From Acidocella aquatica (GTDB lineage: Bacteria; Pseudomonadota; Alphaproteobacteria; Acetobacterales; Acetobacteraceae): a stretch of 64,000 bases of DNA. The stretch is from positions 1 through 64,000 of the forward strand of contig NZ_BSOS01000073.1 of assembly GCF_030160635.1 (NCBI RefSeq). The letters run 5' to 3'. Shown here one piece after another: positions 1 to 64,000 of the stretch. The position numbers and the translations under genes are program-made. Within the stretch, counting starts at the first letter, position 1; each line of letters starts with the position of its first letter. The notes under the pieces are model-generated. The model did not search any database. It was not told the origin of the DNA and saw only the letters and a list, made by a program, of their open reading frames with translations.

Positions 1-27
1 GCCCAGAAACTGAAACTCGCCGCGTGA
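1..27 (+). CDS. Possible 3' end of an upstream gene (partial)
   Basis: Reading from base 1 there is an open frame of eight codons (AQKLKLAA) ending in TGA at 25-27, followed 14 bases later by a GC stem-loop. That is what the tail of a rightward gene entering from the left would look like. Eight codons cannot identify a family and the frame may be chance. Confidence 0.25.
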   Translation, partial: AQKLKLAA

Positions 28-41
28 ATTCTACCATTAAG

Positions 42-58
42 CCCCGTTAAAAACGGGG
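42..58 (+). terminator. Short GC stem-loop, possible terminator
   Basis: CCCCGTT (42-48) pairs with AACGGGG (52-58) around an AAA loop. No T-run follows on either strand, so this is a weak terminator candidate for whatever gene ends near base 27. Confidence 0.3.
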
Positions 59-118
59 GGATTACCGGAACCTACAAAGCCGAACGCTGACCTCAGCTTC
101 TGTCTTGTGCCTAAAAGA

Positions 119-147
119 CAAAAAAAAGCGGTGCTCGCAAGCACCGC
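119..147 (-). terminator. Rho-independent terminator, leftward
   Basis: GCGGTGCT (128-135) and AGCACCGC (140-147) form a perfect 8-bp stem with a CGCA loop. On the minus strand it is followed by a run of eight or nine T (119-127). It would end leftward transcription coming from the SDR gene at 261-1151, or a short RNA that starts in the gap between them. Confidence 0.75.
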
Positions 148-148
148 C

Positions 149-245
149 AAGTTTAGGGAGGAAACGTATCTACGAGTGAGAACAGCTATAAACTCGTACA
201 GTTACGGTTTGGTTTAAAATTCCAAACCGCAACCCTATCGAAAGT
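149..245 (-). other. Structured leftward leader with an anti-SD-like CCTCCC; possible sRNA or 3' UTR
   Basis: Between the SDR stop codon and the terminator are two more inverted repeats: TACGAGT (171-177) with ACTCGTA (192-198), and CGGTTTGG (205-212) with CCAAACCG (222-229). On the minus strand the segment between the second hairpin and the terminator reads CGTTTCCTCCCTAAACTT, exposing CCTCCC (156-161). Hairpin, single-stranded CCUCCC and terminator is an arrangement seen in alphaproteobacterial CCUCCUCCC-motif sRNAs. I see no clear promoter, so this is only a candidate. Confidence 0.25.
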
Positions 246-260
246 GTGGAAGCCAAAAAA

Positions 261-1151
261 TTATACCGTGCGCTGGGATTTTTCCTTCGCGGCGGAGGCT
301 TTGATCGCTTCGCGGGCGCGGCCCCATTGTTCGTCGGTCAGCTTGGAGAGGCCGGCGAAGGTGCTGGGGGCGGCGAGATGGTGGCCGCCGTCGATGCCTA
401 TGGTCTGGCCGGTGATGTAGTCGCAGCCGTCGGCCTGCAGAAAGATCATGAGGTTTTGCAGCTCGGGCATCTCACCAAAACGGCGCATCGGCACTTCCTC
501 CGCCGAGCTGGCGCCGATTGAGGCTTCGGGGATGGGGCTGAGTTTTTCCCACGCGCCCTCGGTCGGGAACGGGCCAGGGGCGACCGCGTTGAGGCGGATG
601 CCGTAGGGGCCCCATTCCACGGCGAGCGACATGGTCATGGCATGCAAAGCGGTTTTGGCCATGGCGGAGGGCACGACGTAGGCCGAGCCGGTCCATACCC
701 AGGTGACGAGGTTGCTGACGATGGAGCCGCGCTGGCCCGCCGCGATCCAGCGTTTGCCGACCTCCAGCGTGGCGTAGAAATTGCCGTCCATGACCGTGGA
801 GCGGATGGCCTCGTAGCCGCGCGGGGTGAGGTCTTTGGTCGGGGAGATGAAGTTGGCGGCGGCGTTGTTGACCAGGCCGGTCAGCGCGCCATCCTGCCAG
901 ATGCGCTCGGCCATGGCGGCGATGGAGTCCGGCTCACGCAGGTTGCAGCCGATGCCGATGACCTTGCCGCCGGTCTCGGCGCTGATCTCGGCCGCGGTTT
1001 CAGCGAGAATGCCTTCGCGCCGGCCGCAAATGTAGACGGTGGCGCCGTGCTGGGCGAAGCCGCGGGTGATCTCGCGGCCGAGGCCGGTGCCGCCGCCGGA
1101 GACGAGGATGCGCTTGGCCGAAAGGACATCGCTGCGAAACGGTGAAACCAT
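261..1151 (-). CDS. SDR oxidoreductase, 2,4-dienoyl-CoA reductase-like, with substituted catalytic Tyr
   Basis: A 296-residue short-chain dehydrogenase. The cofactor motif SGGGTGLGREI lies at residues 18-28 and NNAA at 95-98. The region GSAYVVPSAMAK (155-166) and the following LAVEWGPYGIRLN and PGPFPTEGAW match the DECR1-type 2,4-dienoyl-CoA reductase subfamily, which reduces dienoyl-CoA intermediates with NADPH. Lys166 is present. The family's catalytic Tyr, 15 residues before that Lys, is Trp151 here (TWVWTG in place of the usual TYAWTG). Tyr158 lies nearby but aligns with a family Phe. The gene follows an acyl-CoA dehydrogenase on the same strand with a 13-bp gap, so the pair probably acts in beta-oxidation. 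Family certain; activity uncertain. Confidence 0.85.
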   Translation of the reverse strand: MVSPFRSDVLSAKRILVSGGGTGLGREITRGFAQHGATVYICGRREGILAETAAEISAETGGKVIGIGCNLREPDSIAAMAERIWQDGALTGLVNNAAANFISPTKDLTPRGYEAIRSTVMDGNFYATLEVGKRWIAAGQRGSIVSNLVTWVWTGSAYVVPSAMAKTALHAMTMSLAVEWGPYGIRLNAVAPGPFPTEGAWEKLSPIPEASIGASSAEEVPMRRFGEMPELQNLMIFLQADGCDYITGQTIGIDGGHHLAAPSTFAGLSKLTDEQWGRAREAIKASAAKEKSQRTV

Positions 1152-1164
1152 GTTTGTCTTTCCT

Positions 1165-2340
1165 TTATTCTTTGGCTTTGGCGGGTTTGGTGAGCTTGCC
1201 CGCGAACATTTGTCTGGCGATGATTGTCTTCATGATCTCGATTGAGCCACCGGCGATTTTGACAATGCGCGCGTCGGCATAGGCACGGGTGATCGGGTAT
1301 TCCCACATATAGCCCCAGCCGCCGAAAAGTTGCAGGCATTTATCCACGGCTTCGCAATGTAATTCACAGACGAACATTTTTGCCATGGCGGCGTCGACCG
1401 AGTCCAGCTTGCCCTGCATGAACAGCTCGATACATTTGTCGGTATAGACGCGGGCAACGGTGGCCTTGGTCTGCAAATCCGCCAGCACGAACTGGGTGTT
1501 CTGGAAATCAGCGATGGTCTGGCCGAATGCCTTGCGCTCCGAGGTGTAGTCAACCGTCCACTGGATCACCGTTTCAGTCACCGTGGCGGAGCGGATGGCC
1601 TGGGCCAGACGCTCCTGCGCGAGTTTGGTCATCATCTGCTGAAAGCCCTTGCCCTCCTGGCCCAGCATGTTGGTGGCGGGGATGCGGACGTTGTCGAAGA
1701 ACAGCTCCGAGGTGTCCTGTGCCTTCATGCCCAGCTTGTTGAGGTTGCGGCCACGGTGGAAGCCTTCGCGGTCGCCCTCGACCAGGAAGAGGGTGACGCC
1801 GTGTGCCCCGGCGGCGCTGTCGGTCTTGGTGGCGAGCACCAGGATGTCGCACATCTGGCCATTGGAGATGAAGACTTTCTGGCCGTTGATGATGAAATCA
1901 TCGCCGTCGCGGGTGGCCTTGGTGCGGATGGCCTTCAGGTCAGACCCGGCGTGCGGTTCGGTCATACCCAGCGAGCCGATGGCCTCGCCGCTGACCATTT
2001 TGGGCAGCCACTTGCGCTTTTGTTCATCCGTGCCGAAGGAGAGGATGTAGGTGGCCACAAGGTCTGTATGAATCAGGAAACCGGGGCCTGATGCGCCCAC
2101 GCGCCAGAGTTCCTCGAACACCACGACGTCGAAGAGATAATCCAGGCCGAGCCCGCCGTATTCCTCCGGCACTGTGCAGCACAGCAGGCCCTCGGCGCCG
2201 GCCTTCAGCCAGAGTTCGCGCGGGACGATGCCATCCTCCTCCCATTGCGCGTGGAAGGGCACGATTTCGCGTTCGATGAAGCGGCGGACCGATTCGCGGA
2301 ATATGTTGTGCTCTTCGCGGAATAAGGTACGCTCAATCAT
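1165..2340 (-). CDS. Acyl-CoA dehydrogenase
   Basis: A 391-residue flavoprotein with the full three-domain acyl-CoA dehydrogenase layout. The FAD/substrate signature GMTEPHAGSDL lies near residues 125-135, GQKVFISNG at 153-161, and the C-terminal LFGGWGYMWEYPI segment is present. The usual C-terminal EGT glutamate is replaced (IAGGSIEIM). The candidate base is Glu243 in AQERL, the helix-G position used by long-chain and isovaleryl-CoA dehydrogenases. It would pass electrons to ETF. It heads a two-gene leftward unit with the SDR and is divergent from the kinase operon. Confidence 0.93.
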   Translation of the reverse strand: MIERTLFREEHNIFRESVRRFIEREIVPFHAQWEEDGIVPRELWLKAGAEGLLCCTVPEEYGGLGLDYLFDVVVFEELWRVGASGPGFLIHTDLVATYILSFGTDEQKRKWLPKMVSGEAIGSLGMTEPHAGSDLKAIRTKATRDGDDFIINGQKVFISNGQMCDILVLATKTDSAAGAHGVTLFLVEGDREGFHRGRNLNKLGMKAQDTSELFFDNVRIPATNMLGQEGKGFQQMMTKLAQERLAQAIRSATVTETVIQWTVDYTSERKAFGQTIADFQNTQFVLADLQTKATVARVYTDKCIELFMQGKLDSVDAAMAKMFVCELHCEAVDKCLQLFGGWGYMWEYPITRAYADARIVKIAGGSIEIMKTIIARQMFAGKLTKPAKAKE

Positions 2341-2501
2341 CGAAACTCTCCTCCATAAGATGAAGAGGCCCCGAGGGGACCTCCGATTGCCCTCTTGTTA
2401 TCGGCGGGAGCGGCCGGCCGACCCACACAAAAGTTCGGTCCGCGCGACTTATTGTCGGCCGATATGGACGAGGCTTAACGTGGCTGGGGGAAATAAACTT
2501 G
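2341..2501. promoter_or_regulatory. Divergent promoter region with an inverted repeat
   Basis: This 161-bp gap separates two divergent acyl-CoA catabolic units and should hold both promoters. CGGCCGAC (2415-2422) and GTCGGCCG (2454-2461) form an 8-bp inverted repeat with 31 bases between the arms. It could be a repressor operator, for example for a TetR-type regulator, but no regulator gene is adjacent. I cannot assign -35/-10 boxes with confidence. Confidence 0.4.
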
Positions 2502-3554
2502 ATGAGCATTGCCGGGCGCTCGGTTGAGCCGATTGATCTATACGACGAGCCTGGGCTGGTGCGGCGGCTGAATGCGTATCTTGCCGCGGCGCTGGGGCGG
2601 CCGGTCGAGATTGGCGGCCTGAAGCGTTTTGCCGTGGGGTTCTCCTGGATCACCTACGGGTTCTCGATTCCCGCACCCGGCATCGCAGGAGCAACGGGGC
2701 TGATCCTGCGGCTTGGGCCCGCACTCGGGTTGTTCGCACCCTATAGCGCGGCGCCGCAGTATCTGTCGCTGAAGGCGCTGGAGGGGCATGATGTGCCAGC
2801 GCCGCGCGCGTATTTTTGGTCTGATGATGCCGAGATTCTTGGCGCGCCGTTTTTTATCTCCGAACTGGTGCGCGGCGAGGCGCCGATCCCCTGGGGGCCG
2901 GGGAGCGAGATGAGCGATGCATTCCGCCAGTCGCTTGGGCAGCAGTTCACCGATGCGCTGGGCGCGCTGCATAATATCGACTGGCAACGCTCAGGGCTGG
3001 CGGAACTGGCGGCGAATGTGAGCGTGCAAAACGCGGCGCTGCTGCAGATTGAAGAGTGGGAACGCAATTATCATCGCTGGGCGCTGAAAGCCTACCCGAT
3101 GTTTGATTTCGCGCTGCGCTGGCTGCGCGCGCACCAGCCGGTGGCACCGCGCGTGAGCATTATCCATGGTGATTACCGGCTGGGAAATTTTCTCGAAGTT
3201 GATGGCAAGATCACGGCGATTCTGGATTGGGAGCTGGTGCATCTGGGCGATCCGCATGAGGATCTGGCGTGGTTCTGCCTGCCGCAATACCGGGGCGGCA
3301 CGAAGCTGATGGGCAAGCTGATCGCGCGCGATGAATTCTATGCGCGCTATGAAGCGAAGGCAGGATTTGCGGTGAGCGAAGTCTCCATGCGGTTTTATGA
3401 GATTTTCAATCTGGTGAAGCTGGCCGCGACGCATATGGCCGGGGTTTATGCGTTTGAACGCAAGGGGTTTTACGACATGCGGATGCCCGCGATGGGCACG
3501 CAGATTGCCCCGGTGTTACGGCAGATTGAGAAAGCGCTGGAGGCAAACGCATGA
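2502..3554 (+). CDS. APH-family kinase (ACAD10/11- and LvaA-like phosphotransferase)
   Basis: A 350-residue aminoglycoside-phosphotransferase-fold protein. The catalytic loop reads HGDYRLGNF with Asp224 and Asn229, and the metal-binding motif ILDWELVHLGD carries Asp242. The family includes the kinase domain of ACAD10/11 and LvaA of Pseudomonas putida, which phosphorylate 4-hydroxyacyl-CoAs so that a dehydrogenase partner can eliminate phosphate. The ATG at 2502 is preferred over the TTG at 2499; a GGGGG tract lies about 11 bases upstream. It starts the rightward operon and overlaps the next gene by 4 bases (ATGA). An antibiotic-resistance role is unlikely in this context. Confidence 0.85.
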   Translation: MSIAGRSVEPIDLYDEPGLVRRLNAYLAAALGRPVEIGGLKRFAVGFSWITYGFSIPAPGIAGATGLILRLGPALGLFAPYSAAPQYLSLKALEGHDVPAPRAYFWSDDAEILGAPFFISELVRGEAPIPWGPGSEMSDAFRQSLGQQFTDALGALHNIDWQRSGLAELAANVSVQNAALLQIEEWERNYHRWALKAYPMFDFALRWLRAHQPVAPRVSIIHGDYRLGNFLEVDGKITAILDWELVHLGDPHEDLAWFCLPQYRGGTKLMGKLIARDEFYARYEAKAGFAVSEVSMRFYEIFNLVKLAATHMAGVYAFERKGFYDMRMPAMGTQIAPVLRQIEKALEANA

Positions 3555-4009
3555 ACAATTCACTGGACCGTTTGATCGAGGGCATGGTGGAGACGCTGCG
3601 GCGGGAGATTCTGCCGAATCTGGAAGGCGAGTTTGTGCGCGGCCAGGCCTATGGCGTGATATATATGTTGAAAAGTCTGCAGTTGCGCGCCTCGTGGTCA
3701 CCTGTGTTTTTGCTCGAGCAGATTGCGCGATTGCAGGAATTGGCGGCGGCAACGGCGGAACTTCCTGCCGAAGCGCCGCGTGTAAAGCTGCCGGAGGTGC
3801 TGCCGCATGATGCACGAGAGCTGGAGGCATTGCGCGATGCGGGGGATGCGGCGGTCAGCGCGTTGATCGGCTGGCTGACGGCGCATGAGTACCCGGCGGG
3901 CGATGCCGCGGTGGAGACATATATTCACCAGCAATTGAAACACGAGCTGAAAACCAGCGCGAAACCGATGTTCGCGGAAATTTCTCTCGGCAAGGAACAG
4001 GAGGCGTGA
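3551..4009 (+). CDS. Small protein next to the kinase, possibly LvaB/DUF6285-like
   Basis: A 152-residue, Ala/Leu/Glu-rich, probably all-helical protein with no signal peptide or membrane segment. The N-terminal part (LRREILPNLEGEFVRGQAYG) has the general pattern of small helical proteins encoded beside APH-type acyl-CoA kinases. In the levulinate pathway, LvaB is a small protein needed for LvaA activity. Assignment rests mainly on position (ATGA overlap with the kinase) and weak sequence pattern. I cannot prove DUF6285 membership by eye. Confidence 0.55.
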   Translation: MNNSLDRLIEGMVETLRREILPNLEGEFVRGQAYGVIYMLKSLQLRASWSPVFLLEQIARLQELAAATAELPAEAPRVKLPEVLPHDARELEALRDAGDAAVSALIGWLTAHEYPAGDAAVETYIHQQLKHELKTSAKPMFAEISLGKEQEA

Positions 4010-4010
4010 A

Positions 4011-5126
4011 ATGCTGACACCACAGGATGATCTTTTAGGCCACCAGACGCCCACGACGTTCGACCATGTGGGCACCAGTGATCCCGCGTGGATGGAGCGG
4101 CTGTGGTACACCGGCCATGCCGTCCCCGCCGGCAACGTGGTGTTTGACATCGGCCTTGGCTACCACCCCAACCGCAACGTGATGGATGCGTTCGCGGGCG
4201 CGGAAGTTGATGGGATTCAGTACAATTTTCGTGTCTCACGCCGTGCGCGTCCGAATCCGCTGGAGACCACGATCGGGCCGCTGAAAATCGAGGTGATCGA
4301 GGGGTTGCGGCGGCACCGGCTGACGCTGGCGGAGAATGACTCGCCGGTCAGCTTCGATATGGAATTCATCGCCACGATGAACCCGCATGAGGAAGAACAG
4401 CACTACCGCCGCCGCCAGGGCCGCGTGACCGAACACATGGCGCGCGCCGAGCAGTTGGGCCGCTACACCGGGTGGCTGAAGATCGGTGAGAAGACCTATG
4501 ACATGGGGGCCGAGACCTGGTTGGGGCAGCGCGACCATAGCTGGGGGATCCGCGCGGAAATGCGCACCGATGAGAGCCATCCGCCGGTGACATTCTATCC
4601 ACCGTTTCTGTACTCCTGGGTGACGGTGCAGTTCCCCACGCGGGGCTTGCATGTGTTCTTCAAGGAACGCGCGCCAGGTGAGAAGATTTACCTCTCCGGC
4701 GAAGAGGTTTTCGCCGTGGGCGAGCGGGCCAGGCCGGGATCATTGCTGGAAGATGTAAAATATGACTTCAACTTCGCCGATGATCCGCGCGGGCAGACAG
4801 TGGAGAGCGCGGAATTTGAGTTGCATTTCGCCGATGGTTCATCACGGAAGATTCAAATTCGCACGCTGCCGGGGCGCTACTACCTGAAGGGCGGGTTGTA
4901 TGGCGGGTTGAACGGCTGGTTCCAGGGTGATGACAAGGGCAAATTCCATTCCGAGCATGAGCGTTGGGATTTGCGCGATCCGCAAACCCGCAGGTTGGCG
5001 CGTACACTTTCCGACCATGTGATCGAGGTGCGCGACGGCGATGAAATCGGCTACGGCATTATCGAATACGGCGTCGGCAAGGATTTTCCGCTGTACAAAA
5101 ACGTACAGATGCACCCGCCGATTTAA
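4011..5126 (+). CDS. AttH/CrtC-like (DUF7064-type) protein of unknown function
   Basis: A 371-residue soluble protein rich in beta-strand-forming sequence. It contains ETWLGQRDHSWGIR near residue 170. The G-x-RDHSWG signature marks a large family with the double-lipocalin fold of AttH and hydroxyneurosporene synthase CrtC, often found in lipid, terpenoid or steroid catabolic clusters. The start is supported by AGGAGG about 7 bases upstream, and the ATG lies just after the preceding TGA. No catalytic function can be assigned. A lipid- or acyl-binding role fits the neighbours but is inference. Confidence 0.65.
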   Translation: MLTPQDDLLGHQTPTTFDHVGTSDPAWMERLWYTGHAVPAGNVVFDIGLGYHPNRNVMDAFAGAEVDGIQYNFRVSRRARPNPLETTIGPLKIEVIEGLRRHRLTLAENDSPVSFDMEFIATMNPHEEEQHYRRRQGRVTEHMARAEQLGRYTGWLKIGEKTYDMGAETWLGQRDHSWGIRAEMRTDESHPPVTFYPPFLYSWVTVQFPTRGLHVFFKERAPGEKIYLSGEEVFAVGERARPGSLLEDVKYDFNFADDPRGQTVESAEFELHFADGSSRKIQIRTLPGRYYLKGGLYGGLNGWFQGDDKGKFHSEHERWDLRDPQTRRLARTLSDHVIEVRDGDEIGYGIIEYGVGKDFPLYKNVQMHPPI

Positions 5127-5154
5127 TAATCTCCTTAAATTCAGGACGTTACCG

Positions 5155-6069
5155 ATGAGCATGATGAACGGAAAAGTTGCACTTATAACTGGTGGCGGCC
5201 GCGGCGTGGGCCGTGGCATTGCGCTGGAATTCGCCAAGGCGGGAGCCGCCGTGGTGGTGAATGACCTCGGCGTGTCGCTGACCGGGAAGGATGCCGGCAG
5301 CGTCTCGCCGGCGCAGGAGGTGGTGAACGAGATTATCGCCGCCGGTGGGCGGGCGGTTGCCAATGGCGACAGCGTGGCAGACTGGGCCGGCGGGCAGGCG
5401 ATGGTGCAGGCGGCCATTGATACGTTCGGGCGGATCGACGTGGTGGTGAACAACGCGGGCAATCTGCGCGATGTGCTGTTCCACAAAATGAGCGAGGAAG
5501 AGTTCGACGCGGTGATCGCGGTGCATCTGAAAGGCTGTTTCAACGTGAGCCGGGCCGCCGCGCCGTTTTTCAAGGAGCAGGCATCGGGCGCGTATATTCA
5601 CATGACCTCGACCTCCGGCCTGGTCGGCAATTTTGGCCAGGCGAATTATGCCGCCGCCAAGATGGGCATCATCGGGCTTTCAAAATCCATCGCGCTGGAC
5701 ATGCAGCGTTTCAACGTGCGCTCCAACGCGGTGGCGCCGTTTGCATGGACACGGATGGTCAGCTCCATCCCCAACGAAACACCCGAGCAGCAGAAGCGCG
5801 TGGAGGGGCTGAAGAAGCTGGTCCCCGAGAAGATCGCCCCGTTTGTGGTGGCGCTCGGCAGCGATGCGGGCGCACAAGTGAACGGGCAGATTTTCGGCGT
5901 GCGCAACAACGAGATTTATCTGTTCTCGCAGCCGCGCCCCATCCGCACCGCGCATACCGCCGAAGGCTGGACGCCCGAGAGCATCGCCGCGCGCGTGTTC
6001 CCGATGTTCGAGAACGATTTTTATCCGCTGCAACGCTCCGGCGACGTGTTCACCTGGGACCCCGTGTAA
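5155..6069 (+). CDS. SDR, 3-hydroxyacyl-CoA dehydrogenase type (MFE-2-like)
   Basis: A 304-residue classical SDR. The NAD motif TGGGRGVGRGIA lies at residues 12-23, NNAG at 99-102 and the catalytic set is Ser152, Tyr165, Lys169 (NYAAAK). The NDLG-rich N-terminal half and long C-terminal extension resemble the (3R)-hydroxyacyl-CoA dehydrogenase domain of peroxisomal multifunctional enzyme type 2. The ATG at 5155 is chosen because the longer open frame runs back into the upstream gene. In an Lva-like scheme it could also be the ketoacyl-CoA reductase. It overlaps the next gene by one base (TAATG). Confidence 0.85.
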   Translation: MSMMNGKVALITGGGRGVGRGIALEFAKAGAAVVVNDLGVSLTGKDAGSVSPAQEVVNEIIAAGGRAVANGDSVADWAGGQAMVQAAIDTFGRIDVVVNNAGNLRDVLFHKMSEEEFDAVIAVHLKGCFNVSRAAAPFFKEQASGAYIHMTSTSGLVGNFGQANYAAAKMGIIGLSKSIALDMQRFNVRSNAVAPFAWTRMVSSIPNETPEQQKRVEGLKKLVPEKIAPFVVALGSDAGAQVNGQIFGVRNNEIYLFSQPRPIRTAHTAEGWTPESIAARVFPMFENDFYPLQRSGDVFTWDPV

Positions 6070-7046
6070 TGATCGGCAACACCAGCATCGCCCCGGCCCT
6101 GAAGGCAAACCTGCGCCTGCCGCTCATCGGCGGGCCAATGTTCATCGCCACCTCCCCTGCCCTGGTGATCGCGCAATGCACCAGCGGGGTGATCGGCTCG
6201 ATCCCGGCGCTGAACGCGCGCTCGACCACCGCGCTGGATGAAATGCTGTGCGAGATCGAGGAGGCGCTGGCGGCGCATGATGCGGCCACCCCCGAACGCC
6301 CGGCGGCACCTTATTCGCTTAACCTGGTCGCGCATGCCTCCAACCCGCGGCTGGAGGCGGATTTGGAAATCCTGCTGGCCCATAAAGTGAAATTGGCGAT
6401 TGTCAGCCTCGCGGCGCCGCAGGAGATCGTCTCCGCCGTGCATGCCTATGGCGGGCTGATCTTCAATGATATCATCAGCAACCGCCACGCGGAGAAATGC
6501 GCCGAGGCCGGGGTGGATGGATTGATCGCGGTGTGCGCGGGGGCTGGCGGGCATACCGGCAACATGTCGCCGTTCGCGCTGGTGCAGGAATTGCGCGCAT
6601 GGTGGCAGGGGCCGCTGGCGCTCTCCGGCTGCATCGCCACCGGGCAGAGCATTCTCGGCGCTTTGGCCATGGGCGCTGATTTCGCCTATATCGGTTCGCC
6701 GTTTCTGGCCAGCCTGGAGGCGAATACGGCGCCAGGCTTCAAGGAGATGGTCCAGCGCTCCGACTCGCGCGATGTGATGGTAACCAACTGCTTCACCGGG
6801 GTTAACGCCACCTTCCTGCGGCCCTCGATTGTGGCCAACGGGCTGGACCCGGCGGCACTCAGCCGCCCCGAGGGGGCAAAAATCAGCATCGCCGGCGGCG
6901 GGTCCAACGCAAAGGCGTGGCGCGATATCTGGAGCGCGGGCCAGGGCATCGGCGCGGTGCGGCATGTGGAGCCGGCCGCCGATTATATCGACCGGCTGGT
7001 GATGGAGTTCGACGCGGCACGCGCCGCGCTGCGGAGCTGGATATAG
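6069..7046 (+). CDS. Nitronate monooxygenase/NPD-family flavoprotein
   Basis: A 325-residue TIM-barrel flavoprotein. Diagnostic parts are IGGPMFIATSPALVIA at the N-terminus, the glycine-rich phosphate-binding region CAGAGGHTGN (about residues 157-166) and ALSGCIATGQSILGALAMGADFAYIGSPF (about 182-210). Members oxidise nitronates or act as FMN-dependent enoyl reductases. Versions in acyl-CoA operons may have the latter kind of role. Translational coupling to the SDR is suggested by the TAATG overlap. Substrate unknown. Confidence 0.8.
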   Translation: MIGNTSIAPALKANLRLPLIGGPMFIATSPALVIAQCTSGVIGSIPALNARSTTALDEMLCEIEEALAAHDAATPERPAAPYSLNLVAHASNPRLEADLEILLAHKVKLAIVSLAAPQEIVSAVHAYGGLIFNDIISNRHAEKCAEAGVDGLIAVCAGAGGHTGNMSPFALVQELRAWWQGPLALSGCIATGQSILGALAMGADFAYIGSPFLASLEANTAPGFKEMVQRSDSRDVMVTNCFTGVNATFLRPSIVANGLDPAALSRPEGAKISIAGGGSNAKAWRDIWSAGQGIGAVRHVEPAADYIDRLVMEFDAARAALRSWI

Positions 7047-7122
7047 GCATGGAGCCACACTTTAGACCTGTTCTCCAAATCCGTTGCCTTGTTAGCGTCC
7101 TGGTAACGGAGGAGTTTAAGAA

Positions 7123-8433
7123 ATGCAGCCGAATCTGGGATTGACGCAATTTCGCGTCGAGAGAACGCCGCAGGGCATTGTCCATCTGATCTTTGATATG
7201 CCGGACCGTTCGATGAACGTGTTCTCCAATGCCGCCATCAAGGATCTGGGGGATTTTGCCGCCTGGGTGGCGCGCAGCGATGCGCGCGGTGTGGTGGTGC
7301 GCTCGGGCAAGACCAATGCTTTCTGCGCCGGAGCGGATCTGATCGAACTCGGGCAGGCCTATGACATGATCATGGCCGCACCAGAGGCGGAACGTCTCAA
7401 ACGCGCGTTTGACCATTTTTTCCAGCTCAGCGCCGCGGTGCGCGCGCTGGAGGCCTGCGGCAAGCCGGTGGCCACCGCCATTGCGGGGCTGGCGCTGGGC
7501 GGCGGCTGCGAGCTGGCGCTCGGCACACATTATCGCGTGCTGGTGAATTCGCCGAAAGTGGCGATGGGCCTGCCCGAATCCCTGGTTGGCCTGCTGCCGG
7601 GGGCTGGCGGCACGCAGCGCATGCCGCGTGTGGTGGGGCTCGAGAAAACTTTGCCGATTCTGCTGGCGGGCGGCAGGCTTTGGGGCCAGGACGCGCTGGA
7701 TGCCGGATTGGCCAGCGAGCTGGTGGCGCCGGGCGAGGAGATTGCGGCGGCGGAACGCTGGATTCTCTCATCCCAAGCCGCGCGCCAGCCTTGGGATGAT
7801 GCCGCGTGGCGGCCGCGCGATGCTGGCCAGATGAACGGATTGATCGCCGCCGCGCGCAAGACCGTTCTGGCGGAAACGCTGGGGCATTATCCGGCGCCGC
7901 TGGCGATTTTGCAGTGTCTGGAGCAGGGCTTCGCGCAGGATATCGAGACGGCGATCCGCACCGAGATGACAATCTTCGCCGGGCTGATCCAGCGCCCGGA
8001 AGCGCGCGACATGATCCGCACCATGTTCATCGCCAAAACGGAATATGAGCGCAAGGTGAAGGCCGGAGACCTGCCGGCAGCCGTAACCTGCGCGCTGCGC
8101 GAACTGCCTGCGCTCTGGCAGGGCCGGGCGGCGGATGTGGGCGCGGCGCTGGCGGCGGCAGGCTTCAGGATCGAGGGCATTGCCGCCCCCGCCCCGGACG
8201 CGGCCTTCACCGGCGCGGGCTACTGGCATTCCAGCGCGCCTGAAACCTCCGCAAAGCGGATTGTGCGTGAAGTTCTGGCCGATGTTGCCGCCGCCGCCGC
8301 GCGGCTGTTGCCCGGGCTTGGCGCCGATGGCCAGCGCCTCGCCGATTATGGCCTGGTGAGTGAGGCCGGGTTCCCCGCATATCTGGGCGGGCCATTCTGC
8401 CTGCTTGCCCATGCGGAGAAAATTCCCGCCTGA
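7123..8433 (+). CDS. Enoyl-CoA hydratase with a FadJ/FadB-like C-terminal tail but no dehydrogenase domain
   Basis: A 436-residue protein. Residues 10-200 are a crotonase domain with CAGADL, the oxyanion segment AGLALGGGCE and both catalytic glutamates, Glu130 (GGCE) and Glu152 (GLPES), as in FadB. Similarity to the fused FadB/FadJ type continues to about residue 310 (MIRTMFIAKTEYER). The NAD-binding GAGxMGxGIA Rossmann domain expected next is absent. The last 60 residues (LADYGLVSEAGFPAYLGGPF) resemble the extreme C-terminus of those trifunctional proteins. A GGAGGAG ribosome site precedes the ATG. Hydratase activity is likely; dehydrogenase activity is not. Confidence 0.85.
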   Translation: MQPNLGLTQFRVERTPQGIVHLIFDMPDRSMNVFSNAAIKDLGDFAAWVARSDARGVVVRSGKTNAFCAGADLIELGQAYDMIMAAPEAERLKRAFDHFFQLSAAVRALEACGKPVATAIAGLALGGGCELALGTHYRVLVNSPKVAMGLPESLVGLLPGAGGTQRMPRVVGLEKTLPILLAGGRLWGQDALDAGLASELVAPGEEIAAAERWILSSQAARQPWDDAAWRPRDAGQMNGLIAAARKTVLAETLGHYPAPLAILQCLEQGFAQDIETAIRTEMTIFAGLIQRPEARDMIRTMFIAKTEYERKVKAGDLPAAVTCALRELPALWQGRAADVGAALAAAGFRIEGIAAPAPDAAFTGAGYWHSSAPETSAKRIVREVLADVAAAAARLLPGLGADGQRLADYGLVSEAGFPAYLGGPFCLLAHAEKIPA

Positions 8434-8466
8434 GCGCGGGATTTATAGCATTTTAGGAGTTTCATC

Positions 8467-9612
8467 TTGCTGAAGCATCGCCCCGTCTACAATGAGGAGC
8501 ACGAGCAGTTCCGCGAAACGGTCCGCCGGTTTGCCGCCACGCATGTGGCGCCGCATTTCGCCCGTTGGGAAGAGGCCGGGATCGTCGACCGCAGCTTTTG
8601 GGACAAAGGCGGCGAAGCAGGGCTGCTCTGCCCGCAAATTCCCGAAGAATACGGCGGCGTGGGCGGTGATTTCCGGTTCAATGCCATTGTGGTCGAGGAG
8701 TTGTTCTACGCCGGGTTCACCGGGCCGGGCGCTGATTTCTCGGTGCATAGCGATGTTTGCTCCGGGTATATCCTGAGCGTGGCAAGCGAGGAGCAAAAAC
8801 AGCGCTGGCTGCCGGGGATGGTCTCTGGCAAAAAAGTTTTCGCCATTGCGATGACAGAGCCCGGCACCGGCAGCGATCTGCAGGGCATTCGCACCCGCGC
8901 GGTGCGCGAGGGGGATGAATATGTCATCTCCGGGCAGAAGACTTTCATCTCCAACGGCCAGCATTGCGACGCCGTCATCGTGGTGACGCGCACCGCCGTC
9001 GATGCCGGCTCGCGCGGCATGACGCTGATCGTGGTGGAAGCCGACCGCCCCGGCTTCCGCCGTGGCCGCAATCTGCACAAACTCGGTCATCTCTCGGCGG
9101 ACACATCAGAATTGTTTTTCGACGAGGTGCGCGTGCCGGTGGGCAACCGCATTGGCGCCGAGGGGGGAGCCATGGGGATTTTGATGAGCGAGTTGCCGCA
9201 GGAGCGGTTAACCATCGCGTATCAATCAATCGCCTCGGCGCAGAAAGCCTTCGATATTACCTGCGCCTATGTGAAAGAGCGCTCGGCCTTCGGCAAGCCG
9301 GTCGGCCAGCAGCAGAACACCCGGTTCAAGCTGGCCGATATCAAGGCCGATATTTCCGTCGGCTGGGCGTTTCTCGACCAATGCCTGGGCGAGCATGTCA
9401 AGGGAGGTTTAACAAGCGAGGCCGCCTCCATCGCCAAACTCTGGGCCAGTGAAATGCAGGGCCGCGTGGTGGACCAGTGCCTCCAGTTTTTCGGCGGCTA
9501 CGGCTTCATGCGCGAGTATGAGATCTGCCGCCTGTTCGCTGACGCGCGGGTGCAGCGCATTTATGGCGGCACCTCGGAGATTATGCGTGAACTGATTGCA
9601 CGCGGACTGTAG
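8467..9612 (+). CDS. Acyl-CoA dehydrogenase (TTG start)
   Basis: A 381-residue acyl-CoA dehydrogenase, paralogous to the one at 1165-2340. It carries AMTEPGTGSDL (about 128-138), GQKTFISNG (157-165) and FFGGYGFMREYEI. The base is probably Glu246 in LPQERL, the long-chain/isovaleryl position, because the C-terminal motif is YGGTSEIM without the EGT glutamate. The start codon is TTG with AGGAG about 8 bases upstream; no in-frame ATG gives the conserved N-terminus. It is the last gene of the rightward operon and could be the LvaC-type partner of the kinase. Confidence 0.92.
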   Translation: MLKHRPVYNEEHEQFRETVRRFAATHVAPHFARWEEAGIVDRSFWDKGGEAGLLCPQIPEEYGGVGGDFRFNAIVVEELFYAGFTGPGADFSVHSDVCSGYILSVASEEQKQRWLPGMVSGKKVFAIAMTEPGTGSDLQGIRTRAVREGDEYVISGQKTFISNGQHCDAVIVVTRTAVDAGSRGMTLIVVEADRPGFRRGRNLHKLGHLSADTSELFFDEVRVPVGNRIGAEGGAMGILMSELPQERLTIAYQSIASAQKAFDITCAYVKERSAFGKPVGQQQNTRFKLADIKADISVGWAFLDQCLGEHVKGGLTSEAASIAKLWASEMQGRVVDQCLQFFGGYGFMREYEICRLFADARVQRIYGGTSEIMRELIARGL

Positions 9613-9693
9613 GCTTATGTTTGAGCGAGCAATTTCATGCATTTATCTTGAACGCGCTGCGTCAATCTAAACACATATTGCTCTATAGCCTGA

Positions 9694-9724
9694 TCGCTCG
9701 GTTGAGCGAACCTCAAACGATCGC
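9694..9724 (-). repeat. Dispersed 31-bp intergenic repeat, copy 1
   Basis: This sequence is the exact reverse complement of 63159-63189. It sits in the 126-bp gap between convergent genes and begins TCGCTCGGTTGAGCG. The shared block contains internal symmetry (GCTC...GAGC), so it can form a hairpin. The flanking AGCCTGATCGC also recurs near 63225. This is probably a REP-like element. The rest of the gap holds nothing I recognise. Confidence 0.7.
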
Positions 9725-9738
9725 ACTCTAACAATCAG

Positions 9739-10752
9739 TCAGCGTGCCTGCACCTGCTCGGAATAGATCCGCGCGGGCGGAATCCCGCGATCGTTCGCGA
9801 CGCGGGTAACCGCCTCCATCAGCCGTGGCGGGCCGCAGAGGTAGATATCCGGCTGCACGCTGGCGCCGTCCAGATATTGCGCCAGCGCATCGGCCGCGGT
9901 GCCGGTGAAGCCATTCCAGCCTGCCTGCGGATGCCAGACGGCGCAGCAGATGGTGAGGTTCGGCAATTGCGCGGCCAGCGCCTCCAGCGGGGCAGCGACG
10001 CCAAGCTCGGCCTCGGTATTGGCGCCGAAGATGAGATGCGTGGGCTGCGTGTCCCCAAAATCGGCCAGATGGCGCAGCATGGAGAGCAGCGGCGCAAAGC
10101 CGCAGCCGCCGCCAACCAGGATACGCGGGCGGGGGCTGGTCTCGTCCAGCACAAAGCGGCCGGCCGGGCCGCGCAGGCTAAGGATGTCACCCGGTTTGGC
10201 GGTATGCGCGAGCCAGGAAGAGAACGCGCCGCCCGGTTGCAGACGGATGAGAAATTCCAGCGTGCCGTCCCAGTTGGGCAGGTTGGCGAGCGAATAGGCG
10301 CGCTTGATCTCCGTGCCGGGGATGGTGACTTCCATGTACTGACCGGGGGTGAAGTCCGCCGCCGTGCCGAATTCAGGGTCTGGCTGCAAGCTGAGCGTGA
10401 GAGTGACGGCGCCGCTGCCGGCGCGGATGATGGCGGCGATGACCGCCGTGCGGGTGGGGACGCTGTGCTGGCTGATGCCTGATTGCGGATATGGCAGCTC
10501 AATGGTCAGCGCCGATTGCGGCATGCACAGGCAGAGCGGGATGGCGCCATCGGCCGCCGCCGCGCGCGGGCCGCCGCGCAATGTGTAATCACCTTGCGTG
10601 ACCTGCGCCGAACACAGGCCGCAACTGCCCTCATGGCACATGGCGGGGAGAAACAGCCCGGCTGCCTCGGCGGCTTCCAGCACTGTTTCGGTGGCGGATG
10701 CGGCAAGGTTGAGCTTCGCGCCGTCGCGCGTGATCAGCGTGATCTCAGACAT
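9739..10752 (-). CDS. hcr: NAD(P)H oxidoreductase with N-terminal [2Fe-2S] ferredoxin, Hcp partner
   Basis: A 337-residue electron-transfer protein. Residues 1-90 are a plant-type ferredoxin with Cys39, Cys44, Cys47 and Cys74. An FAD-binding domain follows (RAYSLAN near 171), then an NAD-binding domain (VGGGCGFAPL near 217 and YLCGPPRLMEA near the end). The order, ferredoxin first, resembles methane monooxygenase or phenol hydroxylase reductases, not E. coli Hcr where the ferredoxin is C-terminal. It lies downstream of hcp on the same strand, so it is most likely the Hcp reductase. AAGGA precedes the ATG. Confidence 0.8.
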   Translation of the reverse strand: MSEITLITRDGAKLNLAASATETVLEAAEAAGLFLPAMCHEGSCGLCSAQVTQGDYTLRGGPRAAAADGAIPLCLCMPQSALTIELPYPQSGISQHSVPTRTAVIAAIIRAGSGAVTLTLSLQPDPEFGTAADFTPGQYMEVTIPGTEIKRAYSLANLPNWDGTLEFLIRLQPGGAFSSWLAHTAKPGDILSLRGPAGRFVLDETSPRPRILVGGGCGFAPLLSMLRHLADFGDTQPTHLIFGANTEAELGVAAPLEALAAQLPNLTICCAVWHPQAGWNGFTGTAADALAQYLDGASVQPDIYLCGPPRLMEAVTRVANDRGIPPARIYSEQVQAR

Positions 10753-10779
10753 TTGGAAATCCTTGAGTTGAGGACAAAA

Positions 10780-10818
10780 GGGCGCCGGGATGGACTGGGG
10801 AGAACCATCCCGGCGCCC
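10780..10818 (-). terminator. Strong hairpin between hcp and hcr
   Basis: A perfect 14-bp stem, GGGCGCCGGGATGG (10780-10793) with its complement (10805-10818), around an 11-base loop. It lies 11 bases downstream of the hcp stop. On the minus strand it is followed by CTTTTGTCC, a short T-run. It may partly terminate hcp transcription or stabilise the hcp mRNA 3' end, giving less hcr than hcp. Confidence 0.6.
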
Positions 10819-10829
10819 GCAATCAGGCG

Positions 10830-12503
10830 TTACTCCGCGGCGATGCGCGGGGCGAGTGCGGCCTGAATGTCAGCCTCGGCGGTGGTGATGGGCAACACGC
10901 CGAACTGGTTGACGAGAATGTCCAGAATGGCGGGCGTGAGGAAGGCCGGGAGCGTTGGCCCGAGCCTTACGTTGCGTACGCCCAGGGCCAGCAGCGTGAG
11001 GAACACGGCGGCGGCCTTCTGCTCGAACCAGGAGACGACGAGCGAGAGCGGCAGCTCGTTCACCCCGCAATTGAACGCGCCGGCCAGGGCCGTGGCGATA
11101 ACCAGGGCTGAGTAGCTGTCGTTGCACTGGCCGATGTCGAGCAGGCGCGGCAGGCCGCCGATGGAGCCAAAATCATGGCTGTTGAAGCGGTATTTGCCGC
11201 AGCCCAGGGTCAGGATCATGGTATCGCTTGGCGCCTGTTCGGCGAACTCGGTGAAGTAGTTGCGGCCCGGCGCCGCGCCGTCACAGCCGCCGATGAGGAA
11301 GAAATGCCGGATCGCGCCGGATTTCACCGCCTCTATCACCTCGCCCGCCGCGCCCAGCACCGCCTCGCGGCCGAAGCCGACGGTCAGAGTGGGGCCTTCA
11401 ACCGTTTTGGTGAAACCGGGCAGCGCCTTGGCGGCCTGGATGGCGGCGCTGTAGTCGCCGTTGGCGATGTGGCGGATGCCGGGCCAGCCCACCGGGCCGG
11501 AGGTGAAGATGCGGTTGCGGTAGAGCGGCTGCGGCTCAATCAGGCAGTTCGAGGTCATCACGATCGGGCCGGGGAAGGATGCGAATTCGATCTGCTGGTT
11601 CTGCCAGGCGCCACCGTAATTGCCGGCCAGATGCGGGTATTCGCGCAGCTTGGGGTAGCCGTGGGCGGGCAGCATCTCGCCATGAGTATAAACATTGATG
11701 CCGGTGCCCTTAGTGGCTTCGAGCAATTCATGCAGGTCACGGAAATCATGCCCCGAGATCAAAATCGCCTTGCCCTCAACCGGGGTGGTGCGCACGGCAT
11801 GCGGCGATGGGGTGCCAAAGCTGCCGGTATTGGCGGCGTCCAGCGTTTCCATGACCTTGAAGTTCAAACGGCCGAGGGCGAGCGCCTCTTCCAGCATCTC
11901 CCCGAGATCGGTCGGGTCGGAGGCCAGAACATCCAGCGCATGGGCGATGCCGATGGCGATTTCGTCGCGCGATTCACCCAGAACCTCGGCGTGATGCGCG
12001 TAGGCGGCCACACCTTTCAGGCCATAGAGCAGCAGCGCGCGCAGGCCGATCACATCCTCGCCCACGACATCGCGCCCGGTGATGACGCTGGCGGCATTGG
12101 CCTGGGCGAGCAGGCCGGTGATGTTATCGGCCGGAACAAAAGCGGCGGCGCCGGTGAGGGTTTCGGGCTGCTGGCCGGCGGCCTTTGCGGCGGCCTCATA
12201 GGCGGTGCGCAGACGGTCGCGCAGGCGGGCGGCCTCGGCGATCATCTCAACAAAACGGGCGCGGTTGAAATTGACGTTGGTGAGCGTGGTGAACAGGCCG
12301 TAGAGGATGAAGCTGTCAGCCGCTTGATCGGCAACGCCCAGCTTGCGCAGGCGCGACACATATTGGCCGATGCCCTTGAGCTGGTGGATCAACACATCCT
12401 GCAGATCGGCGGTTGCCTCGTCCTTGCCGCATACACCCTTATCCGTGGCGCAACCGGCACCGGCCGGCCCGCGCGTGGTCTGCTCGCATTGAAAACAAAA
12501 CAT
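10830..12503 (-). CDS. hcp: Hybrid cluster protein (hydroxylamine reductase/NO reductase)
   Basis: A 557-residue hybrid-cluster protein. The N-terminal cysteines are Cys3, Cys6, Cys18 and Cys25, spaced exactly as in E. coli Hcp. Hybrid-cluster motifs follow, such as [29 protein letters not shown] and GQCNDSYSA. Hcp detoxifies nitric oxide and hydroxylamine in anaerobic cytoplasm. The ATG at 12503 is chosen because MFCFQCEQ is the conserved N-terminus and GAGGAAA precedes it. Upstream lie an NsrR-like box (12575-12591) and an FNR-type box (12611-12624), fitting NO- and oxygen-responsive control. Confidence 0.96.
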
Positions 12504-12574
12504 GAAAATTTCCTCGTGAAATACGGACGAAAAAGAGCCTTCCGCAGGGTGCGCTAGCCTTGGCCCCCTAAAAG

Positions 12575-12591
12575 GTGTATTTTTAATATAT
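12575..12591 (-). promoter_or_regulatory. Candidate NsrR box upstream of hcp
   Basis: GTGTATTTTTAATATAT agrees at about 14 of 17 positions with the proteobacterial NsrR consensus, approximately ATGYATTT-N-AAATRCAT. The overlapping 12-mer TAATATATGTAT (12584-12595) is repeated exactly at 13865-13876 in the nsrR/globin promoter. It lies 72-88 bases upstream of the hcp start, where an NO-sensitive repressor could block transcription. Confidence 0.6.
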
Positions 12592-12610
12592 GTATCCATT
12601 CAGCCCGGCT

Positions 12611-12624
12611 TTGATCTAGATCAA
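12611..12624. promoter_or_regulatory. FNR/Dnr-type box between hcp and the Crp/Fnr gene
   Basis: TTGATCTAGATCAA is a perfect match to the FNR-family consensus TTGAT-N4-ATCAA. It lies about 108 bases upstream of hcp (leftward) and ends 4 bases before the ATG of the Crp/Fnr gene (rightward). Activation of hcp and repression of the regulator gene itself are both plausible. Confidence 0.7.
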
Positions 12625-12628
12625 ACAG

Positions 12629-13390
12629 ATGCGGAACCAGCCCCTGCCCGAGATGCTGCGTACGGTGCCGATGTTCGCCGCCCTGGGCGCGGAGCTGCTG
12701 AAACAACTGGCCGCCATGGCGGAGGTAAGCGAGGTGGCGGCGGGCGCGGAACTTTGCCGCCAGGGCGCGCTGCCTGAATATCTGCATATTCTGCTGGCGG
12801 GCCAGATAACGCTGAGCGGCACCGCCCCGGATGGCGCGGCGGCGGTGGTGGATATCCTCAGCCCGCCAGGGCATTTCGTGCTGGCGGCGGTGCTGACGCA
12901 ATTGCCTTATCTGATGACCGCGCAGGCGCTGACGGCGGTGCAATTGTTGCGGCTGGATGCCGCGGCGTTGCGCGGCCTGCTGGCGCGCGAACCGGCTTTG
13001 GCCTTGAGCATGCTACAAAATCAGGCGCTGGATTGCCGCGCCATGGTGCGCCAGGTGCGGGATTTGAAGCTGCGCTCCGCGGCGCAACGGCTGGGCTGCT
13101 ACTTGCTGGCGCAGGTGACGGACCCTCTGGCGCACAGCGCTGAGTTCCGCCTGCCTTTTGAAAAAGGCTTGCTGGCCGGGCGGCTGGGCTGCCGGCAGGA
13201 AAATCTCTCCCGTGCGTTTGCAGTGCTGCGCACGGTAGGGGTGGAGACCAGCGGCACGCGGGTATGGCTGCATGATATTCCCCGGCTGCAAAACTACGCG
13301 GCGCCGGACGAGCTGGCGGACTCCATGCGCGAGACCGCCAGCGGAGAAGCGGCTCAGATGGTTTCGAGGTCCGGCAGTTCGGCGGCGTAA
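12629..13390 (+). CDS. Crp/Fnr-family transcription regulator, Dnr-like
   Basis: A 253-residue regulator: cyclic-nucleotide-binding-type sensor domain (about 10-120), dimerisation helix (about 120-150) and C-terminal winged helix. The recognition helix RQENLSRAF has Glu191, Ser194 and Arg195, the E-x-x-S-R pattern that reads TTGAT half-sites. The N-terminal cysteine cluster of FNR is missing, so oxygen sensing by a [4Fe-4S] cluster is unlikely. Dnr/NnrR-type NO sensing fits the neighbours. No strong ribosome site precedes the ATG; Met9 or Met15 are alternatives. Its 3' end overlaps the convergent globin gene by 37 bases. Confidence 0.85.
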   Translation: MRNQPLPEMLRTVPMFAALGAELLKQLAAMAEVSEVAAGAELCRQGALPEYLHILLAGQITLSGTAPDGAAAVVDILSPPGHFVLAAVLTQLPYLMTAQALTAVQLLRLDAAALRGLLAREPALALSMLQNQALDCRAMVRQVRDLKLRSAAQRLGCYLLAQVTDPLAHSAEFRLPFEKGLLAGRLGCRQENLSRAFAVLRTVGVETSGTRVWLHDIPRLQNYAAPDELADSMRETASGEAAQMVSRSGSSAA

Positions 13391-13815
13391 AGCTGGGCCT
13401 CACGGTTGATCAGCACATCCGCGAGGAACCAATAGGCCTCACCCCAGGCGCCGAGCACACGCTCATCAACCGCATCGCCCAGCACATCCTTGATTGCCGG
13501 CAGCAAGGCGTTGGCAACCGCCGGGTAGTGTTCCGGCTTTATCGAGGTCTCAACATGGCGGGTGGCCATACGCTCCACCGCCGAGGTGAGCGCACCGAGA
13601 TTATCCACATTTTTCGCAAACGCGATGATCGCCCCCGCCAGCCGCTTGGGCTGCTCGCCCGAGACCTGCGCCGCCTGGTCGAACAGGCCCTTGATGGCGG
13701 GGTCGACGAATAGGCGCTCATACATCCGCGTGGTAATTGCAACACCATGCTGCTGCAGCGCAGGCGCGGTGGATTTGACGATGGCGATGGTCTCGGCCGA
13801 CAAAGGCTTGCTCAT
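13354..13815 (-). CDS. Single-domain globin related to the flavohemoglobin heme domain
   Basis: A 153-residue globin matching the N-terminal heme domain of flavohemoglobin Hmp across its length. Tyr32 (B10), Gln55 (E7) and proximal His87 (F8, TRHVE) are present, with the C-terminal AWGEAYWFLADVLINREAQLY. The FAD/NAD reductase domains are absent, as in Vgb and Cgb single-domain hemoglobins. These bind NO and O2 and can act as NO dioxygenases with an outside reductase. GGGGAG precedes the ATG. It shares its promoter region, with an NsrR-like palindrome, with divergent nsrR. Confidence 0.9.
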   Translation of the reverse strand: MSKPLSAETIAIVKSTAPALQQHGVAITTRMYERLFVDPAIKGLFDQAAQVSGEQPKRLAGAIIAFAKNVDNLGALTSAVERMATRHVETSIKPEHYPAVANALLPAIKDVLGDAVDERVLGAWGEAYWFLADVLINREAQLYAAELPDLETI

Positions 13816-13864
13816 GATTTAACTCCCCGGGCGCTGATGCGAACCGGCTTTAAGGGTTGCGGCC

Positions 13865-13893
13865 TAATATATGTATAAAAAATACATGTATTA
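13865..13893. promoter_or_regulatory. NsrR-type palindrome between the globin gene and nsrR
   Basis: A 29-bp inverted repeat with 12-base arms TAATATATGTAT (13865-13876) and ATACATGTATTA (13882-13893), one mismatch. Its core, ATGTATAAAAAATACAT (13871-13887), matches the NsrR consensus except in two central positions. It lies about 50 bases upstream of the globin ATG and 64 bases upstream of the nsrR ATG, so one repressor could control both. Confidence 0.7.
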
Positions 13894-13956
13894 GACGTGC
13901 CGGTATTTGCATGGCCGCTTGAGCCCGTCAAGCATATGGGCGTATGCTGGCCCGGC

Positions 13957-14382
13957 ATGCACCTGACCCGGTACACTGATTATTCCCTGCGGGTTTTGCT
14001 CTATCTGGGCACCCATGAGGAACGTGTATGTTCCGTCTCCGAGATCGCCCGGGCCTATGACATTTCGCAGAACCATCTGATGAAGGTGGTGCATAACCTG
14101 GGCCGGGCCGGATATGTGAGCAGCGTGCGCGGGCGCCTCGGCGGCGTGCGCCTGGCCCAGGCCTGCGAAGAAATCAACATTGGCGCCGTGGTGCGCAGCA
14201 TGGAGGAAGACCTGCAACTGGTGGATTGCGGCTCCTGCCTCATCGCCCCCGCCTGCGGCCTGACCGGCGCGCTGAACAAGGCGCTGTATGCCTTTATGAC
14301 CGTGCTGGACGGCTACACCCTGGCTGACCTGATGAAGCAACGCGGCAAGCTGGCCCGGCTGCTTGACCTGGGCGTGGCCTAG
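13957..14382 (+). CDS. nsrR: Rrf2-family NO-responsive repressor NsrR
   Basis: A 141-residue Rrf2 regulator. The N-terminus HLTRYTDYSLRVLLYL and the helix ISQNHLMKVVHNLGRAGYV match NsrR closely, and three cysteines (Cys91, Cys94, Cys100) sit where NsrR binds its Fe-S cluster. NO damages the cluster and releases the repressor. The ATG at 13957 gives the family N-terminus; a GTG at 13897 or ATG at 13936 would add 7-20 unrelated residues. Targets in this window are probably hcp-hcr, the globin and nsrR itself. Confidence 0.9.
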   Translation: MHLTRYTDYSLRVLLYLGTHEERVCSVSEIARAYDISQNHLMKVVHNLGRAGYVSSVRGRLGGVRLAQACEEINIGAVVRSMEEDLQLVDCGSCLIAPACGLTGALNKALYAFMTVLDGYTLADLMKQRGKLARLLDLGVA

Positions 14383-14458
14383 CACCGATTTTTCCGCAAG
14401 CGGGCGGCTCTTGATCCGGTGCGCGCGATCTCCTTATAGAGTCCAGGGGTTTTCGGAA

Positions 14459-14472
14459 TTGATGCCGATCAA
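14459..14472 (+). promoter_or_regulatory. FNR/Dnr-type box
   Basis: TTGATGCCGATCAA matches TTGAT-N4-ATCAA perfectly. It lies 64 bases before the ATG of the small secreted protein, a distance that fits an activating site about 40 bases upstream of a transcription start. Confidence 0.7.
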
Positions 14473-14536
14473 GGCCGGTTCTGGAAAACGTGTTTAGTAA
14501 CAATAACCGGCAACTGATTTTATAAGGGGTGGTTCG

Positions 14537-14857
14537 ATGTCTCGTTGGTTACTCGGCACAGCGCTTAGTCTGGCATTTTCCGGCGCCGCCCTGGCGCAAA
14601 CCGGTTCAAATGTGAATTCGGGACTCAATTCGGATTCCCACGCGATGTACGGTCCTAACATCAATGTGGTGAACGGCATCAACGCCAACGGCACGCCACG
14701 GCAGCAATCGCCTGGCGCCTCCATGACCAATGGCGCCGGTAACTCTACCATGACGCCTGGGGTGACCGGCAACCGCAAGAGCACATCAGGCCCGGCGCCG
14801 AAGATCACCATCACCAAGCCCACAATCTCGGGCGGCAGCAACAGCGGCACGCCCTAA
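14537..14857 (+). CDS. Small secreted Asn/Ser/Gly-rich protein, unknown function
   Basis: A 106-residue protein with a clear Sec signal peptide: MSRWLLG, a hydrophobic core and a likely cleavage after ALA at about residue 20. The mature part is low-complexity, rich in Asn, Ser, Gly, Thr and Pro, without cysteines or a recognisable domain. AAGGGG lies upstream of the ATG. An FNR-type box precedes it and a strong terminator follows, so it is a free-standing, probably oxygen-controlled gene. No function can be assigned. Confidence 0.75.
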   Translation: MSRWLLGTALSLAFSGAALAQTGSNVNSGLNSDSHAMYGPNINVVNGINANGTPRQQSPGASMTNGAGNSTMTPGVTGNRKSTSGPAPKITITKPTISGGSNSGTP

Positions 14858-14876
14858 ACAAAGCGTCGCGCATGGA

Positions 14877-14923
14877 AAAGGGGCTGAACGCGGGATTCCC
14901 AGGAATCCGCGTTCAGCCCCTTT
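14877..14923. terminator. Bidirectional terminator
   Basis: A long stem with one bulged G: 14877-14899 pairs with 14902-14923. The plus strand continues TTTGTTTGAT and the minus strand CTTTTCC. It ends the secreted-protein gene from the left and the host-attachment-protein gene, whose stop is 7 bases away, from the right. Confidence 0.85.
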
Positions 14924-14929
14924 GTTTGA

Positions 14930-15397
14930 TCAATGCCCGCTGCGATCCACCGGGCGCACCCATTCCGTGAGGTGCGGCAACAGCTCATGATCCGGGGTTT
15001 TCACCAGATCCTTCGCCAGCGTCCCGATGATCCGGCCGGACGCCGCGGAATCAAGCGCCGCGCGGATTGCCTGCAGCGTATGCGCGGGCGCGGCGATGAC
15101 CAGCTCATCGAACGTCTCCGCCTTCGCCGCGCCGTTGATCTGATGCGCGACATGCCGCGCGAATTTCTCTTTCGCCAGATCGTGCAGGTCATGTTCCGGC
15201 GCGATGCCGTGATGCGCGGAGGAGCCCGAATGGAATGAAGCGCCGGGCTGGTCCGAGCCGAGATCGGACGAGCGTTTATGCGCCTCGCTCGAATTCAGGG
15301 CGACTTCGGTATAAAGCGCGTTATCCTCCTTCGTGCGGATGAAGCGGGCGTGCTCGCCATCGGCAACGACAATCAAAATCCGCAAATAGTGAGGCAT
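14930..15397 (-). CDS. Host attachment protein family (baeRF-like)
   Basis: A 155-residue protein with the family features: N-terminal ILIVVADGEHARFI, middle HDLAKEKFARHVAHQIN and C-terminal FDELVIAAPAHTLQAIR. The group is called host attachment protein after an Agrobacterium gene and is related to archaeo-eukaryotic release-factor-like domains. Its biochemical role is unclear. The ATG at 15397 has AAAGGA upstream; an earlier Met at 15424 would overlap the preceding gene. It lies 23 bases behind the CBS-domain gene, and such pairs are common in hypoxia-induced clusters. Confidence 0.85.
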   Translation of the reverse strand: MPHYLRILIVVADGEHARFIRTKEDNALYTEVALNSSEAHKRSSDLGSDQPGASFHSGSSAHHGIAPEHDLHDLAKEKFARHVAHQINGAAKAETFDELVIAAPAHTLQAIRAALDSAASGRIIGTLAKDLVKTPDHELLPHLTEWVRPVDRSGH

Positions 15398-15420
15398 TTT
15401 CCTGATCCTTTCTTGGTTGC

Positions 15421-15918
15421 TCAAGCCCGGCCGGCCCGTGGCAAATGCGCCAGCGCGCGCACGATATCCGCGCGGCTGACGATCCCAACGACACGGCCAT
15501 CCTTCACCACCGGCACCCGCTTGATATGGTGCTCAGCCAGAATATCGGCAATTTCACCCAGTGATGCCGTCTCCGGCACGCTAACCACCTCCCGCGACAT
15601 TAAATCCGCGGCCTTGCGGTTGTCCTGTTTGATGTATTCGAGAAAATCCGGCGCCAGATCCTCGCCTTCCGCCAGCATTTCCAGCCACCAGGCCCGGCGC
15701 ATCTGATTCTTGGCGCCGAACGGACGCATGATGTCACCCTCGCTCACCATGCCCACCAGCTTCCCTTGCGCGTCCACCACCGGGGCGGCGCTGATGCCGT
15801 GCGTGGCAAGATGCCGCGCGATCACGGACACAGCATCGGACGGGTGCACGCTGATCACCTTGCCGGTCATGATTTCAGCCGCGGTCATTAAGGCCGGGGC
15901 AGCAGATTTTTCGGACAT
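15421..15918 (-). CDS. Twin CBS-domain protein
   Basis: A 165-residue protein of two CBS domains: AAEIMTGKVISVHPSDAV and following residues, then AADLMSREVVSVPETASLGE and following. An insertion in between has WWLEMLAEGEDLAPDFLEYIK. CBS pairs bind adenine nucleotides and sense energy state. The start at 15918 is supported by GGAGGGG 8 bases upstream, so two earlier Met codons are rejected. It is divergent from chaB with an FNR-type box in the shared 151-bp region. Confidence 0.88.
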   Translation of the reverse strand: MSEKSAAPALMTAAEIMTGKVISVHPSDAVSVIARHLATHGISAAPVVDAQGKLVGMVSEGDIMRPFGAKNQMRRAWWLEMLAEGEDLAPDFLEYIKQDNRKAADLMSREVVSVPETASLGEIADILAEHHIKRVPVVKDGRVVGIVSRADIVRALAHLPRAGRA

Positions 15919-16038
15919 GATCATCCCCTCCATATAGCCGGCCCGCGCCGGAAAAATCCGGCGGCGGACAGGCCTCGTTAAAAGCCTAACACAAACTCTT
16001 TACATGGCGCAGTGTTACACTGACGATAAGATTATACA

Positions 16039-16052
16039 TTGATTTCAATCAA
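16039..16052. promoter_or_regulatory. FNR/Dnr-type box between the CBS gene and chaB
   Basis: TTGATTTCAATCAA matches TTGAT-N4-ATCAA perfectly. It lies 17 bases before the chaB ATG and about 120 bases before the CBS-protein ATG. Position favours activation of the leftward CBS-host-attachment unit. For chaB it is close enough to overlap a transcription start. Confidence 0.7.
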
Positions 16053-16069
16053 AGGCGGATGCCACGCCC

Positions 16070-16297
16070 ATGCCCTATACCAGCAACAGCGACCTTCCAC
16101 CGGCCATCCGCCAGCACCTGCCCCAGCACGCGCAGGATATTTTCCGGGCCGCGTTCAACCACGCCTATGCCGCGCATGCGGGCGGCCCGCGCCAGGAGGA
16201 AGCCGCGTTCAGGATCGCCTGGGCGGCGGTGAAACATTCCTACGCCAAAACCGGCGATGACTGGGAGAGGCTTACCCGCCCGGATGATCTGCCGTGA
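16070..16297 (+). CDS. chaB: ChaB family protein
   Basis: A 75-residue protein matching ChaB: PPAIRQHLPQHAQDIFRAAFNHAY followed by EEAAFRIAWAAVKHSYAKTGDDWE. E. coli ChaB is described as a regulator of the ChaA cation antiporter, though its mechanism is not settled. Its 3' end overlaps the convergent PHB depolymerase gene by 26 bases. Confidence 0.85.
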   Translation: MPYTSNSDLPPAIRQHLPQHAQDIFRAAFNHAYAAHAGGPRQEEAAFRIAWAAVKHSYAKTGDDWERLTRPDDLP

Positions 16298-17369
16298 AGG
16301 CGCAGAGGCGCGGCAATATGGCGCCGCGCCACACCGCGCCATGAAACAGGCCGAAATGGCCGATGCCCTCCTGCACATGATGCGCGTGAAGCGCCTCCGG
16401 CAGAGCGCGGCACAGCCCGTGCGCGGCGCGGGTCTGGCCACTTCCGGCGATATCGTCCTCCGCCGCCTCGATGGTCAGCAGAGCGGTGCGGGTAATCGCC
16501 ACGGGTTCCACGGCTCTCCCCCGCCATGTCAACCGGCCTTCCGCCAACGCATTTTCCTGAAACACCACGGCCTGGGTATCAAGAAAAAACTCACCCGGGA
16601 TATCCACCGCGGAGAGCAACAGGCGCACGAACGGGTGCTCCTCCAAATCGCCACCGTCATCATGCAGCATTTTTCGGAATATTTCGCCACCGTTCAGCAT
16701 ATGCCGGCCGACATAGGCGAGCATCATCATCTCCTGCAAATGCGCCGGATAGACCATCCGGCCATGGCCAGGCTGGAACGCGGGCACGAGGGCGATGACC
16801 TGGCGCATGAACTCCTCCCGCGAATAGCGGCGCATCAATATATCCACGCGCGCGGGGCTGATCCGCGTGTCGATCTTGCCGCCAAGCAGCATCAGGGAGG
16901 CGGGATGCAAGCCACCCTCTTCAGCCGCCAGCAGCGCGGTGGCGGCCAGCGCCGGAAGGGCGGATTGGCAAAGCCCCGCCACATGCGTGCCCGGCCCCAG
17001 GCAGCGCAGCGCGGCCAGCACGGCGGCAATGTTGTCATCCAGCCCGAACGGGCCTTCCACCGCCGGGATGTTCACCGGGTCCGCCCAGAACAGCGCATGC
17101 AGATCGAACTCAGGCAGCAGGCCGCTCAACATATCGTAGAGCACCAACGCGCGGATACCGGAGAGCGGCACCACCACAAGCAATTTCGGCGCGGCGGTCC
17201 AACGCTCGAAGCTAAAACGGCGCAGCGAGAAAAACGGCGTTTCCAGCAAAATGCGCTCATCCACAGGGCAAACGCGCGCACCGTGCACCACATGTCCGGC
17301 GATGACGCGGCCGAGGAAAACCTCGTTCGTCCACGGCAGCAATTGTGACGGCGCCAGCCCGGCGGTCAT
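16272..17369 (-). CDS. phaZ: Intracellular poly(3-hydroxybutyrate) depolymerase
   Basis: A 365-residue alpha/beta-hydrolase of the intracellular PhaZ type. The core VVVPLSG, FGLDDNI, the nucleophile region GLCQS (Cys134), LLGGKIDTRISPARV and C-terminal GHFGLFHGAVWRGAILP all match that family, which uses a Cys nucleophile. It mobilises PHB granules. The ATG at 17369 has AAGGAGG upstream; the longer frame has no such support. It lies 105 bases behind atpG on the same strand, with an FNR-like site in the gap. Confidence 0.85.
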   Translation of the reverse strand: MTAGLAPSQLLPWTNEVFLGRVIAGHVVHGARVCPVDERILLETPFFSLRRFSFERWTAAPKLLVVVPLSGIRALVLYDMLSGLLPEFDLHALFWADPVNIPAVEGPFGLDDNIAAVLAALRCLGPGTHVAGLCQSALPALAATALLAAEEGGLHPASLMLLGGKIDTRISPARVDILMRRYSREEFMRQVIALVPAFQPGHGRMVYPAHLQEMMMLAYVGRHMLNGGEIFRKMLHDDGGDLEEHPFVRLLLSAVDIPGEFFLDTQAVVFQENALAEGRLTWRGRAVEPVAITRTALLTIEAAEDDIAGSGQTRAAHGLCRALPEALHAHHVQEGIGHFGLFHGAVWRGAILPRLCAFTADHPGG

Positions 17370-17432
17370 AAATCCTCCTTGCTTAAATATTTGATCCGGC
17401 ATTCCGCGAAGCACATCGCGGCCAGAACCGCC

Positions 17433-17446
17433 ATGATACATATCAA
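17433..17446 (-). promoter_or_regulatory. FNR/Dnr-like box upstream of phaZ
   Basis: ATGATACATATCAA differs from TTGAT-N4-ATCAA at one base. It is centred about 70 bases upstream of the phaZ start, a suitable place for activation independent of the ATPase operon. Confidence 0.5.
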
Positions 17447-17474
17447 TCGGTCCGCCTGCGCATGCATTGCGTCC

Positions 17475-18323
17475 CTATATAATCGCCCGGCTCGCGATTT
17501 CACCCGCTGAAAGCTCAATGATTTCCGCGGTGATCTCCTCCTGGCGGACCACGCGCTGGGTTGACCGCAGGCTCTCAAGCTGGCGTTCAACCTGCTGGTG
17601 CGCCGCGGCCATGGCCTCCATACGCGCCTGATTCTCCGCCGCGAAGCCATGCAGCCCGGCGCTGCAAAGCTGGGCGTGGAGATAATCAGCCATCAACCCG
17701 CGCAAAAGCTCTTCGGGGGGCAGGTTGAGCACGGGCAGGCCGCCGCTTCGCGCGCGGGGAATCGCCGCGAGATCAATCGGCAGCAGCCGCTGGCGTTCAA
17801 CCGTGATCCCCTGACGGGGCTGAAAGCGGCTGAACAAGACATCGACCCGGCTAAACCCGGCGGCGGCGATTTGCTGATAGAGCGCCTGCGCGATTTCATC
17901 AGCGAGGCGGGGAATACCGGCGGAATGGGCGGGTAGCGGGCTGCTCCAGCCGGGGGTGACTCCACGCTCGCGCGCCGCCGCGAGACCGCGCGTGCCGATG
18001 AGGAAAAGGCCGGCGGTGTGCAGCGCGGCTCCGGCGGCGGCCAGCACATGCTCGCTGAAGGCCCCGGCAAACCCCTGCTCGGCGCAGAAGATCACCAGCG
18101 CCGGGCGGGGCGGGCCATGGCCATTCTCCGTGCGGGCCGGCATGAAGCTGAGCGCCTGCCCGATGGCCCCGGTGATGCCCGCAGCATAGCGCTCCACGGC
18201 GGCAAGCTGGCCGCGCGCCTGTTGCGCCCGCGCCCCGGCGATGCCGCGCATCGCGTTCATCACCGTGCCGAGCTGGCTTATGCCCTCGATCCGCGCGTTG
18301 ATATCCGCCAGACGCCCGGTCAT
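17475..18323 (-). CDS. atpG: N-type ATPase gamma subunit
   Basis: A 282-residue gamma subunit. The N-terminal coiled-coil arm [26 protein letters not shown] and C-terminal helix [23 protein letters not shown] match the family; the middle is divergent from housekeeping AtpG, as usual for N-ATPases. It forms the rotating shaft. It is the last gene of the operon and overlaps atpA by 4 bases (ATGA). Confidence 0.9.
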
Positions 18324-19846
18324 GCCTTCCTCGCGAAACCCTGAGCGTAAGCCTTCAGGGCCGTGAGCAATATGGCTTTGCCATCACTTTTCAGCACACC
18401 CTCCTGCTGGAGGCTCCGCACCTCCTGCGGCGCCTCGCGGTCCAGCATGGCGCGCAGCCCGGAGCGAAAATCCTCGATCGCGGGCAGTTCCAGCGCATCG
18501 AGCAGGCCAGACTGCACGGCCGCCACAAGCGCCACCTCCTCGGCCAGACGCAGCGGCGCGTGTTGCGGTTGACGCAAAATGGCGCGAATACGCGCGCCGC
18601 GCGTCAATTGGCCGCGCACCCGCGCTTCCGGCACGCCGCCGAAGCGCGAGAACATCTCCAGCTCCAGGAACTGCGCGTAATCCAGCCGCAGCGTCTCCGC
18701 CGTCTCGCGCAGGGCGGGCGCCTGGGTCTTGCCGCCGACGCGGCTGACGCTGGTGGCCGCATCGACCGCGGGCTTGTGGCCTTCATGGAACAATTTGCTG
18801 CTCAGCACGATCTGGCCGTCGGTGATGGAGATCAGATTGGTCGGGATATAGGCGGAGAGATTGCCCGCATCCGTCTCGGCGATGGGCAGCGCCGTGAGCG
18901 AGCCGCCACCCATCTGCGCGCTCAGCTTCGCCGCGCGCTCCAGCAAGCGGGCATGGACATGGAACACATCGCCCGGATAGGCCTCGCGCCCCGGCGACTG
19001 GCGGGTGAGCAGCGCGATTTCGCGGTGGCTGGCGGCGTGCTTGGAGAGATCGTCAATCACCACGAGCACATGCTGGCCCCGGTCGCGGAAATACTCCCCC
19101 ATGGTGACCCCGGCGAAGGGCGCGACCCATTGCAGCCCCGGCGCGCTGGCCGCCCCCGCGACCACGACGATGCTGCGCTCGGGCGCGCCCCGGCTGTGAA
19201 TGGCGTCGATCGCGCGGCGCACCGCGGAGGTCTTCTGGCCGACCGCGATGTAGATGCAGATCATGTCGCTGTCGCGCTGGCTGATGATGGTGTCGATCGC
19301 GATGGCGGATTTGCCGCTGGCGCGGTCGCCGATGATCAGCTCGCGCTGGCCCCGCCCCAGGGCAAACAGCGTGTCCACCACCAAAAGCCCGGTCTGCACC
19401 GGCTGGGTGACCAATTCGCGGTCGATGATCGCAGGGGCCGGGCGCTCGATGGGCATGAGATGCTCAGCCTTGATCGGGCCTTTGCCGTCCAGCGGGCGGC
19501 CTAGCGGGTCCACCACGCGGCCCAGCAGGTGCGGGCCAACGGGCACCCGCACCACATCGCCGGTGCCGCGCACGGCCTCCCCAGCCTGGATGGTATCGGC
19601 ATCGTCGAACAGCACGCAGCCGATGCGCGTGCGCTCCAGCACCTGGGCAAAGCCGAACGGGCCGGATTCGAACTGCAGCAGCTCATCCAGCCGGACATCG
19701 GGCAGGCCGGAGATGAGGGCAATGCCATCGCCCACCTCTTCGACACGGCCAATCTGGTCAGCCCGCGCGCCGAGTTGCGCGGCGCCCAGCTTCGCATCCG
19801 CCTCGGCGAGCCAGGCGTCCGGGAGGGGGGGAGATTTATCCGTCAT
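18320..19846 (-). CDS. atpA: N-type ATPase alpha subunit
   Basis: A 508-residue alpha subunit with Walker [14 protein letters not shown], the segment [12 protein letters not shown] and the VISITDGQI-type region ([13 protein letters not shown]). It binds nucleotide at the non-catalytic sites. The start MTDKS overlaps the atpF stop (ATGACGGATAA), so the longer frame with nine more residues is rejected. Confidence 0.95.
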
Positions 19847-20558
19847 GCGTGAGGTCTTGTTCAATGCGGTCAAGATCGGCGCGCCAGCTGTTACTGATAC
19901 GCAGATGCGGGCCGCGCAGCTCCAGCCCGGCGATCAGCGCGGGTTCGGTTTTGAAGGTGATGCGCGGCGCGGCGCCTAAAGCGGCGCTGATGCGCGCGGT
20001 GATTTCGGACTGCGCGGCGGCGGAAATTTCCGTGGCGCTGGCAACCTCCAGCGCCGCCACCTGGCGGGCGGCCGGCGGCAATGCCTGTATCTCATGAAGC
20101 AGATACTCCAGAAACGCCGCCTGCACCGCCTCGCCCTGCAGCCGGGCGGCGAGGCGGGCGGCAATATCCACCGCCAGGCGGCTGGCGCGCTCGCGCCATG
20201 CCTGGGCGGCGGCGGCCTGCTCGGTTTGCATGGCCGCGCGGGCTTCCCGCCGCAGCGCCTCGGCCTCTTGCGCCGCCTCGGCCAGCAAGGCGGCGCGGGC
20301 GGCGGCGGCCTGCGCCTGTGCCTGCGCAAGAAGCGCCTCCCGCTCCTGGGCAAACCCCGCGCGCGTCTGGGTGATTTCCGCCAAAGCCGCCTTCGCCGCC
20401 TCGTTTTTGGCGCCGGCATCCGCCAGCAGGGCCTGCGCGGCGGCGCGGCGCTGCTCGATCATGCCCGCCACGGGGCGCCAAAAAAAGCGCGCCAGCAGCC
20501 AGACGAGGATCAGGACGTTGAGGGCCTGCAGGCCCAGCGTCGCCCAGTCGATGCTCAT
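19836..20558 (-). CDS. atpF: N-type ATPase b subunit with delta-like C-terminal part
   Basis: A 240-residue protein, longer than a plain b subunit. One membrane helix (about 9-27, [16 protein letters not shown]) is followed by a long Ala/Glu/Gln/Arg coiled coil (about 35-160). The C-terminal 80 residues ([26 protein letters not shown]) resemble the end of the delta subunit. N-ATPase operons lack a separate atpH, so this protein probably forms both stator stalk and delta cap. It starts 4 bases after atpE. Confidence 0.88.
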
Positions 20559-20562
20559 GGCG

Positions 20563-20808
20563 TCATTTCAGCAGCGGGTTCGCGAACAGCAGCAGCAGTG
20601 CGATGACCAGGCAGTAGATCGCCATGGTCTCGATCATCGCGAGACCGACGAACAGCGTGCGCGAGATGGTGTTCGCCGCCTCGGGCTGGCGGGCGATGGC
20701 ATCCATCGCGGCGGCCACCGCCCTGCCCTCGCCCAGCGCCGGGCCGATGGCGCCAAAGGAGACCGCGAGCGCCGCGGAAATAATGCTAGCAAACGCCAAC
20801 CAGTTCAT
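20563..20808 (-). CDS. atpE: N-type ATPase c subunit (rotor ring)
   Basis: An 81-residue two-helix proteolipid with the RQP loop at 40-42. Helix 1 has Glu27 in GPALGEGRA, the position of Gln32 in Na+-type c subunits. Helix 2 has Glu60 in MIETMAIY, with Thr61 and Tyr65 at Na+-ligand positions. This two-carboxylate pattern is characteristic of N-ATPases. It was proposed to mean Na+ transport, although a Burkholderia N-type ring was reported to be proton-coupled. It overlaps atpB by 4 bases. Confidence 0.95.
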   Translation of the reverse strand: MNWLAFASIISAALAVSFGAIGPALGEGRAVAAAMDAIARQPEAANTISRTLFVGLAMIETMAIYCLVIALLLLFANPLLK

Positions 20809-21497
20809 GGGGGAGCCTTTGTGCTGGGGGTTTCGGGTTTGGCCTCGGCAACCGCCCCGGCGATGAACACCATCGCCAGCACGGCAAAAATATAGGCCTG
20901 CACGGCGCCGGTCAGCAGGTCGAGCGCCATCAGGGGAATCGGGATCAGCAGCCCGGCGAGCGAGAGCACGATGCCGATGACGAACACCCCGCTCATGACA
21001 TTGCCGAACAGGCGCACCAGCAGCGAGAAAGTGCGCGTCAGGGTCTCGATAAAATTAAGCGGGATCATGATGGGGTTGGGGAAGGCGAAACTGGCCAGAT
21101 ACCCGCGCACGCCCCCGGCGCGCACGCCAAACCAGATGACCGCGATAAACACCAGCAGCGCCAGCGCCGCGTCGGTCTCCAGATGCGCGGTGGGCGGCTC
21201 CACGCCGGGCAGCAGCGAAGACCAGTTGGCGGCGAAAATGAACACGAACAGCGTGCCGATGAAGGCGCGGTAAGGCCCCGGCTCCGCGCGCATGGTGTCG
21301 CGTATCTGGCTGTCCACGGTAGATACAATCAGCTCCAGCGCCGCCTGCGTGCGGCCGGGGGTGAGCCGGAGCCGGCGGGTTAGCACCGCGCTGCCGCCCG
21401 CCAGCAGCAGCATGATGCCCCAGGTGGCCACAACCGGTTGCGTAACCGGCAGCGGGCCGAGATGAAACAGCGGCGGATTGCTGAGCGGCGAGATCAT
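20805..21497 (-). CDS. atpB: N-type ATPase a subunit
   Basis: A 230-residue membrane protein with five or six helices. The stator motif LLVRLFGNVMSG carries the essential Arg beside the c ring, and AVQAYIFAVLAMVFIAGAV is the last helix. Together with the c ring it forms the ion channel. The ATG at 21497 overlaps the atpR stop (ATGA); the longer frame has no similarity upstream. Confidence 0.93.
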   Translation of the reverse strand: MISPLSNPPLFHLGPLPVTQPVVATWGIMLLLAGGSAVLTRRLRLTPGRTQAALELIVSTVDSQIRDTMRAEPGPYRAFIGTLFVFIFAANWSSLLPGVEPPTAHLETDAALALLVFIAVIWFGVRAGGVRGYLASFAFPNPIMIPLNFIETLTRTFSLLVRLFGNVMSGVFVIGIVLSLAGLLIPIPLMALDLLTGAVQAYIFAVLAMVFIAGAVAEAKPETPSTKAPP

Positions 21498-21748
21498 GCC
21501 GCCACCCGGTAGCGGCGCAGCACCAGCGGGCGGGCGGCCAGAACCCCGAGCGCCGTGAGCAGCAGCGCCAGCGCCCCGTGCCGGCTGGCCAGCGCCAGCA
21601 GCCCGCCCAACAGGGCGAGCCGCGCCAGCGTGAGCCCGGCGGCGGCCACCGCGCCGCCCTGCGCAAACAGAAGCGCGCTGCGCCATACGGCATAAAAATA
21701 CCCCAGCCCGGCACAAAAACCGGCGGCCAGATAAAGCGCCGCACTCAT
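21494..21748 (-). CDS. atpR: N-ATPase-specific membrane protein AtpR
   Basis: An 84-residue protein with two or three hydrophobic helices and arginines near the C-terminus (RPLVLRRYRVAA). Position between atpQ and atpB with ATGA overlaps on both sides identifies it as AtpR of the N-ATPase operon. AtpR is thought to help c-ring assembly. Sequence similarity alone would be weak. Confidence 0.8.
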   Translation of the reverse strand: MSAALYLAAGFCAGLGYFYAVWRSALLFAQGGAVAAAGLTLARLALLGGLLALASRHGALALLLTALGVLAARPLVLRRYRVAA

Positions 21749-22022
21749 GCGCCCTGCATCCATTTCCACCCCGACCAGCAGCCCAGCCCCAACCCCAGGA
21801 ACAGCAGCGGCGCGGTCCAGAAAATACCGGTGTTGAATCTGTGGTCCAGCCAATGGCCGATGAACACGCCTATCAGCATCGGCACCACGATGATCCAGCC
21901 GAGCACGCCGATTTGCGCCAGGCGGCGCGCGGTGGAGGCCTCGCCCTCGCGCAGCCAGCGTTTGTGACGCTCGCCGCGCAGACGCACGCCCTTCACCAGC
22001 GGGTCTCTCTCCTCCGGCTCGC

Positions 22023-22026
<4 letters not shown>
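21745..22026 (-). CDS. atpQ: N-ATPase-specific AtpI-like protein AtpQ
   Basis: A 93-residue protein with a charged N-terminal 35 residues and two membrane helices (IGVLGWIIVVPMLIGVFIGHWLD and TAPLLFLGLGLGCWSGWKWM). This is the AtpI/AtpQ layout, and the position after atpC is diagnostic. AtpI-like proteins take part in rotor-ring assembly. ATGA overlaps join it to atpC and atpR. Confidence 0.85.
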
Positions 22027-23981
<1,955 letters not shown>

Positions 23982-24071
23982 AGACAGCGCCCCCGGCATT
24001 GCCCTAAAAACTGCGGCGTATGGCTGGCGGGGGTCTTTGTCCTGGAAACTTCCATGCAGGAGATATGGATT

Positions 24072-24653
24072 ATGAAAAACTTGCAAGTAATCAGATCCGC
24101 GGCTGGCGTGTTATTATTAGCCGGGCTTGGCGGATGCGTCGTGGCGCCGCCCACCGGCCCAAGTGTTGTGGTGCTGCCTGGCGAAGGGGTTAGTTATTCA
24201 ACATTTCAGACCGATGATGCCACTTGCCGCGATGCCGCGGCGCAGAGCGTGGGCTATGCCTCTCCCACCCAGGCCGCCAATCAGGCCGCCGTGGGCAGCG
24301 CCGTCGTCGGCACCGCCATCGGCGCGGTGGCTGGCGCCGCGCTTGGCTCCGTCTCCGGCAATGCGGGTGCTGGCGCCGCCATCGGCGCTGGCACCGGCCT
24401 GCTGGTGGGCAGCGCTTCAGGGGCCAGCAACGCCCAGGCCTCGGCCTATGGGCTGCAACGGCAATATGACGTGACGTATCTGCAATGCATGGCCGCCAAG
24501 GGGAACAAGGTGCCTGATCTACCCTCCGAGAGCGGCTATATGGTACCGGCGCCCGGCTATTACCCCTATCCGCCGCCATATGCGTATTATCCCACCTATG
24601 GCTATCTCTATCCGTCCTTCACGTTCTACTACCGCGGACACTGGCATCATTAG
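24072..24653 (+). CDS. Glycine-zipper lipoprotein
   Basis: A 193-residue lipoprotein. The lipobox is LAGLGGC (Cys at about 22). The central region has Gly/Ala repeats (GTAIGAVAGAALGSVSGNAGAGAAIG), a glycine-zipper membrane domain like that of 17-kDa surface antigens. The C-terminus is rich in Tyr and Pro. The ATG at 24072 has AGGAG 10 bases upstream; the longer frame starts inside the FNR sites. An outer-membrane location is likely, the exact role unknown. It may be the first gene of a unit with phaC and the alcohol dehydrogenase. Confidence 0.8.
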   Translation: MKNLQVIRSAAGVLLLAGLGGCVVAPPTGPSVVVLPGEGVSYSTFQTDDATCRDAAAQSVGYASPTQAANQAAVGSAVVGTAIGAVAGAALGSVSGNAGAGAAIGAGTGLLVGSASGASNAQASAYGLQRQYDVTYLQCMAAKGNKVPDLPSESGYMVPAPGYYPYPPPYAYYPTYGYLYPSFTFYYRGHWHH

Positions 24654-24721
24654 CACCCGGCCCCTTAACCGCAGGCTCCAGCACCTGGGGGAGAATTGGG
24701 GAAAAATTCTGGAGATGGCAA

Positions 24722-26458
24722 ATGCCTGAAGATTTAAAGAACGAGGCCCCTGCCCCGGTCGATCTGGCGGAAATGCGTCTGTTTGACCGTAATCTGCATG
24801 CGGCGGAAGCGAAGCTGACGGGGGGGCTCTCCCCCTCGGCGCTGACCGGCGCGGTGATGGACTGGGCCGCCCATATGGTTGACCAACCCGGCCGCCGGGC
24901 GGCGCTGGCCCATCAGGCGCTGCGCGATGCCGTGGCGCTCGGGCAATCGCTCCTCGGCGCGCCCCCTGCGGCAATGCCGGCGCCAGATGACCACCGGTTT
25001 GATAATCCCGGCTGGAATCATTTCCCGTTTTCCTTCATCGAACAGGGGTTTTTACTTAACGAACGCTGGTGGAAGCTGGCGACAACCGGGGTCAGCGGCG
25101 TCACGCGCAGCCATGAGCGTATCATCAGCTTCATGACCCGGCAGGTGCTGGATATGTTCGCCCCCTCGAACATTCCGTTCCTGAATCCAGAGGTGATCGA
25201 CGCGACAAGGGCGGCGGGCGGTAAAAACCTGCAGCAGGGGTTTAAGAATTTTCTCGAAGACATGGCAGTGGCGGCCCGCCGGAGCCCGCCGCCATTGCCC
25301 ATGCAGCCGGGACGCGATCTCGCCATCACGCCCGGTCAGGTGGTGCTGCGCAACGAGCTGATCGAACTCATCCAGTACACGCCACGCACGAAAACCGTAC
25401 GGCCCGAGCCGATCCTCATTGTTCCCGCCTGGATCATGAAATATTACATTCTTGATCTTTCGCCAGGCAATTCGATGATCCGCTACCTGGTTGACCAGGG
25501 CTATACTGTGTTCTGCATTTCCTGGCTGAACCCCACCGCCGCGCAGCGCGAACTCCGCCTTGAAGACTACCTGACCAAAGGGATCAAGGCCGCGCTGGAT
25601 GCCGTGCAGGCGATCAGCGGCGCGGCGAAAATCCATGGTACCGGCTATTGCCTGGGCGGCACCCTGCTCACCATCGCCGCCGCCGCCATGGCCCGCGACG
25701 GTGACGAGCGGCTGGCCAGCCTCTCGCTGCTCGCAGCACAAACCGATTTTACCGAGGCCGGGGAGTTGCAGCTTTTCATCAGCGAGGCGCAACTGGCGTT
25801 TCTTGATGACCTGATGTGGCAACAAGGCTATCTGGACTCCTCACAGATGGCCGGGGCATTTCAGATGCTGCGCTCCAACGATCTGATCTGGTCGCGCCTC
25901 GTGCGGCGATATTACCTGGGCGAGGAAGAACACACCACCGATATGATGTCGTGGAATCTCGATGCCACCCGCATGCCGTACCGGATGCATTCAGAATATC
26001 TCTGGCATTTATTCCAGAACAATAATCTGGCGGAGGGCCGCTTCCCGGTCGGGAGCAAGCCCGTCTCCATGCATGATATTTCGGTGCCGTTCTTTGTTGT
26101 CGGCACCGAGACCGACCACATTGCGCCGTGGCGCTCGATCCATAAACTGCATCTGCTCAATCCGGGGGATATCACATTCGTGCTCACCTCCGGCGGGCAC
26201 AATGCCGGCATCATCAGCGAGCCGGGCCACCCGCGCCGCCATTACCGCAGCCTGCGCCACCTGCCGGAAAGTAAATACCACGCGCCCGATGACTGGCTCC
26301 AGATTGCGCCCCTCACCGAAGGCTCCTGGTGGCCCGCCTGGGCGGCCTGGCTGGACACGCGTTCCTCCCCCGCGGTGGCGCCGCCCCCCATGGGCAACGC
26401 CAAGGCCGGATACAAATGCCTGGAACCGGCGCCCGGGCAATATATTCTGCAAAGGTAG
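24722..26458 (+). CDS. phaC: Poly(3-hydroxyalkanoate) synthase
   Basis: A 578-residue class I-type PHA synthase. The lipase-like box is GTGYCLGGT with nucleophile Cys310. The catalytic Asp is in NLDATRMP (about 424) and the His in SGGHNAGI (about 502). The long N-terminal domain with WNHFPFSFIEQGFLL matches PhaC. It polymerises hydroxyacyl-CoA into storage polyester. It clusters with phaZ, the N-ATPase and an alcohol dehydrogenase; such a second PhaC is common in FNR/FixK-type microaerobic clusters. Confidence 0.9.
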   Translation: MPEDLKNEAPAPVDLAEMRLFDRNLHAAEAKLTGGLSPSALTGAVMDWAAHMVDQPGRRAALAHQALRDAVALGQSLLGAPPAAMPAPDDHRFDNPGWNHFPFSFIEQGFLLNERWWKLATTGVSGVTRSHERIISFMTRQVLDMFAPSNIPFLNPEVIDATRAAGGKNLQQGFKNFLEDMAVAARRSPPPLPMQPGRDLAITPGQVVLRNELIELIQYTPRTKTVRPEPILIVPAWIMKYYILDLSPGNSMIRYLVDQGYTVFCISWLNPTAAQRELRLEDYLTKGIKAALDAVQAISGAAKIHGTGYCLGGTLLTIAAAAMARDGDERLASLSLLAAQTDFTEAGELQLFISEAQLAFLDDLMWQQGYLDSSQMAGAFQMLRSNDLIWSRLVRRYYLGEEEHTTDMMSWNLDATRMPYRMHSEYLWHLFQNNNLAEGRFPVGSKPVSMHDISVPFFVVGTETDHIAPWRSIHKLHLLNPGDITFVLTSGGHNAGIISEPGHPRRHYRSLRHLPESKYHAPDDWLQIAPLTEGSWWPAWAAWLDTRSSPAVAPPPMGNAKAGYKCLEPAPGQYILQR

Positions 26459-26467
26459 ACAACCACC

Positions 26468-27463
26468 ATGCATGCCATGCTCCTGCGGCAACCCGGCGCG
26501 GCGCTTGAATGGACAAACCTGCCCGACCGCCAGCCCGGTTATGGCGAGATAAGGGTGAAAATCGGCGCCTGCGGCGTGTGCTGCACCGATCTGCATGTGG
26601 TCGACGGCGAGTTGGCGCATCCAAAACGCCCCGTCATCCCGGGGCATGAGATCGTCGGGCGGATCGATGTGCTGGGCGAAGGCGTGGAAGGTCTGCGCCT
26701 GGGCGAGCGCGTTGGCATACCCTGGCTCGGGCATACGTGCGGCGTGTGCCCCTATTGCACCAGCGGGCACGAGAACCTGTGTGACGACCCGCTGTTCACC
26801 GGCTACACGCGTGACGGCGGCTACGCCACCGCCTGCATCGCCGACGCGCATTACGCCTTTCCCCTGGGCGAGGCGGGCAGCGACGCCTCGCTGGCGCCGC
26901 TGCTCTGCGCCGGGCTGATCGGCTGGCGCGCGCTGGTTATCGCCGGCAAGAGCAAAACCCTCGGCCTGTATGGCTTTGGCGCCGCCGCGCATATCCTCGC
27001 CCAGGCCGCCCGCTGGCAGGGGCGCGCGGTGTTCGCCTTCACCAAGCCGGGCGACACCAAGGCGCAAGCCTTTGCCAAACGCCTGGGCGCCGCCTGGGTG
27101 GGCGGCTCGGATGAAGCACCGCCCGAACCACTGGATGCCGCGATCATTTTCGCCCCCGCCGGCGAGCTTGTGCCGCTGGCGCTGCAGGCCGTGCGCAAGG
27201 GCGGGCGCGTGGTGTGCGCGGGCATCCACATGAGCGACATCCCCAGCTTCCCCTACCGGCTGCTCTGGGAGGAGCGGCAACTGCTCTCGGTGGCCAACCT
27301 CACCCGCCAGGACGGCATCGATTTTCTGCGCCTGGCGCCGGAAATCGGCATCGTCACGCAAACCACCATCTACCCGCTGCGTCAGGCCAATCAGGCGCTG
27401 GATGATCTACGCGCCGGGCGGCTGGAGGGTGCTGCCGTGCTGGTGCCAGCACTGCTGGGGTGA
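26468..27463 (+). CDS. Zinc-dependent alcohol dehydrogenase (AdhP type)
   Basis: A 331-residue medium-chain dehydrogenase. The catalytic zinc site uses the Cys in GACGVCCTDLH and GHE (about 57). The structural zinc loop CGVCPYCTSGHENLC is complete (about 91-105). The NAD fold has LYGFGAAAHILAQ. It interconverts alcohols and aldehydes and would regenerate NAD+ under low oxygen. It starts 9 bases after phaC, so the two are co-transcribed. Confidence 0.9.
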   Translation: MHAMLLRQPGAALEWTNLPDRQPGYGEIRVKIGACGVCCTDLHVVDGELAHPKRPVIPGHEIVGRIDVLGEGVEGLRLGERVGIPWLGHTCGVCPYCTSGHENLCDDPLFTGYTRDGGYATACIADAHYAFPLGEAGSDASLAPLLCAGLIGWRALVIAGKSKTLGLYGFGAAAHILAQAARWQGRAVFAFTKPGDTKAQAFAKRLGAAWVGGSDEAPPEPLDAAIIFAPAGELVPLALQAVRKGGRVVCAGIHMSDIPSFPYRLLWEERQLLSVANLTRQDGIDFLRLAPEIGIVTQTTIYPLRQANQALDDLRAGRLEGAAVLVPALLG

Positions 27464-27556
27464 GGCGGGTGGGGGGCCTATGATCTGATCAAGCGTAATA
27501 AATTTCTGCAATAATACCATACCACCTGCCCCACGCCACCGCGCTGCCCGCATAAA

Positions 27557-27584
27557 AAACGGCGCCCCGTGAAGGGCGCCGTTT
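27557..27584 (-). terminator. Terminator of pnp
   Basis: AAACGGCGCCC (27557-27567) and GGGCGCCGTTT (27574-27584) form an 11-bp stem with loop CGTGAA. On the minus strand a TTTTTT run follows. It also faces the end of the alcohol dehydrogenase gene and may act in both directions. Confidence 0.85.
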
Positions 27585-27610
27585 CAATGTTCAGAGTTTA
27601 CCGAAAAGCT

Positions 27611-29737
27611 TTACTCGGAAACGGTCTCGCGCTTGGAGATGTCTTCCCCGGTCGCCTGATCAACCTGCTTCATCGACAGCTTGACCTTGCCGCGGTCATC
27701 AAAACCGATGACTTTGACTTTAACGCTATCGCCCTGCTTGACCACGTCGTTGGTTTTCGCAACGCGGGTCGCGGCCAGTTCGGAGATGTGCACGAGGCCA
27801 TCTTTCGCGCCGAGGAAGTTCACGAAGGCGCCGAAATCGGCGGTCTTCACAACCTTGCCATTGTAGATCACGCCAATTTCCGGTTCGGCGATGATGCCGC
27901 GGATCTTGTCGATCGCCGCCTGGATTTTGGTATCGTCGGCAGCGGAGACTTTAACCGCGCCGCTATCGTCGATGTCGATTTTCGCGCCGGTCTGCTCGAC
28001 GATCTCGCGGATCACCTTGCCGCCGGTGCCGATGATGTCGCGGATCTTGTCCTTGGGCACCTGGATCGTCACGATCTTCGGCGCGTTGGAGGAAACGCCC
28101 TCGCGGCCAGAGGTCAGTGCCTTGGCCATTTCGCCCAGGATGTGCAGACGCCCGCCCTTGGCCTGCTCCAGCGCGATTTTCATGATCTCGGGCGTGATGG
28201 AGGTGATCTTGATGTCCATCTGCAGCGAGGTCACACCCGCTTCGGTTCCGGCCACCTTGAAGTCCATGTCGCCGAGGTGATCCTCATCGCCCAGAATGTC
28301 GGACAACACGGCAAACGCGCGATCTTCCTTGATCAGGCCCATGGCGATGCCCGCAACCGGGCGCGTCAGCGGCACGCCGGCATCCATCAGCGCCAGCGAG
28401 GTGCCGCAGACGGTTGCCATCGAGGAGGAGCCGTTGGATTCGGTGATCTCGGAGACGATGCGCAACGTGTAGGGGAAGGCCTCCTTGGTCGGCAGCAGCG
28501 GATGCACCGCGCGCCAGGCCAGCTTGCCATGGCCGATTTCGCGGCGGCCGGGCGAGCCCATGCGCCCGGTCTCGCCAACCGAGTACGGAGGGAAGTTGTA
28601 GTGCAGCATGAAATGCTCTTTGAACTCGCCTTCCACGGCGTCGATCAACTGCTCATCCTGCGCGGTGCCGAGTGTCGCCACCACCAGCGCCTGGGTCTCG
28701 CCACGGGTGAACAGCGCCGAGCCATGGGTGCGCGGCAGCACGCCCACTTCCGCCAGAATCGGGCGCACGGTCTTGGTGTCGCGGCCATCGATGCGCAGGC
28801 CGGTGTCCAGGATGTTGTTGCGCACGATGTCGGCTTCCAGCTCCTTGAACAGCCCCTTCGCCTTGTCGGCATCCAGGCCTTCCTCGGTCAGCAGCACGGC
28901 GGCGGCTTTTTTGGCGGCGGAAATTTTTTCCTGGCGAACCTGCTTCACGGTTTCGGTATAGGCATCGCGCAGCGGCTGGCGGGCCAGCGCATCAACGCGC
29001 GCGGCCAGGGTCTTGGTCTCCTCAGAGACTTCCGGCAGCGGCCACGGGTCTTTCGCGGAATGCTCGGCCAGTTCGATGATCGCCTGGATCACCGGCTGGA
29101 ACGCGGCATGGCCGAAGGTGACAGCGCCAAGCATCACGTCCTCGGAAAGCTCGGAGGCTTCCGATTCCACCATCAACACACCCTCAACCGTACCGGCCAG
29201 AACCAGGTCAAGCTTGCTCTCTTCCTTCTCGGAGGTGGTGGGGTTGAGCACATATTCGCCATTGATGAGGCCAACACGCGCGGCGCCGACCGGGCCGAAG
29301 AAGGGAATGCCCGAGATGGTCAGCGCGGCGGAAGCAGCCACCAGCGCCAGAATGTCCGGGTCGTTCTCAAGGTCATGGCTCAGCACGGTCACGATGACCT
29401 GCACTTCGTTCTTGTAACCCTGCGGGAACAGCGGGCGGATCGGACGGTCAATCAAGCGGGAAACCAGTGTCTCCTTCTCGGTCGGCCGGCCTTCACGCTT
29501 GAAGAAACCGCCCGGAATGCGCCCGGCGGCGAAGAATTTTTCCTGATAATTCACGGTCAGCGGGAAGAAATCCAGGCCCGGCTTGGGGGATTTCGCGCCA
29601 ACGACGGTGGCCAGCACCACAGTGTCACCATAGGAGGCAACCACGGCGCCGTCGGCCTGGCGCGCGACCTTGCCGGTCTCGAGGATCAGCGTCTTGCCGC
29701 CCCATTCCATCTCTTTACGGAAATAACGATCAAACAT
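27611..29737 (-). CDS. pnp: Polynucleotide phosphorylase
   Basis: A 708-residue exoribonuclease/polymerase. Two RNase PH domains carry [13 protein letters not shown] and [13 protein letters not shown]. The KH domain has [15 protein letters not shown] and the S1 domain [19 protein letters not shown]. It degrades mRNA phosphorolytically in the degradosome. The conserved start [15 protein letters not shown] is at 29737, with GGAG 12 bases upstream. rpsO, the usual neighbour, is not beside it. Confidence 0.97.
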
Positions 29738-30100
29738 TTTCAACAACTCCACAAACACGGCAAGCCGGGGGGAGGAAACGCCGAATGAGTGCGCGGTCTA
29801 CCGGTGGTTAAGCGGCGCCTCGGGCGGCATGGGTCTGGCTGTGAAGGGTGCAAACACGCATCACAGCCACGGACCATGTGGCCGGAAACGCCGCGGGCAA
29901 TAAACCGGCGGCGGCGCGGATCATCCGGTTGGTTCCCTAAAACCCCGTTCTGCCGCTAGTCTCAACAACATGAGCGGGGCCCAATGCCCCACGCACGAAC
30001 ACGCCCCATGGCGTGTGCGCTGCTCTTACCGGAGTTTTGCCCCCAAGGCTAGGAGGACTTGCGCGCCAGAGCCGTCATGCAGGCCGGCGCGCCAGGGGCG
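29738..30100. other. 363-bp intergenic region without a recognisable gene
   Basis: It separates pnp from gpt, both leftward. It should contain the pnp promoter and leader. I see GC-rich inverted repeats and a tandem repeat at the right end but no convincing ORF; a 86-codon plus-strand frame from 29970 has no family features. No rpsO or tRNA is present. Confidence 0.5.
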
Positions 30101-30123
30101 TCATACAGGCCGGCGCGCCAGGG
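30072..30123 (-). repeat. 26-bp tandem repeat across the end of gpt
   Basis: Two adjacent 26-bp units beginning GTCAT[G/A]CAGGCCGGCG, differing at one base. The right unit holds the gpt stop and last codons (APLARRPV); the left is a non-coding copy just downstream. This looks like a recent local duplication of the gene tail. Confidence 0.7.
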
Positions 30124-30574
30124 GCGCGACGAACTGCGGCTCGGTGTCCCACGGAAAGAGTATCCATGTATCCTGGCTGACCTCGGTGATGAAGGTATCG
30201 GCCATCGGCTTGCCGGCCTCCTTGGCATAAACCGTGGCCAGATGCGCCTTGGGCAGCAGCCCGCGCACCAGTTTGGCCGTTGTGCCGGAATCCACCAGAT
30301 CATCCACAATCAGCCACCCTTCCCCGTCTCCGGCGGCGGCGGGCGGCTTGGTCACCACCGGCTCACCGGGGTTTTCCTCGTCATAGGTGACAACCGAGAC
30401 CGTCTCGATCAACCGGCATTCCAGCTCGCGCGCGATAATCGCCGCCGGGATCAGCCCGCCGCGTGTAATCGCGACAATGCCCTTCCATGGCCCGAGTGAG
30501 TGCAACCGCCATGCCAGTGCCTTCGCGTCGCGGTGCAACTGGTCCCAGGTAACTGTAAAATAATGTTTTGCCAT
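30101..30574 (-). CDS. gpt: Xanthine(-guanine) phosphoribosyltransferase
   Basis: A 157-residue type I phosphoribosyltransferase. The PRPP-binding motif [17 protein letters not shown] lies at about 86-102, and [16 protein letters not shown] at about 36-51. It salvages xanthine, guanine and hypoxanthine with PRPP. The C-terminus after [14 protein letters not shown] is short and reaches into a tandem repeat, so the last residues may be recent. The ATG has no good ribosome site; an 18-bp tandem repeat lies directly upstream. Confidence 0.92.
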
Positions 30575-30577
30575 GCG

Positions 30578-30610
30578 TTGCGGATAAACAAGGGCTTGCG
30601 GATAAACAAG
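30578..30610 (-). repeat. Tandem 15-bp repeat in the gpt leader
   Basis: TTGCGGATAAACAAG occurs at 30578-30592 and exactly again at 30596-30610, period 18. On the gpt strand it reads CTTGTTTATCCGCAA. It lies 4 bases upstream of the gpt ATG, where leader structure or a repeated binding site could affect expression. Confidence 0.75.
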
Positions 30611-30636
30611 CCCGCGCCGTCCGGCAAAAGCGGCAA

Positions 30637-30662
30637 CGGCACGGGCGTTTCCACCCGTGCCG
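30637..30662 (-). terminator. Possible terminator after ftsH
   Basis: CGGCACGGG (30637-30645) pairs with CCCGTGCCG (30654-30662), 9 bp with an 8-base loop, about 10 bases after the ftsH stop. Only a short T-run follows (CTTTTGCC), so termination may be partial. Confidence 0.5.
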
Positions 30663-30671
30663 CGTTAAACT

Positions 30672-32588
30672 TCAGCCCGCCGCCGGGAGTATCCCCGGCA
30701 CATCCGGCCGCGGCGGCGCCGCGGTGGGCACGGAGGAGCGGCGCTGGTCGGGCATCGGCTCGTCCACCACCTTGCGCACAATTTTCTCACCACGGATCAC
30801 CGCCTCGATCTCGTCGCCCGAAAGCGTCTCGTATTCCAGCAGCCCTTGCGCCAGCGACTCCAGATCCGCCCGGCGCTCGGTAAGAATACGCCGCGCCTCG
30901 GCATAGGCATGGTCGATGATCGCCTTGATCTCGGTGTCGATCTCGCGGGCGGTGGCTTCCGAGACGTTCTTGTTCTGCGTCACGGAGTGGCCGAGAAACA
31001 CCTCCTGCCCGTTATCGCCGTATGAGATCATGCCCAGCTTCTCGGACATGCCCCATTCGGTGACCATCCGCCGGGTCATGTCCGTCGCCATTTTAATGTC
31101 GCCGGAGGCGCCGTTGGAGACCTTGTCCGGCCCAAACACCAGCTCCTCGGCGGCGCGCCCGCCCATGGCCATGATGAGCTGCTGCAACAGTTTCAGTTTG
31201 CTGGTGGAGTAGCGATCCCCTTCGGGCAGCGACATCACCATGCCAAGCGCGCGGCCACGCGGAATGATGGTGGCCTTATGCACCGGGTCGCACTCCGGCA
31301 GGGTGATCGAGCAAATCGCATGGCCGCCTTCATGATAGGCGGTCATGCGCTTCTCATCGTCGGACATCACGAGCGAACGCCGTTCCGCGCCCATCATCAC
31401 CTTGTCTTTGGCGTGCTCGAATTCCGCCATGGCAACCACCCGCTTGCCGATCCGCGCGGCCAGCAGAGCGGCCTCGTTCACCAGATTGGCGAGATCGGCG
31501 CCCGAGAAGCCGGGCGTGCCGCGCGCAATCGTCTTCGGGTCCACATCGGAGGCCAGAGGCACCTTGCGCATATGCACCTTGAGAATTTTCTCGCGGCCCA
31601 GCACATCCGGGTTGGGCACCACGACCTGCCGGTCAAACCGGCCGGGGCGCAGCAGTGCCGGGTCCAACACGTCCGGCCGGTTGGTGGCGGCGATAAGGAT
31701 GACACCCTCGTTGGACTCAAACCCGTCCATCTCGACCAGCATCTGGTTCAGCGTCTGCTCGCGCTCATCATTGCCGCCGCCAAGCCCCGCGCCACGATGG
31801 CGGCCGACAGCGTCGATTTCGTCAATGAAGATGATGCACGGCGCGTTCTTTTTGCCCTGCTCGAACATGTCACGCACCCGCGAGGCGCCCACACCCACGA
31901 ACATCTCCACGAAATCAGACCCGGAGATGGTGAAAAACGGCACATTGGCCTCACCCGCGATAGCGCGCGCCAGCAAGGTCTTGCCCGTACCCGGCGGGCC
32001 GACAAGCAGGCACCCCTTGGGGATTTTGCCCCCAAGCCGCTGAAATTTCTGCGGGTCACGCAGAAACTCCACAATTTCCTGCAACTCGCTCTTCGCCTCA
32101 TCAATCCCGGCCACGTCCTCAAAGGTCACCCGCCCCTGCTTCTCGGTCAGCAACCGGGCGCGCGACTTTCCAAAGCCCATCGCGCGGCCCCCGCCGGACT
32201 GCATCTGGCGCATGAAGAAGATCCACACCCCGATCAGCAGCAGCATCGGCGCCCAGGAGATCAGCACCTTGAGAATCGGGTTCATGGTGTCGCCTTCAGG
32301 CTTGGCGTCCACATGCACATTGGCGGCGATCAGCTTGTCGAGCAGCGAGGGGTCGGCCGGCGCGTAAGTCTCAAACGCCTTGCCATCCTTGGTCGTGCCG
32401 GTGATATCATGCCCCGCGATGGTAACATCCTGCACCTGGCTGTTGTTCACCTGATCCAGGAAGCTGGAATAGGCGAGCTGGCTCACCGGGTTGCTCGACG
32501 TGCTGGACGGCTGAAATACGTTAAAAAGTACGACCAGAAACAGAGCGACGACCACCCAGAGCGCTATATTTCGACCAAGATTGTTCAT
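30672..32588 (-). CDS. ftsH: Membrane-bound ATP-dependent zinc metalloprotease FtsH
   Basis: A 638-residue AAA+ protease. Two N-terminal membrane helices (about 7-25 and 108-126) flank a periplasmic domain. Walker A is GPPGTGKT, Walker [12 protein letters not shown], followed by the arginine-finger region RPGRFDR. The zinc site is HEGGH; most FtsH have HEAGH. It degrades membrane proteins, RpoH-type factors and LpxC. It lies 107 bases downstream of tilS, the common alphaproteobacterial order. Confidence 0.97.
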
Positions 32589-32695
32589 CTAGCCTTATCC
32601 AATTCTCTTATTAAAAAGCCAACGCCGCTCCGCCACGGCGGTAGAGCGCCATCTCAGATGGGTATTCTGCACCGATTTTGTAGCATTGCACAAAT

Positions 32696-33889
32696 TTATT
32701 GCCCGGCGCTGAAGAACGGATGCGGCGCGGCAGGCCCAGGCGGGGTAAACAAAACCGGCGCGGGGAAGCTGAGCGTGCCGTCAACCGCCCGCAAGGCCGG
32801 CATCGTGCGCACAACAATTGACGGCAAGGCATTGTAATTTTTATAATTTTTAGAGTCATCCCCCAGCGCGCCCAAACTCTGCCCCGGCGGGGGCGTGGCC
32901 TCCAGGGTAAACCGCCGGTCCCATATCGCGCCGCGCCGCGCCGCAACCGGCGGCGCCACACAGGCGGGTTCGCGGGCCAGCAGCCAGCCGGGGCCAAGCC
33001 TTCCGGCCGCCAGAATACGCACCCCGCCCAATGTTGCCGGGCGCAGCTTCGCGGCCAGGGCGGCGGTGGCCTGTTGGCCGGGCGGATAAACATTGCCGCC
33101 GACCACGCGCAGCAGCGCCGCCAGCGCCGCCAGCGGGGCGCCGGGCGCATCCAATAGCGCGAACCCCTCGGGCCGGAGCGCAGCATGGCGGGCGAGAAAC
33201 CGCGCGGCCTCCTGCTCGCGCTCCTGCCGGGCGCCGGCATTGGCGGGTTGAACGCCAGCCCCCTCCAGCCGGATACGCACACGCTCAAACTTAGGATTGC
33301 GGTTGGAGGGGTCTTCGATCCATTCCATGCCCCGCGCCATGAGGTAGGCGCGCAACGCGGCGGGGGATACATTCAGCAACGGGCGCAGGAGCAAAACATT
33401 GTCGCGCGCCGCCCAGGCGGCGATGCCCTCCGCCCCACCCGGGCCGCGCCGCGCGCGCATGGCCACGGTTTCCGCCTGGTCGGCTGCATGGTGCCCCAGC
33501 AGCAGGTGCAACCGCCCCTCCGCCTGCGCGGCGCCAGCCAGCGCCGCATACCGCGCGTCACGGGCTTTTTCCTGAACTCCAGGGCCAGAAATTCCAGACA
33601 ACACAATGATTTTACTTGCAATCCCCCGCGCCGCCAACCGGCTGGCGGTAAGCGCCGACTCGGCGGCTGACTCTGGGCGCAGGCCATGATCAACAATCAG
33701 CGCCAGGATGCTTCCCCGGTTTTGCGCCGCCCAATCGCAGGCCAGCAACACCAGCGCGGTACTATCCGCCCCGCCCGATACCGCGGCGGCCAAACGCGGC
33801 GCCGCGCCAAACGGACCCAGCCGGGCCATCGCGGCGGCAAAATTTTGCGCCAGCGCGGTGCTGGCGAGGTTCGCCGCTGTTACGAGCAA
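32696..33889 (-). CDS. tilS: tRNA(Ile)-lysidine synthetase (TTG start)
   Basis: A 397-residue PP-loop ATPase with SGGADSTALVLLA at residues 38-50, HHAADQAETV and WIEDPSNRNPKFERVRIR. It modifies C34 of tRNA-Ile(CAU) to lysidine. The start is TTG at 33889, overlapping the cpoB stop (TTGCTCGTAA). No in-frame ATG precedes the PP-loop except Met21, which would remove the conserved beginning. This implies translational coupling to cpoB. Confidence 0.92.
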   Translation of the reverse strand: MLVTAANLASTALAQNFAAAMARLGPFGAAPRLAAAVSGGADSTALVLLACDWAAQNRGSILALIVDHGLRPESAAESALTASRLAARGIASKIIVLSGISGPGVQEKARDARYAALAGAAQAEGRLHLLLGHHAADQAETVAMRARRGPGGAEGIAAWAARDNVLLLRPLLNVSPAALRAYLMARGMEWIEDPSNRNPKFERVRIRLEGAGVQPANAGARQEREQEAARFLARHAALRPEGFALLDAPGAPLAALAALLRVVGGNVYPPGQQATAALAAKLRPATLGGVRILAAGRLGPGWLLAREPACVAPPVAARRGAIWDRRFTLEATPPPGQSLGALGDDSKNYKNYNALPSIVVRTMPALRAVDGTLSFPAPVLFTPPGPAAPHPFFSAGQ

Positions 33890-34770
33890 TGCGCCCGGTG
33901 GCTCAACGCGTCGATCTTATCCTTCATGCCCGCCGGCGGTGTCGGGAACTGGCTGTTGAGCGAGGAGAGCGTGTCGCAGGCGGCTTCGTTCTGCTTGATA
34001 TCCGCCAGTGAACTGGCAAGCCCGAATAGTGACTGCGGCGCCCATGTCCCGGTGCGGTTGAGGTTATAGGCATCATCATAGGCGATGGCGGCGGCCTGCG
34101 GCTTGCCCTCGGCGGACAAGGACTGCCCCAGCAGATATTGCGCCCGGTAGGCCTGCGGGCTGCCCTTCGCGGTCGAGAGAATGGCATTCGCCGCGGCCTC
34201 GGCCGTTGCATAATCATGCCTGGCGTAGGCGGCCAGGCCGTCATGCAGCATAGTCGCGGGCGAGCCGGAAACCGCTGATGCCGGTGGTAGTGGCGCCGGG
34301 GCGGCTGGCGCAGGGGGGGCGCTGGTCTGCGGCCCTGGCGCGGCCTGCGGGGTGCCCGGGGTGGCACCCGGGGTGGCGCCGTTGGTCATCTGGAACTTCA
34401 GGTCGCCAATTTCTTTCTCGGTCGCGGCATGCTGCGTATCGACCTGATTTTGCAGCGTATCCACCCTGCCGCTGAGCTGCTGCACCTGTGTTTGCAGGTC
34501 ATTCACCTGGTTAAGCAGGCTGGCGACAATTCCACCGCCTGGCGCGCCGGTGCCGGAAGCCGGTGGCGGCACCGGGGCGGAGGAGTTGCCCAGAGCAGAA
34601 CCGCCATTGCCGCCGCCGCCCGATTGGAGCTGCTGCACCTGGCTCTGAAGCTGCAAAATCTGGTTTTCCAGGGCAATGCCTTCCTGGCTTTGCACCAGCG
34701 GCTGGCCCTGCGCGGCGCCGATCGGCAACATGGAAGCAAATACAGCGAGGGCGAGGAGATTTTGGCGCAT
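33880..34770 (-). CDS. cpoB: Cell division coordinator CpoB/YbgF (Tol-Pal system)
   Basis: A 296-residue periplasmic protein. A signal peptide (about 1-22, LPIGAAQGQ) is followed by two Gln-rich coiled-coil stretches (about 34-50 and 84-128), a Pro/Ala linker and three TPR-like units from HDGLAAYARHDY. CpoB coordinates outer-membrane constriction with peptidoglycan synthesis. It lies between pal and tilS. Confidence 0.9.
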   Translation of the reverse strand: MRQNLLALAVFASMLPIGAAQGQPLVQSQEGIALENQILQLQSQVQQLQSGGGGNGGSALGNSSAPVPPPASGTGAPGGGIVASLLNQVNDLQTQVQQLSGRVDTLQNQVDTQHAATEKEIGDLKFQMTNGATPGATPGTPQAAPGPQTSAPPAPAAPAPLPPASAVSGSPATMLHDGLAAYARHDYATAEAAANAILSTAKGSPQAYRAQYLLGQSLSAEGKPQAAAIAYDDAYNLNRTGTWAPQSLFGLASSLADIKQNEAACDTLSSLNSQFPTPPAGMKDKIDALSHRAHCS

Positions 34771-34837
34771 ATCCGCGGATAATCCTGAACTGTGGCGTTT
34801 ATCTGGTCCGATATAGCCCTACCGCCTCAAAAAACAA

Positions 34838-34887
34838 AACCGCCCAAAAACAAAACCGGCGGCGCCTCAACAAAGAGACACCGCCGG
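34838..34887 (-). terminator. Terminator downstream of pal
   Basis: CCGGCGG (34856-34862) pairs with CCGCCGG (34881-34887), with more pairing inside (GAGGCG/TGTCTC). On the minus strand T-rich sequence TTTTGTTTTTGGGCGGTTTTG follows. It separates pal from cpoB. A second small hairpin, CCCAAC/GTTGGG (34907-34922), lies closer to the pal stop. Confidence 0.75.
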
Positions 34888-34934
34888 ATGCTAATTTTCA
34901 GACCGCCCCAACCGGAGTTGGGAGGAACCTAAAA

Positions 34935-35432
34935 TTACTTGCAGTTCTGCGGGTTGAAACCCTGAACCGACGTGATGGCGTTACGGTTCTGCTGGTAGGA
35001 AGCTTCGTCATTGCCAGCGGCAACCGGGCAATCCTTGCCATAGGAAATCGTGGTCAGGCGCGAAGCGGCAACGCCCTGGGCAACCAGGTAGTCACGCGCG
35101 GTGTTCGCGCGGCGCTGAGCCAGCGCCAAGTTGTAGGTCTCGGTGCCGCGCTCGTCGGCGTTACCGGCGACCAGAACGTTGACGCTCGGGTACTTGGCGA
35201 GCCAAGCGGCCTGGCGGCCCAGTGTGGCGTCGGAATCGCTGCTCAGGTTCGACTTGTCGAACGCGTAGAACACGCGGTCACCAACGTTGGCGACCAGGTC
35301 CTGTTCGCTGCCCGGAACGGCGCCCGTGGAGGCCATGCCAGCGCCAGTGCCGGTGTTGGAGGCGGTGGGGTTGGAAGAGCAGGCTGCCAGCAGGGCAAGG
35401 CCGGCGAAAGCGCCCAATGCTTTGAATTTCAT
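34935..35432 (-). CDS. pal: Peptidoglycan-associated lipoprotein Pal
   Basis: A 165-residue OmpA-like lipoprotein. The lipobox is ALLAAC. The OmpA-like domain has VAGNADERGTETYNLALAQRRANTARDYL; the usual GHADERG has Asn for His. The end (QNRNAITSV) lacks the common NRRVVI form. Pal anchors the outer membrane to peptidoglycan. The start at 35432 places the lipobox correctly; 37 upstream residues of the open frame are excluded. tolB is not adjacent. Confidence 0.92.
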   Translation of the reverse strand: MKFKALGAFAGLALLAACSSNPTASNTGTGAGMASTGAVPGSEQDLVANVGDRVFYAFDKSNLSSDSDATLGRQAAWLAKYPSVNVLVAGNADERGTETYNLALAQRRANTARDYLVAQGVAASRLTTISYGKDCPVAAGNDEASYQQNRNAITSVQGFNPQNCK

Positions 35433-35714
35433 ATTAAAAAACCGATCCCTGTCCGTGATTAGTGAGCTAAAAATACTTGGTTGCGGAATCCCTATGATTA
35501 CGCATCCCAAGGGGCCATACTCTGCCATGCGGTGAAGGGTCAAGCACTATAGTTATGCATTTTGTGCGCCTGTGGCCCGATTACACAGGTAGAGATAGTT
35601 TATTTTAGCCATGTGGAGAATTTGTGACACCAAGCGGGCGCCAGCGCGCTCCGGCGCTTGACTTTTGGGCGGCAAAAATGTCTGCCCTGCGGCCGGATGG
35701 ATCAGGTGGACCAA

Positions 35715-36794
35715 ATGCCGGAAAACGACCTTAGCTTATTACAGACCCAGGCTGAATCACGCATCGCCGTGGCTGACAGCGATGCCCTGGAGGAGTTGCG
35801 CGTCGCACTCCTCGGCAAGAGCGGCACCCTCACCGCCGCGCTGAAAGCGCTCGGCGCGATGGACCCCGAGGCCCGCAAAGCCCGAGGCGCAGAGCTGAAC
35901 ATTGTAAAAACCGCGCTCACCCAGGCGCTGGCGGCACGCCGCGCGGTGCTGGACGCAGCGGCGCTGGAGGCTCGCCTCGCGGCGGAACGTATTGACGTAA
36001 CGGCCCCAGTCCGCCCGGAACTCACCGGCGCCATTCACCCGATCAGCCGCACCACCGAGGAGATCGCCGCGATCTTCAGCGCCATGGGTTTTGCCATCAA
36101 GGATGGCCCGGACATCGAAAACGACTGGAATAATTTCAGCGCGCTCAACATCGCCGCCCACCACCCCGCCCGCGCGATGATGGATACGTTCTACCTGCAA
36201 GGCGGCGAGGTGCTGCGCACGCATACCTCCCCCGTGCAAATTCGCACCATGCTCGATTGGGCGAAGAGCCATTCCACCCAGGCTGACGCACAACCGATTC
36301 GCATCATCGTGCCCGGCCGCACCTTCCGCGCCGATCATGACGCCACCCATTCGCCGATGTTCCACCAGACCGAGGGTCTGGTCATCGGGCGCGGCATCAC
36401 GCTTGGCCACCTGAAAGGCTGCCTGATCGACTTCCTGCGCGCCTTTTTTGATATCCCCTCCCTGCCGGTGCGCCTGCGCGCCAGCTATTTCCCCTTCACC
36501 GAGCCTTCCATGGAGGTGGACATCGGCTGGAACCGCAAAACCGGCGAGATCGGCGGCGGCACCGACTGGCTGGAGATCGGCGGCTCAGGCATGGTCCACC
36601 CCAACGTGCTGGCCAATTGCGGCATCGACCCTCGTGAATTTCAGGGCTTCGCCTTCGGTGTCGGCATTGAGCGACTGACCATGCTCAAACACGGCATCGC
36701 CGATCTGCGCCTGTTCTATGAAAGCGATGTGCGCTGGCTGCGCCATTACGGTTTTGCCGCGCTGAGCCCCGCCATGCTGCATGAAGGAATCTGA
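35715..36794 (+). CDS. pheS: Phenylalanyl-tRNA synthetase alpha subunit
   Basis: A 359-residue class II synthetase subunit. An N-terminal coiled coil (about 1-90) is followed by the catalytic core: HPISRTTEEI, THTSPVQIRTM, GRTFRADHDATHSPMFHQ (motif 2), SYFPFTEPSMEVDI and GFAFGVGIERLTMLKHG (motif 3). AGGTGG lies 6 bases before the ATG at 35715; an ATG at 35697 would add six residues. pheT follows 3 bases after the stop. Confidence 0.95.
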   Translation: MPENDLSLLQTQAESRIAVADSDALEELRVALLGKSGTLTAALKALGAMDPEARKARGAELNIVKTALTQALAARRAVLDAAALEARLAAERIDVTAPVRPELTGAIHPISRTTEEIAAIFSAMGFAIKDGPDIENDWNNFSALNIAAHHPARAMMDTFYLQGGEVLRTHTSPVQIRTMLDWAKSHSTQADAQPIRIIVPGRTFRADHDATHSPMFHQTEGLVIGRGITLGHLKGCLIDFLRAFFDIPSLPVRLRASYFPFTEPSMEVDIGWNRKTGEIGGGTDWLEIGGSGMVHPNVLANCGIDPREFQGFAFGVGIERLTMLKHGIADLRLFYESDVRWLRHYGFAALSPAMLHEGI

Positions 36795-36797
36795 GCC

Positions 36798-39251
36798 ATG
36801 AAATTCACGCTGTCATGGTTGAAGACCTGGCTCGAAACCGACGCCGCGCTGGAGGACATCCTCACCACCCTCTCGGCCATCGGCCTGGAGGTGGAGGGTG
36901 TTGAAAACCGCGCCGCCACGCTGGCGCCTTTCGTCATCGCGCAGGTGATTGAGGCCCTGCCCCACCCCAACGCCGACCGCCTGCGCGCCTGCCGCGTGGA
37001 TGTGGGCGATGGCGTGGAGCGCTCCGTGGTCTGTGGCGCGCCGAACGCGCGCACCGGGCTGCGCGTGGTGTTCGCCCCGCCGGGCGCTTTCGTGCCTGGC
37101 TCGGGCATCACGCTGAAAATCGGTGAAATCCGCGGGGTAAAATCTGAAGGCATGCTCACCAGCTTCAGCGAGCTGGGGCTGGAGGGCGACGGCGAAGGCA
37201 TCATCGAGCTGCCGGCCGATGCGCCGGTCGGCGCCGGCTACGCTAAATGGGCCGGGCTGGATGAGCCGGTGATCGAAATCGCCGTCACCCCCAACCGTGG
37301 CGACGCGCTGAGCGTGCGCGGCGTGGCGCGCGACCTCGCCGCCGCCGGGCTTGGCGTGCTCAAGCCCTTTGCGCCCGCGCCCATCGCCGGGTCCGGCGCC
37401 AGCGCCGTTGTGTGGCGCAACGCCTTCCCCGAGGCCTGCCCCTGGGTGCTGGGCCGCACCGTGCGCCATGTGAAAAACGGCGAAAGCCCTGACTGGTTGA
37501 AGCAGCGCCTGGAATCGGTCGGCCTGCGCCCGATCAACACGCTGGCCGACATCACCAATTTCTTCACGCACGACCTCGGCCGCCCGCTGCATGTGTTTGA
37601 CGCTGATAAGGTCGCGGGCGGCTTCCTGGAGCTGCGCCGCGGCAATGGCGAAAGCTTCACCGGCCTGCACGGCAAGGAGGTGAAGGCCGGTGCGGAGGAT
37701 TGCATCATCGCCGATGCGGCGGGCGTGCAATCGCTGGCGGGCATCGTCGGCGGCGAGGCCACCGGCTGCGATGAGGCCACCACCAGCGTGTTCATCGAAT
37801 GCGCCTTGTTTGACCGCGTGAAAATCGCCCAAACCGGCCAGCGCACCGGCATCTTCTCCGACGCGCGGCAGCGCTTTGAGCGCGGGATCGACTCTCAGCT
37901 TCTGCCCCAGGCGCTGGACGCCGCGACCGCCATGATAATCGAACTCTGCGGCGGCGAGGCCAGTGAAATTTCCGAAGGCGGCGCCCGGCCGGACTGGTCG
38001 CGCACGGCAAAACTGCGCTTCGAGCGCATCAGCAGCTTCGGCGGCTCGGACATCGGCCCCGATGAAGCCGTCGCCTCGCTGGAACGCCTCGGCTTTGGCG
38101 TGCGCGCGCGCGATGCGGCGAGCGTCACCCTCGCCGTGCCAAGCTGGCGCAACGATGTGGCGCAGCCCCCCGCGCTAGACCAGGCGGATGTCCCCGGCGC
38201 GGCGCAGGCCGCCATCGGCGCCGCCGAGATCGAGCCGGAGGTGGATCTCATCGAGGAAGTGCTGCGCCTGAAGGGCATGGACGCCATCACCCCGGTCTCG
38301 CTGCCGGTTGAAGGGCTCATCCAGGCGCCGATCTATACCCCAAAACAGGCCCGCACCGCTTTGGCGCGCCGCGTGCTGGCATCGCGCGGCCTGCTGGAGG
38401 CAGTGACCTTCAGCTTCCTCGACCATGAGACCGCCGCGCTGTTCGGCGGCGCGCCCGAGAGCCTGCGCCTCGCCAACCCCATCGCCGCCGACCTCGACCA
38501 GATGCGCCCGACCGCGCTCGCCACCCTCTCCCTGGCCGCCGCACGCAACGTGGCGCGCGGCTTTGGCGACCTCGGCCTGTTCGAGATCGGCCCGGCCTAT
38601 GCCGCCGACACCTCCCAGGCGCTGGTGGCCGCCGGCCTGCGCGTGGGCGAGACCCCGCTCTCCGCCCTCGCGCCCGCGCGCAAATTCGATGCGCTGGACG
38701 CCAAGGCCGACGCCATCGCGGTGCTGAGCGCGCTCGGCGTGCCGATGGAGGGGGTGACCACCACCCCCGGCGGCGCCAGCTTCTACCACCCCGGCCAGTG
38801 CGGCACGCTGCGCCAGGGGCCTAAAACCATCCTCGCCGCCTTCGGCACGCTGCACCCGGCCTTATGCGCCAGGCTCGACCTGCCACTGGGCGCAATCGCG
38901 TTCGAGATTTTCCTCGACGCCATCGCCGAGCCCAAGCGCCGCAAAAAAGCCGCCCCGGTGCTGCCCGCCTTCCAACCCATCCGCCGCGACTTCGCCTTTT
39001 TGGTCAGCACCGAAACCCCGGCCGAGACGCTGCTGCGCGCCGCCAAGGGGGCTGAGCGCAACCTCATCACCCATGTGGCGCTGTTTGACCGCTACCAGGG
39101 CAAGGGCGTGCCGGAGGGCCAGGTCTCGCTGGCTATCGCGGTGACCATCCAGCCGGTGGAGAAGAGTTTCTCCGAGGCCGAGCTGGACGCGATTTCAGCG
39201 AAAATCGTCGCCGAGGTCGGCAAAAAAACCGGCGGGGTGCTGCGGGGTTAG
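36798..39251 (+). CDS. pheT: Phenylalanyl-tRNA synthetase beta subunit
   Basis: An 817-residue beta subunit with the EMAP/tRNA-binding domain (HPNADRLRACRVDVG, about 56-70), B3/B4 editing region, B5 and C-terminal anticodon-binding domain (FQPIRRDFAFLV). About 25 residues (near 448-473) are inserted between PSWRNDV and EPEVDLIEEVLRLKG, where most bacteria read PSWRPDI..DLVEEV directly. A similar insertion occurs in Acetobacteraceae PheT as I remember them. It overlaps the small downstream convergent gene by 4 bases. Confidence 0.96.
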   Translation: MKFTLSWLKTWLETDAALEDILTTLSAIGLEVEGVENRAATLAPFVIAQVIEALPHPNADRLRACRVDVGDGVERSVVCGAPNARTGLRVVFAPPGAFVPGSGITLKIGEIRGVKSEGMLTSFSELGLEGDGEGIIELPADAPVGAGYAKWAGLDEPVIEIAVTPNRGDALSVRGVARDLAAAGLGVLKPFAPAPIAGSGASAVVWRNAFPEACPWVLGRTVRHVKNGESPDWLKQRLESVGLRPINTLADITNFFTHDLGRPLHVFDADKVAGGFLELRRGNGESFTGLHGKEVKAGAEDCIIADAAGVQSLAGIVGGEATGCDEATTSVFIECALFDRVKIAQTGQRTGIFSDARQRFERGIDSQLLPQALDAATAMIIELCGGEASEISEGGARPDWSRTAKLRFERISSFGGSDIGPDEAVASLERLGFGVRARDAASVTLAVPSWRNDVAQPPALDQADVPGAAQAAIGAAEIEPEVDLIEEVLRLKGMDAITPVSLPVEGLIQAPIYTPKQARTALARRVLASRGLLEAVTFSFLDHETAALFGGAPESLRLANPIAADLDQMRPTALATLSLAAARNVARGFGDLGLFEIGPAYAADTSQALVAAGLRVGETPLSALAPARKFDALDAKADAIAVLSALGVPMEGVTTTPGGASFYHPGQCGTLRQGPKTILAAFGTLHPALCARLDLPLGAIAFEIFLDAIAEPKRRKKAAPVLPAFQPIRRDFAFLVSTETPAETLLRAAKGAERNLITHVALFDRYQGKGVPEGQVSLAIAVTIQPVEKSFSEAELDAISAKIVAEVGKKTGGVLRG

Positions 39252-39454
39252 AGCGTTCCCCGCAGCAACGCATACACCCGCAGCGCCGAGGCCAGCGGCC
39301 GCTCGGGCGTGCGCGCCGCGTCAATGCGCGTCACCAATGCCGCCAGTGTCAGGTTTTCCCCCGCCGCAAGCGCCGTCAGCGCCGCCCAGAATTCTGGCTC
39401 CAGCGCAATGCTGGTGCGGTGGCCTGAGAGGCTAAGACTTCTTTTTTCGAGCAT
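39248..39454 (-). CDS. Ribbon-helix-helix domain protein (RHH_4)
   Basis: A 68-residue protein beginning MLEKRSLSLSGHRTSIALEPEFW, the typical start of RHH_4 proteins, with LTLAALVTRIDAAR and PLASALRVYAL. It is probably a small DNA-binding regulator. Its start lies inside the 3' end of hpnN (23-bp overlap), so the two are co-transcribed. Target unknown. Confidence 0.8.
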   Translation of the reverse strand: MLEKRSLSLSGHRTSIALEPEFWAALTALAAGENLTLAALVTRIDAARTPERPLASALRVYALLRGTL

Positions 39455-42029
39455 TTTCCAGGGCATTTACCACAGTATACAGCAGCGCCGGCAGAAAAAA
39501 CGAAGTCGCGATCAACACCGCCAACAGGCTGATGAGCAGTAAAACCCCCATGCTCGCCGTGCCGCGGTCATGCGAGGCGGCCAATGTGCCAAAGGCGGTC
39601 CCGGTCGTCAGGGCAGAGAACAACACGGCATGGGCCGTCGCCGAGGAGAGGAATTTGCGCATGCCCATGCGGAAATTCATCACGAAATACACATTGAACG
39701 ACACGCCGACGCCAAGCAGCAGCGGCAGCGCGATGATGTTGGCATAGTTGATCGACAGGCCGATAATCTTGGCAAACAGCGCCGTCAGCAGAATGGACAT
39801 CCCCAGCGTCGCCAGCACCAGCAGCGGGCCGCGAAGATTACGGAACACCAGCAGCAATATGACCATGATGGCGAGGAAGGCCAGCAATGCCGCCTCGCGG
39901 AACGAATTCAGGATCGTCTGCGCGGTGGCGATGGTTGAAATCGCCGGGCCACCGGCATCGGGCGCGATCGCCAGCACGGCCTTGGTAAACTGCCGCAGCC
40001 CGGCGGTCGTTTGCGCCGCACCATCGGGCAGCGCCTCAACCCGCACCTGCCCGTTGGGCAGAAACCAATCGGCCGCCACCGATTTCGGCAGGCTCTGAAC
40101 CGTAATCGGCGCCGCGTTCAGGCTGGCAGTCAGCTGCGCGAGTTCCCCCGGCAAAAAGCGCGTGAGCGCCGCGTTCATCGCCATCAGCTGCGCATCGCTA
40201 CAGCCCTCCAGCTTCACCATCGTGGCGGCCAGGGCCAGCAGCGGCGAATCCTTCGGCAGTTGCGGCGCCACACCCGCAATCGCCTGCTGCGTTTTCACCA
40301 AGGCGGCGCGAATGTCCGCCGCGCCAACCGGCGTGGCCGGCGGCGTGGCGGCGGCCAGCAGCGTCGGCGCCAGAATATTGCGCGCCTGTGCCAGCATGGC
40401 CAGTTTCTGGTCCTGGTCCTCGGGCACGAAGGTTGCGCCCGAAATGACGCCAGCGACCTGCGGCAGCGCGGCGAGTTTGGCCCCCAGCGCCCGCGCGGCG
40501 GCGAGGTTGGGCGTCAGCGCATCGGCATAGAACGGGTTGGTCGCCGGGTTGGCGAGCAGCGTGCTCAGCGTGCGCATGCTCTCGGTGTTCGGGTCCTTGG
40601 TGTTCAGCGGGTTGGCATCAAACCCGATGGTCGCGGCAGCCCCGGCCCCCGCCAGCCCCAGCACCGCGAACACCATCAGCACGCCACGGCGGCGTTTTTG
40701 CAAAAACCCGTCCATCTGCTCGCCATAAGGCAGGCCGAGCTGCATCTTGTTCGTGCGCGGCGAAAACACCCGCAGCAGCGCCGGCAAAAACGTGATGGTG
40801 CAGAGCAGGGCGATCAGCATCCCAGCCCCGGCGATGATGCCCAGCTCCGCGACCCCGATGAACGAGGTGGGAGCAAAGGCAAAAAACCCGCAGGAGGTAG
40901 CCACGGCGGCAAGCGCGATCTGCCCGCCGGCCTCGCGCGCGGTGCGCGGAATCGCATCGGAGAGTTCGCTTGAGACAAGGTTCACATCACGCAGCCGCAC
41001 GCAGAACTGAATGGCGAAATCCACCGCCAGGCCGATGAACAATATCGCGAACGCCACCGAGATCAGATTCAGCACGCCGATGAAAACCGCCGCGAAGCTG
41101 ATGGTCAGCGCCAGCCCCAGCACCAGTGTCAGCAATATCGGCACGATCAGCCGCCACGAACGCACCGCCAGAAACAGCCAGAGCGCGATCAGCAACACGC
41201 TGATGATGCCGCCGGTGAGCAGCCCCTGCGTCAGCGAGGCGAATTCTTCATCCGAAAGCGGAATTTGCCCGGTATAATCCACGGTGGCGCGGCCCGCGCG
41301 CACATCCGGCAGGGTCGCGGCGATGCGCATAAGCGCCGCCGTGGCCACCCCACCCGGTTGCAACGTGCCCTGATCCAGCACCGGATGCGCCAGCACGAAC
41401 TCGCCGTCACCATTGCCGATATTGCCGCCAATGAGCGACTGCCACGAGAGCGGCACCGGCTTCCCCGCGGCCGCCGCCTGCAAATTACGCTGCACACTCT
41501 TGAGCGCGCCATCATAGGGGGTCAGGTTCGCCCCCGCCTGCACACCCTGGGCGATCAGCGCCAGCCCGTTCAGCAACCCGCGCGCCGAGGGGTCGGCCGC
41601 CAGCTGGCCGAGAAAAGGCTGTGCCGCGACGATGCTGGTCAGCAGCTTGGCCAATTGGTCCGGCGGCAGCAGTAACAACCCCTCGCGGCTGTAGAAATCA
41701 TCCCCCGCCGGATAGCTGGAGTCGTTGAAATTCGTTTTGTCCGCCGCCAGGGCGGCATTCAGCGCGGCGGCGGTCTCCTTCGCCTCCTCCGGCGTGGCGG
41801 CGCGCACCACGGCGACGATCAGCCGGTCAAACTGCGGAAAATTCTGGCTCTCGCGGATATCCGCCTGCCGCCAGGGCAGCGAGCGGGCAAACAGATTGTC
41901 GGTGTCGGTGTCGATGCGCAGATGCTGCGCGGCATAAGCCAGACCGGCCCCGGCCAGCATTACCGAAGCAATGATGGTAAGCCAGGCACGCCGCCGCGCG
42001 GCGCTCACAATGGTGACAATCGGGCGCAC
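39432..42029 (-). CDS. hpnN: Hopanoid transporter HpnN (RND/MMPL family)
   Basis: An 865-residue RND-family protein with about 12 membrane helices and two large periplasmic loops. Helix clusters near 275-440 and 720-860 carry motifs such as IALAAVATSCGFFAF and GLSINYANIIALPLLLGVG. The N-terminal periplasmic domain (DTDTDNLFARSLPWRQADI) matches HpnN, which moves hopanoids to the outer membrane. The start is GTG with GGAAGGAG 7 bases upstream. Confidence 0.88.
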   Translation of the reverse strand: MRPIVTIVSAARRRAWLTIIASVMLAGAGLAYAAQHLRIDTDTDNLFARSLPWRQADIRESQNFPQFDRLIVAVVRAATPEEAKETAAALNAALAADKTNFNDSSYPAGDDFYSREGLLLLPPDQLAKLLTSIVAAQPFLGQLAADPSARGLLNGLALIAQGVQAGANLTPYDGALKSVQRNLQAAAAGKPVPLSWQSLIGGNIGNGDGEFVLAHPVLDQGTLQPGGVATAALMRIAATLPDVRAGRATVDYTGQIPLSDEEFASLTQGLLTGGIISVLLIALWLFLAVRSWRLIVPILLTLVLGLALTISFAAVFIGVLNLISVAFAILFIGLAVDFAIQFCVRLRDVNLVSSELSDAIPRTAREAGGQIALAAVATSCGFFAFAPTSFIGVAELGIIAGAGMLIALLCTITFLPALLRVFSPRTNKMQLGLPYGEQMDGFLQKRRRGVLMVFAVLGLAGAGAAATIGFDANPLNTKDPNTESMRTLSTLLANPATNPFYADALTPNLAAARALGAKLAALPQVAGVISGATFVPEDQDQKLAMLAQARNILAPTLLAAATPPATPVGAADIRAALVKTQQAIAGVAPQLPKDSPLLALAATMVKLEGCSDAQLMAMNAALTRFLPGELAQLTASLNAAPITVQSLPKSVAADWFLPNGQVRVEALPDGAAQTTAGLRQFTKAVLAIAPDAGGPAISTIATAQTILNSFREAALLAFLAIMVILLLVFRNLRGPLLVLATLGMSILLTALFAKIIGLSINYANIIALPLLLGVGVSFNVYFVMNFRMGMRKFLSSATAHAVLFSALTTGTAFGTLAASHDRGTASMGVLLLISLLAVLIATSFFLPALLYTVVNALENARKKKS

Positions 42030-42054
42030 GGCTTACTCCTTCCGAATCGACCGC

Positions 42055-42363
42055 CTAGAACCCCAGCCCGGCCATGACCAGACGGCCGTAGATATCCGAG
42101 AGCACGAATTGCAGCGCCTGCAGCAGCAAAATGGCGATCACCGGGGAAATATCGACGTTACCGAAAGCCGGTATATGGCGCCGGATGGGGTTGAGCACCG
42201 GGTTGGTGACGCGGTCGAGGAAATCGGCAACCGTGTTGACGAATTGGCTGCGGTGATTAACCACCCCAAAAGACAGCAGGATACTCATTACCGCAGCCGC
42301 GATGATGGCCAGAACCATCAGATGGATCAGCTCGCCGGCTAGCCAGAAGATCGCGAACAACAT
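42055..42363 (-). CDS. YggT family membrane protein
   Basis: A 102-residue protein with two hydrophobic segments, (IHLMVLAIIAAAVMSILLSF) and (ISPVIAILLLQALQFVL), flanking the family signature FLDRVTNPVLNPIRRHIP. YggT proteins are linked to osmotic-stress tolerance and cell shape. The ATG at 42363 has GGGGACC upstream; a farther ATG adds ten unrelated residues. Confidence 0.85.
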   Translation of the reverse strand: MLFAIFWLAGELIHLMVLAIIAAAVMSILLSFGVVNHRSQFVNTVADFLDRVTNPVLNPIRRHIPAFGNVDISPVIAILLLQALQFVLSDIYGRLVMAGLGF

Positions 42364-42521
42364 TTTTGGTCCCCAGTGATTACATACGCGCATGAGTAAC
42401 GGCGCGCAGACGCCGTGGCAATGTTAACGGCATTCGCCGTCGTAAGGTTAACGGCAGTTGACTTGCGCCCGCGAATGCGCGATGCCGCCCCCGGATGGAC
42501 CCGGTTCACATTTATGGTCAC

Positions 42522-42597
42522 GGGGCTGTAGCTCAGTTGGTAGAGCGCGTCGTTCGCAATGACGAGGTCTGGGGTTCGATTCCCCACAGCTCCACCA
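42522..42597 (+). tRNA. tRNA-Ala (anticodon CGC)
   Basis: A full cloverleaf with encoded CCA. The acceptor stem GGGGCTG/CAGCTCC has one G-T pair. The D arm is GCTCAGTTGGTAGAGC, the anticodon loop TTCGCAA has CGC at 42555-42557, and the T arm is GGGGTTCGATTCCCC. It reads GCG codons, which are frequent here. Confidence 0.96.
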
Positions 42598-42609
42598 TGA
42601 ACCCAACCT

Positions 42610-42723
42610 TAGCCGCCCGATTCAGACTACGCGCTGCCGCGCTTCATCATCGGGAGGCACGAATTTTCCTAGCCGCCCGATTCAGACTACGCGCTGCCGC
42701 GCTTCATCATCGGGAGGCACGAA
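42610..42723 (+). repeat. Tandem 54-bp repeat between tRNA-Ala and rsmB
   Basis: An exact 54-base block starting TAGCCGCCCGATTC lies at 42610-42663 and again at 42670-42723 (period 60). Each copy can fold: CCCGAT pairs with ATCGGG, enclosing GCGC/GCGC. Each also carries GGGAGG. The second copy's GGAGG lies 12 bases before the rsmB ATG, so the ribosome site of rsmB is part of the repeat and partly in its stem. Confidence 0.9.
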
Positions 42724-42727
42724 CTTC

Positions 42728-44050
42728 ATGAACGATCCCACCAGAGAATCGGCCTTTGCCCTTTTGCAGGCGGTGCTGACCAAAAACACCTCGCTCGACG
42801 CGGCGCTGGATGCCCTGCCCCCGCTGGACTCGCGCGACCGCGCCGCCGCCCACCGTCTGGCCGCCTGCGTGCTGCGCCACGCCGGCACGCTGGACGCGGT
42901 GCTGGAACCCTTTCTGCTCCGCCAGCCGCCGCAGCCGGTGCGTCATATCCTCTGGCTCGGCGCTGCCGCTTTCCTGCTGCTCGGCGCCCCCGCGCACGCG
43001 GCGGTAGGCACCGCGGTTGATCTGGCGCGGGCCAAAAAACTGGCGCCCTTCGCCGGGCTGGTGAACGCGGTGCTGCGCAAGGTCGCCGCCGCCGGACCAG
43101 CGGCACTGGATGGGCTGGACATGCCCCGCCTCGACACCCCCGCCTGGGCCTGGGCCAGCTGGGGTAAAAACGCGCGGGCCATTGCCGCCGCGCACGCGGC
43201 CGAGGCGCCTTTGGATGTTTCGGCCAAGCCCGGCTTTACGCTTGCGGGCGGCGAACTCCTGCCCACCGGCTCGGTGCGCTTCCCCGCCGGCACCAGCGTG
43301 CCCGAGCTGCCCGGTTTTTCCACCGGCGATATATGGATACAGGACGCCGCGGCGGCACTCCCCGCCAAACTGCTCGCCCCCCAGCCGGGCGAGCGGGTGC
43401 TTGACCTCTGCGCAGCCCCCGGCGGCAAAACCGCGCAACTGGCCGCAGCCGGCGCGCTGGTGACGGCCGTGGAGCGAGACCAGGCCCGCATGGGCACGCT
43501 CAAGGGCAACCTCTCACGCCTCGGCCTCAACGTGGACTGCGTGCTGGCCGACGCCACCACCTGGCGCCCGGCGCAAAAATTCACGGCCATATTGCTGGAC
43601 GCGCCCTGCAGCGCCACCGGCACCATCCGCCGCCACCCGGACCTGTTGCACCTGCGCAAGCCGCGCGACATCCAATCCCTCACCCAGGCGCAGGATGCAT
43701 TGCTGGACGCGGCAGCCCAAATGCTCGCCCCCGGCGGGCGGCTCATCTATGCCGTATGCTCATTGCAGCCCGAGGAAGGTGCGGCGCGAATCGACGCCGC
43801 CTGCGCCCGCCTCGGCCTGCGCCGCGCCCCCTTAAGCCTGCCCGAACTGCCCGAGGCGGTGACCCCGCAGGGTGATGTGCGCACGCATCCGGGCATGTGG
43901 CCGCAACACGGCGGGCTGGATGGGTTTTTCATCGCCCGGCTGGTCCATGCCACCAGCAGCAGCACGCAGGACGATGACATCGTGGAATGCAGCTCCCCGC
44001 CCTGCATGCTGGGAGAGCTGGGGCCGGAGTTCTCAGGCGCGGGCGGGTAA
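42728..44050 (+). CDS. rsmB: 16S rRNA m5C967 methyltransferase RsmB
   Basis: A 440-residue RNA methyltransferase. A NusB-like RNA-binding domain occupies about 1-130. The SAM domain has LDLCAAPGGKTAQLA, the catalytic pair in DAPCSATGTIRRHPD (motif IV) and YAVCSLQPEEG (motif VI). About 35 extra residues after FFIARL at the C-terminus are Ser/Asp/Glu-rich. It follows tRNA-Ala and may share its promoter. Confidence 0.92.
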   Translation: MNDPTRESAFALLQAVLTKNTSLDAALDALPPLDSRDRAAAHRLAACVLRHAGTLDAVLEPFLLRQPPQPVRHILWLGAAAFLLLGAPAHAAVGTAVDLARAKKLAPFAGLVNAVLRKVAAAGPAALDGLDMPRLDTPAWAWASWGKNARAIAAAHAAEAPLDVSAKPGFTLAGGELLPTGSVRFPAGTSVPELPGFSTGDIWIQDAAAALPAKLLAPQPGERVLDLCAAPGGKTAQLAAAGALVTAVERDQARMGTLKGNLSRLGLNVDCVLADATTWRPAQKFTAILLDAPCSATGTIRRHPDLLHLRKPRDIQSLTQAQDALLDAAAQMLAPGGRLIYAVCSLQPEEGAARIDAACARLGLRRAPLSLPELPEAVTPQGDVRTHPGMWPQHGGLDGFFIARLVHATSSSTQDDDIVECSSPPCMLGELGPEFSGAGG

Positions 44051-44058
44051 TACCTCAC

Positions 44059-45264
44059 ATGGAGGAGCCTGCCGCAAAAAAAACCATTCCCTCCGGCATT
44101 TGGGCCCTCGGCTTTGTCTCGCTGCTCATGGACATCTCATCGGAGATGATCCACGCGCTGCTGCCCGTGTATCTCGTCACCGTCATGGGCGCCTCAATGG
44201 AGATGCTTGGCACCATCGAGGGCATCGCCGAGGCCACCGCCTCCATCGTCAAAATATTCTCCGGCGCGCTCTCTGACTGGCTGGGCAAGCGCAAGCTGAT
44301 CGTGGCAACCGGCTATGGTCTCGCGGCCCTGACCAAGCCGTTATTTCCCCTTGCCTCGTCATTGGGCTGGGTGGTGGCCGCCCGTTTCATTGACCGCGTT
44401 GGCAAAGGCATTCGCGGCGCGCCGCGCGATGCGCTCCTGGCCGATCTGGCGCCCGCGCATATCCGCGGCGCGGCATTCGGGTTGCGCAAGTCGCTTGACC
44501 TGACAGGCTCCTTCGCCGGGCCGTTGCTGGCGATTTTCTTCATGTGGCTGATGTCCAACCATTTCCGGGCGGTGTTCTGGGTGGCGGTGATCCCGGCGTT
44601 TCTCTCCTTCGGCCTCATCATGTTCGTGGTGCGCGAACCGCCGCACGCGGCCCCATTGCGCAAACCCAGATTCCCCCTCAACCCCTCCGAGCTTGCCCGC
44701 CTCCAGCAAAACTACTGGCTGGTGGTCAGCGCCGCCACGGTGTTCACCCTGGCGCAGTTCAGCACCGCGTTTCTCATCCTGCGGGCGAAGGCCGAGGGCC
44801 TGCCCCTGGTGCTGATCCCCCTGGTGCTGGTTGTGATGAACATCGTCTCGGCGCTGGCGGCGCTGCCGGTGGGTATTCTCTCCGACCGCGTCAACCGCCT
44901 CACCCTGCTGATCTTCGGCTTTGCCATGCTCATCGCGGCGGATCTTGTTCTGGCATTCACGGGCGGCCTCGGCGGCGTGGGGCTTGGCATCGTTTTATGG
45001 GGGTTGCACCTGGGTTTCACCGAGGGCCTGCTTGACACTCTGGTCGCCGACACCGCGGCGCCGGACCTGCGCGGCACCGCCTATGGCGTGTTCAACCTTG
45101 CCTCCGGGCTGGCGCTGCTGGCCGCGAGCGTAATGGCCGGCGCGCTTTGGCAGCTGCTCGGCCCACAGGCAACCTTCCTCGCGGGCGCGCTCTTCACGCT
45201 GCTGGCGCTGCTGGGGTTGATCGGGATACGCCTGCGGATACCCGGCCTCGGTATGTTGCGTTAA
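44059..45264 (+). CDS. Major facilitator superfamily transporter
   Basis: A 401-residue protein with 11-12 membrane helices. SLLMDISSEMIHALLP and GALSDWLGKRK (loop 2-3 motif) place it in the MFS. RVGKGIRGAPRDALLADLAP is typical of a subgroup often annotated as multidrug or sugar-phosphate-like permeases. The ATG at 44059 lies 8 bases after rsmB. Substrate unknown. Confidence 0.85.
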   Translation: MEEPAAKKTIPSGIWALGFVSLLMDISSEMIHALLPVYLVTVMGASMEMLGTIEGIAEATASIVKIFSGALSDWLGKRKLIVATGYGLAALTKPLFPLASSLGWVVAARFIDRVGKGIRGAPRDALLADLAPAHIRGAAFGLRKSLDLTGSFAGPLLAIFFMWLMSNHFRAVFWVAVIPAFLSFGLIMFVVREPPHAAPLRKPRFPLNPSELARLQQNYWLVVSAATVFTLAQFSTAFLILRAKAEGLPLVLIPLVLVVMNIVSALAALPVGILSDRVNRLTLLIFGFAMLIAADLVLAFTGGLGGVGLGIVLWGLHLGFTEGLLDTLVADTAAPDLRGTAYGVFNLASGLALLAASVMAGALWQLLGPQATFLAGALFTLLALLGLIGIRLRIPGLGMLR

Positions 45265-45292
45265 ACCAATGAAGTTGATCGTAAAACATACG

Positions 45293-45328
45293 CTAGAGCG
45301 TGATTGACGTGAGGCAATCACGCTCTAG
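45293..45328. repeat. Perfect 14-bp-arm palindrome
   Basis: CTAGAGCGTGATTG (45293-45306) and CAATCACGCTCTAG (45315-45328) flank ACGTGAGG. Elements with the AGAGCGTGAT core are common between genes of alphaproteobacteria. It follows the MFS gene and may also end its transcript, although no T-run is present. Confidence 0.75.
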
Positions 45329-45394
45329 GCAAAAACGCAGCCCATTTATCCCCCGCTCGTGCGGGGGCGGTTTTCCGGTCGAAAGGGCCAAAAC

Positions 45395-46495
45395 ATGACT
45401 CAAAACCCTGAAGCAACCGGCCCTGGCGCTCCTCTGGCGCGCGCCAGACTGTTTTGTGAACAGAACAACCTCGCCATCCCGGTCCTGCTGGCCCCGATGG
45501 CGGGTGCCTGCCCCGCGTCATTGTCCATCGCCGTCGCCAATGCCGGGGGCCTTGGCGCCTGCGGCGCGCTGCTGATGCAGCCTGAAGCCATTAAAACCTG
45601 GGCCGCCGCGGTGCGGGCTGGCAGCAACGGCGGCTTCCAGCTCAACCTTTGGATCCCCGGCCCGCCACCGCCGCGCGATGCCGCCGCCGAAGACGCGGTG
45701 CGCGACTTCCTCAACCAATGGGGCCCGCAAGTGGCGCCCGATGCCGGCGAGACCCGCCCGCCTGATTTCGCCGCGCAGTGCGAGGCGATGCTGGAGGCGC
45801 GCCCCGCTGTCATTTCCTCGATCATGGGCCTCTATCCGCCTGAATTTGTCGAACGCATGAAGGCGCTTGGGATAAAATGGTTTGCCAACGTAACCACCGT
45901 TGCCGAGGCGCTGCTTGCCGAGGCGGCGGGGGCCGATGCCATCGTCGTGCAGGGCATGGAGGCGGGCGGCCACCGGGGCGCGTTTGATGCGCAAACGGCG
46001 GAATCGGCCATGGTTGGCCTGTTTTCGCTGCTGCCCGCCGTTTGCGACGCGGTGAAGCGCCCGGTCATCGCCTCCGGCGGCATCGCCGACGCGCGCGGCG
46101 TGGCCGCCGCGTTGATTTTGGGCGCTTGCGCCGTGCAGATCGGCACCGGGTTTCTGCGCTGCCCCGAAGCGAAACTCCCGCCCGCCTGGGCCGATGCGCT
46201 GGGGCAGGCGAAACCGGAGGATACCATCGTGACCAGGGCGTTTTCCGGCCGCCCCGGCCGCAGCCTCGCCAATGCCTATGCGCGCGCCGCATCGGCCCCC
46301 GGCGCGCCAGCCCCCGCGCCCTACCCCGTGCAGCGCGGGCTGACGCAGGCGATGCGCGAGAAGGCCGCCAAAGGCGGTGACATCACACGGATGCAGGCCT
46401 GGGCCGGGCAATCCGCCGCAATGGCCGCCACGGATTGCGCCGCCACTGTGGCGCGCGCGCTATGGGCCGGCGCCATCGCGCGGCTTGGGGGATAA
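45395..46495 (+). CDS. Nitronate monooxygenase (class I-like)
   Basis: A 366-residue FMN TIM-barrel protein. PVLLAPMAGACPASLSIAVANAGGLG is the N-terminal signature. QGMEAGGHRG, PVIASGGIADARGVAAALILGACAVQIGTGFL and AFSGRPGRS match class I nitronate monooxygenases, which detoxify propionate-3-nitronate. It is only distantly related to the NPD protein at 6069-7046. It stands alone with 99 bases to the palindrome-containing upstream region. Confidence 0.88.
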   Translation: MTQNPEATGPGAPLARARLFCEQNNLAIPVLLAPMAGACPASLSIAVANAGGLGACGALLMQPEAIKTWAAAVRAGSNGGFQLNLWIPGPPPPRDAAAEDAVRDFLNQWGPQVAPDAGETRPPDFAAQCEAMLEARPAVISSIMGLYPPEFVERMKALGIKWFANVTTVAEALLAEAAGADAIVVQGMEAGGHRGAFDAQTAESAMVGLFSLLPAVCDAVKRPVIASGGIADARGVAAALILGACAVQIGTGFLRCPEAKLPPAWADALGQAKPEDTIVTRAFSGRPGRSLANAYARAASAPGAPAPAPYPVQRGLTQAMREKAAKGGDITRMQAWAGQSAAMAATDCAATVARALWAGAIARLGG

Positions 46496-46635
46496 GCCGC
46501 GGGGTTGCCAGGGGCAGAACCAGGCCGAAAAAAATTCCAAAACTTGACCAGATTTGCTATCTATCAGCCCGAAGGGGCGAATAAGACCCTCCTCCGGGGT
46601 GTGCCAGTTATCGTTGGTCCAGGAGAAACACGGCA

Positions 46636-47400
46636 ATGTGGAAAAAAATTGGCATCGGCCTGATCATTCTGCTCGCAATCATCGCCGGAGCGGTGTGGTA
46701 TCTGGTCTCAAACCTCGATTCCCTCATTAAAGCCGCCATCGAGAAATATGGTTCGGCCGCAACCCAGACCTCCGTGACCGTCGGCGGCGTGAAACTCTCG
46801 CTCGGCTCGGGGGCGGGAACCATCTCCGGCCTCAGCATCGGCAACCCCCCGGGGTTTACCTCGCCCCAGGCGCTGGGCGTGGGCGCGATCATGGTGCAGC
46901 TGGATACCAGCTCCCTGCCCGGCAACGGGCCGATCGTGGTCAGGACCATCAACATCGCCCAGCCGCAGATGAATTACGAGGTCATCGGCGGCGTCAGCCT
47001 CACCGGGGTCAGCACCAGCAGCAATCTGCTCATCATCCAGAACAATGTGAAAAACTACGCCGGGCGCGTGGCCGCCGCGCCGCCGCAAGGGGGCACGCCC
47101 GCGCGCAAGGAGATCATCAACGATCTCTACGTCACCGGGGGCGAGGTCAACCTCATCGCCACCACGGTATTGCACGGCAAAAAGGTCACGGTGCCGCTGC
47201 CCCCGATTCATCTCACCAATATCGGCCGGGCCAGCGGCGGCGCCACCCCGGCGCAGATTGCCAGCCAGATCATCAACGCCGTTACCAGCCAGGCGGCGAA
47301 GACAGGTGCCGCGGCACTGACCCAGCAGGTGAAGGCGGCGGCCGGAGGCGCGCTGCCCGGCAATGTGGGAGGAACGCTGAAAGGGCTTCTCGGCCCCTGA
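46636..47400 (+). CDS. AsmA-like membrane-anchored periplasmic protein
   Basis: A 254-residue protein with one N-terminal membrane helix (about 5-25) and a beta-rich body. VTVGGVKLSLGSGAGTISGLSIGNPPGF is the pattern of AsmA-family repeats, followed by LDTSSLPGNGPIVVRTINIAQPQMNYE. The Ala/Gly-rich C-terminus is low complexity. AsmA-like proteins take part in lipid transfer to the outer membrane. Family assignment is by pattern only. Confidence 0.65.
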   Translation: MWKKIGIGLIILLAIIAGAVWYLVSNLDSLIKAAIEKYGSAATQTSVTVGGVKLSLGSGAGTISGLSIGNPPGFTSPQALGVGAIMVQLDTSSLPGNGPIVVRTINIAQPQMNYEVIGGVSLTGVSTSSNLLIIQNNVKNYAGRVAAAPPQGGTPARKEIINDLYVTGGEVNLIATTVLHGKKVTVPLPPIHLTNIGRASGGATPAQIASQIINAVTSQAAKTGAAALTQQVKAAAGGALPGNVGGTLKGLLGP

Positions 47401-47410
47401 GATGTTGCGG

Positions 47411-48031
47411 CTACACCGCCACCGCGCGGCCCCACTCCACCCAGCCGGCCAGGCGCGGTGTTTTGGGCATGTAGCCGCTTTCCAGCCGTTCGATGCTGAA
47501 CTGCGCCGCGATATTCCCCGCCACCGGCCGGGTCAGATGACAGCCGCCGAAAACGCGTTTCCACAGCGGCTCCACCCGCCGCTGCCAGAGGGCAACACCG
47601 GCATCGGGGGATCTGCCGTGCTCGCAAAACAGCAACTGCCCGCCAGGGCGCAGCACGCGCCTTGCCTCGGCCAGCGCGCGCGGGGCATCAGGCACCGTAC
47701 AAAGGGTGAAAGTCGTCACCACAGTGTCAAAACTCGCATCGGCGAAGGGCATGGCATCAGCGCTCGCATCCAGTATCTCCACCGCCAGCCCCTCGGGCCT
47801 TGGCGCCTTGCGCGCATAGGCCCGCAACTCCGGCGATGGGTCGATGCCGGTCACCGCGCTCACCTGCGCCGGATTGTAGAATTTCAGGTTCAACCCGCCG
47901 CCGATGCCAAGCTCCAGCACGCGCCCGCTGGCGCCGGGGATCAACGCCGCGCGTTTCTCCGTCAACATTTCACAGCCGCAGCCGCATCTGATCAGGTGCG
48001 GCAAAACATGCCTGTCGTAAAACGATGTCAT
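47411..48031 (-). CDS. Class I SAM-dependent methyltransferase
   Basis: A 206-residue methyltransferase with motif I VLELGIGGGLNLKFY, TGIDPSPELRAYAR and VVTTFTLCTVPDAPRALAEARRVLRPGG. It resembles small-molecule (phospholipid/arsenite-like) methyltransferases with no exact substrate evident; RCGCGCEML near the N-terminus is Cys-rich. The ATG at 48031 gives the common FYDRHVLPHLI start. A TTG at 48052 overlapping the upstream stop (TTGA) is the alternative. Confidence 0.8.
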   Translation of the reverse strand: MTSFYDRHVLPHLIRCGCGCEMLTEKRAALIPGASGRVLELGIGGGLNLKFYNPAQVSAVTGIDPSPELRAYARKAPRPEGLAVEILDASADAMPFADASFDTVVTTFTLCTVPDAPRALAEARRVLRPGGQLLFCEHGRSPDAGVALWQRRVEPLWKRVFGGCHLTRPVAGNIAAQFSIERLESGYMPKTPRLAGWVEWGRAVAV

Positions 48032-48048
48032 GACCTCCGGCCTTTCAA

Positions 48049-48744
48049 TCAACCTTCAAAATTCATACGCTTAATCGCGGCGGCGGTGGCAAATGACATC
48101 AGAATGATCCAGCCGAAAAAAACGCCCGCGACCAGCCAGAAGCTCACCAGCCCATTCCAGGCAAACGGGCCGCTCTGAAAAAACGGCACGGCGGCGCCAG
48201 GTAGAAAAATAATGGCGGCCCAGAAATTCACAAAGCCAAGCCAGCGCGGATAAATCATCGTCTCCGGCTGCTGCGATAAAATACATACGCCAATGACAAC
48301 GCATTGCAGCACCGCCGGCGGATACAGCCCGACGAAACAAAGCCAGCCCAGATCATTCAGGCTCTGCACAATGGCCGGCGGCATGACCCCCGGCCGGTAC
48401 GCCGCCGCGAACCAGAGAAAACATGCGAGCAGAACAGCTATCACCGTGCCGGTCGCCGTTGCCATCTGCGTTTCGGCCAGCGAATGCGCCTTACCCTCGA
48501 TGCGCCGCATCTGCGTGGTGATCGCGGCGGCAAAAGGCCAGTAAAACGCCGAGCCCGCCGCCAACACCGCGACGCCCAGGCGTATCTGCAATGTATTCTG
48601 CTGAAAAAGCCGCGCGATCTGGCCTGCCCCCAGCCCCGGCGCGGGCGGCTGCCACAAGGTGGTGACACCCAGCAGCCCCACGCCGAGCAATGCGGAAAAC
48701 ACCACCCCGCTATAGGCGCACAAACGCTCGGCCGTTTTGTTCAT
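48049..48744 (-). CDS. Unknown multi-pass membrane protein
   Basis: A 231-residue protein with about six membrane helices, for example near 10-30, 55-75, 95-115, 130-160, 175-190 and 200-220. I recognise no family. Sequences such as FQQNTLQIRLGVAVLAAG and PRWLGFVNFW recall uncharacterised membrane proteins of related bacteria. The start at 48744 (MNKTAERL) is the first reasonable Met. It is coupled to the downstream methyltransferase. Confidence 0.6.
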   Translation of the reverse strand: MNKTAERLCAYSGVVFSALLGVGLLGVTTLWQPPAPGLGAGQIARLFQQNTLQIRLGVAVLAAGSAFYWPFAAAITTQMRRIEGKAHSLAETQMATATGTVIAVLLACFLWFAAAYRPGVMPPAIVQSLNDLGWLCFVGLYPPAVLQCVVIGVCILSQQPETMIYPRWLGFVNFWAAIIFLPGAAVPFFQSGPFAWNGLVSFWLVAGVFFGWIILMSFATAAAIKRMNFEG

Positions 48745-48902
48745 GCTTTTTAATCTCCCCGGCATACTGCGCCAACACGCCTATAACAGCGTTACAAACA
48801 TCCCGCCAGAAAGGCGCCAGGCGGTCAATTAAAAATACCGTCATGGCGCGCGGCATGTGGGTGCTTGTTAAGAATGCCCCGGCTTAGGTACAAGTCCACC
48901 CC

Positions 48903-49607
48903 ATGAACACCACTCCGAATCGACTCATCATCGCCCCCAGCCTGCTCGCCGCTGATTTCGCCCGTCTGGGCGAGGAAACCAGAGCCGTTGAAGCCGCCGG
49001 GGCGGACTGGCTGCATCTCGACATCATGGACGGGCATTTCGTGCCCAACATCACCTTTGGCCCGCTGGTGGTCAAAGCCCTGCGCAAACACACCGCCATG
49101 CCGATGGACGTGCATCTGATGATCGCCCCGGTTGACCCCTATATCGCCGCCTTCGCCGAGGCGGGTGCTGACAATATCAGCGTCCACCCGGAATCCGGCC
49201 CGCATCTGCACCGCACGCTGCAACTCATCCGCTCCCTGGGCAAAAAGGCCGGCGTGGTGCTCAACCCGGCCACCCCGGTTGATGCGATTGCCCATGTCAT
49301 GGATCTGATCGACATCATCATGGTGATGACCGTGAACCCCGGCTTCGGCGGGCAGGCGTTCATCGCCTCCCAGCTGAGCAAAATCGCCACATTGCGCCAG
49401 ATGATCGACGATACCGGCCGCGACATCATCCTACAGATCGACGGCGGCATCACCCCCGCCACCGCGCCCAAGGTGCTGGAGGCCGGGGCCGATTGCCTGA
49501 TCGCCGGAACCGCGGTGTTCGGCGCGCCGGATTACGCCCAGGCGATCAGCGCCTTGCGCGCCGCGCGGCCACGGCAACTACCTGAACTCACGGTCAGCGG
49601 CGGATGA
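48903..49607 (+). CDS. rpe: Ribulose-phosphate 3-epimerase
   Basis: A 234-residue TIM-barrel enzyme. [54 protein letters not shown] and IDGGITP cover all family signatures, with metal-binding His and Asp in place. It interconverts ribulose-5-P and xylulose-5-P in the pentose phosphate or Calvin cycles. The stop overlaps the next ATG (ATGA). Confidence 0.96.
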
Positions 49608-51196
49608 ATCAGCCTGGGCAACTCGGCCGCAACGCGCGCTCCCTCCTGGCGCGCCTGCAAAACCTGCGCAGCCGCAACGCGCCCGACGCCCCGGCCCTGA
49701 GCCTGCGCGACCCCTGGCCCGGCGAGCCCGGCCGCGGCGCGCGGCTGGTCAAGGCGGAGCTGGAATTCGGCGGCGCGGTGCTGCCCATGCCCCCAGGCGT
49801 GTTCCGGCCCACCAGCGCCACCGCCATTCTGCGCGCGCATCTGCACGGCTTCACCTGGCTGCGCGACCTGCGGGCCCTGGGCACCGATGCCGCGCGCACC
49901 CGCGCGCGCACCCTGGTCTCCGAATTCATGGATACCGAGGCGCTGGAGCCCATCGGGCTGACCCCGGATGTCACCGGCGCGCGCCTTGCCGCCTGGCTCG
50001 GCCATTACGATTTTTTCGCGGCCTCCGCCGATGACGACTTCCGCCAGCGCCTGATGAGCCGGCTGGTGATGGACGCGCGCAGCCTCTCGGCCATTCTGCC
50101 GGTCGAAGTCCGCGACGGCCGGGCGCTCACCGCGCTGAAGGGCCTCGCCGCCGCCGCCGTCGCCATGCCCGAACATGTCGGCAACCTGCCGCGCGTGCTC
50201 CGGTTCCTCACCCCAGCACTTGAGGGCCAGTTTTTCGCCGACGGCTGCCATATCGAGCGCAGCCCGGCGGCGCATCTCGCCGCTTTGCAGGACCTGACCG
50301 AATTTCGCGCGCTGCTGCAGGCGCGCGGCGGCGAGCCCCCGGCGGAACTGCTGGGCGCGATCGAGAAAGCCGCCGCCGCCCTGCGCGCGCTGCGCCATGG
50401 CGATGGCGGGCTGGCGCTGTTCAATGGCAGCAAGGAAGAAGTGCCAAGCCTGATAGACCTTGTGCTGGCCCAGGCCGGGCGCGCGCGCGGCATCATCGCG
50501 CCGCTCAAATCCAGCGGCCTGTATCGCATGAGCGCCGCCAAGGCCCTGCTCCTGATGGACGCCGGGCTGCCCGCCCCCGCCGGGTTTGACCGTTTCGCCC
50601 ATGCCGGCACGCTGGGGTTCGAATTTTCCTGGGGCAAGGAACGCCTGATCACCAATTGCGGCGCGGCCCCGGCCAGCGCCGCGGAATGGGGAACCGCGCT
50701 GCGCAGCACGGCGGCGCACTCCACGCTGAGCATCGCCGATGTCTCCTCCGCCGAAGTGCGCGAACAGGGCCTCGGCCGCAAACCCACCGAGGTACACGCC
50801 GAACGCCAGGACATCGCCGGCGGACAATGGATCGAGGCCAGCCATAACGGCTGGGCCAAGCTTTTCGGCGCCATCCACCACCGCCGCATCGGCCTGGCCG
50901 ACAGCGGCGAAGAGCTGCTGGGCGAAGACCTCATCGAGGCCGAACAGCCGCAACCCTTCACCATCCGCTTCCACCTGCACCCCAATGTCACCGCGATGGT
51001 CCAGCAGGATAACGAGGCCGTGCTGCTGCGCACGCCGGGCGGGCTTGGCTTCCGGCTGCGGGCGGAGGGCGCGCCGATCAGCGTCGAGGAAAGCGTCTAT
51101 TTCGGCCAGGCCGAGCCTCGCCGTGCCGAACAGGTGGTGCTCGCCGGGCACCAGGACGGGCCGCAGCATATAAAATGGTCCATTACGAAGGTTTAA
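49604..51196 (+). CDS. Heparinase II/III family protein
   Basis: A 530-residue protein with an alpha-helical N-terminal domain (about 80-330) and a beta-rich C-terminal domain (about 340-530). [22 protein letters not shown] and the segment with [15 protein letters not shown] match heparinase II/III-like proteins. Such genes next to rpe and purH are usual in alphaproteobacteria, where a role in cell-surface polysaccharide turnover is assumed. No signal peptide is visible. Confidence 0.85.
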
Positions 51197-51200
51197 GCCG

Positions 51201-52220
51201 ATGACACGCGTTCTCCTGACCGGCGGCGCCGGATACATCGGCTCGCATACCGCCGTGGCGCTCATCGAGCGCGGGCACGAGGTCGTCATCCTCGATAATT
51301 TCGCCAATTCGGAGCGCGATGTCCCCGCCCGGCTGGAGCGCCTGACCGGGCGGGCGAACATCCCCGTCATCGAGGCTGACATCCGCGACACCGGGGCGGT
51401 AAGCGCGGCCCTGGCGGCGCATCCGGTGGAGGCGGTCATCCATTTCGCGGCGCTGAAGGCGGTGGGCGAATCCGAGGCCGACCCGCTGCTGTATTACGAC
51501 ATGAACATCATCGGCACGATCCGGCTTTTGCAGGCGATGCAGGCGCAGAACGTGCGCCGGATCGTGTTCTCATCCTCCGCCACGGTCTACGGCCAGCCGG
51601 ACTCCTCGCCCATACCGGAGGACGCGCCCACCCGCGTGCAAAACATTTACGGCCGCACGAAACTTGTGATGGAAGATCTCATCAGCGACCTCGCCCGCAC
51701 CGGCAAGCTGCAGGCCGCCGCCAATTTGCGCTACTTCAACCCCGTCGGCGCGCACCCCTCGGCCATGATCGGCGAAACCCCGCGCGGCGTGCCCAACAAT
51801 TTGATGCCCTATGTGACGCAGGTGGCCACCGGCGAGCGCCCGCATCTCAACGTCTTCGGCAATGATTATGACACACCCGACGGCACCGGCGTGCGCGACT
51901 ACATCCACGTGGTTGACCTCGCCCGCGCCCACGCCCTGGCGCTTGAGCATATCTGCGCGAACGATGTCTCGCTCACCGTCAACCTGGGCACCGGCACCGG
52001 CATTTCGGTGCTCGAGCTCGTGCGTGCCTTCGAGCGCGCCACGGGCCGCGAAATCCCCCTCAACATCGCACCGCGCCGCCCCGGCGATGTCGCGAGCTAC
52101 TACGCCAACCCGGACATGGCCGCGCGCGTGTTCGGCTGGCAGGCGGCGCTGGACGTGAACGACATGTGCCGCGATTCTTGGGCGTGGCAGGCCAGGCGCG
52201 CCGGGATCAACGATATTTGA
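51201..52220 (+). CDS. galE: UDP-glucose 4-epimerase
   Basis: A 339-residue extended SDR. The NAD motif is LTGGAGYIGSHTAVAL (about 6-21); VIHFAALKAVGES, FSSSATVYG and NIYGRTK give the Ser and Tyr-x3-Lys catalytic set; RYFNPVGAHPS and GTGVRDYIHVVDLA complete the match. It interconverts UDP-glucose and UDP-galactose. It leads a short envelope-sugar operon with the next glycosyltransferase. Confidence 0.95.
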   Translation: MTRVLLTGGAGYIGSHTAVALIERGHEVVILDNFANSERDVPARLERLTGRANIPVIEADIRDTGAVSAALAAHPVEAVIHFAALKAVGESEADPLLYYDMNIIGTIRLLQAMQAQNVRRIVFSSSATVYGQPDSSPIPEDAPTRVQNIYGRTKLVMEDLISDLARTGKLQAAANLRYFNPVGAHPSAMIGETPRGVPNNLMPYVTQVATGERPHLNVFGNDYDTPDGTGVRDYIHVVDLARAHALALEHICANDVSLTVNLGTGTGISVLELVRAFERATGREIPLNIAPRRPGDVASYYANPDMAARVFGWQAALDVNDMCRDSWAWQARRAGINDI

Positions 52221-53362
52221 ACCCTCGGGCGGCCGCGCGCACGCTTCTCTTCCTGCTCACGGAGGACTGGTTTTTCGCCTCGCATTTTCTGGCCCGCGCG
52301 CAGGCGGCGCAGGCGGCGGGCTGGCGGGTCATCGTGCTGGCCAGCCCAAGCGAGGCCACCGCGCGCATCCGCGCCGCCGGCATCGAGGTCATCCCGGTTG
52401 ATTTCTCCCGCCGCCGGTTGAACCCCTTGGCCGAACTCCGCCTCGCCCTGCAACTCGCCCGGCTCTACCGCCAGTTAAAGCCCGATGTGGTGCATCACAT
52501 CGCGCTGAAACCCATCGTCATCGGCGGGCTGGCGGCCAGGCTCGCGGGGGTGCGCGCCATCGTCAACGCCCCCACGGGGCTGGGCTTTGTCTTCTCCTCC
52601 CCCAAACCCCTGGCGCAAATCCTCCGCCCCTTCGTCACCCTCGCCCTGCGCCTCACCCTCTCGCCCAAGGGCGCGAAAGTCATCTTCGAGAACCCGGACG
52701 ACCTCCAGGCGCTCACCGCCGCGCGCATGCTCCGCCCCGGCGCCGCCGTGCTCATCCCCGGCGCCGGGGTGAACCTTGATGAATTCGCCCCCGCCCCAGA
52801 GCCGCCCGGGGCCATCCGCGTCATCCTCATCGCCCGCATGATCCACGCCAAGGGCATCGCCACATTCTGCGAGGCCGCCCGCCTCTTGCGCGGCCAGGCC
52901 GAATTCATCCTGGTTGGCGCACCGGACCCCGGCAACCCGGACTCTCTCACCGCCCCCCAGCTCCAGGCCTGGGCGAACGAGGGCATCCTCACCTGGCTCG
53001 GCCCGCGATCTGACATCGCGGCCCTGCTGGGCGGCGCGCACATCGCCTGCCAGCCCTCCACCTACCGCGAGGGCCTGCCCAAATCCGCGCTGGAAGCCAT
53101 GGCTGCGGGCAGGCCTTTGGTCGCCAGCGGCATCCCCGGCCTGCGCGAAGCGGTGGTGGATGGGCAAACCGGCATTCTCTTCCCCCCCGGCGATGCCCCC
53201 GCTTTGGCCGCCGCGCTGGCAAAGCTCATCGCCTCGCCAGCCTTGCGCGCCCGCATGGGCGCCGCCGCGCGCTCACGGGCGGCAGAGAAATTTTCCGAGC
53301 CGCGCATCTGTGCGCAAACGCTTTTGGTGTATGAGGCGCTCATATCAGGAGCCCCGCCATGA
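52217..53362 (+). CDS. Glycosyltransferase family 4 (TTG start)
   Basis: A 381-residue GT-B transferase. The N-terminal [27 protein letters not shown] resembles WbpX/PglA-like proteins, and the C-terminal donor site has [27 protein letters not shown] (EGLPK signature). The TTG at 52217 overlaps the galE stop (TTGA). An upstream ATG at 52166 would lie wholly inside galE, so it is rejected. It probably builds cell-surface polysaccharide. Confidence 0.88.
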
Positions 53363-53808
53363 AACACCTCTTCGCCGCCCTGCTGCTGTGCCTCGCCGCC
53401 ACCGCCGCGCATGCCGAACAGACCATCGGCAGCGTGAGCACCAATTTCCGCCTGCTCGGCCCCAACGACAAGGTGGTGGTGGAGCGCTTCGACGACCCGA
53501 AGGTCGCCAATGTCTCCTGCTATGCCTCCTTCGCGCAGACCGGCGGCGTGGCGGGGGGCATTGGTGTCGCCACCGACCCCAGTGAATTCGCGCTGAACTG
53601 CATCGCCCACGGCCCCGTCAGCATCCCCGCCGATTTGCCTCAAAAAGAGGAAATGAGCGCCATCTCCGCCTCCTTCCTGTTCAAGCATTTCATCATCACC
53701 CGCATGGTGGACACCCAGGACAACACCCTGGTCTACGTCCTCATCAGCACAAAAATCATCCACGGCTCCCCGGCCAACGCGCTCTCCGCCGTTCCCGCCT
53801 CCAACTAA
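53359..53808 (+). CDS. creA: CreA family periplasmic protein
   Basis: A 149-residue protein with a signal peptide ending AAHAE (about 19-20). [34 protein letters not shown] and [11 protein letters not shown] match E. coli CreA across the length. Function unknown. It overlaps the glycosyltransferase stop by 4 bases (ATGA) and lies 9 bases before purH. Confidence 0.9.
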
Positions 53809-53817
53809 GGAAGTTAA

Positions 53818-55374
53818 ATGTCTGACATCGTCCGCATCCGCCGCGCCCTCATCTCCGTTTCCGACAAAACCGGGCTGGTGGAATTCGCCCGCGCGCTGGA
53901 GGCCCACGGCGTGGAAATTCTCTCCACCGGCGGCTCGGCCAAGGCCCTGCGCGATGCCGGCGTGCCGGTGCGCGAGGTCTCCGACCATACCGGCTTCCCC
54001 GAAATCCTCGACGGCCGGGTGAAAACCCTGGTGCCCCAGGTCCATGGCGGCATCCTCGGCCGGCGCGACCTGCCCGAGCATCTGGCCCAGATGGAGGCCC
54101 ACAACATCGCCCCCATCGACCTCGTGGCGGTCAACCTCTACCCCTTCGAGGCCACCGTGGCGCGCGGCGCGGCGTTTGAGGATTGCATCGAGAACATTGA
54201 CATCGGCGGTCCGGCGATGATCCGCTCAGCAGCCAAAAACCACGCCTCGGTCGCCGTGCTCACCGCGCCCGAACATTTCGCAACCGTCATCGCCGAGCTG
54301 AACACACATGGCGGCACCCGGCTGGCCACCCGCCGCGCGCTGGCAGCATCCGCCTACGGCCGCACCGCTGCTTATGACGCCGCGATCTCCACCTGGTTCG
54401 CGGCGCAGAACGGGGTGGAATACCCCGCCACCTTCGCCATCGCCGGGCAGCTCAAACAAACCCTTCGTTATGGCGAGAACCCGCACCAGTCCGCCGCCTT
54501 CTATACCGCCGCCCCGGCCCGCTTCGGCGTCGCCACCGCTACCCAGGTGCAGGGCAAGGAACTCTCCTACAATAATTTCAACGATACCGACGCCGCCTAT
54601 GAATGCGTCGCCGAATTCGCCGAACCAACGGTGGTGATCGTCAAACACGCCAACCCCTGCGGCATCGCCACCGCCGCCTGCGTCGCCGATGCCTGGGATG
54701 CGGCGCTCGCCTGCGACCCGGTCTCCGCCTTTGGCGGCATCGTCGCCCTCAACCGCCCGCTGGACGAAGCCACCGCCACCAAAATCTCCAGCATTTTCAC
54801 CGAGGTCATCATCGCCCCCGAAGCCACCCAGGGCGCCATCGACATTCTGGCCGCGAAGAAAAACCTGCGCCTGCTGCTCACCGGCGGCCTGCCGGACCCC
54901 TCCGAGGCTGGTATCACCTTCAAATCGCTGGCCGGCGGCTTCCTGCTGCAAACCCGCGATGCCGGGCGCATCACGCCGCATGACCTGAAGATCGTCACCA
55001 AACGCGCGCCCACCCCGGCCGAGATCGAGGATCTGATCTTCGCCTTCCGCGTCTGCAAGCATGTGAAATCGAACGCCATCGTTTATGCCAAGAACCTGGC
55101 CACCATCGGCGTCGGCGCCGGGCAGATGAACCGCGTGGACTCGGCGCGCATCGCCGCCTGGCGCGGCGCGGCGGCGGGGCTGGATTTCACCGGCTGCGTG
55201 GTCGCCTCCGATGCTTTCTTCCCCTTCGCCGACGGGCTGGAAGCCGCGATCTCCGCCGGTGCCAAGGCCGTCATCCAGCCCGGCGGCTCCATCCGTGATG
55301 CCGAGGTGATCGAGGCTGCCGATGCAGCCGGTATCGCCATGGTGTTCACGAACATGCGGCATTTCCGGCATTAA
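53818..55374 (+). CDS. purH: Bifunctional AICAR transformylase/IMP cyclohydrolase
   Basis: A 518-residue enzyme. The N-terminal IMP cyclohydrolase (MGS-fold) domain has [27 protein letters not shown] and [14 protein letters not shown]-type sequence (about 1-200). The C-terminal transformylase has [24 protein letters not shown] and [11 protein letters not shown]...[12 protein letters not shown]. It makes the last two steps of purine synthesis. A long hairpin follows the stop. Confidence 0.97.
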
Positions 55375-55381
55375 AGCCCGA

Positions 55382-55423
55382 TCACCCAAGGTTGGCGTGC
55401 GCCCGCGCGTCAACCTTGGGTGA
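55382..55423 (+). terminator. Long hairpin after purH
   Basis: TCACCCAAGGTTG (55382-55394) and CAACCTTGGGTGA (55411-55423) form a perfect 13-bp stem, starting about 8 bases after the purH stop. The following sequence is not T-rich, so it may stabilise the mRNA end more than terminate. Confidence 0.55.
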
Positions 55424-55435
55424 GCATCAGCCTCT

Positions 55436-55490
55436 ATTTAAACAATTAGATTTAAACAATTCGTAAGCCGCCCGCATGGTTTTACGAATT
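55436..55490. promoter_or_regulatory. Repeated AT-rich element and inverted repeat upstream of the 55538 gene
   Basis: ATTTAAACAATT occurs at 55436-55447 and again at 55450-55461 (period 14). It overlaps an inverted repeat: AATTCGTAA (55458-55466) with TTACGAATT (55482-55490). This is unusually AT-rich for the window and has the look of an operator or UP-element region. Confidence 0.4.
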
Positions 55491-55537
55491 CCGCTTAAAA
55501 CTATACCGGCCGCGCTCTAATAAGGTATAAACGCACC

Positions 55538-56014
55538 ATGCTGCTCAACCTGCCCTTCGCCCTGCCGGACTGGATGCCGGCCTGGATTTTTCTGGTGCTG
55601 GCCTTGCCCGTGCTGCTCTGGGCACTGGCCTTCCTGCTCATGCCCTTCAGCGTGTTTGGCGTGAAGGCACGGCTGGAATCGCTGGAGGAACAAATCGACT
55701 CGCTGCACGAGGATCTGCGCATGATGACCCTGCGCGCCTCCGGCGGCCTGCCCCCGGCGCCATCTGAATTCAGCCCCTACGACGAGATTCCGAATTTCAG
55801 CCGCCTTAAAAAATCCCCCACCGTCTATCCGGCCGCCCATGAGGAACCAGTGATGCCGCCGCCGCGCCCGGTGCATCCCGCCCCCCGCCCGGCTGATCCG
55901 GTGCCGCGGACCGCGCCGGTGGTCTACCCCCGCGAGCGCCTCAGCCCCTCGCCGGCCCCAGCTCCGGCGCCGGCGCCCAAACCTTTCCGCCGGACCGAAC
56001 CGCGGCTGGATTGA
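55538..56014 (+). CDS. Membrane-anchored Pro-rich protein, unknown function
   Basis: A 158-residue protein with one or two N-terminal membrane segments (about 12-42), a short predicted coiled coil (RLESLEEQIDSLHEDLRMM, about 50-68), and a Pro/Ala-rich tail. Such proteins can act as envelope linkers, but I recognise no family. Its end overlaps the next gene (TTGA). Confidence 0.6.
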   Translation: MLLNLPFALPDWMPAWIFLVLALPVLLWALAFLLMPFSVFGVKARLESLEEQIDSLHEDLRMMTLRASGGLPPAPSEFSPYDEIPNFSRLKKSPTVYPAAHEEPVMPPPRPVHPAPRPADPVPRTAPVVYPRERLSPSPAPAPAPAPKPFRRTEPRLD

Positions 56015-56943
56015 CCGCCACGGCCCACAAGGTGTTCTGCTCCGGCGCCACCGGCTATATCGGCGGCGCCATTTTGCGCGCGCTGGCGGGCGAGGGCATT
56101 GCCGCCGTTGGCGGCCTGCGCGCCGCGGCTCCCCTGCCGCCCGGCATCATCCCCTTCATCACCGGGGATTTGTCCAATCCAGGCTTGCGCCTGCCGCCGG
56201 TGGAAGCGGTGATCCACGCCGCCGGGCTGGGCCATAAACGCCGGGTCAGCGCCAAAACCTGGCGCCGGACAAATCTGGATGCGGCGGTGAACCTCGCCCG
56301 CGCCGCCCGCGCCGCCGGCGCCAGCCGCTTCATCCTCATCTCCACCGCGCACATCCACGGCCGCGCGCACAACCGCCCGGTGACCGACACCACACCCCCA
56401 AACCCGCAAGGCGCCTACGCGGAGAGCAAGCTACAGGCCGAACACGAGGTCGCCGCCGCCTTTGGCCCCGGTTTGAGCATCATCCGCCCGGTCGCCGTCA
56501 TCGGCCCCGGTTGCCCCGGCAATATCGCGCTGCTGCTCAAACTGCTCGCGCGCGGCATCCCGCTCCCCTTCGCCGCCATCGAAAACCAGCGCAGCTTCAT
56601 CCACCGCGACGATCTGGCCCGCATTGTCCTGGCGGTCCTGCGCAGCGCCACCCCGCCTGAGAGCGTGCTCGCCGCCCACCCCGAGGCCATCAGCACCCCG
56701 GAGCTGATCCGCGCGCTGGCCGAAGGGCTGGGCGTAGAGCGCAAGCTGTTCGCCTGCTCGCCCCAGTTGCTTAAATTTGCCGCGGCCCTGCTTGGCCGGG
56801 CGGAATCATGGCAGAGTCTGGCCGGAAACTTCATCGCGAACCCGGCCGCCGCGCGCCAACTGGGCTGGAAACCCGAGGAAAGCCTTATCGATTCCCTCCG
56901 TCAGACGGCACGGTATCATAATACCACACACCCAACCCCTTGA
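56011..56943 (+). CDS. NAD-dependent epimerase/dehydratase (TTG start)
   Basis: A 310-residue extended SDR. CSGATGYIGGAILRAL is the nucleotide motif (about 10-25), and STAHIHG plus AYAESKLQAE supply Ser, Tyr and Lys. The substrate part resembles UDP-sugar epimerases acting on lipid-linked sugars. The TTG at 56011 overlaps the preceding TGA. Substrate not assignable. Confidence 0.8.
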   Translation: MTATAHKVFCSGATGYIGGAILRALAGEGIAAVGGLRAAAPLPPGIIPFITGDLSNPGLRLPPVEAVIHAAGLGHKRRVSAKTWRRTNLDAAVNLARAARAAGASRFILISTAHIHGRAHNRPVTDTTPPNPQGAYAESKLQAEHEVAAAFGPGLSIIRPVAVIGPGCPGNIALLLKLLARGIPLPFAAIENQRSFIHRDDLARIVLAVLRSATPPESVLAAHPEAISTPELIRALAEGLGVERKLFACSPQLLKFAAALLGRAESWQSLAGNFIANPAAARQLGWKPEESLIDSLRQTARYHNTTHPTP

Positions 56944-56998
56944 CTTAACCCCGCCAAATCCCGATAAGCCCGCACGCTAGTTAAATAGGTGCAAACAT

Positions 56999-57463
56999 AT
57001 GAAAACGACGATTTCGCTGAAACCAGCGGATGTGAAGAAGGAATGGGTCCTGATCGACGCCGAAGGGCTGATCCTGGGCCGTCTCGCCGCGATTGTGGCC
57101 AGCCGCCTGCGCGGCAAGCACAAGCCGCAGTTCACCCCGCATGTTGATTGTGGTGACAACATCATCATCGTCAACGCCGAAAAGGTGAAGCTCACCGGCA
57201 AGAAGCTTGAGCAGTCCGTGCTCTACTACCACACCGGTTTTGCCGGCGGCATCAAGGGCCGTTCCATCAAAGACCGTCTCGCCAGCGCCAACCCGCAGCG
57301 CGTGGTGGAAAAAGCCATCGAGCGCATGATCACGCGCGGCCCGCTGCAGCGCCAGCAGATGAAGAACCTCTACGTCTATGCCGGGCCTGAGCATAAGCAC
57401 GCCGCCCAGCAGCCGAAAACCCTCGATGTCGGCGCGCTGAACGCCAAGAACCGGAGAGCGTAA
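56999..57463 (+). CDS. rplM: 50S ribosomal protein L13
   Basis: A 154-residue L13 with [35 protein letters not shown]-type core and the end [25 protein letters not shown]. It binds 23S rRNA early in assembly. rpsI follows 2 bases after the stop, the universal pairing. Confidence 0.98.
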
Positions 57464-57465
57464 AA

Positions 57466-57951
57466 ATGTCCGATACCAACAATGCTTTCGCCGGCCTGAA
57501 AGACCTCCCCAGCGTCGTCTCCGCCGAAGCCGCCACGCCCAAGCGTGAACCCAAGCGCGACGCGCAGGGCCGTTCCTACTCCACCGGCCGCCGCAAAAAC
57601 GCGATCGCCCGCGTGTGGATCAAGCCCGGCAAAGGCGAGATCATGGTCAACGGCAAAAAGGCGCCGGTTTATTTCGCCCGCCCGGTGCTGCGCATGCTCA
57701 TCACCCAGCCCTTCCTGGTGGCTGACCGCTACAACCAGTTTGACGTGTTCTGCACGGTCAACGGCGGCGGTCTCTCCGGCCAGGCCGGCGCGGTGCGCCA
57801 CGGCATTTCGCGCGCGCTCACCCTCTACGAGCCCGAACTGCGCGGCATCCTGAAGGTCGCCGGCTTCCTCACCCGCGACTCGCGCGTGGTGGAACGCAAA
57901 AAATACGGCAAGGCGAAAGCCCGCCGCAGCTTCCAGTTCAGCAAGCGCTGA
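57466..57951 (+). CDS. rpsI: 30S ribosomal protein S9
   Basis: A 161-residue S9 with [17 protein letters not shown] and the C-terminal [17 protein letters not shown], whose last residues reach the P-site tRNA. The N-terminal 35-residue extension is usual in alphaproteobacteria. A strong terminator follows. Confidence 0.98.
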
Positions 57952-57972
57952 TTTCTGCCAGTTCACGAAAAA

Positions 57973-57997
57973 CCCCGGAGCCATCCGGGGTTTTTTT
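57973..57997. terminator. Rho-independent terminator of rplM-rpsI
   Basis: CCCCGGA (57973-57979) pairs with TCCGGGG (57984-57990), followed by seven T. A run of A before the stem lets it serve the leftward hpnK gene as well, whose stop overlaps the T-run. Confidence 0.92.
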
Positions 57998-58793
57998 ATT
58001 GCGATTTTTTCAGCGCCAACAGCGCCGCCAGCTCCGCCTCATGCTCATAATCAGGCATCAACAATTGCAATTGCGCATCGCGATACGATGCCGGATGAAA
58101 ATAAATCTCCGCGCTGCCTTCCGGGAGGTTTTGCATCAGCCCGCGCATCCGCCCGGCGGTCATATGCCCGGACCATTTCAGGCCAAACACATGCGCCGTG
58201 CTTTTCAACCCGCGCGCCTGGAAGCGTAACAACCGGCTCCAGTAATAAAGCGCGTAATCGCCAAACCCCACGCGCGCGCCGCACGCCTTCATCACCCAAG
58301 GCGGCTCGGCCGGAACCCTGATCCGCGTCAGGCCAAACTCGCGGCCCACCGCAATCATCATCGCCGCCACGGTGGGGTGCAGATGCATGTGCTTATGCGC
58401 ATCGGCATGGTGCAATTTCAGCCCCGTCGCCGCGAACGCCTTAAACTGCGCGCGTATCTCCGCCCGCAGCTCGCGCCGCGCCGCGCCTGAAAAAAAATAC
58501 TTAACCCCCAGCGCCGCCTGGTTTTGCCCGAACCTTCCATCCGGCCCCGTGATGTGCGGCAGCTTCGCATGGCCCAGCAGCGAGTCGCCATCCACCAGCA
58601 CCAGATGCAGCCCCACCTTCAACCCCGGCAGCGCCCTCGCCCGGCGCACCGCATCCGCCGCCGCCGGGGCCGCCACCATCAGGCTTGCCTGGGTCAAAAC
58701 GCCCTGGGTATGCGCCAGCTCCACCCCCTCGTTCACCCCAACCGACAACCCAAAATCATCGGCCGAAAAAACCGGCGGCGCGCTTACGGCCAT
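57996..58793 (-). CDS. hpnK: Hopanoid-associated deacetylase-like protein HpnK (YdjC/ChbG fold)
   Basis: A 265-residue YdjC-family protein. [20 protein letters not shown] (Asp pair), [10 protein letters not shown] and [13 protein letters not shown] provide the metal-binding Asp and His residues; TQASLMV and ADAVRRAR fit HpnK. HpnK is linked to hopanoid side-chain processing. It overlaps the hemF stop by 10 bases (ATGGCCGTAA), so the two are co-transcribed. Confidence 0.85.
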
Positions 58794-59647
58794 TTCACTT
58801 CCGGCGGCATCGACATCAAAATCGCTTCCGTATTGCCACCCGTCTTCAGCCCGAACATGGTTCCGCGGTCATACAGCAGGTTGAACTCCACATACCGCCC
58901 GCGCCGCACCAGCTGCGCCTCGCGCTCCTCGGGCGTGAAGCTCTCCCCCATCCGCCGGCGCACAATTTGCGGGTAGGCCGCCAGAAACGCCTCCCCGACA
59001 TCGCGGGTGAAGGCAAAATCCGCCCCGGCATCCCCCGAATCGAGGTAATCATAAAAAATCCCCCCCGCCCCGCGCGGCTCCTTGCGGTGCGGCAGATAAA
59101 AATACTCGTCGCACCATTTTTTGAATTTTTCATAATAATCCGCGCCGTGCCGGTCGCACGCGGCCTTGTAGGCGGCATGGAAAAACGCCGCATCCTCGCC
59201 TGCTTCCGCCGTCCCCGGCTGCAACGGCGTCAGATCCCCGCCGCCGCCGAACCAGCCCTTGGTGGTCACGATCATCCGCGTGTTCATATGCACCGCCGGC
59301 ACTTTCGGCGAGCGCATATGCGCAACCAGGCTGATCCCCGCTGCCCAGAACGCCGCATTTTCGCCCGCGCCATGCATCTGCCTGGCAAAATCGGCGCTGA
59401 AATGCCCCTGCACGACGGAGATGTTCACCCCCACCTTCTCAAAAACCTGCCCGCGCATCACACTCATCACGCCGCCGCCGCCCTCGGGCCGCTCCCACGC
59501 GGTGCGCACGAAACGGCCGGGATCAGCCCCGCCCGCATCCTCAATATCCTCAAAAGCCGCGCATATCCGGTCCCGCAGGGCGGCAAACCACGCGGTGGCG
59601 GCAGGTTTCAGGGCTTCATGGGCGGGGGGGGCGGATAAATCATTCAT
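58784..59647 (-). CDS. hemF: Oxygen-dependent coproporphyrinogen III oxidase
   Basis: A 287-residue HemF. Signatures include [74 protein letters not shown] and [33 protein letters not shown]. It decarboxylates coproporphyrinogen III using O2. It is divergent from the bc1 operon. Confidence 0.97.
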
Positions 59648-59750
59648 GCTGAAATCATCATACGGGCTTCATGAACGATCATCCACTCTTGAAATTTTCC
59701 GTCGTTCCCGCCATGCGTGTCCGAGAATAACTTGCGCGGCAGGAGACGAG

Positions 59751-60305
59751 ATGGCTGGTACGTCAGAACATGCAGTGGGGCACGGCGGGGACTCCCGGCG
59801 TGATTTTTTGAAAATCCTTACCGTGGCAACAGGGGTCGTGGGCGCCGGGGCGGTCATCTGGCCGTTCATTGACGCTCTGGGGCCCGATGCCGATGGCACG
59901 GCGGCGGCGCACCTCATCGTCGATGTCGCCGGCATCCCTGAAAATACCGCGATCACCGTCACCTGGAACGGCCTGCCGATCTACATCCGCAAGCTCACCG
60001 CGCAACAAATCGCCGACACCCAGGCCGTGGTGACCAGCACATTGGTTGACCCCGCCGATTTCGCCAGCCGCGTGAAGCCCGGTTATGACAGTTTCGTCGT
60101 CGTGGTGGGTCTCAACACCGGCTCCCCCTGCGCGCTGGAAGGCAACGCCCCCGCCGACCCGCGCGGCCCCTTTGACGGCTGGCTCTCCCCTTGCGACGGC
60201 AGCGTCTACGACCCTCTGGGCCGCGTGCGCGGCGGCCCGGCGACCAAAAATCTGGCGATTCCGCGCTTCAAATTCATCAACGACGCGCAAATTCAGTTCG
60301 GCTGA
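59751..60305 (+). CDS. petA: Rieske-type bc1 subunit lacking all four cluster ligands
   Basis: A 184-residue protein with the usual bc1 iron-sulphur subunit layout: RRDFL Tat-type signal, membrane helix (about 21-41), then the Rieske fold. The cluster loops align without gaps to the family, but CTHLGC reads NTGSPC (122-127) and CPCHGS reads SPCDGS (146-151). Thus Asn122, Gly124, Ser146 and Asp149 replace Cys, His, Cys and His, while the disulphide cysteines Cys127 and Cys148 remain. A [2Fe-2S] cluster is not expected. AGGAG precedes the ATG; cytochrome b follows 11 bases later. Confidence 0.9.
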   Translation: MAGTSEHAVGHGGDSRRDFLKILTVATGVVGAGAVIWPFIDALGPDADGTAAAHLIVDVAGIPENTAITVTWNGLPIYIRKLTAQQIADTQAVVTSTLVDPADFASRVKPGYDSFVVVVGLNTGSPCALEGNAPADPRGPFDGWLSPCDGSVYDPLGRVRGGPATKNLAIPRFKFINDAQIQFG

Positions 60306-60316
60306 GGATCAGCAAT

Positions 60317-61438
60317 ATGAGCACAGACGTTAAAAAATCCTGGCTGGCCTCCCGGCTGCCCTGCCCCGCCAAGGAAGCGGGCAGCTGCGCCCCCACGCTG
60401 GAGCGCGGCGCGCCATATGCAGCCACGCTGCCGGCGCTCATCACCGGCGCGGTGCTGTTCCTGCTCGCCTCCGGCCTGGTGCTGGCGGTGTATTACAACC
60501 CGGCGCACGGGTTTGACTCCATCCAGTTCATCGCCCGCAACGTCAACAGCGGCTGGCTGATCCAAGGCTTCCACACCACCGGCGTGACAATGCTCTTCGC
60601 CGCTGTCTACTGGCTGCTCTTTCGCGACATCTACACCGGCGCCTACCGGGCTCCCGGCGAGCTGGTCTGGCTGCTGCGCGTCAAGCTGTTCGCCCTGCTG
60701 CTGCTCGTTGGCTGGCTCGGCTATACCTTAAGCGACGGCGCGGTCTCCTACTGGAGCCTCACCAATGCCACCACCGCCGCCACCGCCCTGGGCGGCGTGG
60801 CGGGCGTCATCGGCCGCTGGTTCTTCGGCGGGCCGAACGGTGCCGGCACCCTCGCCCGGCTGGAAGTTTTCCACGCCGTGCTGGCGCTGGCCGCCCTCGG
60901 CACTCTTGGGGCAAGCCGCTGCGCCGCACGCGCGCTGGCCCGCCAGACCAAGCCGCAACATCCGGTGAGCTGCCACCCTTACTACACATCGCAGACCTTC
61001 GCGGCCTTCGCGGTGTTCGCGCTCATCTTCGCGGTGCTGATGTTCTTCGCGCCACATTATGGGCTCAACCCCCTCAACCGCGCCGCGTCCGACTCTCTCA
61101 TCGTCCCCGCCGTGCTCAGCCCGCCCTGGTATCTGTCCCCGGTCAGCGCCGTGGCCTCGGTGTTCTCCACCGCCGCGGGCAGCATCTTCGGCGCCATCGT
61201 CATGCTGGCCGTCCTCGCGGCCCTGCCCTGGCTCGACCGTTCATCCCCCAACAGCAAGCGCGGCCTGTTCTACCGCCTGCTGACGGGCCTACTGCTGCTC
61301 GATGTCATCGGCCTGGGCTGGAGCGTATCCGACCCCGCCTGCACCATATCCGGCAGCCTCACGGTGGTTTTCACCATCTGGTATTTTTTCCACTTCCTGG
61401 TGCTTACCCCGCTGGTCACAGCCTTGGAGGCTAAATAA
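60317..61438 (+). CDS. petB: Cytochrome b of bc1 complex, divergent (heme bH ligands lost)
   Basis: A 373-residue membrane protein, shorter than usual. RNVNSGWLIQGFHTTG (helix B) keeps heme bL His86, and LEVFHAVLALA (helix D) keeps His186. The bH partners 14 residues later are Leu100 (YWLLFR for YIHIFR) and Ser200. The PEWY quinol-site motif is PPWY (269-272), and the PWGQMSFW segment is SDGAVSYW. About eight helices remain. Family is certain from the whole-length pattern, Q-cycle function doubtful. The stop overlaps the c1 ATG (TAATG). Confidence 0.9.
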   Translation: MSTDVKKSWLASRLPCPAKEAGSCAPTLERGAPYAATLPALITGAVLFLLASGLVLAVYYNPAHGFDSIQFIARNVNSGWLIQGFHTTGVTMLFAAVYWLLFRDIYTGAYRAPGELVWLLRVKLFALLLLVGWLGYTLSDGAVSYWSLTNATTAATALGGVAGVIGRWFFGGPNGAGTLARLEVFHAVLALAALGTLGASRCAARALARQTKPQHPVSCHPYYTSQTFAAFAVFALIFAVLMFFAPHYGLNPLNRAASDSLIVPAVLSPPWYLSPVSAVASVFSTAAGSIFGAIVMLAVLAALPWLDRSSPNSKRGLFYRLLTGLLLLDVIGLGWSVSDPACTISGSLTVVFTIWYFFHFLVLTPLVTALEAK

Positions 61439-62148
61439 TGCGCCGTATTTTTGCTCCCATCCTGGCCGCCGGCCTGTTGTTCAGCGCCGCCGCACACGCC
61501 GAAGACACCCTGAACCCCCCGCACTGGCAGTCGCAGGGCACCTTCGGCAGCTACGATAAAGCCGCCGTGCAACGCGGTTTCCTGGTCTACCAGAGCGTAT
61601 GCGCCAGCTGCCACGCCGCCAATGCGCTGCACTACCGCGACCTTGAAGCCCTTGGCTTCTCCCCAGATCAAGCCGCCGGCATCGCCGCCAGCGTGAAACT
61701 GGCGGACGGTTCGCCCGCCACGCTGGATGACACCTTCAAGGCCCCGTCCGTTGGCGCCGCCGCATTCGGAGGCGCCTTGCCGCCGGACCTCTCCACCATC
61801 GAGAGCGCCCGCACGCACGGGCTGAACTATGTCTACAATCTACTCACCGGCTATGCCGCCGCCCCCGCGAGCGTGACCCTGCTGCCCGGCCGGTTCTACA
61901 ACACCGCCTACCCCGGCCAGCAGATCGCCATGCCCCAGCCGCTGAAGGGTAACGAGGTCACCTACGCCGACGGCACCGCCGCCACCCTGCCGCAGGAAGC
62001 CTCCGACGTTTCCGCCTTCCTCGCCTGGTCCGCCGACCCGAACCTGAACGCGCGCCACGAGATCGGTCTGCGCGCCGTTCTCTTCCTGGCGTTTCTGAGC
62101 ATCATCGCCATCGCGGCGAAGCGCAAAATTTGGCGCGAGACGGCCTAA
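61438..62148 (+). CDS. petC: Cytochrome c1
   Basis: A 236-residue cytochrome c1. A signal peptide (about 1-21, ending AHAE) precedes the heme motif CASCH (55-59). PPDLS, LLTGY, IAMPQPL (Met165, axial ligand) and the C-terminal membrane anchor (about 210-228) are typical. The heme c site thus looks complete, unlike the other two subunits. A strong terminator follows. Confidence 0.93.
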   Translation: MRRIFAPILAAGLLFSAAAHAEDTLNPPHWQSQGTFGSYDKAAVQRGFLVYQSVCASCHAANALHYRDLEALGFSPDQAAGIAASVKLADGSPATLDDTFKAPSVGAAAFGGALPPDLSTIESARTHGLNYVYNLLTGYAAAPASVTLLPGRFYNTAYPGQQIAMPQPLKGNEVTYADGTAATLPQEASDVSAFLAWSADPNLNARHEIGLRAVLFLAFLSIIAIAAKRKIWRETA

Positions 62149-62174
62149 CCCCGCCTCAACCCCCTGGCCACTCA

Positions 62175-62206
62175 AAAACGGCGCCTCACCCGAGGCGCCG
62201 TTTTTT
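62175..62206 (+). terminator. Terminator of the bc1 operon
   Basis: AAAACGGCGCCTC (62175-62187) pairs with GAGGCGCCGTTTT (62192-62204), and T continues to 62206. It is 27 bases after the petC stop. Confidence 0.9.
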
Positions 62207-62277
62207 ATTCGCCCATAGTCAAACCCGCGCGAAAACCCTAAACGGGCGCAAATTCATTCTCCATAAAGGGCGCAGGC

Positions 62278-63156
<879 letters not shown>

Positions 63157-63158
63157 GC

Positions 63159-63189
63159 GCGATCGTTTGAGGTTCGCTCAACCGAGCGA
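63159..63189 (+). repeat. Dispersed 31-bp intergenic repeat, copy 2
   Basis: Exact reverse complement of 9694-9724; here it starts GCGATCGTTTGAGGT, 3 bases after the mtnP stop. Both copies lie just beyond the 3' end of a gene and near a second palindrome. Confidence 0.7.
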
Positions 63190-63225
63190 GCCGAAAGCGT
63201 GAATCGCCCTCAGAAAATGGCCAGA

Positions 63226-63252
63226 GCCTGATCGCACTTAAAGCGATCAGGC
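63226..63252. terminator. Palindrome between convergent mtnP and the LysE-type gene
   Basis: GCCTGATCGC (63226-63235) and GCGATCAGGC (63243-63252) form a 10-bp stem with a 7-base loop. Outer AGAGC/GCTCT may extend it. It can act in both directions. Confidence 0.6.
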
Positions 63253-63259
63253 ATAAGCT

Positions 63260-63877
63260 CTAAACCGCGCTTGCCACCAGGCTGGCGGCGATGGCGAACA
63301 TGATCACCGCGATCACGCCATCGAGCACCCGCCAGGCCAGGGGCCGGGCAAACACCGGCCCCAGCAGCCGCGCGCCAAAGCCCAACAGCGAGAACCAAAC
63401 CGCCGAGGCCGCGACCGCGCCCAGCGTATAAGCGCCGCGCGCCATCCCTGGATACCGCCCGGCAATCCCCCCCACCAGCACCACCGTATCGAGATACACG
63501 TGCGGGTTGAGCAGCGAGACCGCGAGCACCGTGCGCGCCGCCTGCACGGGGGTTAGCCGCGCACCGTCGGTGGGCATCAGACTCTCCGGATGCAGCGCCC
63601 GCCTCACCGCCAACACCCCATACCCGGCGATAAACGCCGCCCCGGCCCAGGAGATCACCTTCAACACATCCGCATGCGCGTGCACAAATCCGCCAAATCC
63701 GGCGGTCCCGGCGATCACCAGCGTGGCGTCAATCCCGATGGCGATGCTCACCAGCAGCCCCACATTGGCCCGCAACAGCCCCTGCCGGAGAATAAACGCG
63801 TTCTGCGCGCCAATGGCCACGATCAACCCGGCCATGAGGGCGAAACCGGACAGCGCCGGGGCAAGCAAATTGTTCAT
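63260..63877 (-). CDS. LysE/ArgO family amino acid exporter
   Basis: A 205-residue membrane protein with six helices. MAGLIVAIGAQNAFILRQGLLR is the family signature; SLLNPHVYLDTVVLVGG and VWFSLLGFGARLLGP follow. It exports basic amino acids, probably arginine or lysine, but specificity cannot be read from sequence. Divergent from the MarC gene. Confidence 0.9.
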   Translation of the reverse strand: MNNLLAPALSGFALMAGLIVAIGAQNAFILRQGLLRANVGLLVSIAIGIDATLVIAGTAGFGGFVHAHADVLKVISWAGAAFIAGYGVLAVRRALHPESLMPTDGARLTPVQAARTVLAVSLLNPHVYLDTVVLVGGIAGRYPGMARGAYTLGAVAASAVWFSLLGFGARLLGPVFARPLAWRVLDGVIAVIMFAIAASLVASAV

Positions 63878-63931
63878 GGCCCCGGGCTTACCCCCTTGGT
63901 CTTACCCCAGGCAAGCTGCTAGCCTGCCGCC

Positions 63932-64000
63932 ATGATCCTCACCGGCGCGCTCGCGGCTTTCCTGCTCGCCTTTCCGGCGCTGTTCTCCATCGTCAACCCG
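63932..64000 (+). CDS. MarC family membrane protein (partial, cut by window end)
   Basis: The first 23 codons, MILTGALAAFLLAFPALFSI and VNP, have the MarC/NAAT N-terminus (FPALFSIVNP). Only the first membrane helix is visible. Function of the family is unsettled. Confidence 0.7.
   Translation, partial: MILTGALAAFLLAFPALFSIVNP

Follow-up and report, generated by a model that had tools for sequence, protein, structure and literature searches.

The petABC operon in the window, the 64,000-nucleotide stretch of Acidocella aquatica DNA analysed here, probably encodes a cytochrome bc1 complex that has lost its catalysis and persists as an assembly in the membrane, a reading to which we give a probability of roughly 0.6, and the best reading of its function is that of a predicted membrane scaffold supported by haem. 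Judged from the aligned residues, the ligands of the Rieske cluster, the Glu of the Qo site and a complete pair of haem bH ligands are absent in Acidocella, whereas selection maintains the binding sites of haems bL and c1, the membrane anchor of the Rieske protein, the twin-arginine (Tat) motif and the two disulphide cysteines. In established bc1 chemistry there is no Q cycle without the cluster, the Qo Glu and the bH pair, and since all three are missing here the Q cycle presumably cannot run. The core of this finding, a ligand-less Rieske protein in an altered bc1 of Acidocella, is already known. The available text of Degli Esposti et al. 2023 (PMC10715153) describes a 'deranged' bc1 of Acidocella and Acidiphilium in which the bH His of cytochrome b are lost and c1 is intact, so that the new type of bc1 subunit proposed in a first-pass annotation of this DNA had been anticipated in print. 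Relative to the available text of that paper, from whose main text the words PEWY and purifying are absent, what is added here are the selection statistics, the contrast in rate between the bL and bH sites, the change in the PEWY motif, the anchor ORFs and the intermediate operon of Acidiphilium, and a comparison with Complex I. A search of the literature for ligand-less Rieske pseudoenzymes or degenerate bc1 complexes returned, among the papers listed, no report on this matter beyond PMC10715153 and PMC5322542.

The petA gene (59751..60305, forward strand) is an uninterrupted open reading frame on contig C73 of a genome of 4.03 Mb and encodes a Rieske-type protein of 184 aa with its Tat signal and transmembrane anchor kept. 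PetA aligns over its full length with bc1 Rieske proteins (top PDB match 2yiu_C, E 1.8e-31), matches TIGR01416 (NCBIfam) full-length at 131.4 bits against a cut-off of 97.4, and is matched by PF10399 (UCR_Fe-S_N, the Tat segment) at 51.2 bits. The cluster-domain model PF00355 gives no match to PetA at E up to 0.001, nor up to 1, and matches at 32 other places in the source genome. Both cluster motifs are free of gaps: the first loop (60114..60131, forward strand) reads N122-T-G124-S-P-C127 for the canonical C-T-H-L-G-C and the second (60186..60203, forward strand) reads S146-P-C148-D149-G-S for C-P-C-H-G-S, which bears out the earlier observation that all four ligands are replaced (N122, G124, S146, D149) and the disulphide cysteines C127 and C148 retained. 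By its profile score, its disulphide cysteines and its Tat signal and anchor PetA belongs to the TIGR01416 family, from which it departs in the Cys2His2 ligand set. A fold prediction, made from an alignment of 11 sequences only, has a mean pLDDT of 46.5, too low for conclusions about the pocket or its loops.

The gene had been described as part of a normal petABC operon, and this description fails beyond the gene order. The order petA-petB-petC is present (59751-62148), but PetB is changed as much as PetA, so that the whole operon is altered. The petB gene (60317..61438, forward strand) encodes a protein of 373 aa that matches the cytochrome b of solved structures. Among the 34 Acidocella genomes aligned, and with the ligands numbered and assigned to bL or bH after the yeast protein, the bL positions are His86 (60572..60574; yeast H82), present in 34/34, and His186 (60872..60874; yeast H183), present in 33/34, and the pair is thus intact in 33, the exception being G326 with Leu at the second position. 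The former bH positions hold Leu100 (60614..60616; yeast H96) and Ser200 (60914..60916; yeast H197) in the window; the complete bH pair is found in none of the 34 genomes, 18 having one His and 16 neither. Pro270 (61124..61126; yeast E272) stands in place of the PEWY Glu in all 34, the motif reading xPWY, and the same Glu to Pro change is seen in 45 of 45 genomes when Acidocella and Acidiphilium are taken together. Across the 34 Acidocella, PetB also has other residues at the positions of Trp142, His202, Lys228 and Asp229, the Qi residues being lost. All these codons lie on the forward strand, as does petC (61438..62148), which encodes a cytochrome c1 of 236 aa with CASCH and the axial Met165; CxxCH and Met are found in 32/32 Acidocella, two of the 34 genomes being without a complete petC in the extracted stretch. 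Of the features of a functional bc1, then, the operon and the c1 haem site are found, and the four haem b His and PEWY are not.

Set beside the alphaproteobacterial bc1 (PDB 2yiu, 9fks), the Acidocella operon agrees in gene order, subunit lengths, Tat signal and anchor, and bL and c1 sites, and differs in being without the full set of [2Fe-2S] ligands, the bH pair, the PEWY Glu and the Qi His, Lys and Asp. The nearest laboratory counterpart is the R. capsulatus H212N mutant, called a 'heme bH knock-out' bc1 and impaired at the bH/Qi site in the available text of PMC4807273, which like the Acidocella complex is without a bH ligand. H212N differs in being a one-residue laboratory mutant, for which the same text reports no Rieske or Qo changes (PMC4807273).

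The altered petA is a property of the genus. It is found in 35 of 38 Acidocella genomes, with no internal stop in any of the 35, and in 23/23 genomes of at least 90% completeness and at most 5% contamination; the three genomes without a match have completeness of 77-85%, G333 among them carrying c1 and a portion of petB. Sequencing error and a single decayed strain are thereby ruled out, and the intact frame noted at first holds throughout. The alignment comprises 34 of the 35, G308 being left out because its match covers residues 83-184 only. In 34/34 the first Cys ligand is Asn (N122) and the second His ligand is Asp (D149), both disulphide cysteines are kept, and a Tat-like [RK]RxFL motif is present. 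The other two positions vary: at position 124 (the first His) 28 genomes have Gly and 6 have Ala, and at position 146 (the second Cys) 22 have Cys and 12 have Ser, giving the quartets NGCD (17 genomes), NGSD (11), NACD (5) and NASD (1), that is, loss of four ligands in 12/34 and of three in 22/34. The close relatives are thus not canonical, sharing the replacements instead, and these are no strain defect. Outside Acidocella, 252 family genomes have a Rieske match, and the ligands are canonical in 53/53 loci read, a non-random set of best-scoring and hand-picked weak-scoring loci (23 from one family search and 30 from another); the exceptions are four Acidiphilium genomes with degenerate heads. 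A second, canonical petABC in the source genome is likewise ruled out, a single PF02167 (c1) match being found there and no second cytochrome c1 gene. The closest named relatives of the source genome are Acidocella MAGs, with A. aromatica DSM 27026 more distant. A MAG titled Rhodovastum atsumiense (L089) bears an Acidocella-type operon, and its title is probably wrong.

Selection on the operon was measured as NG86 dN/dS. Five Acidocella subclades, which together account for 22 of the 34 aligned genomes, give values of 0.08-0.21 for petA, 0.16-0.43 for petB and 0.09-0.19 for petC. Because these lie well below 1, petABC is, by the codon statistics, under purifying selection, least strong on petB within Acidocella, and the earlier suggestion of a ligand-less Rieske scaffold held under selection is upheld genus-wide. 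Six comparator genera, in which 21/21 loci have canonical Rieske ligands and PEWY, give 0.09-0.34 for petA, 0.01-0.33 for petB and 0.06-0.48 for petC; these values were computed on core regions, the outliers of a first run being attributed to fragmentary extraction (petA of g4 fell from 1.60 to 0.34 and petC of g92 from 0.67 to 0.23), and the petC of g45 and g4 stayed high on core regions at 0.48 and 0.44. Across all Acidocella pairs with dS of 0.1-1.5 the values are 0.30, 0.48 and 0.27 for petA, petB and petC. Site rates in PetB, ranked over 373 positions in the 34 Acidocella with 1 the slowest, place the bL His at 5 and 16 and the bH positions at 341 (Leu100) and 288 (Ser200). The sequences as a whole suggest that the membrane part of bc1 and two of its haem sites are still being preserved by evolution.

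These figures bear on the view that the operon is a functionless relic in slow decay towards loss, which we consider decidedly unlikely. In its favour, petB is relaxed relative to neighbouring genes: in the window's subclade (6 genomes) dN/dS is 0.18 for petA, 0.26 for petB and 0.19 for petC, against 0.12 for hemF, 0.12 for mtnP, 0.13 for rplM and 0.07 for rpsI (6, 5, 3 and 3 sequences), and this lesser constraint on petB (0.26 vs 0.07-0.13) counts against a selected scaffold. Against decay, the genes do not look like pseudogenes, with no stop in 35 petA genes and subclade dN/dS of 0.08-0.43, within the range of the canonical genera, and the new residues N122, D149 and P270 are invariant through synonymous drift; the N122 codon is AAC in 23 genomes and AAT in 11 and the D149 codon GAC in 15 and GAT in 19, so that an invariant residue stands over a variable third base. 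The retention of petA across the genus, the low dN/dS and the slow bL against fast bH sites argue instead for a maintained scaffold. The invariance of N122 and D149, together with a Cys at position 146 in 22/34, could also be taken to mean that the Rieske pocket has been remodelled for another metal with Asn, Asp and Cys ligands, but position 124 is occupied by Gly or Ala, position 146 is Ser in the other 12, and two Cys should be tied up in the disulphide, so that few ligands remain; the chances of such a remodelling seem very remote.

A stepwise reduction of the operon is seen in the sister genus, and it is there, not in Acidocella, that the suggestion of an early stage of loss finds its place. 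We call this genus Acidiphilium because a small contig of G232 is identical, over the 8,000 bases compared, to a plasmid of A. multivorum AIU301; the same plasmid search with L218 (G153) gave no match. Among 13 Acidiphilium genomes 11 have a c1 match and 11 a cytochrome b match, and all 11 cytochromes b have Pro for the PEWY Glu, an intact bL pair and no bH His. On the petB tree the 34 Acidocella and the 11 Acidiphilium each fall on one side of a branch (support 100/100 and 100/99); the tree is midpoint-drawn and carries a long-branch warning, and both genera are clades if it is rooted on four canonical rows. The available text of PMC10715153 holds Acidiphilium to be without an ISP gene and bH losses to be always associated with ISP losses, and mentions intermediate features in one Acidisoma taxon; that of PMC5322542 states that 'Acidiphilium does not possess ISP'. 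In contrast to PMC10715153, we find Rieske ORFs in Acidiphilium that are anchor-only or have degenerate heads, and one genome (G196, L174) whose bH-less, PPWY cytochrome b stands beside a Rieske protein with all four ligands (CPHRGC, CPCHGA). By these residues the G196 operon is an intermediate, joining canonical Rieske ligands to an altered cytochrome b.

Degenerate Rieske heads occur in G300, G302, G304 and G263. In 6 of the 11 Acidiphilium (G288, G096, G303, G232, G301 and G153) the head is gone and a membrane-anchor ORF of 47-73 codons stays beside petB, its 3' end lying a few bases at most from where petB begins (L164, L165, L168, L169, L171, L173); the identity of these ORFs comes from profile matches in four of the six and from position and alignment in G232 and G153. 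Such retention of the anchor after loss of the head counts in favour of a membrane scaffold. The pairwise values for the anchor ORFs are dN 0.039 and dS 0.295 for G288/G096 and dN 0.277 and dS 0.667 for G232/G303. On the petB tree G301 groups with the head-bearing G263 (100/100) and G196 groups with G153, G288 and G096 (90/84, which is not strong), and these two groupings make repeated loss of the Rieske head in Acidiphilium probable. The petA tree (26 rows, with 17 of the 34 Acidocella) has branches too long to show whether the Acidiphilium heads form one group, and the order of loss therefore rests on the petB tree and the residue tables.

Constraint in Acidiphilium is weaker in places, which counts against a scaffold there. 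In four small groups, mostly of one pair each, dN/dS is 0.11-0.42 for petB and 0.13-0.57 for petC, the weakest constraint being that of the single pair G232/G303 (petC 0.57, petB 0.42). The cytochrome c1 of Acidiphilium has CxxCH in 11/11. Ten of these genes are complete, that of G304 running off its contig, and 3 of the 10 lack the IAM motif, which holds the axial Met; in L170, L171 and L173 c1 is shortened, without IAM, and retains CxxCH. G305 (99% complete) and G299 (83%) have neither a c1 nor a cytochrome b match, and because 2/13 Acidiphilium are thus without a petB or petC match, bc1 is, on gene content, dispensable at least in these two lineages. This course of reduction, down to its end in G305 and G299, is what slow decay would look like, though in Acidocella that reading still meets the evidence set out above.

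The c1 data bear further on the idea that the complex has a reduced redox job, with c1 serving as a cytochrome c fixed to the membrane and relaying electrons from donors in the periplasm to the aa3 oxidase; its mount would be formed by cytochrome b and the Rieske protein, and haem bL would perhaps be a side acceptor. Two haem-copper oxidases of the source genome are told apart by motif: subunit II of one (L040) carries a CuA-like motif, which marks it as aa3-type, and subunit II of the other is without it, so that this oxidase is read as bo3. Given the aa3-type enzyme, oxidation of c-type cytochromes probably still takes place. The invariance of the c1 CxxCH and Met in Acidocella agrees with such a job, and in the available text of PMC10715153 Cyc2/Cyc1 iron oxidation is proposed as an electron source for c cytochromes. 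It leaves the conserved altered Rieske loops and the bL pair unexplained, however, and in Acidiphilium the axial motif is lost from some c1 genes while the bL His are kept in 11/11; a residual redox role seems unlikely.

A dead complex kept for its structure would account for the same pattern as follows. PetA, PetB and PetC would be made and assembled, and Asn122, Asp149 and the Cys127-Cys148 disulphide may staple the two former cluster loops together. Loss of the bL ligands prevents bc1 assembly, and haem bL and haem c1 would be retained since cytochrome b and c1 need them for folding or assembly. According to the available text of PMC9502982, the bL site is the first to receive haem when the yeast complex is assembled. 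The finished complex would then support some other respiratory component structurally, for which the aa3 oxidase or a c-type cytochrome may be at least as likely as Complex I.

Complex I as that partner was suggested in the available text of PMC10715153, in which the dead bc1 is thought to stabilise it in a supercomplex. This is a special case of structural retention, and its odds are contained in those given at the outset. The source genome does have full-length NuoD and NuoA, which would fit, and we compared the two complexes over the family using draft genomes or one genome per species throughout. When 17 of 40 Rieske-less family genomes were checked for c1, 14 were found to be without a c1 match as well; four of these (G012, G054, G131, G144) have no or a weak PF00346 match, as joint loss would give, but the other ten (G008, G023, G037, G046, G053, G079, G085, G100, G126, G149) have a strong NuoD match, a NuoA and no cytochrome b (PF13631) match. 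Within searches that covered petB and petC, Acidiphilium G305 likewise has NuoD and three NuoA matches despite having neither gene, and G299 has NuoD and NuoA without petB or petC. In the opposite direction, Acidocella G315 (L144; 96% complete) has the altered petABC with no NuoA and a weak PF00346 match (E 1.1e-21), and is possibly without Complex I; G321 (86% complete) and G326 (77%) show the same pattern, and three genomes of acetous size (G061, G066, G101) have petA and c1 matches and no NuoA. Because bc1 and Complex I thus occur without each other in some family genomes, Complex I is doubtful as the general reason for bc1 retention, and as the partner it seems to us distinctly improbable; a stabilising role in Acidocella itself is not refuted by these gene counts.

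A fuller account can be offered tentatively, at somewhat less than even odds: in two sister genera Complex III would have become a selected non-catalytic membrane assembly in which haem bL, haem c and the anchor of the Rieske protein survive, cytochrome b being altered first and the Rieske protein later and repeatedly, and its retention, not being tied to Complex I, would point to an undescribed structural role of bc1 such as keeping the aa3 oxidase or a c-type cytochrome in place. If this is true, a natural bc1 stripped of its chemistry and still selected separates what Complex III does structurally from what it does catalytically. The published account is adjusted in that Acidiphilium has Rieske remnants and that bH was lost without loss of the Rieske ligands in one genome, and the structural explanation of 2023, by way of Complex I, is weakened. 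Acidocella has cultured species, and the question is therefore testable by deletion. Two minor observations were made in the family searches. Both G000:C12 and G000:C7 have NuoD and NuoA matches, apparently reflecting two Complex I operons in that genome, and the c1 match L181 (G061:C3:1150482-1151075) contains an internal TAA.
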